Positions 1 through 51,477 of a DNA stretch of 51,477 nucleotides are shown here, in pieces. The stretch is from NCBI GenBank assembly GCA_007692665.1, contig REBP01000100.1, positions 1-51,477 on the forward strand, written 5' to 3'. How positions within the stretch are numbered: the first letter of the stretch is position 1; the number at the start of each line of letters is the position of its first letter. Made by a program: the position numbers and the translations under genes. This DNA is from Gemmatimonadales bacterium. GTDB lineage: Bacteria; Gemmatimonadota; Gemmatimonadetes; Longimicrobiales; Gaopeijiaceae. The notes below the pieces were generated by a model. It ran no database searches. It was not told the origin of the DNA and saw only the letters and a program-made list of their open reading frames with translations.

Positions 1-784
<784 letters not shown>

Positions 785-1114
785 TCATTTTCCACGCCCC
801 CGTTCCTTCAGGAAGACGATGCCTCCGGGGATCACCAGCAGGAGCAGCGACAGCACGATCCAGGTGGAGCGAAAGCCCAGCCCGGTGCCGGCGCTGAGCA
901 TCCAGGCCACGAGGGCACCGCCCCCGAGGGCGAATCCAACGGCTGCGAAGAGGATGATCCACTCCAGCGCGTCGAGGCGCCGGATCGCCCGGTCCAGCTC
1001 TTCGCGCGTGCCCGCGTAGGGATTCGGCCCCTGGGGTCCGCCTTCGGGCGGCTCGTCCGGGCGCCATCCGGGACGGTCCCCGGGGCGTTCCTCATCACGA
1101 TCTCCGGCGCTCAT
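785..1114 (-). CDS. small two-helix membrane protein, unknown function
   Basis: The product is 109 residues. A hydrophilic, Pro/Gly/Asp-rich N-terminus (about residues 1-48) is followed by two hydrophobic segments, roughly 50-73 (LEWIILFAAVGFALGGGALVAW) and 82-102 (TWIVLSLLLLVIPGGIVFL), ending in a basic tail KERGRGK. Its ATG overlaps the hisS stop codon in an ATGA arrangement (1111-1114), so translation is probably coupled to hisS. I do not recognise a family. Its place between hisS and proS does not reveal a role. The codon bias and coupling make it a credible gene. Confidence 0.75.
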   Translation of the reverse strand: MSAGDRDEERPGDRPGWRPDEPPEGGPQGPNPYAGTREELDRAIRRLDALEWIILFAAVGFALGGGALVAWMLSAGTGLGFRSTWIVLSLLLLVIPGGIVFLKERGRGK

Positions 1115-2457
1115 GCCGGGCTCCCGCCTGCGGCTGCCACGACACCCGGCGCGTCTCCCGGGGCCCGGTCCCCGAGGAGGGACCGGATCTCCACCTCCGT
1201 CTCGGATCCGTCGGCCATGTCGCGAACCTGGACGATGCCGCGGGCCACTTCGTCGGGGCCCACGAGCATGACCCTGCGGGCGCCCTCGGAGGCGGCGGAC
1301 TTGAGCTGCCGCCGCACCGACTGGTCCCGAAGGGGTGTGACCACCGAGTCCCCCGACGCCCGGAGCGCACCGGCCAGCTGCCGGGCCAGGGGCCGCTCGG
1401 CGGGAGTCACGGCGCCCACGTACCAGTCCACCTCCCGGGAAAACGTCGGGGCGAGCCCGCGATCCTTCAGGAGCTCCGACAGCACGACGTCGCCCATGCC
1501 GAAGCCCACGGCGGGGAGCGGATCGCCGCCCACCAGCTCGAGGAGCCGATCATAGCGGCCGCCCCCGCAGATGGCCCGGAACTCCCCCACCCGGTCGAAG
1601 ATCTCGAAGACGATGCCCGTGTAGTAGGCGAGGCCCCGGACGATGGCCAGGTCGAACTCGACGAAGCCCCCGAAGCCCAGGTCGTCCATGACGCCCAGGA
1701 AGTCCCGGACCCGGTCCAGCGCCTCCGCCACCTCGGGGTCGTCGCCGAAGCTCTCCCGGACGGCATCGAGGCCGGTGGCGTCGAAGATCCCGACGATCCG
1801 GTCCGCGACCTCGGGGGTCACGCCAGCTTCCTCCACGAGGCGGGCGGCAACGCGCTCCCGTGGCTCCCGCTCGACCTTGTCGATGATCGTGTACGCGGTC
1901 ACGAGACGGTCGTCCGCGACCCCTGCACTCCGGAGCAGGGCCGCCAGGAGCCGCCGGTCCGATACCCGCGCCCGGACCTGGTCGGCCCCGAGGCCCAGGG
2001 AGCGGAGGGAATCGAGGGCCACGGCCAGCACTTCCGCATCCGCATCCACCGAATCCTCCCCCACCAGGTCCACGTTCCACTGGTAGTGTTCCCGGAGGCG
2101 GCCCCGCTGCTGCCGCTCGTACCGGAAGAGCTGGGGGACCGAGAACCAGCGGATGGGCTTGGGGAGCGCGCGGCTCCGATCCGCCAGGATGCGGGCCAGC
2201 GAGGGGGTCATTTCCGGGCGGAGCGCCACGTCCCGGTCGCCCTTGTCCCGGAAGGCGTAGAGCTGCCCCACGATCTCGTCGCCCGACTTCTCGGTGTAGA
2301 GTTCGAGTCCCTCGAGGGGGGGGCCGTCGTACTCCTGGAACCCGTAGCGCCGGGCAGTTTCCCGCCACCGCTCGAAGAGGTGGCTCCGGAGGGCGAGGTC
2401 CTCGGGGGGGAAGTCACGAAACCCGCGAAGGGTCTTGAATTTCTGGGCGCTGGACAT
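1111..2457 (-). CDS. hisS: histidine--tRNA ligase
   Basis: The product is 448 residues, a normal length for HisRS, which charges tRNA-His. It starts MSSAQKFKTLRGFRDFPPED, then shows the class II motif-2 region (ALRPEMTPSLARILAD), the HisRS-specific segment VRGLAYYTGIVFEIFD and the histidine-site loop AICGGGRYDRLLELVGG. An anticodon-binding domain follows (about residues 350-440). Upstream ATG codons give unrelated Arg/Pro-rich extensions, so the start at 2457 is preferred. No Shine-Dalgarno sequence precedes it. Instead a -10-like TAGATT sits 5 bases before the ATG, suggesting a leaderless transcript. Confidence 0.95.
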   Translation of the reverse strand: MSSAQKFKTLRGFRDFPPEDLALRSHLFERWRETARRYGFQEYDGPPLEGLELYTEKSGDEIVGQLYAFRDKGDRDVALRPEMTPSLARILADRSRALPKPIRWFSVPQLFRYERQQRGRLREHYQWNVDLVGEDSVDADAEVLAVALDSLRSLGLGADQVRARVSDRRLLAALLRSAGVADDRLVTAYTIIDKVEREPRERVAARLVEEAGVTPEVADRIVGIFDATGLDAVRESFGDDPEVAEALDRVRDFLGVMDDLGFGGFVEFDLAIVRGLAYYTGIVFEIFDRVGEFRAICGGGRYDRLLELVGGDPLPAVGFGMGDVVLSELLKDRGLAPTFSREVDWYVGAVTPAERPLARQLAGALRASGDSVVTPLRDQSVRRQLKSAASEGARRVMLVGPDEVARGIVQVRDMADGSETEVEIRSLLGDRAPGDAPGVVAAAGGSPA

Positions 2458-2462
2458 GGGCG

Positions 2463-2492
2463 AATCTACCCGGAAACGGGCAGGAGGGACAA
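2463..2492 (-). promoter_or_regulatory. sigma-70-type promoter for leaderless hisS
   Basis: On the minus strand TTGTCC (2492-2487) and TAGATT (2468-2463) are separated by 18 bases. The predicted transcription start falls on or beside the A of the hisS ATG at 2457. The rest of the 304-bp gap 2458-2761 shows no other feature I can support. Confidence 0.5.
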
Positions 2493-2761
2493 GCCCGACG
2501 CGGGGATCCGGGGGTGGCGGCGGCCTCGGGTTGCAACGAATCGATGCGGCAGGACGAGGCCCCTTCCTTGCGGTATGGGGGCGCATGGACGGGTACGCCC
2601 GCCAGATCCTCCAGGGCTCTCGAGGGGGGACATGCGACGAGGTCGGCCCGTGACGCAGGCGCCCGGCATGCGTGCCTCCTTCTCCGGTGTGACCTTCTGC
2701 CCACCTTCGTCGTCCCTGGGGATGACCGAGGACCTCCCTCTCCCTGGACAGGCATCCTGCC

Positions 2762-3478
2762 ATGAATGACCGAATTCACGCTGCCCTGGATGACGACCGC
2801 CGCCCCGTCGACCTGACGCCCGGAGAAATTCGCGAGCTGGATCAGCTCGAATCCGCCGCGGGAATCGCCGCAGACCACCTTCGCGCCCGGCGTTCACCGG
2901 GGGTCGCCGATGCCGTCATGCGGGAGGTGCTGGCGCGGGCGGGGGATGTCCGGGCGACGGATGTCCGGGCGGGTGCCGGAGCTTCGGAACCTTCGTCCCC
3001 CGGGACACCCTCCTCCGGGAGCGGATGGATGGCCCCACTCTGGCGGCCTCGAACCGTCATCGTTCGACCCATCTGGGGACTCCTTGCCGCCGCAGCACTC
3101 GCCATGGCCGTCCTGGTCCCGGCGCTTCGCTCCGGCCCCTCGCAGGCCCCTCTCGCGACCAGCCGGGCCACGGATGCCGCACCCGGCGGCGAGGCCCCCA
3201 CCGTGTTCGTCCAGTTCCGGCTCCACGCCCCGGAAGCGTCGGAGGTCCGTCTGGCGGGGAGTTTCACGGAGTGGGAGCCCCTTCACGCCCTCCACCGGGC
3301 CGAGGGGGGGGTCTGGACGGTCATGGTGGCCCTGGAGCCGGGAATCCACGACTACGCCTTCGTCGTGGACGGCGCCGAGTGGATGGCGGACCCCACGGCA
3401 CCCCGGATTGACGATGGCTTTGGCGGCGAGAACAGCCGACTCGCGTTGCTGCTGGGGAACGGGATGCGCGAATCCTGA
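2762..3478 (+). CDS. single-span membrane protein with periplasmic glycogen-binding-like E-set domain; putative anti-sigma factor
   Basis: The product is 238 residues. An acidic/basic helical N-terminus (1-60, with DLTPGEIRELDQLESAAG) and a Ser/Gly linker precede one membrane helix (about 102-122). An extracytoplasmic E-set domain (146-232) follows, resembling AMPK-beta/CBM48 glycogen-binding modules: VRLAGSFTEWEPLHAL, then GIHDYAFVVDG. The topology matches one-span anti-sigma factors, and the ECF sigma gene lies two genes downstream in an overlapping operon. The anti-sigma role is therefore inferred from context; no zinc-finger anti-sigma motif is present. Its stop and the next ATG share one base (TGATG). 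The ribosome-binding site is weak. Confidence 0.75.
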   Translation: MNDRIHAALDDDRRPVDLTPGEIRELDQLESAAGIAADHLRARRSPGVADAVMREVLARAGDVRATDVRAGAGASEPSSPGTPSSGSGWMAPLWRPRTVIVRPIWGLLAAAALAMAVLVPALRSGPSQAPLATSRATDAAPGGEAPTVFVQFRLHAPEASEVRLAGSFTEWEPLHALHRAEGGVWTVMVALEPGIHDYAFVVDGAEWMADPTAPRIDDGFGGENSRLALLLGNGMRES

Positions 3479-4656
3479 TGCGACAGGCCGAGGCCGGCTT
3501 CGCATCGGGCGGAGCATGGGGACTCCCGGGTCCCGTCGCTCTCCTGATGGTCCTCGTCGCAGGGATCTTCCCGTGCGGGTCGGTCGGGGCCCAGGCATGG
3601 ACGGCAGACCTCCACGCGGCCCGCGCAAGCTTTGGCGCACCACCGCTCGGCGCCGGTTCCACCCATGCGGCCCTCGGGGTTCGCCGTGCCGATGGCCACC
3701 GGGTGTTTCACACCTCGGTGGCGGCGCCCCTCGTGTCGGGGGGCCTCCTCTGGGGGGTCGTGGGGGCCGGGGACCGGCTGGCCGCACGACGGGGCCGCGT
3801 GGAAGCGGGCGTGGACCTGTCGGCCCTGGTACACGGGCAGCAGGACCCCGCCACGGACAGGGGCGGCTCCGGGGTGCGTGGCGAGGCCATGCCCTTCGTG
3901 TCCGCATCGGTGGGGACACTGGTCATCGAGGCCAGAAGCGGGGGTTCCCTTTACCGGGGCCGGATCGGTGGAGAGAGCTGGTCCCGGGATCTCCAGGTTT
4001 CGGACCTCTCGCTCACCCTTCCGATCCCCTCCGGTGGACGCCCCCCCCTGCGCCTCGGCGCAGAAGTGAGGCACCTGCGACCCGGGGGCGACGAGGAGGC
4101 CTTCGTATGGGCCGGGACGTCGCTGTCGGCGGGTGTCGGCCCGACGGGACTGTGGGTTTCCCTGGGCCGGTGGCTCCAGGGGATCGACGGCGAACTCCCC
4201 TCCACCGGGTTCGGAGGGGGAGCCTCGTTCGCGGTCACTCCCCGTGCGGTGCTGTGGGTCCAGGGTCGAAGCGAGCCCTTCGATCCGTACTTCCTCGGCA
4301 GCGACCGGACAAGCTGGGGCGTGGGAGCGAGCTACCGACTGGGCGCCCCCACTCCACCCCCACCGTCGGCGGGCGCCGAGATCCGCGATCGGGGACGGGT
4401 GACGATCCGGCTTCCCCTTTCGGAGGCGGCCTCTCCTCCTTCGGTGGCGGGTGACTTCTCGGGATGGGAACCGGTGCCCATGCACCGAAGGGGCTCGAAC
4501 TGGGAGACGACGATTCATCTTTCCCCCGGAGCGTACCGGTTCGCCTTCCATTCCAGCGTGGGCGAGTGGTTCGTGCCCGCCGGGGTCCCCGGCCGTCGCG
4601 ACGACGGGATGGGCGGGTGGGTCGCCACGCTCATCGTGCCGGCAGCGGGGCCATGA
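3478..4656 (+). CDS. outer-membrane barrel-like protein with C-terminal glycogen-binding-like E-set domain
   Basis: The product is 392 residues. A signal peptide (about 1-38, ending VGAQA) is followed by a region of alternating amphipathic strands rich in Gly and aromatics (about 40-290), as in outer-membrane beta-barrels. A PTPPPP linker leads to an E-set domain (about 300-392) containing SVAGDFSGWEPVPMHR and GAYRFAFHSSVGEW, similar in pattern to AMPK/CBM48 domains. The preceding membrane protein carries the same kind of domain, so the two may recognise the same polymer or each other. The ECF sigma gene begins in its last codons (ATGA). Ligand and function are unknown. Confidence 0.75.
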   Translation: MRQAEAGFASGGAWGLPGPVALLMVLVAGIFPCGSVGAQAWTADLHAARASFGAPPLGAGSTHAALGVRRADGHRVFHTSVAAPLVSGGLLWGVVGAGDRLAARRGRVEAGVDLSALVHGQQDPATDRGGSGVRGEAMPFVSASVGTLVIEARSGGSLYRGRIGGESWSRDLQVSDLSLTLPIPSGGRPPLRLGAEVRHLRPGGDEEAFVWAGTSLSAGVGPTGLWVSLGRWLQGIDGELPSTGFGGGASFAVTPRAVLWVQGRSEPFDPYFLGSDRTSWGVGASYRLGAPTPPPPSAGAEIRDRGRVTIRLPLSEAASPPSVAGDFSGWEPVPMHRRGSNWETTIHLSPGAYRFAFHSSVGEWFVPAGVPGRRDDGMGGWVATLIVPAAGP

Positions 4657-5234
4657 GCATCCCGGATCCGCCGGACGCCGTGGTGGTCGCCTCCGTCCTC
4701 GGAGGTGCCACGGACCATTTCTCCATCCTGGTGGTGAGGTACGAAGATGCGCTCTTCCGGCACGCACGGTCCCTGGGGCTGGACCCGGACACCGCTTCGG
4801 ACATGGTACAGGATGCGATGGTTCGGGCATGGGAGCGCCTCGGGGAGTGCCGGGATCCGGTCCACTTCCGGATCTGGGTCGGGCGGATCCTTCGGAACCG
4901 GTGCCTGGACCACCTGAAGCGGGCCTCCAGTCGGCGCAACTCGTCCCTCGAGGGACGGGAGGGAGGGCAAGGGCATGACCTGTCCGCTGCCTTCGCCGAG
5001 GGGGCCGACGACGTGCTCCACCGGCAAGCGCTCTCCGCGGCCATCGACGACGCCCTCGCGGGTCTTCCCGGCGACCAGGCGGAAGCCTTCGTGCTGAAGC
5101 ATGTGGAAGGCCTGAGCTACGAGGAGATGGGTGCACTCACCGGTGCGTCGGTGAGCGCGCTCAAGATGCGGGTACACCGGGCCCGCGACGTGATGCGCGC
5201 GCACCTGGAGGCGGCTGGAATCGGGAGCATGTGA
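4653..5234 (+). CDS. ECF-family RNA polymerase sigma factor
   Basis: The product is 193 residues. Sigma region 2 covers about 22-95, with DTASDMVQDAMVRAWERLGE and FRIWVGRILRNRCLDHLKR. Region 4 covers about 130-188, with LPGDQAEAFVLKHVEGLSYE followed by the helix-turn-helix ALTGASVSALKMRVHRARD. It directs RNA polymerase to a small promoter set. The ATG at 4653 overlaps the upstream stop codon (ATGA), which fixes the start. Both upstream genes encode envelope proteins with an E-set domain, a plausible sensor path. An anti-sigma gene upstream rather than downstream of its sigma gene would be unusual. No GGAAC-type ECF promoter was seen before 2762. Confidence 0.92.
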   Translation: MSIPDPPDAVVVASVLGGATDHFSILVVRYEDALFRHARSLGLDPDTASDMVQDAMVRAWERLGECRDPVHFRIWVGRILRNRCLDHLKRASSRRNSSLEGREGGQGHDLSAAFAEGADDVLHRQALSAAIDDALAGLPGDQAEAFVLKHVEGLSYEEMGALTGASVSALKMRVHRARDVMRAHLEAAGIGSM

Positions 5235-5317
5235 CGCGAGCGCGGGGATCCTCGTCCCTGAGACGAGGCAACACATCGACACGGGGCCACACGCCCATCG
5301 CCGAGAGCAGGCAATTC

Positions 5318-6037
5318 ATGAAGAGTTCATTCCATCGGAACCTGGCGGCCGGTGTCGGCGCCCTGTTCCTCGTGCCTGCGCTTCTGTCGGGGCAGGTCCC
5401 GCAGGATGCCGAGACGCGCATGAGGGCCGCCCTTCAGAACGCCCAGGAACGGGGGATCCCCGCGTCGCTCCTGGAGAGCAAGATCGCCGAAGGCAGGGCG
5501 AAGGGCGTGGCGCCGGAGCGCATTGCCATGGCCACCGAACAGCGGCTCGCCGGGCTTCTCCGCGCCCGGGAAGCGATGTCCGGCGCCCCTGGCGGCATCG
5601 ACGTTGCCCAGCTCGGTGTGGGGGCCGACGCCCTTTCTGCCGGCGTGAGCGACGCCGTGCTCGCCCGTCTGGCGGCGAACTCCCCCTCGGAGCATCGTGC
5701 GGCGGCGGTGGCAGCCCTCACCTACCTGGTGGACCAGGGCACGATGCCCGAACATGCGCTGGCGCGCGTGCAGGAGGCGCTTGCCCGGGGCCCGGCCGCG
5801 CTGGCAGGTCTGCCGGGATCCGCCGCCGGAGCGCCCTTCGGTACCACGGTCCCCGGCCGGCGTGGGCCCCCCGAAGGCGTTCGCACGGGTCCCCCCGCAG
5901 GCGTCCCCGCGCCGGGGACCGCCGGGCCACCGAACCGGCCGGGCCAGGGGGGACCGCCCGGAGGCCCCCCTTCCGGGCCACCCGGCGGACCACCCGGCGG
6001 ACCTCCCGGCGGACCTCCGGGCGGGGGTGGCGGGTGA
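5318..6037 (+). CDS. secreted helical protein with Gly/Pro-rich C-terminal tail, unknown function
   Basis: The product is 239 residues. A signal peptide (about 1-27, GALFLVPALLSGQ) precedes an Ala/Arg-rich helical region (about 30-170) containing ERGIPASLLESKIAEGRAKG. The C-terminal 60 residues are almost only Gly and Pro, with repeated GGPP units. The ATG at 5318 was chosen because the signal peptide begins there and GAGAGCAGG precedes it. An upstream GTG at 5231 would add 29 Arg/Ser-rich residues before the signal peptide. It follows the ECF sigma gene by 83 bases and may be one of its targets. No family recognised. Confidence 0.75.
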   Translation: MKSSFHRNLAAGVGALFLVPALLSGQVPQDAETRMRAALQNAQERGIPASLLESKIAEGRAKGVAPERIAMATEQRLAGLLRAREAMSGAPGGIDVAQLGVGADALSAGVSDAVLARLAANSPSEHRAAAVAALTYLVDQGTMPEHALARVQEALARGPAALAGLPGSAAGAPFGTTVPGRRGPPEGVRTGPPAGVPAPGTAGPPNRPGQGGPPGGPPSGPPGGPPGGPPGGPPGGGGG

Positions 6038-6117
6038 GCCCACGGCTCGCTTCGTCCCTCCACTGTGCACCCGAGGTCGCTGAACCCGCATCCTTTCATT
6101 TCAACGGAAAAAACTTC

Positions 6118-6741
6118 ATGAATCACAAGACCCTTGCTGCGGCCGGGCTGAGCATGGCCCTCCTCTTCGTCACCGGATGTGACGCCGGTACTCCCGTGCA
6201 GGGGGAGGGGGAGGCCCGCGTCCAGATCCTGCTCACGGATGCTCCCGCCGACTACATCGAAGAGGCCTGGGTCTGGATCTCGAGGGTCTACCTCATCCCG
6301 GGCGAGGAGGATCCCGAGCAGGGGCCGCCCTTCGTGGACCTCTTCAACGACGCCGAGAATCCGCTCTCGTATGATCTGCTGACCCTGCGCGACGGCGTCA
6401 TCGCCGACATGACCGGCGAAGTGGACGTGCCCGCGGGTCGGTACAACCAGCTCCGCATGATCGTGGCCGATGCCGAGGTTACCCTGGTGGACGGCTACAC
6501 GTTCAGCGACGGGGGCAGCACCCGGAAGCTCTTCATTCCGAGCGGCGCCCGGAGCGGCATCAAGGTGAATCTGTCGGAGGCCATCACGACGGAAGCTGGA
6601 ACGATCAGCGTGGTGCTGGTGGACTTCGACGTCGATCAGAACTTCGTGATCCAGGGAAACCCCGCGAGCCCGGCAGGCATCCAGGGGGTCCTCTTCACCC
6701 CGAAGCTCCGCGAACTCTCGAGGACGGTCGACCGGAACTGA
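6118..6741 (+). CDS. DUF4382-family lipoprotein
   Basis: The product is 207 residues. The lipoprotein signal peptide ends LLFVTGC, with Cys21 the likely lipidated residue. The rest matches the DUF4382 pattern: RVQILLTDAPADYIEEAWVW near the N-terminus, then SYDLLTLRDGV, VPAGRYNQLRMIV, GIKVNLSE and VDFDVDQNFV. DUF4382 proteins are secreted or lipid-anchored immunoglobulin-like domains of unknown role. The start at 6118 is the only one giving a clean signal peptide. It lies 80 bases after the Gly/Pro-tailed protein and is probably the last gene of this group. Confidence 0.88.
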   Translation: MNHKTLAAAGLSMALLFVTGCDAGTPVQGEGEARVQILLTDAPADYIEEAWVWISRVYLIPGEEDPEQGPPFVDLFNDAENPLSYDLLTLRDGVIADMTGEVDVPAGRYNQLRMIVADAEVTLVDGYTFSDGGSTRKLFIPSGARSGIKVNLSEAITTEAGTISVVLVDFDVDQNFVIQGNPASPAGIQGVLFTPKLRELSRTVDRN

Positions 6742-6769
6742 GCCCTCCGGCAGATCCCGCTCGCGGTGG

Positions 6770-6785
6770 TGGTCCGGGTCGTGCA
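6770..6785 (+). promoter_or_regulatory. weak sigma-54 (-24/-12) promoter candidate for the PRC-barrel gene
   Basis: TGGTCCGGGTCGTGCA has GG at 6771-6772 and GC at 6783-6784 with the required 10-base spacing. It keeps TGG and TGCA but has mismatches in the GGCAC and TTGC cores. The predicted start near 6796 leaves a 60-base leader. This is the weakest of the sigma-54 matches in the region and could be chance in GC-rich DNA. Confidence 0.25.
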
Positions 6786-6855
6786 TGTGTCACCGATTGT
6801 CCGTCTGAAGGCGGGCGTATCGAGAAGACCCATGACCGAGCGGAGGAATGCAACG

Positions 6856-7230
6856 ATGAAGCAGGGAACTGACTCAGGAGAGATGCACGGCGTTCACTCG
6901 CTGGAGGATCTGAAGGGAACCACCATCCGGAACGCGAAGGCCGAGGATCTCGGGAAGCTGGAGGACGTGGTCATCGACGGGCCCCGCGGGCAGGTGGCCT
7001 ACGCCGTCCTTTCCTTCGGGGGATTCCTCGGAATGGGGACGAAGCGCTTCGCCATCCCGTGGCAGGCGCTCCAGTCCGGAAGGAGCCCCGGATACCTGAT
7101 TCTCGACGTGCCCAAGGAGCGGCTGGAGGAGGCGCCGGGGTTCGACGAGAACGACCCGCCTGCCTACGCCAACGAGCAGTGGGGCACCGAGATCCACAAG
7201 TACTACGGATACCAGCCCTACTGGAGCTGA
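6856..7230 (+). CDS. PRC-barrel domain protein
   Basis: The product is 124 residues from the ATG at 6856, preceded by a strong GGAGGAA at 6842-6848. An ATG at 6832 would add eight residues but has no comparable site. The core (about 15-90) fits a PRC-barrel: SLEDLKGTTIRNAKAEDLGK, a strand ending VVIDGPRGQVAYAVLSFGG, then KRFAIPWQAL. The C-terminus ends in an aromatic tail YYGYQPYW. PRC-barrel proteins include photosynthetic reaction-centre H-subunit domains and small stress or metabolic adaptors; the exact role here is unknown. No signal peptide, so it is probably cytoplasmic. Confidence 0.88.
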   Translation: MKQGTDSGEMHGVHSLEDLKGTTIRNAKAEDLGKLEDVVIDGPRGQVAYAVLSFGGFLGMGTKRFAIPWQALQSGRSPGYLILDVPKERLEEAPGFDENDPPAYANEQWGTEIHKYYGYQPYWS

Positions 7231-7245
7231 CGGAGGCGCCCCGGA

Positions 7246-7276
7246 GGTCCCCCCCTTCCTCCCGGAGGGGGGGACC
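7246..7276 (+). terminator. GC-rich hairpin after the PRC-barrel gene
   Basis: A perfect 10-bp stem (GGTCCCCCCC 7246-7255 with GGGGGGGACC 7267-7276) encloses an 11-base loop 16 bases after the stop codon. No T-run follows, so it may slow polymerase or protect the RNA end rather than act as a full intrinsic terminator. Confidence 0.45.
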
Positions 7277-7474
7277 GGGAACGCAGCCCGCTGGACCCCC
7301 GCCCTTTACCTGAGGAACGGTCCCCAGATGGCGAGGTTCCTCGCGCCCTGGCCCCTGCCGAGCACCGTGACACCGTTGTCATCCGGGCCGAGGCTTCATG
7401 GGAATCGCTCGGGGCCTACTTCCGCGGCCAACTCCTGGTCGCGCGGGTCCCGGCCCCGGGACCTTGCAGCCGTC

Positions 7475-7564
7475 TCAGGTTCGCATCCAGGAAATGAGCG
7501 CCACGGCCAGGGTCATGACGGCGCCCAGGCCCCAGGTCGTGCGGGCAACTTTCAGGTGAAGCAT
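7475..7564 (-). CDS. 29-residue single-span membrane peptide downstream of the flavocytochrome
   Basis: The reading frame encodes MLHLKVARTTWGLGAVMTLA followed by VALISWMRT and a stop. A short basic/polar start leads into one hydrophobic helix of about 17-19 residues and a positive end, the plan of small respiratory-complex peptides such as CydX. It has a clear ribosome-binding site (AGGAG, about 8 bases before the ATG on the minus strand). It begins 36 bases after the stop of the ferric-reductase-like gene, on the same strand. I infer co-transcription and possible association with that membrane enzyme. No homologue is recognised. Confidence 0.65.
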   Translation of the reverse strand: MLHLKVARTTWGLGAVMTLAVALISWMRT

Positions 7565-7600
7565 CGTGTTTCTCCTTGAGGGGGTGATGTCCCGGGATCT

Positions 7601-8920
7601 TCAGACCATGTTGAAACGCTCGGACAGGATGCGTCGCTGGGGAACCTCCAGGGCGAGAAGCGCCTTTTCGACGGCGTCCATCATCGGCTCCGGCCCGCAG
7701 ACGAAGTGGTCGTAGACCCGGTCGTCGTCCGGCAGGAGCCGGGCCAGCAGATCCTTGTCCACCAGGCCCTCCTCCCCCTCCCAGTCCTCGGGGGGCTCCT
7801 CCAGTACATGGATGACCTCCAGGTCAAGAGATTCCCGGAGCTCCTCGATCTCGTTGCGAAAGATCACCCCCTCGAGTTCCTCGTTGGCATAGATCAGCAC
7901 CAGGGGCCGGGTGTCGCCCCGGTCGGCAAAGGTGCGGAGCATGCTCATGCAGGGCGTGACCCCCACCCCGCCCACGAGCATCACGCACCCGACCTCGGGG
8001 TCACGGGGAGGAACGAAGGCCCCGAACGGCCCCTCGAGGAAGGCGGTCAGGCCCGGGTCGACCTGCCGTGCCCAGGTCGAGAAGTCCCCCTCGCCCTTGA
8101 TGGTGAATTCCAGTCGCCCGGGTGCCTCATCGGCGCTGGACGAGAAGGAGAACGGATGCTGCTGGAGGGTGAACGGCGTGTCGTTCAGTGTGAGCCAGGC
8201 AAACTGCCCGGGTTCGAATCGGAAGCCTTCGTGGCCATCGGGCTCGAACACGAGGGTGGCCGCCTCGCCGCGCTCCTGCCGAACCTCGACGAGGCGCCAG
8301 GGCCGTCGACGCATTCGCCAGGGACGGATGACCCGTGTGTTGACCAGGAGGGCGAGTGCCCCGACGCCCATGGCCGCGAAGAGTCCGACGAGCCAGGGGC
8401 CCGCCACGTAGTGCCCCACCTGGATGGGGTGAACGATCCCGATGAGGAGAATGAACGAAGCAAGCGACCCGTGCACCACCCGCCACCATTCGTAGTTCAG
8501 CCTGAAGGTCACCCGCCACAGGCTTGTGGCCACCAGGAGGAGAAGGGCGCCGGTCACGCCCGACAGGGAAAGGGCCCGGAGAAAGTTCACCCGCGGATCG
8601 AGGTACTCCAGATAGTCCGGATCCGTCAGGAAGAGCACAACGGGGTGGGCGAGGATGAGGACGAGGGCGATGAGGCCGAGCTGCTTGTGAAACTGGAGCA
8701 TGGAGTCCAGCCCGAAGGATTCGGCGACCTGGTCGTACCTCCCCGTGAGAAGGAACTGGAGGAGGAGCAGGCTCAGTCCGACAAAGCCCAGGCCCACCCC
8801 CATCTCCACCCAGAACTCCCGGGGCTGGCCCGGCCCCAGGTAAGCCAGAAGCATGGGACCGAGGGCGAAGGCAAGGAGCCCGAGGCTCCAGGCGAGCGCC
8901 CGAATCAATGGATACCTCAT
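7601..8920 (-). CDS. ferric-reductase-like transmembrane flavocytochrome (heme, FAD and NAD(P)H domains)
   Basis: The product is 439 residues. Six or so membrane helices fill about 1-210 and carry histidines suited to bind two b-type hemes (QFHKQLG, LAHPVV, WRVVHGS, GIVHPIQVGH). The C-terminal half is a ferredoxin-NADP reductase-type module: the flavin-site motif HPFSFSS, then GGVGVTPCMSML for NAD(P)H and the terminal CGPEPMMDAV. Such proteins move electrons from NAD(P)H across the inner membrane, for example to ferric iron or oxygen; the acceptor here is unknown. The ATG at 8920 follows GGGAGG. A sigma-54-like promoter lies about 130 bases upstream. Confidence 0.9.
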   Translation of the reverse strand: MRYPLIRALAWSLGLLAFALGPMLLAYLGPGQPREFWVEMGVGLGFVGLSLLLLQFLLTGRYDQVAESFGLDSMLQFHKQLGLIALVLILAHPVVLFLTDPDYLEYLDPRVNFLRALSLSGVTGALLLLVATSLWRVTFRLNYEWWRVVHGSLASFILLIGIVHPIQVGHYVAGPWLVGLFAAMGVGALALLVNTRVIRPWRMRRRPWRLVEVRQERGEAATLVFEPDGHEGFRFEPGQFAWLTLNDTPFTLQQHPFSFSSSADEAPGRLEFTIKGEGDFSTWARQVDPGLTAFLEGPFGAFVPPRDPEVGCVMLVGGVGVTPCMSMLRTFADRGDTRPLVLIYANEELEGVIFRNEIEELRESLDLEVIHVLEEPPEDWEGEEGLVDKDLLARLLPDDDRVYDHFVCGPEPMMDAVEKALLALEVPQRRILSERFNMV

Positions 8921-8952
8921 GGTCCTCCCGGTTGGGTGTAATGGACCGAGGG

Positions 8953-8978
8953 GGTGACCGGTCCCGGATGCGGTCACC
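8953..8978. repeat. 8-bp inverted repeat in the flavocytochrome leader
   Basis: GGTGACCG (8953-8960) and CGGTCACC (8971-8978) are perfectly complementary around 10 bases. It lies between the predicted sigma-54 start near 9041 and the ATG at 8920, so it could be an RNA hairpin or an operator. Confidence 0.5.
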
Positions 8979-9051
8979 TCGGTTCATTCAGGGTTGCGTG
9001 CATCCCGTTCGGAAATGAAACACGAGTCCGGGACGGGAGGAGAGGACACGA

Positions 9052-9067
9052 TGCACGCTCCGTTCCA
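9052..9067 (-). promoter_or_regulatory. sigma-54 (-24/-12) promoter candidate for the flavocytochrome gene
   Basis: On the minus strand TGGAACGGAGCGTGCA has GG at 9066-9065 and GC at 9054-9053, exactly 10 bases apart. It matches the consensus TGGCACG-N4-TTGC except at two core positions. The predicted start is near 9041, about 120 bases before the ATG at 8920. Confidence 0.42.
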
Positions 9068-9121
9068 CGGTGGGAAATTCTTTCCCCGGCTCCTCCCTCC
9101 GTCCCCCGCGGATCCGTGATC

Positions 9122-9135
9122 CCGGTGGACACGGG
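9122..9135. promoter_or_regulatory. possible activator-binding dyad between divergent sigma-54 promoters
   Basis: CCGGTGGACACGGG is an imperfect dyad resembling the perfect CCGGTG-A-CACCGG at 12197. It lies 62 bases upstream of the minus-strand -24 element at 9066 and 105 bases upstream of the plus-strand one at 9233, which are distances typical for sigma-54 activators. The 416-bp gap 8921-9336 contains this, the two promoter candidates and the dyad at 8953. Confidence 0.3.
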
Positions 9136-9231
9136 GGCGCGGCGGAGTCGGACAACCTGCTCGGGGGCAGTGGATTACGATCAATTCGTGCGGGGGGGCA
9201 TCGGCAGGAGAGGCCGAGCCCGGTCGGTCCT

Positions 9232-9247
9232 CGGCACACTTGTTGTA
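9232..9247 (+). promoter_or_regulatory. sigma-54-like promoter candidate for the activator pair
   Basis: CGGCACACTTGTTGTA keeps GGCAC and TTG with the 10-base spacing, but the -12 dinucleotide is GT rather than GC. If real, it would place the two activator genes under sigma-54 control, as in autoregulated activators. The leader would be about 80 bases. Confidence 0.3.
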
Positions 9248-9336
9248 ATGTTTTCCTGCCACCCTCCGACCGGCCCCGCCTTTCCACCCCCGGTCGAATT
9301 TCGGCGAAAACAATTTCATTCCCGGGAGCGCGCCCC

Positions 9337-10638
9337 ATGCGTCCTGTCACCTATCTCTACATGGACGACTCACCCCTCTTTGCGGACACGCGTGCCCTTC
9401 TGCGTCGCTGCGGGATGGTGGGGCTCGGGGGTTCCTGCGAGGCCGAGGCCCTGGAGTGGATCACCCGACGCTCGGTCGACGCCGTCGTGCAGGGGCGTGG
9501 GTGTCAAACGGGAGCCCTCCGGTCGGCTGCCGAGGCAAACGGGATCGACTTCGTTGCCATCGACCCACCGTCGACGGACTCCCGGGACCGCGGCATCGAC
9601 CCCCGCTGCGAGGACGTCCTGGAGGCCCGCCTTCGATGCGTGGTGGAAAGTGCGTCGCGCCGGCGAGCGGCGGACCACTTCGATCGTCTCATGGGCCGCT
9701 CCGAGCCGATGCTCGATCTGGCGGAGCAGATCATCCGGATGGCGCCGAGTCACGCCCCCATCCTCATCTCGGGCGAAAGCGGGACCGGCAAGGGTCTTTC
9801 GGCCGCCGCCGTCCATGACCGGAGCCGCTACCGCGAGGGTCCGTTCGTGGCGATCAACTGCGGAGCCATTCCCCCCAGCCTCGTCGAGAGCCAGCTCTTC
9901 GGCCACGAACGGGGAAGCTTCACGGGCGCGCACCGCCGACACGCCGGCTGCTTCGAGCGCGCCGAAAACGGCACCCTCTTCCTTGACGAGATCGCGGAGT
10001 TGCCCCTGGAGGCTCAGGTCAAGCTTCTCCGGGTCCTCGAGTCCAACGAGGTGACCCGAGTGGGAGGGGAACGACCGATCCCGCTGAACTGCCGCGTCAT
10101 CGCGGCCACCAACGCCTGTCCGGTGGAAGCGGTGCGCGCCGGGCGACTCCGGAAGGATCTGTTCTACCGTCTGAGCGTGCTCAGGCTGGCCATCCCGCCC
10201 CTGCGGGAGCGCAGGGAAGACATTCCGGAACTCGCCGAGCATTTCTCGGCGGTGTTGTCGGAGGAGGAAGGCGCCGAGCGCCGGTTGTCGGCGGGGGCCA
10301 TCAACCGCCTTTCCGTCCACGCCTGGCCGGGAAATGTCAGGGAACTCAGGAACACGCTGCATTCCGCCGTGATCCTCTCCCGGGGTCCCGTCATCGAGGA
10401 GAGGGATCTTCCCCTCGACAGCGGCGGCTCGGCGGTACGGGAGCATCTCCGCATCCCGGTGGGCATCCCGGTCGAGGAGGCGGAGCGACGCCTCATCCTT
10501 CGGACCCTCTCGTCCATGGGCGGCAACAAGTCGCAGGCGGCGGGGGTCCTGGGGATCAGCCTCAAGACGCTCTACAATCGACTCCATGCGTACGGCGAGA
10601 TGGCACCCCCAACCGAGGTTCAGCGTGGGCTGGCGTGA
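9337..10638 (+). CDS. sigma-54-dependent transcriptional activator with degenerate receiver domain
   Basis: The product is 433 residues. A receiver-like domain (about 1-105) begins YLYMDDSP, but the expected phospho-acceptor position reads VVQGRG, with Gln instead of Asp. The AAA+ domain (about 115-350) has Walker A GESGTGKG (146-153), the sigma-54 contact loop as GSFTGA (193-198) and Walker B LFLDE (214-218). A Fis-type helix-turn-helix ends the protein (NKSQAAGVLGISLKTLYNRL). It would bind upstream DNA and remodel sigma-54 polymerase. Loss of the Asp suggests regulation without phosphorylation. The ATG at 9337 follows GGGAG. It sits 30 bases before a paralogue. Confidence 0.93.
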   Translation: MRPVTYLYMDDSPLFADTRALLRRCGMVGLGGSCEAEALEWITRRSVDAVVQGRGCQTGALRSAAEANGIDFVAIDPPSTDSRDRGIDPRCEDVLEARLRCVVESASRRRAADHFDRLMGRSEPMLDLAEQIIRMAPSHAPILISGESGTGKGLSAAAVHDRSRYREGPFVAINCGAIPPSLVESQLFGHERGSFTGAHRRHAGCFERAENGTLFLDEIAELPLEAQVKLLRVLESNEVTRVGGERPIPLNCRVIAATNACPVEAVRAGRLRKDLFYRLSVLRLAIPPLRERREDIPELAEHFSAVLSEEEGAERRLSAGAINRLSVHAWPGNVRELRNTLHSAVILSRGPVIEERDLPLDSGGSAVREHLRIPVGIPVEEAERRLILRTLSSMGGNKSQAAGVLGISLKTLYNRLHAYGEMAPPTEVQRGLA

Positions 10639-10668
10639 TCATGTGCCCGGCGACTTCGAAGGGGATCC

Positions 10669-12027
10669 ATGCGAAGGGCCCTGATCTTCGTGTCCGAGGC
10701 GGGGGCTCGGGAGACCCTCACGGGTGCCCTCGAGGAGGATGGACTCGAGATCGTGGTCGCATCGAGTCTGGATGAAGTCCACGAGGAACTCGAGAAGGGA
10801 GGCGCCCTCCTCCTGGTCCTGGACGCCTGTCCGGAAGACGGAGACCTGACGGACCTCCTGGGCCCCGGGCGCGCCGCCGGCATCGAGGCGACCATCCTCG
10901 TGGACTCCACCCCCCCCATCTCCCCCGAGACCCCGCTGGGCAGGGCGGGGGTCTCCGCCTTCCTGGCCACCCCGCTCGATCTTTCGGGACTTCGCGCCTT
11001 CCTGGCTCGGACGGCACCCCTGTCAGCCCAGATCTCCGACCCCGAGGAGAGCCGCTTCGGGCTTCTCGTCGGGAATGCACCTCCGATGCGTTCGCTCTAT
11101 TCCATCATGCGGCGCGTGGGTCCGAGCCGGGCCAACGTGCTCATCTCGGGGGAGAGCGGGAGCGGGAAGGAACTGGTGGCCAGGACCCTTCACGACCTCA
11201 GCCCACGTCGGAAGAAGCCCTTTCTCCCCGTGAACTGCGGCGCCCTCACCGCCACCCTGATGGAGAGCGAACTGTTCGGGCATGAGCGGGGGAGCTTTAC
11301 CGGCGCGGACCGGCGGCATCGGGGCTACTTCGAGCGGGCAGATGGCGGAACGCTCTTCCTGGACGAGATCACCGAGATGCCTGCGGAACTGCAGGTCAAG
11401 CTCCTCCGGGTCCTGGAGTCCGGTCTTGTCACGGGAGTGGGGAGGGAAGAACCCGTTGCGGTGGACGTGCGGGTCGTGGCCGCAACGAACCGGGACCCGG
11501 CGGCAGCCGTATCGGAGGGGAAGCTGCGGGAAGACCTCTACTACCGTCTGAGAGTCCTCCAGATCGAGGTACCCCCGCTACGCGACCGTCTCGAGGACCT
11601 GCCCCTCCTTGTGGACTGGTTTCTCAGGGAGATCGGGGAGCGGGAGGGGAGGCAGAAGCACCTTGGAGAGGACGTCATGGAGGCGCTGCAGCGTCACCGG
11701 TGGCCCGGAAACGTGCGTGAACTGAGAAACGTCCTCTATACCCTGCACCTCATGTCCCCCCACGAGCGGATCCCGGTCTCGGTTCTGCCCGCCGACATCC
11801 TCGATGCGGCTTCCGAAGGCGATGCGCGCCCGCAGAGCCGGGCCTCGGAGTCCGGGCGCTCGCTGAAGGAGATCGAGAAGGACCACATCCTCCTGACGCT
11901 GGAGGAACTGGACGGCCACAAGCGGAAAGCCTCGGAGGTGCTGGGCATCAGCCTGAAGACCCTCTACAATCGGCTGCACGAGTATGGGGAGATGGGAGTG
12001 GAAGACGGCGAATCGGGCTCTTCCTGA
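10669..12027 (+). CDS. sigma-54-dependent transcriptional activator, second tandem copy
   Basis: The product is 452 residues and a paralogue of the preceding gene. The N-terminal receiver-like domain (1-120) keeps an Asp at the acceptor position (LLLVLDACPED, Asp52) but lacks the conserved Lys-Pro (it reads ATPLD). The AAA+ domain has Walker A GESGSGKE (161-168), GSFTGA (208-213) and LFLDE (229-233). The C-terminal DNA-binding helix, KRKASEVLGISLKTLYNRLH, is nearly identical to the first copy, so both may bind the same site. The pair probably forms an operon. No histidine kinase gene is nearby. Confidence 0.93.
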   Translation: MRRALIFVSEAGARETLTGALEEDGLEIVVASSLDEVHEELEKGGALLLVLDACPEDGDLTDLLGPGRAAGIEATILVDSTPPISPETPLGRAGVSAFLATPLDLSGLRAFLARTAPLSAQISDPEESRFGLLVGNAPPMRSLYSIMRRVGPSRANVLISGESGSGKELVARTLHDLSPRRKKPFLPVNCGALTATLMESELFGHERGSFTGADRRHRGYFERADGGTLFLDEITEMPAELQVKLLRVLESGLVTGVGREEPVAVDVRVVAATNRDPAAAVSEGKLREDLYYRLRVLQIEVPPLRDRLEDLPLLVDWFLREIGEREGRQKHLGEDVMEALQRHRWPGNVRELRNVLYTLHLMSPHERIPVSVLPADILDAASEGDARPQSRASESGRSLKEIEKDHILLTLEELDGHKRKASEVLGISLKTLYNRLHEYGEMGVEDGESGSS

Positions 12028-12196
12028 ATCCCCGGGGATCGATTCGGAACGATTCCCGGCCATCAATCTCCGTAAACTGAAACGTCTGGCGAACCGGCCC
12101 CCGGAGCATTGCGGTCCCTCCGGGGCGCGCTTTCGGGAGAAGCTTGCAGGAATTACAGGTGAGGAGACGAAAATTCCCTCTGCTTCCGTCGCCAGG

Positions 12197-12209
12197 CCGG
12201 TGACACCGG
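12197..12209. promoter_or_regulatory. perfect dyad, possible sigma-54 activator binding site
   Basis: CCGGTGACACCGG is a perfect 6-bp inverted repeat with one central base. It is centred 113 bases upstream of the -24 element of the strong sigma-54 promoter at 12314. The activator pair lies immediately upstream, so it is the natural candidate binder. The 351-bp gap 12028-12378 also holds an ATCCCCGGGGAT palindrome just after the activator stop. Confidence 0.4.
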
Positions 12210-12313
12210 ATGCCGCGACTCCGGCGGTTTCGTGGCTGAATCCTCGCAAACCCCTCCCGATCAAGGCCTTTCGCGTTTCCGGAAGGCCCCGGGGGAGGGT
12301 TTCTGGCCGGGAT

Positions 12314-12330
12314 CCGGCATGGCGTTTGCT
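12314..12330 (+). promoter_or_regulatory. sigma-54 (-24/-12) promoter for the coiled-coil lipoprotein gene
   Basis: CCGGCATGGCGTTTGCT has GG at 12316-12317 and GC at 12328-12329, exactly 10 bases apart. It matches the TGGCACG-N4-TTGCW consensus at all but two positions. The predicted start is near 12341, giving a 38-base leader that contains the AGGAGG ribosome-binding site of the gene at 12379. Confidence 0.6.
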
Positions 12331-12378
12331 TCTCTTGTAGGGCCAACACCAAACCTCACACGAGGAGGAGCATCAATC

Positions 12379-13329
12379 ATGAGACGCACAGCGCTATCAA
12401 TACTCGCTCTGACGGTTGTCGCGGTTGCAGGCTGCGAACGGGAAGATGATCGGGCCTGGACGGATGACGACGACGCCGTCGCCCAGGAACCCACGCCGGA
12501 GATGAGGGCACAGTTCACTGCCCTCCGGTCGGAGGTGGACTCGGTCGTTGGTCATCTCCGCAGCGAGGTGGAGACCCGGCAGCAGGGCGTGACCGGAGAC
12601 ACCCTCGATGCCTGGACGGACACCTACGCCAGGGTCGCGGAACGCCGCGGGGACCTGCTGGTGAAGCTGGATGACCTCGATCGGGCTTCGGTCGACGAGG
12701 CTCGCAGCATCCGCAACGATGTGGCGAACGAACTCGCCGAACTCGAGGCCGACGTGGTCCGTCAGAAGCTTCGGTACGGGGGGGACAGGGCTACGCCTGA
12801 AGCCGTCGAGGAGCACCTTGTGCGCCTCGAACAGAATCTCGATTCCATCGAGGCCCGCTCCCGCGCCATCCACGGGGGCACCGCAGCCCAGACCGGGCAG
12901 CAGGGAGTCGACAGGACCCAGGACGCGAGAGCCATGGGCGGCGTCGACGCGCAGACGGGGCAGCAGACCCGGGACCGGGACATGGGCACGGACGTCCAGC
13001 GCCAGCCCGGAGCCACGGATGCCCAGGCTCAGGACACGCGGACGGGCACCGGCACCTGGGGTGACGGTGACCGCCACGATCACGTTCCGGACATGGACGA
13101 GATCCGGAACCTCCGTGAAGACATTCAGGAGACCCGCCGCGACGTTGCCGAGCTCCGCACGGCCACGGCCGACGACCGCAGGGATCGCATGGACAACATC
13201 AGCGACCAGGTCGCCGACCTGACCCGCGAAGTGCGCAAGCACTGGTACAACGTGAGGTACAGCTTCACGGGGACCGGCACGACGGGTCAGATGGACCGGC
13301 AGCGGATGGACGACGACACGCAGTACTGA
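12379..13329 (+). CDS. coiled-coil lipoprotein, probable sigma-54 target
   Basis: The product is 316 residues. A signal peptide with lipobox VAGC (Cys19) anchors it to a membrane. The rest is highly charged and helical: heptad-like stretches at about 40-165 (with LRSEVDSVVGHLRSEVETRQ and ANELAELEADVVRQKL) and 225-295, separated by a Gln/Thr/Gly/Asp-rich linker with two TGQQ repeats. This suggests an elongated periplasmic spacer or stress lipoprotein. No family recognised. AGGAGG at 12363-12368 sets the start at 12379. The sigma-54 promoter directly upstream and the adjacent activators suggest induction under a specific condition. Confidence 0.85.
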   Translation: MRRTALSILALTVVAVAGCEREDDRAWTDDDDAVAQEPTPEMRAQFTALRSEVDSVVGHLRSEVETRQQGVTGDTLDAWTDTYARVAERRGDLLVKLDDLDRASVDEARSIRNDVANELAELEADVVRQKLRYGGDRATPEAVEEHLVRLEQNLDSIEARSRAIHGGTAAQTGQQGVDRTQDARAMGGVDAQTGQQTRDRDMGTDVQRQPGATDAQAQDTRTGTGTWGDGDRHDHVPDMDEIRNLREDIQETRRDVAELRTATADDRRDRMDNISDQVADLTREVRKHWYNVRYSFTGTGTTGQMDRQRMDDDTQY

Positions 13330-13363
13330 GCGTCGCCCCGCAGGAAGGATGTGACGAAGTGAG

Positions 13364-13417
13364 GGGGTAGCGGGGGTGGGCCGGCTGGACCGGGCCCACC
13401 CCCGCTGCCCCTTTCTT
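13364..13417 (+). terminator. intrinsic terminator after the lipoprotein gene
   Basis: A 19-bp stem with one G-U pair (13364-13382 with 13393-13411) is followed by TTTCTT on the plus strand. It lies between convergent genes, so the hairpin may also serve the minus-strand sugar dehydrogenase, although that side lacks a T-run. Confidence 0.8.
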
Positions 13418-13425
13418 CATGCCGG

Positions 13426-14652
13426 TCAGTTCGGCAGCGTGGTGTCACGGGGCCGGAGCCTCAGGACTTCGCCGTCCTCGTGCTCGGTGATCACCCAGAT
13501 CGACCCGTCCTCGGCCACGCGGACATTCCGGATCCGACGATCCAGTTCCGTCGCGAGCCGGCCGGCCTCGGTCACCTCTGCCTCGCCCGTGATCCGGAGC
13601 AGGTGCACGGCCCGGGTCACGAGCCCCCCGGTGAGAAGGTGGCCGTCCCACTCCGGAAAGGCCGCACCGCGGTAGATGACGAGTCCGGACGGCGCCACCG
13701 TCTCGTCGAAGACGTGGGCAGCCTCGGCCACCTCCGAAGGACGCTCCTCGTACCCCAGCGGGGCCCCGGAGTAATCCTTGCCCTCGGTGTAGAGAGGCCA
13801 GCCGTAGTTCGCCCCTCGCTCGACCCGATAGACGCCGTCTCCCCGCTGGGGACCATGGTCCACGATCCACAGCTGTCCGGTGGCGGCATCCGTGGTCATG
13901 CCCTGCGGGTTGCGGTGGCCCCAGGACCAGAGGTAGGGATCCTCCTCGTCGCTCCCCGCGAAGGGGTTGCCCGGGGCGGGCTCACCATCTTCGGTCATCC
14001 GCAGGATCGCCCCGGCCTGGTCCTCGAGGTCCTGGGCTCTCTCGAGATTTCTGCGGTCCCCGATCGAAAGGAAAAGGTGCGTCCCCCCGGGCTCGAAGGC
14101 CAGGCTTCCCCCGAAATGGAGACCGCTCGAATCCTGGTCGTCCTCCTTCATGACGAAGATCTCCTCCACGTCTTCCAGGCGAGGCTCCCCGCCCGCCTCT
14201 TCCACCAGCCGACCCCGGATGACGGTCAGGGCCGCCCCTCGGGGAGTGGGTGCCGAGAGGCTGAGGTAGACCCACCGGTTCTGCTCGAACTCCGGGTGCA
14301 GCCGCACGTCGAAGAGCCCGGCCTGGCTGCGGCCGGTCTCGCCTTCATAGCGGAAGATCTCCGGCACACCATCAAGGGGCCCGGAGAGTTCGCCCTCCGC
14401 ACCTCCCAGGCGCAGGGTACCCGGGTTGCGTTCCGTGACGAGAAATCGCCCATCGGGAAGGAGCGCGAGCCCCCAGGGATGCTCGAGTCCCACGGCAATG
14501 GTATCGACGCGCACCTCGAACGCTGCCTCCCCCGCCTGGCCAGGGACCTGTCCGGTCGCTTCCCCCGGGGAGGCCGGAAGCAGGAGCAGCAGGGTTGTCA
14601 GCGAGACGGCCGGGAGCCGGCCGGACGAGGATCTGAAAGGCTTCATTGGCAT
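13426..14652 (-). CDS. secreted PQQ-dependent sugar dehydrogenase-like beta-propeller
   Basis: The product is 408 residues. A signal peptide (about 1-35) precedes a six-bladed propeller of the soluble glucose/aldose dehydrogenase type (YliI/Asd-like): GLEHPWGLALLPDGRFLVTE, GLFDVRLHPEF, then WSWGHRNPQGM, VDHGPQRGD and GANYGWPLYTEGKDYSG. Family members oxidise sugars in the periplasm with PQQ and calcium; the substrate here is not predictable, and no PQQ synthesis genes are in the window. The start at 14652 follows GGAGGAACAACC; a second ATG is at 14646. A very good sigma-54 promoter ends about 50 bases upstream. Confidence 0.9.
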   Translation of the reverse strand: MPMKPFRSSSGRLPAVSLTTLLLLLPASPGEATGQVPGQAGEAAFEVRVDTIAVGLEHPWGLALLPDGRFLVTERNPGTLRLGGAEGELSGPLDGVPEIFRYEGETGRSQAGLFDVRLHPEFEQNRWVYLSLSAPTPRGAALTVIRGRLVEEAGGEPRLEDVEEIFVMKEDDQDSSGLHFGGSLAFEPGGTHLFLSIGDRRNLERAQDLEDQAGAILRMTEDGEPAPGNPFAGSDEEDPYLWSWGHRNPQGMTTDAATGQLWIVDHGPQRGDGVYRVERGANYGWPLYTEGKDYSGAPLGYEERPSEVAEAAHVFDETVAPSGLVIYRGAAFPEWDGHLLTGGLVTRAVHLLRITGEAEVTEAGRLATELDRRIRNVRVAEDGSIWVITEHEDGEVLRLRPRDTTLPN

Positions 14653-14700
14653 GGTTGTTCCTCCATTTCATGTGAGGGGTGGTGATGTCGCCTTCGTATT

Positions 14701-14717
14701 CGCAAGTGACGTGCCCC
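14701..14717 (-). promoter_or_regulatory. sigma-54 (-24/-12) promoter for the sugar dehydrogenase gene
   Basis: The minus strand reads GGGGCACGTCACTTGCG, with a perfect GGCACG-N4-TTGC core. GG is at 14715-14714 and GC at 14703-14702. The predicted start near 14690 leaves a 38-base leader with a strong ribosome-binding site. It is the best sigma-54 match in the window. Confidence 0.65.
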
Positions 14718-14729
14718 CGACGACAGAAA

Positions 14730-14760
14730 GGGCCCCTCCCCGAGTGTCGGGGAGGGGCCC
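14730..14760 (-). terminator. intrinsic terminator of the large outer-membrane protein gene
   Basis: A perfect 14-bp stem (14730-14743 with 14747-14760, GTG loop) is followed on the minus strand by CTTTCTGTC. It ends transcription from the gene at 14826 and sits 13 bases before the sigma-54 promoter of the next gene, insulating the two units. Confidence 0.85.
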
Positions 14761-14777
14761 TGAAGGAAGGTTCTCGC

Positions 14778-14818
14778 CCGGTGACGCCCACGGCGCGTCA
14801 GCGCCGCGGGCTCACCGG
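14778..14818. promoter_or_regulatory. split CCGGTGA/TCACCGG dyad, possible activator site
   Basis: CCGGTGA (14778-14784) and TCACCGG (14812-14818) form an inverted pair 27 bases apart. It is centred about 83 bases upstream of the sigma-54 -24 element at 14715. The half-site is the one in the perfect dyad at 12197. It lies just beyond the end of the outer-membrane protein gene. Confidence 0.3.
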
Positions 14819-14825
14819 GACCGGG

Positions 14826-16814
14826 TTACCTGGGAATGCTGACCCCGACGAGGAAGCGGTGGTCACGGTAGAGCTGCAGACCCTGGTGCTCGATGAACAT
14901 CCGGGTGCGCCGACCGTCGGCATGGAGCCCGACGTCGAACTGGAGGCCGTAGCCGGCGTTCACCGACAGCAGCCGCTGGTTCGTCAGCGCGACCCCGAGC
15001 TGACCATAGGGGGTGTAGTTGCGGTCGCCGCCCAGATCCCAGCCGTACCGGCCGTTCACGCCGAGCAGGAGCGAGGTACCTCCCTCGCCGAACCCGAAGG
15101 CGACTTCGGGCACAACCTGAAGGGGTCCGAGGCGGGCAGATTCCATCTCTCCCCGGAGACCCAGGAGGAACTGGACGTCTTCGTGAGCCTGGAGTCCGGT
15201 GTAGGGCTCCGTGGAACCGAAGCTCCACCGCATCTCCTCGGTCTCGACCGGATCAACAACACCGGGGCGGGGCTGCACGCCGGGCTGGATGCCCATGGCG
15301 CGCAGTTCCTGTCGGACCGCATCGCGAACGAGATTCGGAAGACGCTGCTCAAGGGTCCGCATGTCGCCGGCGCGGCGGGCCACCGCCTGTGCCACGGCCT
15401 CTTCGAGCCGCTCCTGGTCGACGGCGGTCATGCCCCGTACGACACCGGTCTCGACGGCGTAGGCCTCGCCGTAGCGAAGAATGACCTCACCGACCTCGGG
15501 CACAGGGATCACCATGGTGCGCTGACCCGGGTCCGTTCCGACGACGGTCCGCCGCTCGGGAACGTCCTGTCCGGCGCGGAGGCGACGATTCTCATCGAGA
15601 AGTCGATCGATCTCCCGGCGCGTCTCGGCCTGACGACGGGCTTCATCGTCCCGGTAGCGATCCATGTCCCGGTCCCGTGCACGGGGGCTTGCACCCACCG
15701 TCAGGGCCAGGCCCACGCTGTACTGCCAGTTCGAAACGAGATCATCCGGATCCGTGATGTCCTCGATGTCGGCACCCGGAGTCATCAGGAGATTCCTGGC
15801 ACCGATCTCGAAGTTGGCGAAGTCGCCGAGCCCGAAGGCGAGACCTCCGCCCAGGGTGAGGTGATCCAGGTCATCGGGGCGCGAGCCCTCGATGTCGAGG
15901 AAGTCGTCGGTAAAGCGGATCCGGCCTGCACCTGCGATCAGGAAGGGGGAGAGCCCGGGTCCCGTGTTCAGCGCGAAACGAGCCTCGGCTCCGTATCCTG
16001 ACACATCCTGGAACTCGGAGAAGTCATCGTCGACCCCTCTCCAGTAGGAGGCCCGAAGACCCACGTTCTGGTTGAAGTCCACGCCGGCGCGGACGCCTAC
16101 GCCGTCCTGGCGCTCCAGACCGAATTCGTCGGCGAACTTCGTCCGGACCACGAACGGCTCGACCGCGATGCCCGGAACGATGCCGCGGAGGCGATCGTCG
16201 TACCCGGTACCGAGGGGAATGCGGACGCCGGCCCCATAGACCCAGGAATCCACCAGGCCATCGTCGGGGAATGCGTCATCGGAAACTGCGCCGGCAACGA
16301 ACGGGCTCGAGAGCCGGGTCGTCCAGTTCTCGGCCGTCACCTCGGCGCCGATCCCTCCCCCACCGAGGCCGAACCGGAGACCACCCCCGTAGCGGAGGAC
16401 AATCCGATCCGTGCGTTCTCCGCCGTCGGGGCGGATGCGGATGACGCCACCACCTCCCTTGATGAAGGGGACCAGCGGGCCCCTCCCGAGGTTGACCATC
16501 GCGTCCACGCCACCGGTCTGCAGGTCCCAGATCGAGGGCTCACCGGCGTCGGGGGTGAGGCCGTCGCGGGGGCCGATTCCGTCTTCCCAGGCATAGAACG
16601 GCTGCAGCGAGAAATACGGGCCGAAGTCGAGCGAGGCGCGAACGCCGTAAAGGCGCACCCTGTCGAACCCGAAGGCATCGTCCCAGCGGATCTCCTGGTA
16701 CGTGGGGATAACCGAATAGGATACGTCCTGGGCACGGACGTCTGCTGGAGTGAAGAGCACCAGCCCCATCAGCATCGTCAGACCAAGAGTCGTGACTCTT
16801 GTAAGAATTCTCAT
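14826..16814 (-). CDS. large outer-membrane protein: two barrel-like regions joined by a coiled coil
   Basis: The product is 662 residues from the ATG at 16814. The signal peptide ends VRAQD (about residue 29). Residues about 30-370 show alternating amphipathic strands with periodic Gly/aromatic turns. A highly charged coiled coil follows (about 375-425, DRYRDDEARRQAETRREIDR then LLDENRRL) with a further helical segment to about 510. A second strand-rich region (about 525-662) ends ...RFLVGVSIPR. This suggests two membrane barrels, or a barrel plus an OmpA-type front domain, bridged across the periplasm. No family recognised. An upstream start at 16853 lacks a signal-peptide-like beginning. 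Confidence 0.8.
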   Translation of the reverse strand: MRILTRVTTLGLTMLMGLVLFTPADVRAQDVSYSVIPTYQEIRWDDAFGFDRVRLYGVRASLDFGPYFSLQPFYAWEDGIGPRDGLTPDAGEPSIWDLQTGGVDAMVNLGRGPLVPFIKGGGGVIRIRPDGGERTDRIVLRYGGGLRFGLGGGGIGAEVTAENWTTRLSSPFVAGAVSDDAFPDDGLVDSWVYGAGVRIPLGTGYDDRLRGIVPGIAVEPFVVRTKFADEFGLERQDGVGVRAGVDFNQNVGLRASYWRGVDDDFSEFQDVSGYGAEARFALNTGPGLSPFLIAGAGRIRFTDDFLDIEGSRPDDLDHLTLGGGLAFGLGDFANFEIGARNLLMTPGADIEDITDPDDLVSNWQYSVGLALTVGASPRARDRDMDRYRDDEARRQAETRREIDRLLDENRRLRAGQDVPERRTVVGTDPGQRTMVIPVPEVGEVILRYGEAYAVETGVVRGMTAVDQERLEEAVAQAVARRAGDMRTLEQRLPNLVRDAVRQELRAMGIQPGVQPRPGVVDPVETEEMRWSFGSTEPYTGLQAHEDVQFLLGLRGEMESARLGPLQVVPEVAFGFGEGGTSLLLGVNGRYGWDLGGDRNYTPYGQLGVALTNQRLLSVNAGYGLQFDVGLHADGRRTRMFIEHQGLQLYRDHRFLVGVSIPR

Positions 16815-16931
16815 GTTCACACCCTTAATTGAGTTTGTGGTCGGAACGCCCATTCAACCGACGAGCCGACCGGTTGTTCCGCCGGTCCGGTGCCGGCGCC
16901 ACGGTCGCAGAAACCATACAGCGGAATCACA

Positions 16932-16947
16932 TGCAAGAACGGTTCCC
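16932..16947 (-). promoter_or_regulatory. sigma-54 (-24/-12) promoter for the large outer-membrane protein gene
   Basis: The minus strand reads GGGAACCGTTCTTGCA, with GG at 16946-16945 and GC at 16934-16933, exactly 10 bases apart, and an intact TTGCA. The predicted start near 16921 gives a leader of about 107 bases to the ATG at 16814. Confidence 0.55.
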
Positions 16948-16952
16948 TTCTT

Positions 16953-16976
16953 GAAGGGACCCGGGAAGGGACCCGG
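16953..16976. repeat. perfect 12-bp tandem repeat upstream of the sigma-54 promoter
   Basis: GAAGGGACCCGG occurs twice head to tail (16953-16964 and 16965-16976), directly upstream of the sigma-54 -24 element at 16946. A further dyad, CACGGGG-N7-CCCCGTG (17054-17074), lies 108-128 bases upstream of that element. Either could be an activator or repressor site. The 12-bp spacing is about one helical turn. Confidence 0.55.
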
Positions 16977-17098
16977 CTGCTCGGGGCCTCCGCGGGCGGC
17001 CGGGGGTTGACGTGAAACGCTGCGTGGGGCATCCTGACCCGGTTTCCCACCCCCACGGGGCGTCCGGCCCCGTGCTCCCAGCTATCTGGAGGCGTTTC

Positions 17099-18694
17099 AT
17101 GATCCGACTTCCCCTGGCCGCACCCCGGCAGTCCGGCCCCGGACCTTCGTCCCGGCGGGAACTGGCGTTCGGCCGCTGCGCCCGAGCTGCAGGCACGCGA
17201 TGCTCCCGGACCGGTACCGGCGTCCTCCTGGCGGTGGTTCTGGGCGCATGCGGGGCTCCGGCCGATGAGGGGGGGATCCGCGCCGCCGGCACCGGTGCTT
17301 CCGATCTCGAGCACTTCGAGGTGGGCGAACTGGCTCGCACGGCACAGCGGGAGAACCGGGTGTCGGAGTTCGGGGATGGGCTGCTGGACGACATCGGGGC
17401 GCGCCTGTCGGGCCTTCCGTCGGGCGAGGCGGCCCAGGACTGGGTGGAGGCGCGCTTCCGGGAATTCGGGCTGGACCGGGTGCACCAGGAACCCTTCGAC
17501 CTGCTGGCCTGGGATCGGGAGCGAGCGGAGTTCACCGTGGTGGAGTCGGCATCCGGCCTGGAGGGGCGTCTCGGCATTCTCTCTCTCGGACACGTGGGGA
17601 GTCACGAGGTGGAGGGGCCTCTTCTCGATGCCGGGTTCGGTACCGCCGAGGAGATCCGTGAGCTCGGTGACGCGGTGCGGGGAACGGTGGTCATGGTCGA
17701 CGTGAGTTCGCCCCCGGGCTACGGGAGAGGGGTGCATCGGACCGAGAAGGTCACCCTCGCGACCGAGGCGGGCGCCATCGGCTTCCTCCAGGTGAACAAC
17801 CGGGAGGGCGACCTGGTCCCCATCGGCGTCGCCACGATGGGCGACGTTCCCACCGAGATCCCCGCGGTGGCCGCCGATCTCGCCACCGGTACACGCCTCC
17901 GCGAGGCCCTCGACGCCGGTCCGGTGAGGGTTCGGCTCGAGGTGGAGAACTGGATGGAGCGGACGACGGCGTCGAACGTCCTCGGGGAGATCCGCGGCGA
18001 AACGGACGAGGTCATCGTCATCGGCGCCCACCTGGACTCCTGGGACCTCGCCCAGGGGGCCGTGGACAACGGGTCGGGCTCCATGGCGGTCCTCGACCTT
18101 GCCCGCGCCCTGGCGGCGCACGTCGAGCGGACCGGTGAACGCCCCGGGAGAACGATCCGCTTCGCCCTCTGGATGGGAGAGGAACTCGGACTCTACGGAT
18201 CCCGGGCCTACGTGGAGGCACGCCTCGCCGATGGCACCCTCGACCGGCACGTGGCCACGCTGAACCTCGACGTGGTGGGTGCCCCCGTCGGTCTCGGGGC
18301 CATGGGCCGATCCGAGGGGAATACGCTCCTGGCCTCGATCCGGGATGTGCTGATCGATGCCGGGTTCCCCCTCGAGGAGGAGCTTTCCGAGGGCGGCGGC
18401 CTCTACTCCGACCACCAGCCGTTCCTCACGAGGGGTGTGCCGGTCGTGACAGTCCGGAGTCGGCAGCGGCCCGAAGCGGCCGGGGTATCGCACACCACGG
18501 CGGATCTTCGGTCCGTCATCGACGAGGAGGGGATTGCGGCGACGGCGGCGGTTTCTGCCGCCCTTGTCTGGATCCTCGCCAATGTCGACCCCCTTCCCTA
18601 CCGCCACTGGTCCGAGGGCGAGATCGGCGAGCGGCTGGAGGCCCTGGGGGTCCGGGATCCGCTGGAGCGCGCCGGGGAGTGGCGCTGGGAGTGA
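17099..18694 (+). CDS. M28-family zinc peptidase, lipoprotein
   Basis: The product is 531 residues. An Arg-rich N-terminus leads to a lipoprotein signal ending VVLGAC. A PA-like insert (about 160-290) interrupts the peptidase fold. The zinc ligands of M28 are all visible in order: GAHLDSWD (His), VDNGSGS (bridging Asp), MGEELGLYGS (catalytic Glu and ligand Glu), LNLDVVG (Asp) and GVSHTTADL (His). Family members are aminopeptidases or carboxypeptidases acting outside the cytoplasm; the substrate is unknown. GGAGG at 17088-17092 fixes the ATG at 17099. It converges on folC with 28 bases between the stops. Confidence 0.92.
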   Translation: MIRLPLAAPRQSGPGPSSRRELAFGRCARAAGTRCSRTGTGVLLAVVLGACGAPADEGGIRAAGTGASDLEHFEVGELARTAQRENRVSEFGDGLLDDIGARLSGLPSGEAAQDWVEARFREFGLDRVHQEPFDLLAWDRERAEFTVVESASGLEGRLGILSLGHVGSHEVEGPLLDAGFGTAEEIRELGDAVRGTVVMVDVSSPPGYGRGVHRTEKVTLATEAGAIGFLQVNNREGDLVPIGVATMGDVPTEIPAVAADLATGTRLREALDAGPVRVRLEVENWMERTTASNVLGEIRGETDEVIVIGAHLDSWDLAQGAVDNGSGSMAVLDLARALAAHVERTGERPGRTIRFALWMGEELGLYGSRAYVEARLADGTLDRHVATLNLDVVGAPVGLGAMGRSEGNTLLASIRDVLIDAGFPLEEELSEGGGLYSDHQPFLTRGVPVVTVRSRQRPEAAGVSHTTADLRSVIDEEGIAATAAVSAALVWILANVDPLPYRHWSEGEIGERLEALGVRDPLERAGEWRWE

Positions 18695-18722
18695 TTGCAG
18701 GGCCGGCCGCGAGGAGGTCGCC

Positions 18723-20057
18723 CTAGTCCAGGAGCCGGAGCACGCCACCCACCGTGTAGAAGGACCCCGTCACGACGATCGTGCCCCCCCCGGCCACGAG
18801 GGCGCGGGCCCGCTCCATCGCGCGCTCCAGCTCCGGCTCCCCCTCGCAGGAACCCGCCGCTCCGACCTCCGACATCGCCGCCGCCACCGCCACCGGGTCC
18901 CAGCGCCGGTCCGGCGGCGCCGTGGGAGGGACGGTGAGGATGAGGTGGTCGACGCCGGAGGCCAGGGCCCGCAGCATCGCATCCACGGGCTTGTCGGCCA
19001 GGATCCCCACCACCGCGACCCGCGGACGGGGGGGGGCCAGCTCCCTCAGCGCCTCGACGAGGGACGCCACCCCTTCGAGGTTGTGGGCCACGTCGAGAAC
19101 CAGGCGGTGCGGGCCCTCCTCCACGAGCTGAAGCCTCCCCGGAACCCTGGCCGAAGCCACCCCCTCCACGACGGCACGCCGGGACGGGATGAGCCGGGGC
19201 GGAAGGGCCTCCAGCGCCCGCACCGCCAGCGACACGTTGGTCCGCTGGTGCGCGCCCAGAAGGGGGGTGTGGAGCTCGAGATCCCCCCAGCTTCGGGTCT
19301 TCAGGCGCAGGTCCGTGCCGGGGTGGAGCCCGCTGAGCGTGCTTCGTCCCGGGGCCGGTCCCACACGGGCCAGGAGCAGGCCCAGCGAGGCCGCTTCCTC
19401 GCCGAGCACGCGCAGGGCCTCGGGGTGGGTCGCGGAGGTGAAGGCCGGCACCCCGGGACGGAAGATCCCCGCCTTCTCCAGGGCGATGGCGGCGTGGCTG
19501 TCGCCAAGCATGTCCTGGTGTTCGAGTCCGATGTTGGTCACCGCCGTCAGAATGGGATCCACGATGTTGACGGCGTCCAGTCGCCCCCCGAGCCCCACTT
19601 CCAGCACGGCCACGTCCACCTCGGCGCGGGCGAAGGCCGTGAGGGCGAGGGCGGTGGTAGCCTCGAAGAACGAGGGCTGCCGCTTCACGATGGGAGAGCG
19701 GAGCTGGTCGGCGACCTCCTCGAGGAAAGTCCCGGAGAGGGGCTCCCCGTCCACCTGGATCCGCTCCCGGAAGTGCACCAGGTGCGGAGAGGTATAGAGG
19801 CCCACCCTGCACCCCGAGGCCTGGAGAATGCGGGCCCAGACGTGGGCCACGGATCCTTTCCCGTTGGTTCCCCCCACGACAAGGGCCGGGTAGTCCCGCT
19901 GGGGACTCCCCACCGCGGCCATGATCCGCTGCATGCGGTCCAGCCCCCAGAGAACCTTGCCCGGGAGGGGGGGAAAGAGTCGGGCCGCCAGCGGATCTCC
20001 CGTCGGCGGCCCGTACCAGCCGTCTGCCCGGGAGCGACCCGGGGGATCGGGGCTCAC
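18723..20057 (-). CDS. folC: bifunctional dihydrofolate/folylpolyglutamate synthase
   Basis: The product is 444 residues and uses ATP to join dihydropteroate to Glu and then add further Glu to folates. Visible features are an Arg/Pro N-terminus, the P-loop GGTNGKGSVAHVWARIL (about 62-78), TSPHLVHFRERIQVDGEPLS and the C-terminal Mur-ligase-like domain with DVAHNLEGVASL. The GTG start at 20057 overlaps the accD stop (GTGA), so the two are translationally coupled. The accD-folC order is widespread in bacteria. This is the last gene of the mre-mrd-accD group. Confidence 0.93.
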   Translation of the reverse strand: MSPDPPGRSRADGWYGPPTGDPLAARLFPPLPGKVLWGLDRMQRIMAAVGSPQRDYPALVVGGTNGKGSVAHVWARILQASGCRVGLYTSPHLVHFRERIQVDGEPLSGTFLEEVADQLRSPIVKRQPSFFEATTALALTAFARAEVDVAVLEVGLGGRLDAVNIVDPILTAVTNIGLEHQDMLGDSHAAIALEKAGIFRPGVPAFTSATHPEALRVLGEEAASLGLLLARVGPAPGRSTLSGLHPGTDLRLKTRSWGDLELHTPLLGAHQRTNVSLAVRALEALPPRLIPSRRAVVEGVASARVPGRLQLVEEGPHRLVLDVAHNLEGVASLVEALRELAPPRPRVAVVGILADKPVDAMLRALASGVDHLILTVPPTAPPDRRWDPVAVAAAMSEVGAAGSCEGEPELERAMERARALVAGGGTIVVTGSFYTVGGVLRLLD

Positions 20058-20917
20058 CCGGTGAACCCGGCCCCGTCGTGCACGAAGAGATGCCGGAGCA
20101 GCACCGCAACCTCATCCCTCAGCACCCGCCGGTCCACGACCCGGTCCACCATGCCATGCTCGAGGAGGAACTCGGCGGTCTGGAAGTCGTCGGGGAGTTC
20201 CTGCTTGATGGTCTCCTCGATGACGCGGGGCCCGGCGAACCCGATGAGGGCCCCGGGTTCGGCGAGGTTCACGTCGCCGAGCATGGCGAAGGACGCCGTG
20301 ACACCCCCGGTGGTGGGATGGGTGAGGATGGAGATGAAGGGGAGGCCGGCCTCGTGCAACCGGGCCAGAACCGCCGACGTCTTGGCCATCTGCATCAGGG
20401 AATAGATGCCTTCCATCATCCGGGCGCCCCCGGAGGCGGAGACCAGGATCAGGGGTCGCTCCTCTTCCAGCGCGAGCCGACCCAGTCGCGCGATCTTCTC
20501 GCCGACCACCGACCCCATGGACCCGCCGATGAAGGAGAAGTCCATGACGCCGAGTGCGACCCCGATGCCCTCCACCGTCGCCCGGCCCGTGACCACCGCA
20601 TCCCCCCTGCCGCTCTTCGTTTCCGCGGCCCGAAGACGGTCCCGGTAGGGCTTGAGGTCGGTGAACTCGAGCGGGTCGGCGCTCCGGAGTTCGGATTCGG
20701 TTTCGTGAAAGCTCCCTTCGTCGCTCAGGAGCCGGATGTAGAGATCGGCCCCGATGCGGAAATGGTAGCCGCATTTCGGGCAGACATGATCGTTCTGGGA
20801 GAGTTTCTCCCGGTAGAGGATCTCCCCGCACCCTTCGCACTTGGAGAAGACGTCCGAGGGCAGGTCGCGCCGGTCCTCGGAGGTCAGGGGTTTCTTGGGT
20901 TTACGGAACCATGACAT
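20054..20917 (-). CDS. accD: acetyl-CoA carboxylase carboxyltransferase subunit beta
   Basis: The product is 287 residues. It pairs with AccA to transfer carboxyl from biotin to acetyl-CoA, the first step of fatty-acid synthesis. The N-terminal zinc ribbon is complete (Cys27, Cys30, Cys46, Cys49; CEGCGE and CPKCGYHF). The crotonase-like body contains SASGGARMMEGIYSLMQMAK and LTHPTTGGVTASFAMLGD, with oxyanion-type glycines. The ATG at 20917 encodes MSWFRKPKK, a usual AccD start. It lies five bases after the rodA stop and overlaps folC. accA is not in the window. Confidence 0.96.
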   Translation of the reverse strand: MSWFRKPKKPLTSEDRRDLPSDVFSKCEGCGEILYREKLSQNDHVCPKCGYHFRIGADLYIRLLSDEGSFHETESELRSADPLEFTDLKPYRDRLRAAETKSGRGDAVVTGRATVEGIGVALGVMDFSFIGGSMGSVVGEKIARLGRLALEEERPLILVSASGGARMMEGIYSLMQMAKTSAVLARLHEAGLPFISILTHPTTGGVTASFAMLGDVNLAEPGALIGFAGPRVIEETIKQELPDDFQTAEFLLEHGMVDRVVDRRVLRDEVAVLLRHLFVHDGAGFTG

Positions 20918-20922
20918 GCGCG

Positions 20923-22155
20923 CTACTCCTCCCGGGCCATTCGAACGGCGAGCCCCGTGAGAGCCCAGCACGTCACGAGAAACGTCCCCCCGTAACTGAG
21001 AAAGGGGAGAGGGATACCGGTGATGGGAACGATGCCCACCGTCATGCCCACGTTGATGAAGATGTGGACCAGCCAGACCCCGAAGATACCGAACAGAACC
21101 AGACCGGCAAAGGGATCCGCGGTGCGTTCCGCCAGCTGGACGAGCCTGAGGAGGAGGAGACCGAAGACCACGAGGACGAGGGTGGCCCCCACGAACCCCA
21201 GTTCCTCCCCGACCACGCTGAAGATGAAGTCGGTGTGCTGCTCCGGCAGGAAGTCCAGGCGTTTCTGGGTTCCCTCGGTGAATCCCTTTCCGAAGAGGCC
21301 CCCGCTCCCGATGGCCACCTTCGACTGGATCAGGTTCCAGCCGGCGCCCCGGGGGTCCATGCCCGGATCGAGGAAGACCAGGAGCCGGTTCTTCTGGTAG
21401 TCGGCCAGGGAATTCCAGACGGGGAGCGCCACGGTGCCTGCCGCCAGGTTCGCGAGGACGACGGCCGCGGATTCCACGAGGTAGAGGCGAAACCGGAGCA
21501 GGTAGACCGCCACCAGCAGGACGATGAAGTAGGCCGACCAGACGCGGGTGTCGAAGGAGAGGATCAGCGCGAACCCCGGGCTCGCCAGCAGCAGCAGGTG
21601 GAGGGGGGGCGTGCCGGCCCAGTAGAGCACGGCAAAGAGAACGCCCACGAAGGCCAGCGCGGTCCCCAGGTCGGGCTGGAGGACCACGAGGCCGAGGGGG
21701 ACCCCCACGACCAGCGACGGGAGCACCAGTTCCCGCAGGCTGGATGGCCCCTCCTCGCGGGAGGAGAGGTAACGGGCAAGCCCGAGGATGGCCGCCAGCT
21801 TGGCGACCTCCGACGGCTGGAAACGGATGGGGCCGAGACTGATCCAGCGTCCGACGCTCTCGGCTGGTCCTGCGCCGGTGCCCACCGCGAGGGCCGCTGC
21901 AAGGGCCACGAGTCCGACCAGGTACACGGGGAGCGATCCCCACTCGATCCAGCGCCCCGGGATGCGGCTCACGATGGTGAAGCCGACCAGGGCCACACCG
22001 AGCCACATGAACTGGCGCTGCCACGCCCGCTCCACCACCGGGCTCGGCACGTTCAGCACGCCGGCCGAGTAGATCATCGCGATACCGAAGAGCGAGAGCG
22101 CCAGGGCGATCCCCACCAGCGGGGGGTCGCCGGCCCAGCGACGGAACCAGGTCAT
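20923..22155 (-). CDS. rodA: rod-shape SEDS peptidoglycan glycosyltransferase RodA
   Basis: The product is 410 residues from the ATG at 22155, within the usual RodA length. It shows about ten membrane helices and the SEDS signatures RFQPSEVAKLAAI, QPDLGTAL and ITGIPLPFLSYGGTFL. It polymerises lipid II with PBP2 during elongation. A longer reading from 22260 would add 35 Pro/Ala/Ser residues that only read the PBP2 tail repeat in another frame, so it was not chosen. The chosen start lies 10 bases after the PBP2 stop. No good ribosome-binding site is seen, so coupling to the upstream gene is likely. Confidence 0.93.
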   Translation of the reverse strand: MTWFRRWAGDPPLVGIALALSLFGIAMIYSAGVLNVPSPVVERAWQRQFMWLGVALVGFTIVSRIPGRWIEWGSLPVYLVGLVALAAALAVGTGAGPAESVGRWISLGPIRFQPSEVAKLAAILGLARYLSSREEGPSSLRELVLPSLVVGVPLGLVVLQPDLGTALAFVGVLFAVLYWAGTPPLHLLLLASPGFALILSFDTRVWSAYFIVLLVAVYLLRFRLYLVESAAVVLANLAAGTVALPVWNSLADYQKNRLLVFLDPGMDPRGAGWNLIQSKVAIGSGGLFGKGFTEGTQKRLDFLPEQHTDFIFSVVGEELGFVGATLVLVVFGLLLLRLVQLAERTADPFAGLVLFGIFGVWLVHIFINVGMTVGIVPITGIPLPFLSYGGTFLVTCWALTGLAVRMAREE

Positions 22156-22165
22156 GAAGGCCGGC

Positions 22166-24136
22166 TCATCGGCGGGGTGGGACGCCGGTGCCGGGCTCGG
22201 CGGCGGGCTCGGCGCCGGGCTCGGCGCCGGGCTCCCCCGACTGCGAGGGTTCCGGGTCATCGGGACCCGGCCGGGGCTCTGCGGCCATCCGGTTCCAGGC
22301 CCAGGGGGTGGGAATGCCCGCGGCCTGGTGCTCGGCCACGGTCTGGATCTCGCTCAGGGGGACCCCGTGTTTCTGGCGGAGGTGAAAGTCCGCAGCCTTG
22401 GCGGCGATGGGGGCAGCCATGGAGCTTCCCGACATCCCCTCCTCCACGATGACCACGATGGCGATCTCCATTTCGCCGCCCCAGCTCCCGGCGAGCCCCG
22501 CGAACCAGGCGTGAGGTCGATCCGGGTTCCCGCTGTGCTGCGCCGTTCCGGTCTTCCCGATCACCTCCCAGTGTTCCACCTGGGAACGGAACGCCGTTCC
22601 CGCCGACATGACCTGCCGCAGTCCTTCCTGGAGGGCGTCCACGCTCTCCGGGGCCAGGTCCAGCTCCCACGCCACCTCCACCTCCGGCGCACCCTCTCCC
22701 GTTTCCTGGAAGAGGCGGGGGGCCGGTGCCGAACCTCCCCTTCCCAGGGCGAGGAAGAACTGCGCCATCTTGAGCGGGGTCTGGGCGTTCGGACCCTGCC
22801 CGATGACGATGCTCATGACCTCGTTTTCGGCCGGACGGTAGCGGTAGACCCGTTGCCACCAGTCCAGTCCGTCGGGAAAGTCCCCGGCGGTCTCCTGCGG
22901 GAGGTCCACGCCGCACGGCTGGTTGAAGCCGATTCGGCTCCCCTCCTCCACCATCCGTTCGAGGCCCACACGGATCCCCATCTGGTAGAAATAGACGTTG
23001 CAGGACGCCGCAATCGCGCCGGCGAGGTTCAGGTGGCCGTGCCCCTGGGGGTTCCAGCAGCGGCGGGTGACGCCCTGGAAGCGGTAGGAGCCGTGACAGG
23101 GCTCGGGCATGAACTCGCCGGGGGTGATGACACCCTGCTCGAGGGCGATGGCCGCCGAAGCCAGCTTCCAGGTGGATGCAGGGGGATACCGCCCGATGAC
23201 GGCCCGGTTGTAGAGAGGGAGGGCCGGGTCCTCGTTCAGCGCCTGCCACTTCGCCCTGTCGATGCCCCCCACGAATTCGCCCGGGTCGAAGGAGGGCGCG
23301 GAATACAGCGCCAGGACCCCCCCGTCCTCCACGTTCAGCGCGACGACGGCACCCCGCATCCCCGCCGGGAAGATCTCGTGGATGTAGCGCTGCAGTTCCA
23401 GGTCCAGGTTCAGGTGAAGGTCATCGCCTGGACGCGCGGGTCTCGCCGCCTGCCCCTGGAAGGAGCCCACGATGCGTCCCACCGCATCCACCTCCGCAAA
23501 GCGCACCCCCGCCCTTCCCTGCAGTCGCCCCTCGTACTGCCGCTCGAGGCCGTCCTTTCCGACGATCATCCCCTGTTCGTACCCGGCGAAGCGGGGAGAC
23601 TCGAGCTCGGCCCCCGAGACCTCGCCCAGGTACCCCATGACGTGGCCCAGGGCCTCCCCGCCGATGTAGCGGCGCCTTGGCCGCATCTCGAGGAAGACCC
23701 CGGCGAACTCTGAACGGAGTTCCTCGAGCCGTGCCAGCTCCTCGGTGGAGAGGTTCATCTTGACCAGGAGAGGCTGGCGACGGTTTCGCCGGAAGGTCTC
23801 CATGAGGCTCTCCACCCGTTCCTCCGAGAGCCCCAGCACGGGCTGGAGGCGCTCCAGCGACACCGCCACGGAATCCACGGCCGCCGGGAAGAGCGACACG
23901 GAATACGAGGGCACGTTGTCGGCGATGATCCTGCCGTAACGGTCGAACAGGGTTCCCCGGGGCGCGGGCACGGGGAGAACGCGGAGCCGGTTCGAATCCG
24001 ACTGGAGCGCCCACGCCGTGCCACGGACCACCTGGGCCCGGAAGAACGAGCCCACGAGGATCAGGAGGAGGATCCCGAGGACGACGACGGCGCCCGCGGC
24101 GCGGGTTCGACGGGAATGGGGGTGGGCAATCTTCAT
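22166..24136 (-). CDS. mrdA: penicillin-binding protein 2 (elongasome transpeptidase)
   Basis: The product is 656 residues. An N-terminal membrane anchor (about 13-32) precedes the pedestal domain, with APRGTLFDRYGRIIADNVPS at about 58-77. The transpeptidase domain has the active-site Ser321 in STWK, then SCN (378-380) and KTG (528-530). It cross-links peptidoglycan made by RodA. The C-terminus ends in a repeated (A)EPGAEP tail of about 20 residues. The start at 24136 gives MKIAHPHSRR directly before the anchor; an upstream reading lacks that plan. It sits between mreD and rodA, the standard elongation order. Confidence 0.95.
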   Translation of the reverse strand: MKIAHPHSRRTRAAGAVVVLGILLLILVGSFFRAQVVRGTAWALQSDSNRLRVLPVPAPRGTLFDRYGRIIADNVPSYSVSLFPAAVDSVAVSLERLQPVLGLSEERVESLMETFRRNRRQPLLVKMNLSTEELARLEELRSEFAGVFLEMRPRRRYIGGEALGHVMGYLGEVSGAELESPRFAGYEQGMIVGKDGLERQYEGRLQGRAGVRFAEVDAVGRIVGSFQGQAARPARPGDDLHLNLDLELQRYIHEIFPAGMRGAVVALNVEDGGVLALYSAPSFDPGEFVGGIDRAKWQALNEDPALPLYNRAVIGRYPPASTWKLASAAIALEQGVITPGEFMPEPCHGSYRFQGVTRRCWNPQGHGHLNLAGAIAASCNVYFYQMGIRVGLERMVEEGSRIGFNQPCGVDLPQETAGDFPDGLDWWQRVYRYRPAENEVMSIVIGQGPNAQTPLKMAQFFLALGRGGSAPAPRLFQETGEGAPEVEVAWELDLAPESVDALQEGLRQVMSAGTAFRSQVEHWEVIGKTGTAQHSGNPDRPHAWFAGLAGSWGGEMEIAIVVIVEEGMSGSSMAAPIAAKAADFHLRQKHGVPLSEIQTVAEHQAAGIPTPWAWNRMAAEPRPGPDDPEPSQSGEPGAEPGAEPAAEPGTGVPPRR

Positions 24137-24191
24137 GATCGGAGGCCTGGCGGAGCGGGAACGGTGCGGGGGTTCTGGAACGAGGGCAGCG

Positions 24192-24674
24192 TCATCGGGA
24201 CTCCCGGACGAGGGCTCCGGTACCCAGGAGCACGACGACGCCGACCACGGCAACGTAGGCGGCGCCCAGCGGGGCCTCAACCAGCAGGATGTCCCGGGCC
24301 GACCCCCGCACCTCCTCTCCGGCGACGATCCAGTGGAGCGCATACCGAAGCCACGACCCGACGAAGAGGTACCCCACGAAGAAGCTCACGGACTCGCCGA
24401 CGAACAAGTCCCTCGTTCTCGAGCCCGCCACGGCGAGGAGGGTCAGCGTCAGTGCGTTCGCGCCAAAGGCGAGGATCGAGAACGCATCCTCCATGAGCCC
24501 GAACAGGAATCCCATGCCCGCCGCACGCGAGGTCCTGAGCTCCCGGGAAACCAGGAGCACGGACAGGGTCAGGAGATCCGGCGCGAGCGCGCCCATGCCG
24601 AATCCGACCTGCGCCAGGAAGTGCCCCACGGGAAGCAGCACGACCACCAGCCAGAAGAGGGGACCACGCCTCAT
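24192..24674 (-). CDS. mreD: rod shape-determining protein MreD
   Basis: The product is 160 residues with five to six predicted membrane helices. It matches the poorly conserved MreD family: PDLLTLSVLLVSRELRTSRA, FLFGLMEDAFS and the later LTLLAVAGSRTRDLFVGESV. MreD links MreC and MreB to the wall-synthesis enzymes in the inner membrane. Its ATG overlaps the mreC stop (24671-24674, ATGA). Identity rests on hydropathy, length, the GLMEDAFS-type motif and position between mreC and mrdA. Confidence 0.9.
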   Translation of the reverse strand: MRRGPLFWLVVVLLPVGHFLAQVGFGMGALAPDLLTLSVLLVSRELRTSRAAGMGFLFGLMEDAFSILAFGANALTLTLLAVAGSRTRDLFVGESVSFFVGYLFVGSWLRYALHWIVAGEEVRGSARDILLVEAPLGAAYVAVVGVVVLLGTGALVRESR

Positions 24675-25612
24675 GGGGGCGGGTCCGCATCGGTTGCCGG
24701 GGGCTCGGGCTCGACGGGCTCGGGATCGGGGAGCGCGTCCCCCTCGAGCGGCTCGGGCGGGGCCGGTGCCCACAGGTGGGCAAGATCCGAGACCGGAAGC
24801 CCCTCCTCACCCGTGATCACGAGCACATGGGTGACGCTCCCCACCCGCACGGCCGGCTCCACCCAGTACCCGCGGCGCCAGCCGGCTTCCGTTTCCGCAA
24901 GCGACAGCACCGTGCCCACACGGATCCCCCGGGGAAAGACCGCACCCTGCCCGGACGTGACGAGAACAAGGCCGGGCTCGAGACTCGTGTAGAAGGGAAT
25001 CCCGTCCAGGACCAGGCGGTCCTGTTCCCGGAACGCCCCCGTCCGCGCTTCCACGATGCCGAGGACTTCCCCGTCCAGCGACATGGCCATGACGGCGAAA
25101 TCGGGGTGCGTCCAGTCCAGCGCCAGCGAACTCCGCGGCCCCACCTCCCGGACCAGCCCCACCAGCCCTTCGGCGGCAACCACCGGGTCGTTCACCGAGA
25201 CCCCGTGTTCGGAGCCCACGTCCAGCAGGAACATGCTTTCCGAACCCCGCGTGCCCGGTCGGATCGCCGACGCCGAGACGAAGGCGGGGCCTGTCCGCTC
25301 CTTCAGTTCCAGCAGCGACCGGAGTCGCGCGTTCTCCGCGCCGAGGGGGGCCTGCGATGCCAGCAGGGCCACGGTGGAGTCGTAGCGGGCCTGGAGCATC
25401 TCGATGTCCACCGCCCGGATCCGGGTGCGGTTCAGCGACTCCTGCGTCCAGATGAAGGGCGCAAGCACGGTGGCCCGAAGCCCCGAGGAGATCCCCTGCT
25501 GCACCGGGAGGGGAAGAACGAGAAGGATCACCGATGCCAGGACCCACGCCGCCGAGAGCACGAGGTCCCTTCGGCTTCGCTCCTCGCTTCCGTCCACTTC
25601 GTAGGGAGGCAT
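24671..25612 (-). CDS. mreC: rod shape-determining protein MreC
   Basis: The product is 313 residues. A short cytoplasmic start (1-16) and one membrane helix (about 18-36) precede a periplasmic coiled coil (about 66-107, EMLQARYDSTVALLASQAPL then GAENARLRSLLEL) and the two MreC beta domains (about 110-275, with GSEHGVSVNDPVVAAEGLVG). The C-terminus is a Pro/Glu/Asp-rich tail of about 40 residues, longer than in many MreC proteins. It scaffolds PBP2 and RodA in the periplasm. It follows mreB by 31 bases. Confidence 0.94.
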   Translation of the reverse strand: MPPYEVDGSEERSRRDLVLSAAWVLASVILLVLPLPVQQGISSGLRATVLAPFIWTQESLNRTRIRAVDIEMLQARYDSTVALLASQAPLGAENARLRSLLELKERTGPAFVSASAIRPGTRGSESMFLLDVGSEHGVSVNDPVVAAEGLVGLVREVGPRSSLALDWTHPDFAVMAMSLDGEVLGIVEARTGAFREQDRLVLDGIPFYTSLEPGLVLVTSGQGAVFPRGIRVGTVLSLAETEAGWRRGYWVEPAVRVGSVTHVLVITGEEGLPVSDLAHLWAPAPPEPLEGDALPDPEPVEPEPPATDADPPP

Positions 25613-25643
25613 GGTCCGGCTGCGGGAGGGAGGAGGAGGGGGT

Positions 25644-26690
25644 TCAGCTTGTCAGGACGTTCCGATACTTGGTCAGGTCGTCGAGAATCCGCCCGGCACC
25701 CCGGACCACGCAGGTGAGGGGCTCCTCGTCGACGTGGATCGGAAGGTTGGTCTCCTGCGTGAGGAGTCGGTCCAGCCCGCGGATCATGGCCCCCCCGCCG
25801 GTCATGACGATCCCCCGGTCCACGATGTCCGACGACAGCTCGGGGGGCGTGATCTCCAGCGCCCGCCGCACGGCCTCCACGATGGCCTGGATCGGCTCCT
25901 GGATGCACTCCCGGATCTCCTGCGAGTGCACCGTGACCGTCTTCGGGATCCCGCTCACCAGGTCCCGTCCCTTGACCTCCATGGTCCGCTCGTCGCCTTC
26001 CTCGGCCCAGGCCGAACCGATCTGGATCTTCACGGCCTCGGCAGTGGGCTCCCCGATGAGGAGGTTGTAGTTCTTCCGCAGGAAGGTCACGATGGCGAGG
26101 TCGAGTTCATCCCCGCCTACCCGGATCGAGGTGTTGGACACGATCCCGGAGAGGGCGATGACCGCGATCTCCGTCGTGCCCCCCCCGATGTCGATGACCA
26201 TGTTCCCGGTGGGGGTCTCGATGGGCAGCCCCACGCCGATGGCCGCCGCAGTGGGCTCGGCCACCATGTAGACGGCCTTGGCACCCGCCGCCATGGCCGA
26301 CGAACGCACGGCCCGCCGCTCGAGTTCGGTGATCCCGGACGGCACCCCCACGATGACGCGGGGCTTGATCCGGAAGATGCGCTTCGAGGTGACCTGCCTG
26401 AGGAAGTGCCGAAGCATCATCTCGGTCACGTCGACGTCGGCGATGACCCCGTCCTTCAGGGGGCGCACCGCCTCGATGTTCTCGGGCGTCCGGCCCAGCA
26501 TGCGCTTCGCCTCGAGGCCGATCCCGAGGATTCGCTGCGTTCCCCGCTCCACGGCCACAACCGAGGGCTCGTTGAGGACGATCCCCTCGCCCTTCACGTA
26601 CACCAGCGTATTGGCTGTTCCGAGATCTACGGCGATGTCGTTCACCGGCACCAGGGAACCTGAATTCAACCACTTGGAAAAGGAGGACAA
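25644..26690 (-). CDS. mreB: rod shape-determining actin-like protein MreB
   Basis: The product is 348 residues if the TTG at 26690 is used (MSSFSKWLNSGSLVPVNDIA), the normal MreB length. Actin-fold motifs are clear: phosphate-1 loop DLGTANTLVYVKG, DIGGGTTEIAVIALSG, and GGGAMIRGLDRLL near the end. It forms membrane-bound filaments that guide lateral wall growth. An ATG at 26765 would add 25 residues unlike any MreB start. There is no obvious Shine-Dalgarno sequence for either, and a GTG at Val18 is also possible, so the exact start is uncertain. A strong promoter lies about 140 bases upstream. Confidence 0.95.
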   Translation of the reverse strand: MSSFSKWLNSGSLVPVNDIAVDLGTANTLVYVKGEGIVLNEPSVVAVERGTQRILGIGLEAKRMLGRTPENIEAVRPLKDGVIADVDVTEMMLRHFLRQVTSKRIFRIKPRVIVGVPSGITELERRAVRSSAMAAGAKAVYMVAEPTAAAIGVGLPIETPTGNMVIDIGGGTTEIAVIALSGIVSNTSIRVGGDELDLAIVTFLRKNYNLLIGEPTAEAVKIQIGSAWAEEGDERTMEVKGRDLVSGIPKTVTVHSQEIRECIQEPIQAIVEAVRRALEITPPELSSDIVDRGIVMTGGGAMIRGLDRLLTQETNLPIHVDEEPLTCVVRGAGRILDDLTKYRNVLTS

Positions 26691-26830
26691 TGCAATGCAC
26701 CCGAGCAGGCCTGAGCGGCGGCGGGAGAAACGTTCATGGCGGGCCGCTCCCGGGGCGAAGTGCACCGGGTACGGATGGGTACCGCGCTGAGCGCACAGCC
26801 GCGGGGTCGACGGAGCACATCAGGCCACGG

Positions 26831-26859
26831 ATTGTAAGGATCCTCGGGGGTGAGTGCAA
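26831..26859 (-). promoter_or_regulatory. sigma-70 promoter of the mreBCD-mrdA-rodA-accD-folC operon
   Basis: The minus strand has TTGCAC (26859-26854), a 17-base spacer and TACAAT (26836-26831), a near-consensus promoter. The predicted start is near 26823, giving a leader of about 130 bases. Tight spacing downstream suggests one transcript through folC. Confidence 0.72.
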
Positions 26860-26903
26860 GGCGCGGGGGGCCACTGCACCCCCGTCGCACCCCGGTCATC
26901 CTT

Positions 26904-27386
26904 CTACCGCCCCGTGCTCCCGAATCCGCCCTCTCCCCGTTCACTCCCGGAAAGAGCCTGCGCCGCCTCCACGGCGGGCGTCTCGAAGCGCGCGAAGACG
27001 AGTTGCGCGACACGGTCCCCCCGCCGGATCCGGACCCGCTCCCTGCCCAGGTTCAGGAGGGCCACCCTGAGCTCTCCGCGGTAATCCGGATCGATGGTTC
27101 CCGGCGCGTTGGGCACGGTCACCGCGTGGCGGAGGGCGAGCCCGGATCTCGGCCGCACCTGCCCCTCGACCCCCGGCGGCAGCTCCATGCGAAGGCCGGT
27201 CGCGACGGTTCGGGGCACGCCCGGCTCCAGGTCGAAATCCTCCTCGGCGGAGCGCAGGTCATACCCGGCGGCGCCCGCCGTGGCGCGTTCCGGCAGGGGA
27301 AGGTCCGGGTTGGAAGGGAGGCGCTGGAAACGCACGGTGAGAGGGCCGGATGCGGGGGCCGGGGCGTCGTCAGGTGGAGCGTTCAT
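26904..27386 (-). CDS. dut: deoxyuridine 5'-triphosphate nucleotidohydrolase (dUTPase)
   Basis: The product is 160 residues of the trimeric dUTPase family, which hydrolyses dUTP to dUMP and pyrophosphate. The five family motifs appear in order: AAGYDLRSAEEDF, RPRSGLALRHAV, GTIDPDYRGELRVALLN, RRGDRVAQLVF and the C-terminal GGFGSTGR arm that closes over the active site. The N-terminus has about 15 Pro/Ala residues before the fold. It lies alone between ald and mreB. Confidence 0.95.
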   Translation of the reverse strand: MNAPPDDAPAPASGPLTVRFQRLPSNPDLPLPERATAGAAGYDLRSAEEDFDLEPGVPRTVATGLRMELPPGVEGQVRPRSGLALRHAVTVPNAPGTIDPDYRGELRVALLNLGRERVRIRRGDRVAQLVFARFETPAVEAAQALSGSERGEGGFGSTGR

Positions 27387-27503
27387 TGCGAGGCGGGAGA
27401 GCGTGCGGTGGAAGGTTGGGGTCCGGTGGCCGGGGTGCCGGCGGACCGGTGCCGGGGGATGCGAAGGGCTCGGCGCCCCGGGGGCGCGCGTCCCCGACGC
27501 ACA

Positions 27504-27539
27504 CGGCCCCGGTCCGGAACGAACTCCGGGCCGGGGCCG
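27504..27539 (-). terminator. GC-rich hairpin after ald
   Basis: Two 15-base arms (27504-27518 and 27525-27539) pair with one G-U across a 6-base loop, 28 bases past the ald stop. No T-run follows on the minus strand, so it is a possible RNA-end or pause hairpin rather than a classical terminator. Confidence 0.5.
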
Positions 27540-27567
27540 CTGGTCCCCCGCGTCGGGTCAGCCCGGG

Positions 27568-28686
27568 TCAGTCGGCGAGGAAACCGGCCGGATCATTGTA
27601 CTCCATGCCGAAGGCTTCGGCCACTCCCTCGTACGTCACCTTTCCGCCCACCATGTTCACGCCGGCGAGCAGGGCATTGTCATCGCCGCACGCCTTCTTC
27701 CACCCCTTGTTGGCGAGGGTGATGGCGTAGGGCAGCGTGGCGTTCGTCAGCGCCATCGTCGAGGTCCGGGCCACGGCGCCGGGCATGTTCGCCACGGCGT
27801 AGTGAATGATTCCGTCCACCTCGTAGATGGGATTCTCGTGCGTGGTCGGGTGAATCGTCTCCACGCATCCACCCTGGTCCACGGCGACGTCAACGATGAC
27901 GGCTCCGGGCTGCATGAGCTTCAGGTCTTCGCGGGTCACCAGCGACGGCGCCTTCTTGCCGGGGAGGAGCACGCCCCCGATGAGGAGGTCTGCGGTCTTC
28001 AGCTGCTCGCGAATGTTGTACGGGTTCGAGTAGAGCAGCTCGACATTCGCCGGCATCACGTCGGAGAGGTACCGCAACCGGGGGAGGGAAAGGTCCAGGA
28101 TCGTGACCCGCGCCCCGAAACCCGCCGCCATCTTCGCCGCATTCGTTCCGACCACGCCGCCGCCCAGGATGACAACCCGGGCGGGGGGGGTGCCGGGAAC
28201 GCCGCCCAGCAGGACACCGCGTCCGCCGTAGAAGCGCTCCAGGTACTTGGCGCCTTCGAGAATCGAGAGTCGCCCGGCCACCTCGGACATCGGGGTGAGA
28301 AGGGGGAGTTCACCACTGGGCAGCTGCACCGTCTCGTACGCGATGGCCACCGACTTCGAATCCAGGAGGGCCCGGGTCAGCGGCTCGGAGGCGGCAAAGT
28401 GGAAGTAGGTGAAGAGGAGCTGGTTCTCGCGGATGTGCTTCCACTCGGGCTCGATGGGCTCCTTCACCTTCATGATCATTTCGGCGGTAGCCCAGACCTC
28501 TTCGGCGGAGTTCAGGATCGTGGCGCCGGCCTGAACGTAGAGTTCATCGCCGAACCCGCTCCCTTCTCCCGCACCCTGCTCGACGAAGACCTGGTGCCCG
28601 TTCTGGACCAGCGCCTCCGCGCCTCCGGGAACGAGTGCAATCCGGTACTCGTTCGTCTTGATTTCCTTCGGTACGCCGATCCGCAT
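27568..28686 (-). CDS. ald: alanine dehydrogenase
   Basis: The product is 372 residues, close to the usual 370-378. It interconverts L-alanine and pyruvate with NAD and ammonia. The start [20 protein letters not shown] is typical. The substrate-site region KEPIEPEW and [13 protein letters not shown], the Rossmann motif [19 protein letters not shown] and [20 protein letters not shown] are all present. The ATG at 28686 has AGGTGA 9 bases upstream; a GTG at 28695 is too close to that site. It may feed alanine to or from the peptidoglycan pathway, but no direct link is shown. Confidence 0.96.
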
Positions 28687-28767
28687 GGCCAGCACTCACC
28701 TGTTCCGAGGTTCTTTCCACGGGCGGCTCCGGATCCCGGAAACCGGGCCTCGGGCACCACCGATAAT

Positions 28768-28788
28768 TGTATACCAAACTGCATACCA
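28768..28788 (-). promoter_or_regulatory. AT-rich direct repeats and -10-like element upstream of ald
   Basis: Read on the plus strand, TGTATACCA (28768-28776) and TGCATACCA (28780-28788) are direct repeats 12 bases apart. On the minus strand the proximal copy supplies a TATACAAT-like -10 element. The -35 match is poor, which fits an activator-dependent promoter. The island is conspicuously AT-rich compared with its surroundings. Confidence 0.5.
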
Positions 28789-28868
28789 CACTTTCGTGCC
28801 GCATGAATCTCGCCCCACCCGCGCGCAGGTCAAGCCCGCATCCCGGGGCCCGGAGGCGGGAAGGTCCC

Positions 28869-30218
28869 TCAGCCCGGACCGAGACGCAGGATCGCCTGCC
28901 GCTCGGGGTTGAAGGAGCGCTCCGCCGCCTCCTTGATGTCGTCGCGGGTCACGGACTCGATGCGCTCCAGGAGCTGGTCCAGCGTCAGCCGAGGCTGATC
29001 GTAGAGCGCGAAGCCCGCGAGCCTGAAGAGCCTGGATGCCGTGTTCTCGAGGGAGAGCATGACCTGGCCCTTGACCTGGTCCTTCACCTCGCGGAGCTCG
29101 TCGTCGGAGAGGCCCTCGCGCATCACCGTCCCGAACTCCTCCAGGATCGCGTCCACGGCCCGCGCTGCACCCTCGGGGCGGGTCCCCACGTACACCCCCG
29201 AGACGCCGGCCCTCGAATAGAAGGACTGAAACGAATAGATCGAGTACGCGAGCCCCATCTCTTCCCGCACCCGCTGAAAGAGACGGGAACTCATCCCTCC
29301 GCCGAAGGCGGCGGAAATCAGGCTGAGCGGATACCGCTGGGGATCGGAGCGCGGCGGGGTCCGGCTTCCGAAGACGACATGCGTCTGCGCCGTGTCCCGC
29401 TGCACGTGGAGGTCCACAGGCGGCCCGCCGTCGGAATAATCGATGTCGGGCACGGGTGCGACCTCGGTGCCCGGAAGGGCGCCGAACCGCTCGGCAATGG
29501 TCTCGACGATCCGCTCGTGCTCCAGGTGACCTGCGGCCGCCACGATGAGCTCCCCCTTCCGGTAGCGTTCCCGGTGGATCCGCTGCAGCGTGTCGGCACC
29601 CAGGCCCTCCACCGACTCCCGGGTCCCGAGGATCGAGCGTCCGTAGGGATGCTCCCCCCACATCGCCTCGCCGTGAAGCTCGAAGACCAGGTCGTCGGGC
29701 GTGTCATCGACGGTGGCGATCTCCTCGAGAACGACTTCCCGCTCCAGGTCCAGGTCCTCCTGCCGGAGGAGCGGATCCAGGACCAGGTCCGCGAGGACGT
29801 CCAGCGCCACCGGAAGGTGTTCGCTCAGGACCCGGGCCTGGTAGGAGGTGTGCTCCCTCGAGGTGAACGCATCGAGCGAGCCCCCCAGCCGCTCCAGCTC
29901 CAGCGCGATCTGCCGGGGGGTGCGCCGCTCGGTCCCCTTGAAGACCATGTGTTCGAGCATGTGGCTGGCGCCGGTCTCGGAGAGCGCCTCGTGGGCCGCC
30001 CCCTGCCGGATCCAGACTCCGAGCGCCACCGAGCGGACGCCGGGAATGGCCTCCGTCAGGACGCGAATACCATTGGAAAGGAGCGACTCCTCGAGACGCC
30101 CGCCTCCGTTTCCAGCGGGCGCCGCTTCCGCAGCACCCCCTCCGGAACGGGGAAACGCCGGGGCGGGGATGACTCCCCCGCCCCGGCGCTCTTCCCGACC
30201 GGGAAACGTCGACCTCAT
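28869..30218 (-). CDS. M16-family zinc protease (processing-peptidase-like)
   Basis: The product is 449 residues with one complete M16 pair. The inverted zinc site is HMLEH (86-90), and the third ligand lies in the EREVVLEEIATVDDTPDD region. The second, inactive-type domain contains GGGMSSRLFQRVREEMGLAYS. Family members include mitochondrial processing peptidase-like and PqqL-like enzymes. In many bacteria this gene follows pnp, as here, where its ATG overlaps the pnp stop (ATGA, 30215-30218 region). The first 40 residues are Gly/Ala-rich and lack a signal peptide, so the enzyme is probably cytoplasmic. Confidence 0.93.
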   Translation of the reverse strand: MRSTFPGREERRGGGVIPAPAFPRSGGGAAEAAPAGNGGGRLEESLLSNGIRVLTEAIPGVRSVALGVWIRQGAAHEALSETGASHMLEHMVFKGTERRTPRQIALELERLGGSLDAFTSREHTSYQARVLSEHLPVALDVLADLVLDPLLRQEDLDLEREVVLEEIATVDDTPDDLVFELHGEAMWGEHPYGRSILGTRESVEGLGADTLQRIHRERYRKGELIVAAAGHLEHERIVETIAERFGALPGTEVAPVPDIDYSDGGPPVDLHVQRDTAQTHVVFGSRTPPRSDPQRYPLSLISAAFGGGMSSRLFQRVREEMGLAYSIYSFQSFYSRAGVSGVYVGTRPEGAARAVDAILEEFGTVMREGLSDDELREVKDQVKGQVMLSLENTASRLFRLAGFALYDQPRLTLDQLLERIESVTRDDIKEAAERSFNPERQAILRLGPG

Positions 30219-32362
30219 CAGTCGGCGCCGACCCCGGCCTCCTCGGCCTCCGTTCCCTCGGCTGCGTCCTCGGCGAGTGCCGCGCGCCGGGAAAGCCGCA
30301 GGCGTCCCTTCTCGTCGATGGCCAGCAGCTTCACCCGGGTGATGTCGCCCCGGTTCAGCACGTCCTCGGTCTTCTCGACGCGGTCGTCGGAAAGCTCCGA
30401 GATGTGGCAGAGCCCTTCGAGACCCGGAAGGATCTCGATGAAGGCGCCGAAGGTCGTGGTGTTCTTCACCGGGCCCTCGTAGATGCGGCCCACTTCCGGC
30501 TCCTGCACGATGGCCTCGATCATCTCCCGGGCGCGCTGGGCGGCCTCGGCGGAGACGGCGGCGATCTTCACCAGCCCCGAGTCGTCGATCTCGATCTTGG
30601 CGCCGGACTCGTCCTGGATGGCGCGGATCGTCTTGCCCTTCGGCCCGATGATCTCCCCCAGCTTCTCGGGGTTCACCTTGATCGTGGTGATGCGCGGCGC
30701 CCATTCCGAGAGCTCGGCAGCGGGTTCGGACACGGCGGCGTCCATGATGTCCAGGATGTGCAGACGGGCACGGTTGGCCCGCTCCATCGCCGTCTTCATG
30801 ATCTCGGTGGTGAGGCCGTCGATCTTGATGTCCATCTGGATCGAGGTCACGCCCTGGCGGGTGCCGGCGATCTTGAAGTCCATGTCCCCGAGGGCGTCCT
30901 CGATGCCGAGGATGTCGGTGAGGATGGCCACCCGGTCACCGTCCTTGATCAGTCCCATGGCCACGCCGGCGCAGGAGGCCGAAAGCGGCACGCCGGCCGT
31001 CATGAGCGCCAGCGAGGCGCCGCACACCGAGGCCATGGACGACGACCCGTTGGACTCGAGAATGTCGGCGACGATGCGGATCGTGTAGGGGAACTCCTCG
31101 AAGGCCGGCAGCAGCGGCTGCAGCGCCCGCTCGGCCAGCGCCCCGTGCCCGATCTCCCGCCGCGAGGTGCCGCGAATGGGCTTGGCCTCGCCGGTGCAGA
31201 AGGGCGGGAAGTTGTAGTGGAGCATGAAGGACTTCGTGATCTCCTCCGCCGAATCGATGGAGTCGATCCGCTGCTCGTCTCGCGAGGTGCCCAGCGTCGC
31301 GGCGACCAGCGCCTGCGTCTGGCCGCGAGTGAAGAGCGCCGATCCATGGGCCCGCGGGACAACCCCGGTCTCGCACGTGATGTCGCGGACCGTGTCCAGG
31401 TCCCGTCCGTCGGTCCGGGAGCCGCTGGAGAGGATCTTCTCCCGGAGCGACTTCTTCTCGTAGCTCCGGAGGATGTCACCCACCTGGCGCGAAGCGGTGT
31501 CGTAGGCATCGGCGTCCATCTCGCCCTCGAGCTCTTCGCGCACCCACGTCTTCACGGCGCCCAGCGCCTCCATGCGGTCCGCCTTGTCGGCGATGGTCAT
31601 GGCCTCGTCCATGCGGGCGGAAGCCATCTCCTCGACCCTGGCGGAGAGCTCCTTGTCCGGCGACTGCGGCGTCCACGACATCGCGGGCTGCCGCAGCTCT
31701 CCGATGAGCTCCTCCTGGATGTCGATGAGCTGACGGATTCCCTCGTGGGCAACCTCGAGCCCCTGGAGGATCTCGTCCTCCGGGACCTCGACGGCGCCAC
31801 CCTCGACCATCATCAGCGCGTCACGCGATCCGGCGACGATGATGTCGACGTCCGAGTACTCGAGCTGCTGGAAGGTCGGGTTCAGGATCCAGGTCCCGCG
31901 AATGCGGCCAACCCGCACCGACGCGACCATGGTGTCGAAGGGGACCTTGGAGATGTTGAGCGCAACCGACGCCGCCGTCAGCGCCAGCACGTCGGCATCG
32001 TTTTCCTGGTCGGCCGAGAGGATCTGGCAGTTGACCTGGGTCTCGTGCATGAATCCTTCGGGAAAGAGCGGCCGGAGGGGCCGATCGATCTGGCGCGCCG
32101 AGAGGATTTCCTTCTCGCCCGGGCGCCCCTCACGCTTGAAGAAGCCGCCGGGGATCTTTCCCGCGGCGTAGGACTTCTCCCGGTATTCCACCGTCAGGGG
32201 GAAGAACGGAAGGTGGGTCGGGCGATCCTGCACCGTCACGGCGCAGAGGACCTGCGTGTCGCCGTACTGCACCAGGGCGGAGCCCTGGGCGAGGCGAGCC
32301 ATGCGGCCGGTCTCGATGATGAGGGTGCGGCCTGCGAATTCTTTCTCGATTCGGTGAATCAT
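30218..32362 (-). CDS. pnp: polyribonucleotide nucleotidyltransferase (PNPase)
   Basis: The product is 714 residues, a full-length PNPase, which degrades RNA from the 3' end with phosphate and acts in the degradosome. The order is first RNase PH domain (from GRTLIIETGRMARLAQGSAL), helical linker, second RNase PH domain (HGSALFTRGQTQALVAATLG), KH domain (KLGEIIGPKGKTIRAIQDES) and S1 domain (VKNTTTFGAFIEILPGLEGL), then a short acidic tail. The ATG at 32362 gives MIHRIEKEFAGR; longer readings are Arg/Pro-rich and unlikely. It follows rpsO, the common arrangement that allows PNPase and S15 to share control. Confidence 0.97.
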   Translation of the reverse strand: MIHRIEKEFAGRTLIIETGRMARLAQGSALVQYGDTQVLCAVTVQDRPTHLPFFPLTVEYREKSYAAGKIPGGFFKREGRPGEKEILSARQIDRPLRPLFPEGFMHETQVNCQILSADQENDADVLALTAASVALNISKVPFDTMVASVRVGRIRGTWILNPTFQQLEYSDVDIIVAGSRDALMMVEGGAVEVPEDEILQGLEVAHEGIRQLIDIQEELIGELRQPAMSWTPQSPDKELSARVEEMASARMDEAMTIADKADRMEALGAVKTWVREELEGEMDADAYDTASRQVGDILRSYEKKSLREKILSSGSRTDGRDLDTVRDITCETGVVPRAHGSALFTRGQTQALVAATLGTSRDEQRIDSIDSAEEITKSFMLHYNFPPFCTGEAKPIRGTSRREIGHGALAERALQPLLPAFEEFPYTIRIVADILESNGSSSMASVCGASLALMTAGVPLSASCAGVAMGLIKDGDRVAILTDILGIEDALGDMDFKIAGTRQGVTSIQMDIKIDGLTTEIMKTAMERANRARLHILDIMDAAVSEPAAELSEWAPRITTIKVNPEKLGEIIGPKGKTIRAIQDESGAKIEIDDSGLVKIAAVSAEAAQRAREMIEAIVQEPEVGRIYEGPVKNTTTFGAFIEILPGLEGLCHISELSDDRVEKTEDVLNRGDITRVKLLAIDEKGRLRLSRRAALAEDAAEGTEAEEAGVGAD

Positions 32363-32576
32363 TCGTTTTCGTTCCGTTTCCAGCAGTGCGTTGGCCTTCG
32401 GGAAGGAGGGAACGGTTCCCTCGCCCTTGGACCGGTCAGGGTCTCGCAGCATGCCGGATCCGGGTCGGTGCGACCGCCGGTCCGCCGGATGCCTCCGCAG
32501 GGCGGAGGATGCCGGGGTTCCAGCTCGAACCTTCAGGGGTTGGCCGACCGTCACCGGTCAGACAGGCTGCGAAACG

Positions 32577-32606
32577 GACACGGCGGCCCATGGGGGCCGC
32601 CGTGTC
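32577..32606 (-). terminator. terminator hairpin between rpsO and pnp
   Basis: A perfect 13-bp stem (GACACGGCGGCCC 32577-32589 with 32594-32606) closes a 4-base loop 16 bases after the rpsO stop, followed on the minus strand by CGTTTCGC. It may separate rpsO from pnp or act as a processing hairpin for pnp, as RNase III sites do in enterobacteria. Confidence 0.7.
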
Positions 32607-32622
32607 GGTGGTGCATGCTGCG

Positions 32623-32892
32623 TTATTTCCGGAGGCCGAGCTCCTCGAGGAGCGACCGGTACCGGGGCAGGTCCGTCCGCTTCATGTATTCGAGGAGCCT
32701 GCGACGGCGTCCGACCATCTTCAGGAGGCCGCGACGGCTGTGGTGATCATGCCGGTGCTTGCCGAAATGATCCCGGAGCTCGTTGATCCGGTGCGTCAGG
32801 ATGGCGATCTGAACCGGGGCGCTTCCACGGTCGTTCTCGTGGAGCCCGAACTTCTGGATGATCTCACCCTTCGCGTCTTTCGTAATCGTCAT
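32623..32892 (-). CDS. rpsO: 30S ribosomal protein S15
   Basis: The product is 89 residues, the standard S15 length. S15 binds 16S rRNA helices 20-22 and helps assemble the platform of the small subunit. Signature segments are [40 protein letters not shown] and [13 protein letters not shown]. The start at 32892 gives [17 protein letters not shown] lies about 12 bases upstream, a long spacing. The leader between ribF and rpsO contains a perfect palindrome (32969-32983). Confidence 0.97.
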
Positions 32893-32968
32893 TCTTGTAC
32901 CGCGCCTCCGCAAGAGTCTGTTCTGCAGGGGAAGCCGCCGTGTGTCGGGACTGTATTCCTCCTGAATT

Positions 32969-32983
32969 CCTAGCCTTCAAGGC
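32969..32983. promoter_or_regulatory. perfect palindrome in the rpsO upstream region
   Basis: TAGCCTT-C-AAGGCTA is a perfect 7-bp inverted repeat in the 112-bp gap between ribF and rpsO. It overlaps a weak promoter-like stretch (TTGAAG on the minus strand). It could be an operator, or a leader hairpin contacted by S15. Confidence 0.45.
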
Positions 32984-33004
32984 TAACGCAACTTTCCGCC
33001 TCGA

Positions 33005-33970
33005 TCAAGGACGGCGGTCTGCCGCGAGGATGCGCCGCGCCTCCGTCACATCCAGCTCCATCTGCGCCACCAGGGCTTCCATCGAGCCGAATGGATGGAT
33101 GGGCCGAAGATGCCGGATGAGATCCACCCGGACCATGTCTCCGTAGAGGTCGCCCTCGAAGTCCATGAGGTGGAGTTCGACGGACGGTGGCGAGCCCTGG
33201 AAGGTCGGTCGCGGTCCCACGTGCAGGGCCCCGGGATACGTTCCGGACCGGAGGACGCCGCGCGCCGCGTACACCCCCGGGGGAGGCAGCAGCTTGTCCG
33301 AGCTCTCGATCTGGAGATTCGCGGTGGGGAACCCCAGCGCCCTCCCCCGCCCTTCACCCCGGACCACGACCCCCCGAAAGGCGTAGGCGCGCCCGAGCGC
33401 TTCCCGGGCCTCCTCGAGGCGACCTTCCGAAATGGCCGTGCGGATGCGCGTCGACGAGATCGCTTCCCCCCGCAGACCCACCGGGCCCACGACGTCCACC
33501 TCGAACCCCAGGTCCCGGCCGATCTCGCGAAGCGTGTCCGCGTCGCCGGAGCGCCCGCGCCCGAACCCGTGGTCGTACCCGATCACCAGTTCCCCCACCC
33601 CGATCCGCTTGACCAGGACCTCCTCCACGAAGGTCCTCGGGGAGAGCCGCGAGATCCGCGGGGTGAACTCCACGAAGACGGCCCAGTCCAGCCCGCTCTG
33701 GGCGAGAATCTCCTTCTTCTCCATCGGAGTCGTCAGGAGCAGGGGGGCGACCTCGGGGCGTACGATGCGCAGCGGATGGGGATGAAAGGTGACGAGGACG
33801 GCGCGCCTCCCGGTGGCGCGGGCCCGCGCCCCGATCTCGTCGAGCACGGCCCGGTGCCCCCGGTGGACCCCGTCGAAGGTGCCCACCGTGACGACGCTTC
33901 CCCCCGGCTCCCTGGGGATGCCCGGAGGACCGCAGAACTCGATGCCGGGAGGGCCGGGCTCCGGGTTCAC
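33005..33970 (-). CDS. ribF: bifunctional riboflavin kinase / FAD synthetase
   Basis: The product is 321 residues and converts riboflavin to FMN and then FAD. The N-terminal nucleotidyltransferase domain shows VTVGTFDGVHRGHRAVLDEI and GYDHGFGRGRSGD. The C-terminal kinase domain shows GRGRALGFPTANLQ, GVYAARGV and the C-terminal block VDLIRHLRP. The GTG at 33970 overlaps the truB stop (GTGA), so translation is coupled. The truB-ribF-rpsO order is widely conserved. Confidence 0.96.
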   Translation of the reverse strand: MNPEPGPPGIEFCGPPGIPREPGGSVVTVGTFDGVHRGHRAVLDEIGARARATGRRAVLVTFHPHPLRIVRPEVAPLLLTTPMEKKEILAQSGLDWAVFVEFTPRISRLSPRTFVEEVLVKRIGVGELVIGYDHGFGRGRSGDADTLREIGRDLGFEVDVVGPVGLRGEAISSTRIRTAISEGRLEEAREALGRAYAFRGVVVRGEGRGRALGFPTANLQIESSDKLLPPPGVYAARGVLRSGTYPGALHVGPRPTFQGSPPSVELHLMDFEGDLYGDMVRVDLIRHLRPIHPFGSMEALVAQMELDVTEARRILAADRRP

Positions 33971-34914
33971 ACCTCGTCCTCGAGGGGAAGGATCTTTCTC
34001 GGCCGGAGCCGGTCTCCCTCCATCGTTCCGACGCCCACCAGGAGAGATCCCCGGACAATGGCATGCACGACGCCTCCTCCGTCCAGGTCTCCCCCCGCAA
34101 CCGCTTCCGCCATGCTCGTCGCCCTTCCTTCCGCCGCGACGTCCGCATCCTCGCCGGGGAGTTCGACCCGCTGCCCCATGCGGAGGCGTCGCTCCATGTC
34201 GTCATCGATTTCCATCACCGGAAGGTGCCGGACGGCCTCCATGGGAGAGAGGAGATGCTCGCTCACGTCGGCGCGGGCAGCCAGGTCGTCCCCGGGGAGG
34301 GCCTCGTCGACCTGGAACGGTCCGATGGAGGTGCGCCGGAGTGACGTCAGGTGCGCGCCGCATCCCAGCGACTCTCCGAGGTCCCGCGCGATGGCGCGAA
34401 TGTACGTTCCCGTGCCGCACCGCACCCTGAAACGGACGCTGGGTAGCTCGAAGGACAGGAGCTCGACCTCGTGGATCATGACGGGCACGGCGGCGAGGTC
34501 CACGGATTCCCCGCGGCGCGCCTTCCTGTGGGCCGCCTCCCCGTGAACCTTCTTGGCCGAGAAGACGGGAGGTTGCTGGAGCCGGTTCCCGAGCTGGGAT
34601 TCGAGGGCCCGGGTCACGGCTGCCTCGTCCACCTGTTCCCACCGGGGGGACCGGGCAACGACCTCGCCGTCCAGATCGTCGGAGTCCGTCGTGACCCCGA
34701 GCAGCGCCTCTGCCTCGTAACACTTGTCGAGATCGTGGAGGTACTCGACCAGGCGGGTCGTGCTTCCCACACAAACGAGGAGCAGGCCGGAGGCGAAGGG
34801 ATCCAGCGTGCCGGCATGACCCACCCGCCGGATGCCGAGCGCCCTGCGGACCTGCGCGACGATGTCGTGGGAGGTGGGACCCGCCGGCTTGTCCACCGGC
34901 AGAAGACCGGTCAC
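33967..34914 (-). CDS. truB: tRNA pseudouridine(55) synthase
   Basis: The product is 315 residues and makes pseudouridine 55 in the tRNA T-loop. The start GTG encodes MTGLLPVDKPAGPTSHDIVA. The catalytic Asp is in VGHAGTLDPFASGLLLV, followed by KCYEAEALLGVTTDSDDLDG and RCGTGTYIRAIARDLGE. A PUA-like C-terminal domain contains MGQRVELPGEDADV. The GTG overlaps the rbfA stop, and its own stop overlaps ribF, so three genes in a row are linked by GTGA overlaps. Confidence 0.96.
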   Translation of the reverse strand: MTGLLPVDKPAGPTSHDIVAQVRRALGIRRVGHAGTLDPFASGLLLVCVGSTTRLVEYLHDLDKCYEAEALLGVTTDSDDLDGEVVARSPRWEQVDEAAVTRALESQLGNRLQQPPVFSAKKVHGEAAHRKARRGESVDLAAVPVMIHEVELLSFELPSVRFRVRCGTGTYIRAIARDLGESLGCGAHLTSLRRTSIGPFQVDEALPGDDLAARADVSEHLLSPMEAVRHLPVMEIDDDMERRLRMGQRVELPGEDADVAAEGRATSMAEAVAGGDLDGGGVVHAIVRGSLLVGVGTMEGDRLRPRKILPLEDEV

Positions 34915-35462
34915 GGGCCCTGCTCCCCTCCCGAGGCGCCGGGTCGGCTCTCCTCCGCCTCGTCGGAGGCCTCGTCGGAGGTCTCGTCGCCGATTTCGTC
35001 ACCGGCATCGTCGGCACCGGCATCGTCGGCACCGTTGTCGTCGGCACCGTTGTCGTCGGCGTCACCGGCATCATCGTCGTCGGCGTCGGCGTCGTCGTAA
35101 TCCCGGGACTCGTGCGGCAGCACCTCGGCCAGGAGCGCGTGGATGCGTGCCGCGTGCTCCACCGATCGGTCGATCTGGAACCGGAGTTCCGGGACGCGGC
35201 GCACCGTGAGGGTACCGCTCAGTTCCCGCCGGATGTAGGCGGCCGCCGCCATCAGCCCCTGCATCAGATCCTCGGCCGCCGTCTCGCTCTCGATGGAGGG
35301 ATCGGGCCGCACGTGGATGCGGGCCATCCAGAGGTCGGGAGTCACTTCCACCCCGGTGACCGTGGGCACGCCGACCCGCGGGTCGCGGACCTGGGTGCGG
35401 AGGATACTCGTGATCTCGCGGCGGAACTGCTCGTTCAGCCGTGCGATGCGCTTGCCTGCCAT
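34911..35462 (-). CDS. rbfA: ribosome-binding factor A with long acidic tail
   Basis: The product is 183 residues. The first 118 are a normal RbfA KH-type fold (MAGKRIARLNEQFRREITSI, VSVTGVEVTPDL-like region, RRELSGTLTVRRVPELRFQID). RbfA matures the 16S 5' end in the small subunit. Residues about 120-183 are almost only Asp, Glu, Ala, Gly, Asn and Ser, in repeats such as DDNGADDNGADDAG; many RbfA proteins end near residue 120-130. The repeat DNA (34980-35100) looks expanded by slippage. It lies four bases after the DUF503 gene. Confidence 0.94.
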   Translation of the reverse strand: MAGKRIARLNEQFRREITSILRTQVRDPRVGVPTVTGVEVTPDLWMARIHVRPDPSIESETAAEDLMQGLMAAAAYIRRELSGTLTVRRVPELRFQIDRSVEHAARIHALLAEVLPHESRDYDDADADDDDAGDADDNGADDNGADDAGADDAGDEIGDETSDEASDEAEESRPGASGGEQGP

Positions 35463-35466
35463 AGAT

Positions 35467-35748
35467 CTATCGCTCCTCGCGAGTCCGCCGGATCACCAGG
35501 GCCCGCCCGTTCTCGTCGACGAATCGCTCGAGCTTTCCGGCCAGGGATTCGGCCGTTCGCCCGTCGGAGGTCACGAAGGCTGCCGTGAGTTCGCAGCGGT
35601 CGTGGACATCCTGGAGTCCTGTCTCCGACACGGAGACGTTGAATCGGTTTCGCAGCCGGTCCCGGATGGACCGCACCACGGTTCGCTTTTCCTTGAGGGA
35701 CCGGCACCCGGGGATGTGGAGTTCCCAGGTCAGGACGATGACGGTCAC
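35467..35748 (-). CDS. DUF503-family protein (YlxP-like)
   Basis: The product is 93 residues: MTVIVLTWELHIPGCRSLKE, then KRTVVRSIRDRLRNRFNVSV and ELTAAFVTSDGR. This matches DUF503 (B. subtilis YlxP), a small ferredoxin-like fold commonly coded between infB and rbfA and suspected to act in ribosome maturation or RNA binding. It uses a GTG start at 35748, 58 bases after infB. Position and sequence both support the call; biochemical function is not settled. Confidence 0.92.
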   Translation of the reverse strand: MTVIVLTWELHIPGCRSLKEKRTVVRSIRDRLRNRFNVSVSETGLQDVHDRCELTAAFVTSDGRTAESLAGKLERFVDENGRALVIRRTREER

Positions 35749-35806
35749 GCCTGGACCCTCCGCCGGAATGCACGCTGCACGGGCGGACGCCGAACGGCCA
35801 CCAGGG

Positions 35807-38653
35807 TCAGCCCTTCTCCCGCCCGGCGGCTTCGGACCCGGCCAGGGTACGGGCGAACTCCTCGACGGTGTAGCACTCGATGACGTCGCCGACCTTCACG
35901 TCGTTGAAGTTCGTGATGCCGATTCCGCACTCGAAGCCTTCGCGGACTTCCTTCACGTCGTCCTTGAAGCGCTTGAGCGAGGCGAACTCGCCGGTGTAGA
36001 CCACGATCCCGTCGCGAATGACCCTGGCGCGGGCCTTCCGGTCCATGATCCCGTCGGTGACGTAGCAGCCGGCCACCGTCCCGACACGGGTGATCTTGAA
36101 GACGTCCCGGACCTCGGCAGTCCCGAGAATCCGCTCCCGCTCCTCCGGCGAAAGCATGCCCTCGAGCGCCATGCGGACCTCGTCCACCGCCTCGTAGATG
36201 ACCTCGTAGAGGCGGATGTCCACGCCGGCCGACTCGGCCAGGTTCCTGGCGTTCGCATCGGGGCGGACGCGGAAGCCGATGATGACTGCCTTGGCCGTCT
36301 CGGCCAGCAGCACATCGGACTCGTTGATGGCTCCCACCGCGCGGTGCACGATCTCGACGCGCACCTCGCTGGTGGAGAGCTGCTCCAGGGAGTCCGCCAC
36401 GGCCTGGATGGATCCGTCCACGTCGGCCTTCACGATGAGGGGCAGCACGCTGACCTCGCCGCGACCCATGAAGTGCGCGAAATCCCCAAGCTTCAGGCCG
36501 CGGTCCTTGATGCGGAGCTGCTTCTCCCGCTCGAGGCGCTGCCTCGTGGTGGAGATCTCCGCCGCCCGGTCCGACTCCATGGCCAGAAGGGTGTCTCCGG
36601 CCTGCGGCACCCCGTTGGAGCCCAGGAGCTGCACGGGCACGCCGGGCCCTGCCGACGTCACGGGACGACCCCGCTCGTCGAGGAGGGCGCGAACCCGTCC
36701 GTCGAACTTGCCGCACACGAAGGAATCCCCGACCCGGAGGGTTCCCTTCTGCACGAGGATCGTGGCCACGGCGCCCTTTCCGATGTCGAGCTTGGACTCG
36801 ATGACGGTGCCCTGCGCCGAGCGATCCGGGTTTGCCTGGAGCTCCAGGATCTCGGCCTGGAGAAGGATCTTCTCCAGCAGTTCGTCGATCCCCTGCCCGG
36901 TCTTGGCCGAAACCTCCGCGTAGAGGACGTCGCCTCCGAAGTCCTCCACCACCACCTTGTGCTGGAGGAGTTCCCGCTTGACCCGGTCCGGGTCGGCCGC
37001 CGGCAGGTCGACCTTGTTGATGGCCACGACCAGGGGCACACCCGCGTTCCGGGCATGGGAGATGGCCTCGATGGTCTGGGGCATGACGGAGTCGTCGGCC
37101 GCGACCATGAGCACGACGATGTCCGTGACGTCGGCGCCTCGGGCCCGCATGGCGGTGAACGCGGCGTGTCCCGGCGTATCGAGGAAGGAGACGGCCCTGC
37201 CGTCATCCAGTTCGACGTGGTAGGCACCGATGTGCTGCGTGATGCCGCCGGACTCGCCGGCCACGACGTTCGTCTTCCGGATGGAGTCCAGGAGGAGCGT
37301 CTTTCCGTGGTCCACGTGTCCCATGACCGTGACCACCGGCGGGCGCGGACGCAGCGTCTCAGGATCATCCGCCACCTCCTCCTCCTCGGCCTCCGCGTAC
37401 TCCTCCTCGCGGACCGCCTTGAAGTTGAACTCGTCCAGGAGAAGCTCGATCTGGTCGAAGTCCAGCCGCTGGTTGATCGTGACCATGAGGCCGAGGTTCT
37501 TGAAGGCGGCGCCGACGAGCTGGTTCGACGAGATGTCGATGAGCTCCGAAAGCTCGGCCACCGTCAGGAACTCGTTCACGCGAACCGTCTTGGCTTCCTC
37601 TTCCGCCTGGACGCGGACCACCTCGGCCCGCTGCTCCGCTTCCTCTCGCGACGGTGCGCCGGATCCCTTCCGGCGCTTCTTCTTTCCGCCGCCGCCGCCG
37701 CCCTTGAGTTCGGCCATGACGCGCTGGATGTTCCCCTGCACCGCGTCCTGGTCGACACCGCCCCTCTTCTTCCCCTTTTTCTTGTCCTTCTTCCGGCCGT
37801 CGGCAGTATAGCCGTCGGCCTGGATGCGCACCTGGCCTCCAGGACCTGCACTCGCGGCGGGTGCCGGACGAACCGGCGCCCCCTCGGGCTGGCCTGCCCG
37901 GGCGGACTGCAGCTTGATCTTCCGGGCGGGCTTGCCGGAGGCAGCCTCGTCGGAAACCTCCGTGGCGGGAGCCGCGGCCGCCGGCGCTGCCGGCGCTGCC
38001 GGCGCTGCCGGCGTGGATGGCGTGGCCGGCGCGGCAGGCGCGTCCGTCGATGCTTCCGTGGAGGCAGGGGCCGGAGTCGCGGCCTCGGCGTCGACGGCGT
38101 CGGCAACCCGGGCCCTGGCGGGCGATGCCGCCGGAGCGGCGTCGGCCACCGGCGCCGCTTCGGGAGCGGAGGCGGGCGCATCGCCGTCGCCGGCGGCTCC
38201 CTTCGCAGCCGCGGCCGGGGCTTCGGACGTGGCCGGGGCAGCCGGGTCGGTCGCTTCCGGAGATGCGTCGGCGACCGGAGTCTTCCCCCCGTCGTCGGCA
38301 GCTGTCCCGGCGGCCTCGGGAGCGGCGGACGTCTCGGTCTCGGCATGCGCCGGTTCCGGACCCTCGTCGGCTACCGTTGCGGCCTCCTCGGCCGCGGGCT
38401 CGGGCTCGGGCTCCGAGCGACGGCGACGGCGCCGCGTGGAGGGGCGGGACTCCTCGATGGCCGACTGGATGGCCGCCGAAGAATCCTTCTTCCCGGAGCG
38501 AAGCTCGCGCTCCACCCGGGTACGGACGATCGCCGCGTCGGCCTCGCTCACCCGGTCGCTACCCACGCGCGCCACGATACCCAGCGCGCGGAGAAGCCCG
38601 AGAAGCTCGTCCGTCGTTACCCCGATCTCGTCTGCCAGCTCAACAACCCGCAT
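35807..38653 (-). CDS. infB: translation initiation factor IF-2
   Basis: The product is 948 residues. IF-2 places initiator tRNA on the 30S subunit in a GTP-dependent way. The N-terminal IF2N subdomain (1-50, [20 protein letters not shown]) is followed by a long Ala/Pro/Glu low-complexity region (about 55-270) and a Lys/Gly stretch. A second IF2N-like segment (about 330-385) precedes the G domain, starting at about residue 440 ([17 protein letters not shown]), and then domains II-IV. AGGAGG lies 11 bases before the ATG at 38653. It overlaps the ylxQ end by 14 bases. Confidence 0.97.
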
Positions 38654-39014
38654 CAGTTCCCGATTCCTCCTGCCCGAGCTTCGCATCTTCCCGTCGATGG
38701 GGAAGGACTCTGCCCAGTGTTTCCGCAAATGAGGGCGCGCTCACGGCAACTACCGCGAGCGGCCCGGAACCTACCGCCGCCCCGAGGGCGACTCGATCCG
38801 GTGCCCACCGAATCGGCAGGGGGTGATGCCTGAGCACCCCCTCAACCTTGCCGAGCTGCCCGGGGGCAGCGTCGGCAGCAAAGATCACGAGATGAGCCCG
38901 CCCCGCCTTCACCGCGGCCCGGACCAGGTCGGTCCCGGACACAACGGCGCCGGCGCGTCGGGCCAGCCCGAGCATCCCCAGTCCGTCAGGGACGGTCGGC
39001 TTCCGGCTCGTCAC
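38640..39014 (-). CDS. L7Ae-like RNA-binding protein (YlxQ-like)
   Basis: From the GTG at 39014 the product is 124 residues with the L7Ae/L30e fold pattern: GLGMLGLARRAGAVVSGTDL, then VRAAVKAGRAHLVIFAADAA. It matches YlxQ, usually coded between nusA and infB. An ATG at 38975 is possible but would remove the residues before LGLARRAG that relatives keep. The start overlaps nusA by 29 bases. The companion ylxR (DUF448) gene, often found between nusA and ylxQ, is absent here. The C-terminal 20 residues are charged and lack a match. Confidence 0.85.
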   Translation of the reverse strand: MTSRKPTVPDGLGMLGLARRAGAVVSGTDLVRAAVKAGRAHLVIFAADAAPGQLGKVEGVLRHHPLPIRWAPDRVALGAAVGSGPLAVVAVSAPSFAETLGRVLPHRREDAKLGQEESGTDAGC

Positions 39015-40449
39015 CTTCTTCGTCTTCAGCGGCCCCACCGGAGCCGACAACCGCTCCGGCCTCGTCCTCCCCCTCGGGGGTGGCGGTGGCGTCCTCGCCG
39101 GGGGCGTCGTCGACCTGTGCCTCCGTCGCCTCCGGACCGCCTTCATCCTCCTCCCCTTCCACCACCGTCAGGTCGTCGATGATTCCGACGATCTCGTCCG
39201 CTCCTTCCTCGCTCAGCCCTTCCACCTTGAGGAAGTCGGCCTTCTCCAGATCGATGATGTCCAGAAAGGTACGATAGCCAGCGCCTTCAAGTGCCGCCAG
39301 ACTCCCGTCGGCCAGCTGCAGCTCCGAGAGCGGGAAGTCCGCAGTCTCGAGTGCGTCGCCGGTGGGAACGTCGCCGAAGATCGCGGTGCCGCCACCCTTC
39401 TCGAGCCATTCCCGCGAGCCGTAGAGGTCGATCTGCCAGCCGATGAGCTGCGAGGCGAGGCGAACGTTCTGACCGTTTCGACCGATGGCCAGCGAGAGCT
39501 GGTCCTCGTCGACGATGGCCGTGATGACCTGCCTGGTCGTGTCGGGAATCACCTTCGACACCCGGGCCGGCGCAAGGGCCCGCCGGGCGAAGGTCTCGGT
39601 GTCGGGATGCCAGGGGACGATGTCGATTCGCTCGCCCCCGAGTTCAGACACCACGGCCTGGACCCGGGACCCCTTCAGCCCCACGCACGCACCCACCGGG
39701 TCGATGGACTCGTCCCGGGACCAGACGGCGATCTTGGTCCGGCCTCCCACCTCTCGTGCCCGCTCCTTGATCTCGACGATCCCCTGGTAGATCTCGGGGA
39801 CTTCGAGCTGGAAGAGGGCCTCCACGAACAGGGGATCCGCGCGGGACAGGATGAGGCGGGGCCCCTTCGGCGTCTCCTCGACCTTCTTCAGCACGGCCCG
39901 GATGGAGTCGCCCTGGCGGAACCGTTCCCGGGGGTTCTGCTCCTTCCAGGGGATGATCGCCTCGGCGTCACGTGCCCGGTTCAGGATCACCACCATCTTG
40001 CCGCGCTCGATCTGCTGGACCTCTCCGGAGAGGAGTTCGCCCACACGGTGCTCGAACTCGTCGCGGATCCGCTGACGTTCGCCCTCGCGCACGCGCTGCA
40101 CGATCCGCTGCTTCACGGCGGTGACTGCGTTCCAGCCGAACTCGGAGAAATCCACCGGGATCTCCATGACGTCGCCCACCTCGTAGGTGGGGTCGTCCCA
40201 GCGGGCCTTCTCGAGGGAGATCTCGGCGGATGCGTCCTCGACCTCTTCCACCACGCGTTTCAGCACCACCATGTCGATGGCGCCCGAGGCGTCGTCGATG
40301 GTGATCTCGGGGCGCACGTTGGGCCCGAAGATGCGAGCCAGGCCTGCGGCTATACCGTCCCGGACGAGATCGTTCATCTCGTCCTGGTCGAGGTTCTTCT
40401 GTGTCGCCATTTCGCGGATCGCGGCGACGATCTGTCCGGCGTTCGTCAT
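38986..40449 (-). CDS. nusA: transcription termination/antitermination protein NusA
   Basis: The product is 487 residues. NusA binds RNA polymerase and modulates pausing, termination and antitermination. Order: N-terminal polymerase-binding domain (1-125), S1 domain (about 130-200, SGEVQQIERGKMVVILNRA), two KH domains (GACVGLKGSRVQAVVSELGG and LSLAIGRNGQNVRLASQLIG) and one helix-hairpin-helix-type repeat (SLAALEGAGYRTFLDIIDLE). It ends in an acidic Glu/Asp/Gly tail of about 60 residues. The ATG is at 40449. It is the second gene of the rimP operon, whose leader contains a terminator. Confidence 0.97.
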   Translation of the reverse strand: MTNAGQIVAAIREMATQKNLDQDEMNDLVRDGIAAGLARIFGPNVRPEITIDDASGAIDMVVLKRVVEEVEDASAEISLEKARWDDPTYEVGDVMEIPVDFSEFGWNAVTAVKQRIVQRVREGERQRIRDEFEHRVGELLSGEVQQIERGKMVVILNRARDAEAIIPWKEQNPRERFRQGDSIRAVLKKVEETPKGPRLILSRADPLFVEALFQLEVPEIYQGIVEIKERAREVGGRTKIAVWSRDESIDPVGACVGLKGSRVQAVVSELGGERIDIVPWHPDTETFARRALAPARVSKVIPDTTRQVITAIVDEDQLSLAIGRNGQNVRLASQLIGWQIDLYGSREWLEKGGGTAIFGDVPTGDALETADFPLSELQLADGSLAALEGAGYRTFLDIIDLEKADFLKVEGLSEEGADEIVGIIDDLTVVEGEEDEGGPEATEAQVDDAPGEDATATPEGEDEAGAVVGSGGAAEDEEGDEPEADRP

Positions 40450-40509
40450 GGTCAGCTTCTCACCCGTTCAGGGAACGCACCTGGAGGCGACAGCCCCGCA
40501 GTTGCCCCG

Positions 40510-41025
40510 TCAATCCTCTTCGTCCCACTCGTACATCAGCTGGGCCCGCACCACGGCACTCCGCGGGAGCGCCAGCGTCGACCCGTCGGCGATGCGGAGT
40601 CGGAGTTCGTATCCCTGGTCCGCATCACTTCCCTCTCCTGCCACTCCTTCGAGCACGGCCTCGAACCGGGCGGAATCCATCCCCTCGGGCGCCCGTGCCG
40701 CCTTCACCCGCACACCCTGCCCCGTAAAACGCTCGAAGTCCCGGCGACGGATCAGCGGCCGCTCCACCCCGGGCGACGACACCTCGAGGGTGTAGCGCTC
40801 CGGCAGGATCGATGCCTCGTCCAGCCAGGACTCCAGTTCCCGGCTCACGCGGACGCAATCGTCCACCGTGATGCCGTCTCCCCTGGTGGATCCCGGCCGG
40901 TCCACGCGGAGCCGGAGGATCGGACGGTCATCACCGCCCCCCCACTCCAGTTCCACGAACTCAAAGCCCATGTTCTCGACGCGGGACTCGATCTCCCGAT
41001 CGACGGCTCCGATCCTGGTGGCCAT
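40510..41025 (-). CDS. rimP: ribosome maturation factor RimP
   Basis: The product is 171 residues. RimP assists early 30S assembly. Segments typical of the family are VENMGFEFVELEWGG, LRLRVDRPGSTRGDGITVDD, CVRVSRELESWLDE and YTLEVSSPGVERPLIRRRDF. GGAGGATTC precedes the ATG at 41025. It is the first gene of rimP-nusA-ylxQ-infB-ylxP-rbfA-truB-ribF. The 107-base leader from the predicted start near 41132 contains two hairpins. Confidence 0.95.
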   Translation of the reverse strand: MATRIGAVDREIESRVENMGFEFVELEWGGGDDRPILRLRVDRPGSTRGDGITVDDCVRVSRELESWLDEASILPERYTLEVSSPGVERPLIRRRDFERFTGQGVRVKAARAPEGMDSARFEAVLEGVAGEGSDADQGYELRLRIADGSTLALPRSAVVRAQLMYEWDEED

Positions 41026-41068
41026 GAATCCTCCTTTTTACTCGCTCCGCATCCCGGGACACTGGAGT

Positions 41069-41099
41069 AAAAAAAAGCGGGGGCTGACCGCTCCCCCAC
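41069..41099 (-). terminator. intrinsic terminator inside the rimP-nusA-infB leader (attenuator)
   Basis: On the minus strand a 7-bp stem (41099-41093 with 41083-41077, one G-U) encloses a 9-base loop and is followed by eight T residues (41076-41069). It lies downstream of the promoter at 41140-41168 and upstream of the rimP ATG, so it would stop transcripts of the operon unless read through. It would also end murA read-through. Confidence 0.75.
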
Positions 41100-41139
41100 T
41101 TCCAGAAACACCGCCCCGGGGCGGTATCAGCTCCTTGGA

Positions 41140-41168
41140 ATGATAGCCCGTCGGGCGCGCTCCTTCAA
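41140..41168 (-). promoter_or_regulatory. sigma-70 promoter of the rimP-nusA-infB operon
   Basis: The minus strand has TTGAAG (41168-41163), a 17-base spacer and TATCAT (41145-41140). The predicted start is near 41132. It begins 20 bases after the murA stop. A perfect ACCGCCCCGGGGCGGT palindrome (41111-41126) would be the first hairpin in the transcript. Confidence 0.68.
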
Positions 41169-41187
41169 GTCCCTCCCCGGTCCCTGC

Positions 41188-42468
41188 TCAGTCACGCCGC
41201 CGGATGCGGGCGCCGATGGCCTCGAGCCGCTGGTCGATGCGTTCGTACCCTCGCTCGATCTGGCCGATGTTGTGGATCACGCTGTGACCGTGGGCACCCA
41301 GCGCCGCGATGAGAAGAGCCATCCCGGCCCGGATGTCGGGGCTCTCCAGCGAGCCGCCACGGAGCTGGGCCGGTCCCACCACCACCGCCCGGTGGGGGTC
41401 GCACAGGATGATCTGTGCCCCCATCCCCACGAGCTTGTCGGTGAAGAACATCCGGGATTCGAACATCTTCTCGTGGATCAGCACGGTCCCGCGCGACTGG
41501 GTGGCCGTCACCAGTGCGATGGAGGTGAGGTCCGCCGGGAAGGCGGGCCAGGGGCCGTCGTCCACCTTCGGCACGTGGCCGAACGCATCCTGCCGGATCA
41601 CGCGCTCCCGGTCGCCGTGCACGATCAGGTCGTCGCAATCCACCGTGAACTCGATTCCGAGCCTGCGAAACCCGATGAGGGTCGAGTCCATGTGGGCGAG
41701 GGGAGCCTCGGTGATGCGGAGCTCGCTCCCGGTGACGGCGGCAAGCCCGATGAACGACCCGGCCTCCACGTGGTCCGCACCGACGGCGAAGCTGGCACTC
41801 CCGAGGCCATCCACCCCCTCGATGGTGAGCGTGTGGGTCCCGATCCCCTCGATCCGGGCGCCCATGGCCACGAGGAGGTTGCACAGGTCCTGCACGTGGG
41901 GCTCGGCGGCAGCGTTCCGGAACCGGGTCGTGCCCTGGGCGAGCACGGCGGCCATGACCGCATTCTCGGTTGCGGTGACCGACGGCTCGTCGAAGAAGAG
42001 GTCGACGCCGCGAAGCGCATCGGCCTCGATCTCGAAACCGCCCCCCTCCAGGCTGATCCTGGCGCCCAGCGCCTCGAAGGCAAGGAAGTGGGTGTCCAGC
42101 CGCCTTCGTCCGATGACGTCGCCACCCGGCGGGGGAAGCGAGACCTTCCCGAAGCGCGCGAGGAGCGGCCCGGCGAGCAGGATGGAGGCTCGAATCCGCT
42201 CGGCGAGAACCGGATCAGGCCGCCCGGCGTCCACCCCGGAGGCGTCGATGGTGACCTCGTTGGCTCCGCTCCATGTCACCCGCGCGCCCATGTTCTCGAC
42301 GAGATCCAGGAGGGTGAGCACATCGCGGATCCGCGGGATGTTGGCGAGCGTCACGGGCGCCGGCGACAGGAGTGCGGCGGCGATGCATGGAAGCGCCGCG
42401 TTCTTGTTCCCCGCAGGCCGGATGGACCCGGAGAGGGGGATCCCCCCGTGGACTTCGAAAACGGGCAT
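41188..42468 (-). CDS. murA: UDP-N-acetylglucosamine 1-carboxyvinyltransferase with Asp in place of the catalytic Cys
   Basis: The product is 426 residues. MurA transfers enolpyruvate from PEP to UDP-GlcNAc, the first committed peptidoglycan step. The substrate-site Lys and Asn are present (PAGNKNAALP, Lys22-Asn23), as is FGKVSLPPPGGDVIGRRRLD. In most MurA proteins the loop reads GGC, and its Cys is the target of fosfomycin. Here it is GGD (Asp117), as known in mycobacteria and chlamydiae, where the Asp enzyme is active and fosfomycin-resistant. The C-terminal half has VRTDG-type loops replaced by DDGPWPAFPADLTSIA. The ATG is at 42468; no clear Shine-Dalgarno sequence. Confidence 0.95.
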   Translation of the reverse strand: MPVFEVHGGIPLSGSIRPAGNKNAALPCIAAALLSPAPVTLANIPRIRDVLTLLDLVENMGARVTWSGANEVTIDASGVDAGRPDPVLAERIRASILLAGPLLARFGKVSLPPPGGDVIGRRRLDTHFLAFEALGARISLEGGGFEIEADALRGVDLFFDEPSVTATENAVMAAVLAQGTTRFRNAAAEPHVQDLCNLLVAMGARIEGIGTHTLTIEGVDGLGSASFAVGADHVEAGSFIGLAAVTGSELRITEAPLAHMDSTLIGFRRLGIEFTVDCDDLIVHGDRERVIRQDAFGHVPKVDDGPWPAFPADLTSIALVTATQSRGTVLIHEKMFESRMFFTDKLVGMGAQIILCDPHRAVVVGPAQLRGGSLESPDIRAGMALLIAALGAHGHSVIHNIGQIERGYERIDQRLEAIGARIRRRD

Positions 42469-42514
42469 TCGGTGGTGGCTCTCGGTGGCGAGTCAGGAAG
42501 AATGAACCGTTTCA

Positions 42515-42543
42515 AACGTAGGCCCCGGGTCAGGTTCGTACAA
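42515..42543 (-). promoter_or_regulatory. sigma-70 promoter of murA
   Basis: The minus strand has TTGTAC (42543-42538), a 17-base spacer and TACGTT (42520-42515). The predicted start is near 42508, leaving a leader of about 40 bases. Confidence 0.55.
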
Positions 42544-42631
42544 TGCGGGATCATGTAACGGCTCGGTCCCCCCGGGCCCCTCGGATCCCCACGGCTGGAA
42601 CCTTGAGGGGGTACCCCGTTACTGTTAGGGC

Positions 42632-43345
42632 ATGACTTCCTTCCCTGCCATTTCCGCCATGGCCCTGGGTCAGGTCGCCGTCGCCGCCGATACCGTGGTG
42701 ACGGTGAGGGCCCGGGATGCCTACGATCTCGTGTTCGGCCTCGCTGCCGGAACGTTCGTGTTCCTCCTTCTCATCGTCATTCTGGCCCTCCTCTTCATCC
42801 TGTTCCAGATCCGGAATGCGATTCGGTCCCTGGACCGAACGCGGGAGAGGTTTCTCGCCGACGAGGCGATGGAGAGCGTCCGGAAGACCGTGGGCCATGT
42901 CGAATCCATGGCCAACTCCCTGAGGGCGGAGACCGACCGGGTCTCCGCGTCCGTCGGAAAGGTTTCCGAGCAGGTGACGCTGGCCTCCAGGCGCATGGAG
43001 GAACGGATCGAAGAATTCAACGCCCTGATGGAAGTCGTGCAGGAGGAGGCCGAGAATGCCTTCATCGACACGGCATCCTCCGCCCGCGGTGTCCGGCGGA
43101 GCCTGGGTGAACTCGGCGAACTCGCCCGCCGAAAGCGGGCTTCTCGCGCTTCCGGTGAAGCACGCGCGGAAGAACGCGAGGCGCGTCGTTACCCGGCGCT
43201 GGACCCTGACCCCGCGGCGCTGAGCGCCCCGGAGGAACGGTCTCGGCCTCTGCTCGAAGGCGGGGTCGAGGCGGCAGGATCGCCCCCGGGTGCGGAGGAG
43301 CGTCCGCTCTTTCCCCCGGACCCCACCCCAGACCTGGAGCGATGA
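42632..43345 (+). CDS. DUF948-like membrane-anchored coiled-coil protein
   Basis: The product is 237 residues. One membrane helix (about 33-58, VFGLAAGTFVFLLLIVILAL) is followed by a long coiled coil (about 60-160, with VRKTVGHVESMANSLRAETD and ASRRMEERIEEFNALMEVV) and a Pro/Glu-rich tail. The plan matches DUF948-type proteins, which are often coded next to a YtxH-like gene, as here. Function is unknown; a stress or envelope role is only suggested. No ribosome-binding site is seen. TACTGT ends 6 bases before the ATG, so a leaderless start is possible. Confidence 0.75.
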   Translation: MTSFPAISAMALGQVAVAADTVVTVRARDAYDLVFGLAAGTFVFLLLIVILALLFILFQIRNAIRSLDRTRERFLADEAMESVRKTVGHVESMANSLRAETDRVSASVGKVSEQVTLASRRMEERIEEFNALMEVVQEEAENAFIDTASSARGVRRSLGELGELARRKRASRASGEARAEEREARRYPALDPDPAALSAPEERSRPLLEGGVEAAGSPPGAEERPLFPPDPTPDLER

Positions 43346-43349
43346 ATCG

Positions 43350-43652
43350 GTGACCAGAGATTCCCGGGAATTTTCGGCAGCCCTCGTGCTCGGCGCCCTT
43401 GGCGGTGCCGCAGTGGCCCTGGCCCTCCGGTCGGGTTCCGGCCGCGGGCGATCCCGCGCCTGGAGCGACCTTCTCGAGGGCGTGGACTGGCGGGGGGCTC
43501 TCGCAAGCCTTCGGACCACCGCGGAGCCGGTGGTGGACTCCACCGTCGGCGGGAGCGTCGGATCCGGCATCGGCACCGGACTGGACGCCCTCCGCAAGGC
43601 CTCTCACCTGCTCCGGGACCTGAAGGGCCAGGTCGCACCAGGCCGTCGCTGA
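43350..43652 (+). CDS. small YtxH-like protein
   Basis: From the GTG at 43350 the product is 100 residues. A hydrophobic Ala/Gly helix near the N-terminus (about 9-28, FSAALVLGALGGAAVALAL) is followed by a basic stretch and an amphipathic tail. This resembles YtxH-type small membrane proteins, but the match is by plan only. GGAG lies 10 bases upstream, and the gene begins 5 bases after the DUF948-like stop. The pair is probably co-translated. Confidence 0.65.
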   Translation: MTRDSREFSAALVLGALGGAAVALALRSGSGRGRSRAWSDLLEGVDWRGALASLRTTAEPVVDSTVGGSVGSGIGTGLDALRKASHLLRDLKGQVAPGRR

Positions 43653-43675
43653 GCGACCTCCCCCGCATCCTTTCG

Positions 43676-44632
43676 ATGCCTCACCTTCTCGCATCGCTGT
43701 TCTGGGCCCTGGGGTGGGCACTCCTGACGCCGGCCGAACTCCTGGCCTGGGGTCCGGCCACCCATGTGGCCATCGGGGAGGCCATCCTCGCCTCGCTCCA
43801 CCTCCTCCCCCCCGCGGTGCGCACGCTTCTCGAGAAGCACCGGATCCCGTTTCTCTACGGTTCGGTGGCCGCCGACATCTCCTTTGCGAAGAAGTACGCG
43901 GCGGCGGGGCGGCATTCCCATCACTGGCACATCGGCGAGGAGATCCTGGCCTCGGCCGACTCGGAGGCGCTTCGGGCCGTGGCCCTGGGCTACCTGTCGC
44001 ATCTCGCGGCCGACACCATTGCCCACAACGTGTACGTGCCGCGGCGGCTCCTCCTGACCCGGGGCACCGAGGGCGTGGGGCACACGTACTGGGAACATCG
44101 GATGGACGTCCAGCTGGGCGAGGCGTTCACCTCCGAAGCCCGGAAGGTGGTCCTCCTGAACGACCACTCGGACGCTGACCGCCTCTTCGACGACGTGCTG
44201 TCCCGGACGCTCTTCTCGTTCCAGACGAACCGGAGGATCTTCCGGGGGATGGTGGCCTTCCAGGATGACGCTCGCTGGCACCGGGTCTTTGCGGGGATCC
44301 TGAAGCGGTCCCGGTACGACCTGCCCGAGACGGTTCGCGACCAGTACGTGCGACTCGCCTACGAGTACGTCATGGACTACCTGACCCGGGGGGAGGACGC
44401 GCTTCCCCGGGCGCTGGATCCCGTCGGCGAGACGAACCTCAAGCTGGCCAAGCAGGTCCGCCGCGAGGCCCTGTCGGGGCGCGGGATTCTCGACCCCGGC
44501 GTCCTCGAGGCCCACGCCGACGAGTATTTCCCCCTCCCCGGTGAGCCCCTCCTCTACCTCCCGAAGGCGCAGTCCATCGAGGTGCCCGGACTGCGGAAGC
44601 TGGCGCCTCCGGGCGACGAGGGTTCCGGGTAG
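43676..44632 (+). CDS. zinc-dependent phospholipase C-like protein
   Basis: The product is 318 residues. A signal-like hydrophobic start (1-24) precedes WGPATHVAIGEAIL, whose Trp and His are typical of the phospholipase C/P1 nuclease fold with its N-terminal Trp ligand. Further metal-site motifs follow: GSVAADISFAKKY, HSHHWHIGEEIL and GYLSHLAADTIAHNVYVPR. These fit the Zn_dep_PLPC family. True phospholipases are secreted; the substrate of this group is rarely tested. Residues 1-24 may be a cleaved signal, with WGP then near the mature start. It converges on hemQ. Confidence 0.85.
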   Translation: MPHLLASLFWALGWALLTPAELLAWGPATHVAIGEAILASLHLLPPAVRTLLEKHRIPFLYGSVAADISFAKKYAAAGRHSHHWHIGEEILASADSEALRAVALGYLSHLAADTIAHNVYVPRRLLLTRGTEGVGHTYWEHRMDVQLGEAFTSEARKVVLLNDHSDADRLFDDVLSRTLFSFQTNRRIFRGMVAFQDDARWHRVFAGILKRSRYDLPETVRDQYVRLAYEYVMDYLTRGEDALPRALDPVGETNLKLAKQVRREALSGRGILDPGVLEAHADEYFPLPGEPLLYLPKAQSIEVPGLRKLAPPGDEGSG

Positions 44633-44687
44633 GGATCGGGGAGCGCGAGGGCCTGTCAGCCTCGGCTGCGGTCACCCGCGGCTGCGG

Positions 44688-45587
44688 TCAGCCTCGGCCG
44701 ACGAGTTCCCCGGTCACGGCCGCGGCGGCGACCCGGTGACCCACACGGAAGGTTCCGAACTCGCCGTAGATGGAGGTCACCTCGTCGTAGCGCATCTCGG
44801 TGACGAGGGCCTTGAAGTCCAGGGGATCGGCGGCGAAAAGCGTGACCGCCCACTCCCAGTCGTCGAATCCCACCGACCCCGAGATCACCTGCGACACGCG
44901 CCCCGCGTACTGGCGCCCGGTCTTTCCATGCTCCGACATGAGCTCGGCCCGCTTCCGCATGGGGAGCGTGTACCAGTTCTGCCCCACGTTCCGGCGCTTG
45001 TCCATGGGATAGAAGCAGACGTACGGCATGGTGTCGGGCTGCTCGGGCTTGAGCCGCGCCTGGACGTACCGCTTCTTGCGCTCTTCGGCGAGCTGGGCTT
45101 CGACCCGCTCCGTCCATTCGGGGGTGCCGGGCTCCACCCCCTCCTCGCGGGCCTGGGTCAGGAGCGCGTCGGTAACGGCGTAGAGCCCGAGTTCCACCAC
45201 GGACAGGTAGTCTCCTGCCGGCACGAACTCGAGCCCCAGGGGGCTTCGGACCACGGCCTGCTCGGCCTCCCCCAGCGCCTCGAGGGTGGAGCGGAAGTGG
45301 AGGACCAGGTAGTCGGCCTCTCCCCCGACAATGCGGTAGAGCGCGCTCCACCCTTCGGGTCTCTCCGCATCCCCGGCGGATCCATCCCGGATGGCCCCGT
45401 CCTCCGCGGACCCACCCCAGGTGGTCAGGAACGCCTGAAGGGACTCGGCACCCGCCTCGAGCTGCGCCTCGGCTCCCTCGTCGCCCCGGGCCCGGGGAAG
45501 GATCCGGAAGAACTGGTGCAGCATGAACCACCCGTCGAGTACGAGGGGAGGAAAGGTGTCGGTGCCGTTGGCGGTGGAATCAGTCAT
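44688..45587 (-). CDS. hemQ: coproheme decarboxylase (HemQ, chlorite dismutase family)
   Basis: The product is 299 residues. HemQ makes heme b from coproheme by two oxidative decarboxylations with peroxide. Features are CFYPMDKRRNVGQNWYTLPM with catalytic Tyr193, then MSEHGKTGRQYAGRVSQVIS with the proximal heme ligand His220, and FDDWEWAVTLFAADPLDFKA. Spacing between these residues fits the family. An insert of about 20 Gly/Ala/Glu residues (58-78) is unusual. The ATG at 45587 was chosen because longer readings add about 60 unrelated residues. Its presence indicates the coproporphyrin-dependent heme route. Confidence 0.93.
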   Translation of the reverse strand: MTDSTANGTDTFPPLVLDGWFMLHQFFRILPRARGDEGAEAQLEAGAESLQAFLTTWGGSAEDGAIRDGSAGDAERPEGWSALYRIVGGEADYLVLHFRSTLEALGEAEQAVVRSPLGLEFVPAGDYLSVVELGLYAVTDALLTQAREEGVEPGTPEWTERVEAQLAEERKKRYVQARLKPEQPDTMPYVCFYPMDKRRNVGQNWYTLPMRKRAELMSEHGKTGRQYAGRVSQVISGSVGFDDWEWAVTLFAADPLDFKALVTEMRYDEVTSIYGEFGTFRVGHRVAAAAVTGELVGRG

Positions 45588-45736
45588 GGGGGGCGCGGAA
45601 AGGCCTGGTTGGCAGGTGGGGTTCGAATGGGCGCCCCGGAAGCTGACCCGGACGGTCTCGGCGATCAAGGGGCAGGGAGGCGGGGCCACGGCAGCGGGCA
45701 GGCGCGAAGGACCCGACGCCCGCGCAACGAAAGAGA

Positions 45737-45763
45737 CCCCGAGGGACGTGCTGTCCCCCGGGG
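45737..45763 (-). terminator. intrinsic terminator after the lipoprotein gene
   Basis: Arms CCCCGAGGGAC (45737-45747) and GTCCCCCGGGG (45753-45763) pair with one internal mismatch across a 5-base loop, followed on the minus strand by TCTCTTTCGTT. It lies 51 bases after the lipoprotein stop and separates it from hemQ. Confidence 0.75.
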
Positions 45764-45813
45764 CCTCCTTCACCTGCTGTTACGGGCACATGCTGCCATG
45801 CGCTGGTCTGTCG

Positions 45814-46470
45814 TCAGTTTGCCGGCATCACCCGCACGGTGATGGGATCGGTCTCGCCGTCACTGTGGTCCCCGTGCCAGAGCGAGAAGTAGATGTCCGT
45901 GGTCCCGGCCGTTTCCGGGAGAATGTACAGGTGGTCGCAGTGGAAGAGCCCCACGATGTCCCCGGAGGCACGCTGGACCCAATGGAACGGTCCGGTGGGG
46001 GAGTCGGGGTGCCGGATGTTCGGCCAGGCGATCACGTTGGTGTTGGCATTCGTCGGGAAATAACGGGCTTCGTCCTCGCTGCAGGTCCGCTCCCGGGGTG
46101 GATCGGCGTCACGGGCGACCGTCGAAATGGGGATCTGCTGACCCTGGAGGTCGAAGAAGCGGACGGTGAGCGAAGCCTGGGGGCCTCCCGCACGGAGGGG
46201 GATAAGCCCCTGCCCTTCCTCGTCCCTGGGGTTCGGAAGCTCGGTGATCGCGTTTCCGGCCTCGTCCTGCCAGCCGGTGGGCCCGGTCCAGACCGCGAGG
46301 ATGGCCGACGCCTGCCCGCGCGTCTGGATTTCGACGCGCGAGAAGTCGCTGTGATCGTCTTCGAGGTCGGTGGAACTGTCACAGGCCGCCAGCCCGACCA
46401 GCAGGATCGGGAGGGCCAGGAGCGTTGCCCGTCGGAAAGAATTTCCGGGCGCACGTGGTGCAAACGTCAT
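45814..46470 (-). CDS. lipoprotein of unknown function downstream of a TonB receptor
   Basis: The product is 218 residues. The signal peptide with lipobox GLAAC (Cys30) is clear, followed by an acidic stretch DSSTDLEDDHSDFS. The body has strand-like segments, a possible disulfide pair (TCSEDEARYF and GLFHCDHLYIL) and several His residues near the C-terminus (CDHLYIL, LWHGDHSDGE). It starts 62 bases after the TonB receptor gene on the same strand, so they likely form one transcript. The His residues suggest, but do not prove, metal handling. No family recognised. Confidence 0.8.
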   Translation of the reverse strand: MTFAPRAPGNSFRRATLLALPILLVGLAACDSSTDLEDDHSDFSRVEIQTRGQASAILAVWTGPTGWQDEAGNAITELPNPRDEEGQGLIPLRAGGPQASLTVRFFDLQGQQIPISTVARDADPPRERTCSEDEARYFPTNANTNVIAWPNIRHPDSPTGPFHWVQRASGDIVGLFHCDHLYILPETAGTTDIYFSLWHGDHSDGETDPITVRVMPAN

Positions 46471-46532
46471 TGTGAAGCCTCCATGGGAGGTGAATGAAGG
46501 GGCGCTGCGGTTCGGCGTCCCCGGGGGTTGCG

Positions 46533-48986
46533 TCAGAAGAAGACGCGGTACGTGAGTTGAAGATTCCGCCCCGGCTGCGGGGCGACGTCCTTGATTCGCG
46601 AAAGGTGATCCCGCCAGGTCCGGTCCGTGAGGTTCCGGGCGACGAGGGACACCGAATGCGTGCGTCCGCCCACCGACTGCCTCCAGCCGGCTCCCATGTT
46701 CAGGAGCCCGAAGGCGGCGGTGGGGTCCTGCGGGCTCTCGACCGAGTCTCCGATGGAGACCGGGCGAGGAACCCGGTTCTGGGCTGCTGCCCCGTTCACC
46801 CCGGCCGATGCCGACCAGGGGCCTCGCTCGTACCGGAGTTCGGCACGGCCGCCCAGGGGCGGAATGTAGGGAAGCGGGTCGCTGTCCTCGCTCCGTGTGG
46901 CCCGCGTGTAGCTGGCCGTGAGATCAAGAACCAGGCCACGGCTCATCTCCCACTGCATGCGACCCTCGGCACCCACGAAGAGCGCGTCCTCCCCCCGGGC
47001 CTCGTAGACCGGGGTGATCCGGGGGTCCGTCCCATCCCGGATCACCAGCACCGTCTCTCCCGTCTGGGCGTAGTAGATGTAGTCGGCCACACGGTTCGCG
47101 TAGACCGCGGTCTCGAGTTCCAGACTCGGGCGGCTTCCCCTCAGGAAGATATCCACGCCGGTGCCCCGCTCGGCGGCAAGGTCCGGAGTGCCGATGTCGA
47201 AGGAGAAATCCGCGAGATGCGGTCCGTCGGAGTAGAGTTCCTCGATGGCCGGCGCCCGGAAGGAGTGGGCCACGTTGACTCCAACGGTCCACCCCTCGGA
47301 GACGTCGCGGAGAGCGGCAATCGAGCCGGAGAGCCCCGTGAAGTTCCGAGGCGCGACCTCCTTCACGACCTCGCGCTCCCGCGTCGTCACCCGGAGGGGA
47401 TCCAGGCGGCGGGGCTCGACCCCCCGCCGGTCCAGGCGGAGGCCCAGCTGGAGGCGGTTGAGTCCGAGGGAGAGTTCCTCATAGCCGAAGAGTGCCCAGG
47501 TGCGCTCGTCCCCGGCCCGCGTTCCCGGTGACCTTCCGCCCACCGAGAGGGCCCGGTTCTGGAGCTGGAAACCAAAGGCACCGTCCACCCGGAGCGTGCG
47601 GTCCTCGTGCTCGTGCAGTTCGTGATCATGACGGGCGATGATGCGACCCTCGGTGCTCGTCTGGTCGAACCTTGCCCCGATGCGCCGCTGGTCGCCGAAG
47701 AGCCCCTCGATCTCGTCGTGGAGGTAGTGGACCGCGGATGCGTCCACCTCGACTGCGTCGAAGAACCCCAGGAAAGGACGCAGGTAGGCAGCCCGAAGAC
47801 GGCCCGTCGTCCGAGCCGTCTCGATCTCGACGCCCCCGGTGTGCCCACCGGGAATCAGCTCCCCGTTGAATTCGCCCGGCACGCCGTACAGGTTCTCGTA
47901 CCGGCGGGCCGCCACCCCGACGAATCCCCACTCCGGCACCCACGACACCCCCAGGCTCCCGTCCATGGCCGACAGCGCGGTCTTCTCGAGGTCGCCCTCG
48001 GGGGTCCGGGTGTCGCCCATCTCGCGCAGGCTTCCCTCGGCCCGGAGCACCAGGGGCCCCGCCGGTGCCACCACGAACCCGCCCACGGCTCCGCCCCGGT
48101 TGGCCGACTCCACCTGCGAGCTGAACGACCCCGTCATGCTGGAAGGCATGGACCGCGGAATGTCGTCCCGGATCACGTTCACCACGCCCCCAAGGGCGCT
48201 CGGTCCATAGAGAAGGCCGGCGGGTCCGCGCACGACCTCGATGCGCTGAGCCGTTATGGGCTCCACCATGACGCCGTGATCCGAGGCTGTCTGGGAGAGG
48301 TCGCCGGTCCGACCGCCGTCCTCGAGCATGAGGACCCGGTCGCCACCCAGCCCCCGGATGGACGGACGGGACGCACCGGGGCCGTTGTACTGCATGTGGA
48401 ATCCCGGGACGCCGTCGAGGGTCGCGGGGATCGAGCTTGCCAGGCTCCGCTGAAGTTCAATGCCCGACATCGACGTCGTGGGCTGGTAGACCTCGTTGAC
48501 CCCCCGCGCCCTCCCGGTGGCCGTCACGACGATCCCGGCAAGATGCAGCGCCGTGGGTGTGAGAGTGAACTCCACCACGGCCCGCTCCCCGTCGCGGATC
48601 TCAACGTTCTGGACGGAGGGCGCGTACCCGATGTGCTCGGCGCTCACGCTGAGGGGTCGCGCGGGGACCCGCTCGAAAACCGCAACGCCCTGCGCATCGG
48701 TCACCCCGCCCCGCTCGATCTGACGGAGCCGGATCATGGCGCCGGCCACCGGCTCTCCGGTTTCGCCATGAACCACGCGGACTTCGAGCACGCCCGTTTC
48801 GGCCTGGGGGTCGCCCGACGCCGGCGCGAGAGGCGCGGCAGCTCCGAGGTGCCCCGGGGTGACCACCGCGAGAAGGGCGGCGATCACGAACGCCACCCGC
48901 CGCACCCCCGCTACGCGGGGCGCCGGGAGGGCCCGCCGTGCGGGGGAAGAGGTGGATGCGGGGTCGAACGGGTGGAGGTCGTACAT
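46533..48986 (-). CDS. TonB-dependent outer-membrane receptor, probably for a metal or metallophore
   Basis: The product is 817 residues from the ATG at 48986. A signal-like segment (about 28-50) is followed by a carboxypeptidase-regulatory-like domain (about 65-150), the plug domain (about 160-275, ATLDGVPGFHMQYNGPGASR and IRGLGGDRVLMLEDGGRTGD) and a 22-strand-type barrel ending NLQLTYRVFF. A His-rich loop ARHDHELHEHEDR recalls zinc receptors such as ZnuD. Neighbours are a His-containing lipoprotein and a DUF2946-like protein. The metal-uptake role is inferred. A start at 49184 would overlap the upstream gene and lacks a signal. Confidence 0.92.
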   Translation of the reverse strand: MYDLHPFDPASTSSPARRALPAPRVAGVRRVAFVIAALLAVVTPGHLGAAAPLAPASGDPQAETGVLEVRVVHGETGEPVAGAMIRLRQIERGGVTDAQGVAVFERVPARPLSVSAEHIGYAPSVQNVEIRDGERAVVEFTLTPTALHLAGIVVTATGRARGVNEVYQPTTSMSGIELQRSLASSIPATLDGVPGFHMQYNGPGASRPSIRGLGGDRVLMLEDGGRTGDLSQTASDHGVMVEPITAQRIEVVRGPAGLLYGPSALGGVVNVIRDDIPRSMPSSMTGSFSSQVESANRGGAVGGFVVAPAGPLVLRAEGSLREMGDTRTPEGDLEKTALSAMDGSLGVSWVPEWGFVGVAARRYENLYGVPGEFNGELIPGGHTGGVEIETARTTGRLRAAYLRPFLGFFDAVEVDASAVHYLHDEIEGLFGDQRRIGARFDQTSTEGRIIARHDHELHEHEDRTLRVDGAFGFQLQNRALSVGGRSPGTRAGDERTWALFGYEELSLGLNRLQLGLRLDRRGVEPRRLDPLRVTTREREVVKEVAPRNFTGLSGSIAALRDVSEGWTVGVNVAHSFRAPAIEELYSDGPHLADFSFDIGTPDLAAERGTGVDIFLRGSRPSLELETAVYANRVADYIYYAQTGETVLVIRDGTDPRITPVYEARGEDALFVGAEGRMQWEMSRGLVLDLTASYTRATRSEDSDPLPYIPPLGGRAELRYERGPWSASAGVNGAAAQNRVPRPVSIGDSVESPQDPTAAFGLLNMGAGWRQSVGGRTHSVSLVARNLTDRTWRDHLSRIKDVAPQPGRNLQLTYRVFF

Positions 48987-49092
48987 GGTGGCACCGACAC
49001 GGTGAAGCGGATCGTTCAGAGCGTCCCTGGAGGGCCCGTTGTGGACCCGGGGCATGAACCCCTGCTGGGAGCGGAGCGAACTCGACTGCGCG

Positions 49093-49647
49093 TCAGGTGA
49101 CCGGCGGACCTCGGAGGCGCGGATTGAGAACTGCCCGATCGGAGACGGCCAGACCCCGGGGAGGGAAGGCCGCTTCGGCCGCACCCTGCACCGGAGCGGG
49201 CGGGGGCTTCATCGCCTCGACGCCCGGCAGCGTAAGGAGCCCGCAGGCGAGGCAGTCGGCCCCGTGGTCGTGGGGCGCTTCAGGGCGATCATCCGGGTGG
49301 GACTCGCCGGAGTGGGAGTCGTCGCCGGAGTGGGAGTCGCCGCCGGAGTGGGAGTCGCCAGGGTACCCGCCTGATTCGCCCGCTCCATGTCCATCGACGA
49401 AGACCCCTCCTGCCATGTCCCAGGCTACGGTGGCGGAGGCTGCCGGCTCGCCCATGCCCTCCGCTTCCAGCATGTGGAGCGGCGCTGCCACGGCGATGGA
49501 ACCAAGGTACACGAACACAAGCCCGCCCAGCACGCCTTTCGCGAGCACGCCAGGGCGACCCCGGGCGAGGCCCCGGCGGCGCGGCTGCACAGTCGCGGTT
49601 CCGGCCCCCCGGGGGGGGCCGCCTCGGTACTGGGATTCCATTCGCAT
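49093..49647 (-). CDS. DUF2946-like small secreted/membrane protein with His-rich region
   Basis: The product is 184 residues. One hydrophobic segment (about 36-58, VLGGLVFVYLGSIAVAAPLH) is followed by a His/Asp/Ser/Gly-rich region with repeated DSHSG units (about 90-120) and the cluster HDHGADCLACGLL. This cluster resembles the C-x2-C and His motifs of DUF2946 proteins found near copper and zinc transport genes. The DSHSG repeats come from a short DNA repeat at 49305-49370. ATG codons at 49647 and 49641 are both possible. It precedes the TonB receptor by 106 bases and probably belongs to the same metal-related unit. Confidence 0.75.
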   Translation of the reverse strand: MRMESQYRGGPPRGAGTATVQPRRRGLARGRPGVLAKGVLGGLVFVYLGSIAVAAPLHMLEAEGMGEPAASATVAWDMAGGVFVDGHGAGESGGYPGDSHSGGDSHSGDDSHSGESHPDDRPEAPHDHGADCLACGLLTLPGVEAMKPPPAPVQGAAEAAFPPRGLAVSDRAVLNPRLRGPPVT

Positions 49648-49669
49648 TACCGGAAAACTACACCCCATG

Positions 49670-50746
49670 TCAAGGCCGGTTCCCGGTCGGATTCCCGCAT
49701 CCCCGGCCGGCGGCGTGAACCCCCACCCCCAGTTCCTCGCGCACGAGCTCGAGGAAGGACTCGACCACGGGTCGCACGGGTCGCTCCGCGTCCTCCCGCC
49801 ACGCCATGTCGATACGGGTCTCCACCCCGCCCACCGGCAGGTAGCGCACCCCCTCCCACCCCATCTTCCGGATCGAGGCGGGGACCAGCGTGACGCCCAG
49901 CCCGGCTTCGACGAGGCTCACGGTCGTGTAGAGTTCCCGGGACTCCTGCACGACCCGGGGCTCGAAACCCGACGCGCGGCACACGGCCATGACCTGCGCA
50001 TGGAGCCCCGGCGCCAGCTCCTCCGGGAAGAGCACGAAGGGCTCGTCGGCGAGGGCCCGCACATCCTCCAGGAAGAGGTCGTCCGGGGCCACGCCGCCCC
50101 CTTCCCCGCCCGCCAGCGCATGCTCCCGCGACACCGCCACCACCAGCGGCTCCCGCATGACGGTTTCCGTGACCACCCCGGTGGTCTCCGGGGGCTCGCG
50201 CACGAACCCCACGTCGATCTCGCCAGCCTTGAGCGCCGCAAGCTGAAGTCCGGTAGGAAGTTCCCGCAGTTCGAGCACCACGTCGGGGTATCGGTCCCTG
50301 AAGGCCCGGAGGAGCGAGGGGAGGGTCTGGAACATGACGGAGGATGCGAAGGCCACGGCGAGCCGGCCCGTTTCGCCCCCTGCGGCCCGCCTTGTCGCGT
50401 CGAGGACCCCGTCCAGGGTCTGGACGACGCGTTCGGCGCCCTCGAGGAGGACGGCCCCGGCGTCGGTGAGGAGCACCCGGCGGGTGGTCCGGTCGAAGAG
50501 GGTGACCCCGAGGAGCTCCTCGAGCCGCCGGATCTGCTGGGAGAGCGGAGGCTGCGCAATGCCGAGGCGCGCAGCGGCTCGACCGAAGTGCAGTTCCTCG
50601 GCGACGGCCTGGAAGTACCGGAGGTGGCGCACCTCGACGAGGTGGGGACGGGGCGCGGGTGCGGGGGAGGGGCCGGAGGCGGCGGAGGGGCCGGAGGCGG
50701 CGGAGCCCGAGGCCGCGGCATGAGGCTTCAGTGGATTGACATTCAC
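49670..50746 (-). CDS. LysR-family transcriptional regulator
   Basis: The product is up to 358 residues. The winged-helix domain starts at about residue 37 (VEVRHLRYFQAVAEELHFGR, then AAARLGIAQPPLSQQIRRLE) and the effector-binding domain covers about 125-340. The best-match relatives begin at the VRHLRYF segment. The 38-residue extension from the GTG at 50746 is Ala/Ser/Pro-rich with a GPSAAS repeat; a GTG at 50632 would remove it. The extension and the exact start are therefore uncertain. Such regulators often act on a divergent neighbour, here the plus-strand gene at 51434. Confidence 0.9.
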   Translation of the reverse strand: MNVNPLKPHAAASGSAASGPSAASGPSPAPAPRPHLVEVRHLRYFQAVAEELHFGRAAARLGIAQPPLSQQIRRLEELLGVTLFDRTTRRVLLTDAGAVLLEGAERVVQTLDGVLDATRRAAGGETGRLAVAFASSVMFQTLPSLLRAFRDRYPDVVLELRELPTGLQLAALKAGEIDVGFVREPPETTGVVTETVMREPLVVAVSREHALAGGEGGGVAPDDLFLEDVRALADEPFVLFPEELAPGLHAQVMAVCRASGFEPRVVQESRELYTTVSLVEAGLGVTLVPASIRKMGWEGVRYLPVGGVETRIDMAWREDAERPVRPVVESFLELVREELGVGVHAAGRGCGNPTGNRP

Positions 50747-50884
50747 GTCGTATCAATAGCGCCTCGATGATTCATTGAACAGCCGGCTGCGCCGGTGTCG
50801 TGGGAGGTGGGAGGTACGGATCACGATCCGGATGCGGCGGGGCGCGCCAGGGTGGCGGGAAGTTGCGCGGCCCGTGCGCTGAAT

Positions 50885-51070
50885 CTGCCAATGGGCGGCC
50901 ACGGATTCGGCGAGTGGCAGCGCGAGTGCCGAAAACGGTACCCAATCTGCCACTCGCTCCGGAGGTGAAGCGACGAGTGGCAGCAGGAGTGCGCTGAGGG
51001 CCCTCGGGCTGCCAATGGCGCTCCGGGAAGGGCTCCATTGGCAATTTCGCGCACTCGGGCCAGCGGGAGA
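50885..51070. repeat. three tandem 62-bp repeats, each with a CTGCCA...TGGCAG hairpin
   Basis: Units begin at 50885, 50947 and 51009, exactly 62 bases apart. Each starts CTGCCA(A/C)T and carries the matching arm (A/G)TTGGCA or GTGGCAG about 36 bases later. Unit 2 has perfect 10-bp arms (CTGCCACTCG/CGAGTGGCAG) and unit 3 perfect 9-bp arms (TGCCAATGG/CCATTGGCA); unit 1 has 6-bp arms. Arm sequences differ between units 2 and 3 in a paired way. They lie in the 687-bp gap 50747-51433. Confidence 0.75.
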
Positions 51071-51071
51071 G

Positions 51072-51318
51072 GCGGGATCACCCCCTCCGATCCCGCTGAA
51101 GCCCGCCCGCTGCCCGGTCGCAACCAGAGCGCCGCGTCAGGGTATCGAATGCGGAAAAGCCCGCAGGGGGGCTCAGGAGGCCAGGCAGACAGGCTCGATG
51201 GTCTCCGCACCATCAAGACGCCTGGCGTCTCAATAGTGCGTGTCCGATCTATTGGACATCCTGCCGGGACGTGCGTTAGCATCCAAGGGTGAAGGGAAGG
51301 AGCGCGCAGGGTGCGCGC
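51072..51318. repeat. series of short hairpins upstream of the last gene
   Basis: Perfect inverted repeats follow the 62-bp array: GCGGGATC/GATCCCGC (51072-51079, 51089-51096), GATGGT/ACCATC (51197-51214), AGACGC/GCGTCT (51216-51230), CAATAG/CTATTG (51231-51254) and GCGCGC/GCGCGC (51302-51318). TTGGAC at 51252-51257 and TAGCAT at 51277-51282 could be a promoter with a long 19-base spacer. Several hairpins lie downstream of it, in the leader of the gene at 51434. Confidence 0.5.
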
Positions 51319-51327
51319 ACTTGCTCG

Positions 51328-51398
51328 AGGAACCGCAGGAACCGCAGGAACCGCAGGAACCGCAGGAACCACAGGAACCGCACGACTGCAGGAACCGC
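51328..51398. repeat. 9-bp tandem repeat tract in the leader of the last gene
   Basis: The 9-base unit AGGAACCGC occurs four times in a row (51328-51363), then AGGAACCAC, then AGGAACCGC to 51381; after ACGACTGC a seventh copy lies at 51390-51398. Each copy contains an AGGA core similar to a ribosome-binding sequence. Such tracts can change length by slippage. Confidence 0.85.
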
Positions 51399-51433
51399 CG
51401 CACGACGCCACGAGGAAATCCAGGAGGAACCCC

Positions 51434-51477
51434 ATGAGCACCGCCACCGATGTCGCGCCCGAGGCGCAGGTCGACAC
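51434..51477 (+). CDS. start of an unidentified gene cut by the window edge
   Basis: Only 14 codons are visible (MSTATDVAPEAQVD). The ATG is preceded by a strong AGGAGG (51422-51427) at good spacing, which makes it a credible start. It is divergent from the LysR regulator and follows the hairpin and repeat-rich leader. The product cannot be named from this fragment. Confidence 0.6.
   Translation, partial: MSTATDVAPEAQVD

Follow-up and report, generated by a model that had tools for sequence, protein, structure and literature searches.

Near its end, the window, a stretch of 51,477 nucleotides, includes the intergenic region between a gene for a LysR-type regulator and the first codons of a divergent gene (Table 1). 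We take the latter to be 4-hydroxyphenylpyruvate dioxygenase-like (hpd), a name given by sequence recognition and not by profile search. Contig C125 of the source genome (G000) ends with the window, whose last 55 bp, 51423-51477, overlap contig C142 exactly (G000:C142:16781-16835, locus L014), so that the contig end is evidently an assembly break and not a biological end. On C142, hpd continues (L014:15700-16824, - strand) and is followed by a gene that we presume, again by sequence recognition, to be homogentisate 1,2-dioxygenase-like (hmgA-like), the two forming what would be an hpd-hmgA-like operon. Eight 9-bp AGGAACCGC repeats stand directly upstream of hpd at 51328-51398.

The same intergenic region holds an array of three inverted dyads. 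A sequence-only reading had described three units that start at 50885, 50947 and 51009 and repeat exactly every 62 bp. Both the positions and the pitch hold for this locus, while other copies of the array are spaced at 60-63 bp. The pairing of CTGCCA with TGGCA(G/A) that it described is also present, over spans of 36, 37 and 36 bp. The proposed end at 51070 moves to 51044, or to 51047 with the flanking ATT.

Table 1. Features of the lysR-hpd intergenic region and its flanking genes in the window.
Feature	Position	Strand	Evidence or remarks
LysR-type regulator gene, neighbour, outside the element	49670..50746	-	PF00126 4e-25, PF03466 4e-44
Whole three-dyad element	50882..51047	.	AAT...ATT boundaries; covariance-model matches
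Dyad H1, 36 bp	50885..50920	.	Half-sites CTGCCAATGG and CTGCCACTCG (reverse); arms incompletely complementary
Spacer 1	50921..50946	.	Near-palindrome GCGTCATGACGC in other copies; degenerate in the window copy
Dyad H2, 37 bp	50947..50983	.	Symmetry centre; both arms CTGCCACTCG
Spacer 2	50984..51008	.	
Dyad H3, 36 bp	51009..51044	.	Half-sites CTGCCAATGG and TTGCCAATGG (reverse)
Candidate LysR operator CAATAG-N12-CTATTG near the hpd promoter	51231..51254	+	Perfect match
First codons of hpd, divergent gene	51434..51477	+	Contig overlap, ORFs

The window contains two matches to CTGCCA-N14-36-TGGCAG where 0.06 would be expected, and two or more matches were seen in 0 of 100 shuffles. Covariance model R1, whose training set includes the window copy, matched it at 50883-51047 (E=3.3e-26), and model R2 matched it at 50881-51048 (E=8.5e-19). 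Tandem Repeats Finder did not report the array because the half-sites alone repeat.

The sequence-only reading had called for a search of the genome and its relatives, and the unit recurs in both. In the source genome, CTGCCA-N20-30-TGGCAG is found 28 times, compared with 6 for a reversed-pattern control, and the matches nearly always form triplets with a pitch of about 61 bp. After re-alignment and orientation, all 13 arrays found by this pattern were 157-160 bp long; a further isolated dyad or partial array lies at C240:5564. A covariance model built from 12 of the 13 arrays detected 15 full copies, each with three dyads at a pitch of about 61 bp within some 157-160 bp. The E-values of the training copies are not independent evidence; the copies on C42, C107 and C65 were outside the training set. 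Each of the 15 copies was matched on both strands, because the element nearly equals its own reverse complement, and copies occur in either orientation.

Most of these copies follow a stop codon at a distance of about 20-120 bp (C180, 32 bp; C240, 86; C253, 117; C103, 72; C140, 119; C158, 23; C65, 75; C72a, 99; C72b, 65; and C107, determined separately, 110), by gene calls from a custom codon-based caller that are approximate; Pfam supports most of the flanking genes. The neighbours are unrelated to one another and include amidohydrolases, a rhodanese, CtaG, Omp85, a serpin and acetyl-CoA carboxylase, among others. Two copies depart from this 3'-end placement, namely the window copy, which is upstream of both neighbours, and the C34 copy, which is upstream of an amidohydrolase. 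On C103, the first dyad seems to share bases with the 3' end of a DAP-epimerase-like gene, including its stop codon (L044:3004-3021). Inspection of the alignments around the copies in this genome did not establish terminal inverted repeats (TIRs) or target duplications.

Two copies were found in G001, a genome of the same genus whose contig C70 corresponds to record SKNW01000091 (Gemmatimonadetes bacterium CSSed162cmA_30R1). The C34 copy of the source genome and the C44 copy of G001 share one orthologous intergenic gap, with flanking orthologues 81% and 71% identical; between them the loops have turned over, whereas the half-sites and their spacing are kept. Beside the C34 element there are also tandem CCGATGCCGGGTTTGACCGTC-type repeats (L041:2560-2740), apparently absent from the orthologous G001 gap. 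Other genera of the order have the same architecture with different half-sites: CCGCCA in G041 and G047, ATCCCA in G005 and CTTCCA in G043. Dyad lengths in G000, G001, G005, G041, G043 and G047 are mostly 35/37/35, with starts at 0/60-61/122-123, and the element is therefore mirror-symmetric about the centre of its middle dyad. Both spacers often contain a shorter palindrome of their own.

A model using sequence alone, from cross-genus alignment A2, matched 18 of 346 genomes of the phylum at E<=1e-3, and many same-family genomes in this search had none. A geometry score, which presupposes no half-site word, supports further lineages, with G017/G080 (CCTYCA), G018 (TCACCA, spacer palindrome TGTGCGGAATTATTCCGCACA), G045 and G095 scoring 86-102 of 135 against a null mean of 70; the ten best null scores were mostly 74-82, with one at 105 that is possibly a real element. 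Weak model matches in more distant families (L253, L254, L255, L257 and L258) lacked the architecture and scored 67-76, within the null range. Outside the phylum, a pattern scan of species genomes gave scattered single chance matches, the exception being the same-genus genome; viral contigs gave three single matches and no triplet, and plasmids none. A distinct motif, the 15-bp palindrome CTGCCATTTTGGCAG, is present in many same-family genomes, often as tandem copies about 21-23 bp apart (G132:C386:3489-3567, G119:C52:9847-9907, G090:C61:120865-121007 and others), and resembles an operator or enhancer array.

Conservation within the element is concentrated in the half-sites. Among the copies of the source genome, mean pairwise identity is 0.90 in the 7-bp half-site cores, 0.41 in loops, 0.43 in spacers and 0.27 in flanks, with 0.28 expected from composition; the half-site value is possibly inflated, since an exact pattern was used to find the copies. 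In 21 dyads that fall outside the search pattern, half-sites still averaged 5.3 of 6 matches, against 3.0 for a best-of-five null. The earlier view that the array is not a simple duplication is supported; the pattern recurs in the genome and its relatives, and its dyad half-sites are conserved.

The sequence-only reading had also seen compensatory change in the arms and had called for covariation analysis, and here the family as a whole tells against it. The arms do change together from unit 2 to unit 3, but the compensation is inconsistent, as unit 1 sets AATGG against CGAGT, a mismatched mix of the two arm types. Variable positions of partner arms did not covary in the family. Across 25 elements, a half-site arm matched its own partner at 7.61 of 10 positions and arms of other dyads in the same element at 7.51 (p=0.23). 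In a separate test, partner matches at arm positions 7-10 numbered 23, 15, 21 and 25 where 23.1, 16.3, 17.6 and 23.9 were expected (p 0.17-0.73). The swap is a mixture of two half-site variants, with one of each in unit 1. As a caution, a pair of matching arm swaps within a single array can mimic RNA covariation when kinds of half-site mix. With half-sites conserved, loops free and arms not covarying, selection therefore acts on the half-sites and the distances between them. This is what a DNA-binding complex would impose, and argues for one, the binding itself being something that we infer.

Evidence of mobility comes from two other genomes. In the complete genome G005, the array occurs in about ten dispersed copies with common flanks, having three or two dyads and differing by one 61-bp unit, inside a recently multiplied element of about 200-350 bp. 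Several of these copies have ends GGCSTGTTCACRCTRCG in inverted orientation, resembling TIRs, with CTAG at the boundary, and by eye this CTAG in places supplies the stop codon of a neighbouring gene (G005:C1, L219-L225). No autonomous partner was found in G005, where GGCSTGTTCACRCTRCG ends are essentially confined to copies of the array. An insertion breaks up one of these copies (L222), and by eye the insertion's ends and the remains of its coding sequence look like those of an IS3-family element. Copies in G047 are 80-96% identical. Shortened 113-bp variants, several of them with this 80-96% identity, were seen on G047 contigs C34, C97, C209, C405 and C27, one pair of them in direct repeat 217 bp apart. 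Together, the G005 and G047 data would favour mobility at some time, and the long-term constraint on half-sites would favour continued binding.

Based on these observations, we propose, with a probability of roughly 0.6, that the array belongs to a family of dispersed, MITE/IRU-like intergenic DNA elements, each about 160 bp long, in which six alternately inverted half-sites of about 10-13 bp are read by protein. A sequence-specific DNA-binding protein, either a transposase/recombinase or a host protein, would bind the six half-sites as one rigid complex, the specificity of this complex would have diverged between lineages with the half-sites following, and the element would be, or would once have been, a non-autonomous mobile unit tolerated at the 3' ends of genes. 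Between lysR and hpd, the window copy is probably a resident insertion whose effect on both genes is incidental at most. Against this proposal, no binding protein or transposase was identified, no autonomous partner with the G005 ends was seen, neither TIRs nor target duplications were established in the source genome, and the window copy occupies no gene 3' end, being upstream of both neighbours. The strong half-site constraint in old copies exceeds what a purely selfish relic should show, suggesting that the element serves the host or is still being bound.

The strongest competitor, which we nevertheless regard as unlikely, is a host-selected and non-mobile binding array with about 15 sites per chromosome, serving chromosome organisation or regulation through a nucleoid-associated, domain-boundary or segregation-type protein. 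It would account for half-sites that stay constrained while loops drift, for the orthologous position kept by the C34 and C44 copies despite loop turnover, for geometry that is rigid across genera and for sites that occur almost solely as complete triplets. However, presence and copy number vary strongly, from the few positive genomes of the phylum to the many same-family genomes with none, and the copies in G005 and G047 have recently multiplied, those of G005 with TIR-like ends.

It is improbable that the element is a structured RNA, whether a small RNA array, a leader or a 3'-UTR element, in which three hairpins are selected for pairing. The 196-nt region does fold more stably than its shuffles, with z of -3.3 on one strand and -4.1 on the other, most copies lie downstream of stop codons, and units 2 and 3 have complementary arms. 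Nevertheless, the arms lack covariation, the element is nearly strand-symmetric and is matched by the model on both strands, its length is constant while its loops are near random, and it matches no curated Rfam family. The sequence-only reading had placed the array outside known families, and the absence of an Rfam match agrees with this; of its alternatives of selection for a dyad or for an RNA fold, the conserved half-sites sustain the first, and the second, with the structured leader or small-RNA array built upon it, finds no support in the non-covarying arms.

We think it very improbable that the array is the operator through which the adjacent LysR protein controls tyrosine catabolism by hpd/hmg, even though it lies within the lysR-hpd intergenic region. 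The same array stands beside about 14 unrelated gene sets, and no specific association with a LysR gene emerged across the copies of the source genome. Moreover, there is a separate perfect CAATAG-N12-CTATTG dyad near the hpd promoter, which, with a two-mismatch copy at the lysR start (50754-50777), forms a candidate LysR operator pair. In G089, hpd adjoins neither lysR nor an array; this locus, considered as an empty-site control, is not syntenic. The earlier suggestion of a multi-site operator was thus right in kind, as to DNA half-sites, but its tie to the neighbouring LysR gene is at odds with the 14-15 or so unrelated neighbourhoods. Least credible of all is an origin by chance or by functionless local tandem duplication, for although the genome is high in GC and rich in inverted repeats, the shuffle and reversed-pattern controls and the recurrence of identical geometry in other genera speak against it.

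Returning to the protein-read dispersed element, we tentatively suggest that it may be an undescribed kind in this order, one with six mirror-symmetric half-sites in a geometry fixed almost to the base pair, whose word has been repeatedly replaced and which is read by a re-specifying DNA-binding complex, either a transposase/recombinase or a chromosome-organising protein. Dispersed palindromic repeats are usually taken as mobile relics or RNA hairpins, and here fixed geometry, letters that change by lineage and stems that do not covary separate DNA-protein recognition from hairpin formation. The prediction is that a protein exists whose specificity for DNA has changed along with the half-sites; if found, it would reveal either a new agent that moves intergenic elements or a new system of chromosome binding, in a phylum that has received little study.

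Several known systems were compared with the element. Recombinase-in-trio (RIT) elements were among the candidates because they have palindromic ends. Integron attC sites carry the motif GTTRRRY, which is absent from the half-site, and this candidate was rejected. A sigma-54 promoter-like TGGCA-N-GC spacing, seen by eye in units 1 and 2, was also rejected, as unit 3 misfits and other copies lie at gene ends. Prokaryotic MITEs such as QMITE, Chunjie and Correia have been reviewed (PMC10969869), and like them the element is short (<500 bp), non-coding, multi-copy and dispersed between genes, with 15 copies of about 160 bp in the source genome. Several of its G005 copies have TIR-like ends flanked by a short repeat, CTAG. 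Unlike MITEs, its interior is a rigid array of six half-sites conserved across genera while the letters change, no TIR was detected in the source genome, and no cognate IS was found. ERIC/IRU (127 bp) and YPAL/RU-2 (about 168 bp) are intergenic palindromic elements with consensus sequences for species groups (PMC2229807); the element resembles them in length, dyad symmetry and intergenic dispersal but consists of three separate fixed-pitch dyads, of which the half-sites alone are conserved and are specific to lineages.

REPs are reported to maintain their palindromes by complementary mutation, and REP/BIME are associated with RAYT transposases (PMC2817692). Like REP/BIME, the element is intergenic and has several lineage-specific palindromes, but its arms do not covary and it has about 15 copies, compared with >100 for REP. 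RAYT (Y1_Tnp, PF01797) was found in none of G000, G001, G005, G041 and G047, whereas control genomes matched, and the element alignments have no conserved GTAG/CGTC-type tag at the hairpin foot. A REP/RAYT system was rejected on these three grounds: no RAYT, no complementary changes in the palindrome and no foot tag. In the open PMC literature, with subscription papers outside the scope, we found no description of such an element in this phylum. BrickBuilt of Porphyromonas gingivalis is described as a minisatellite inside a MITE (PMC4596501); the element is similar in having tandem repeats inside a MITE and differs in that its repeats are inverted dyads spaced at 61 bp, which number exactly three in almost every case. 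The element is best placed in a new family of dispersed intergenic repeats of MITE/IRU-like type, unusual for its rigidity, to which the definition of a MITE applies in part.
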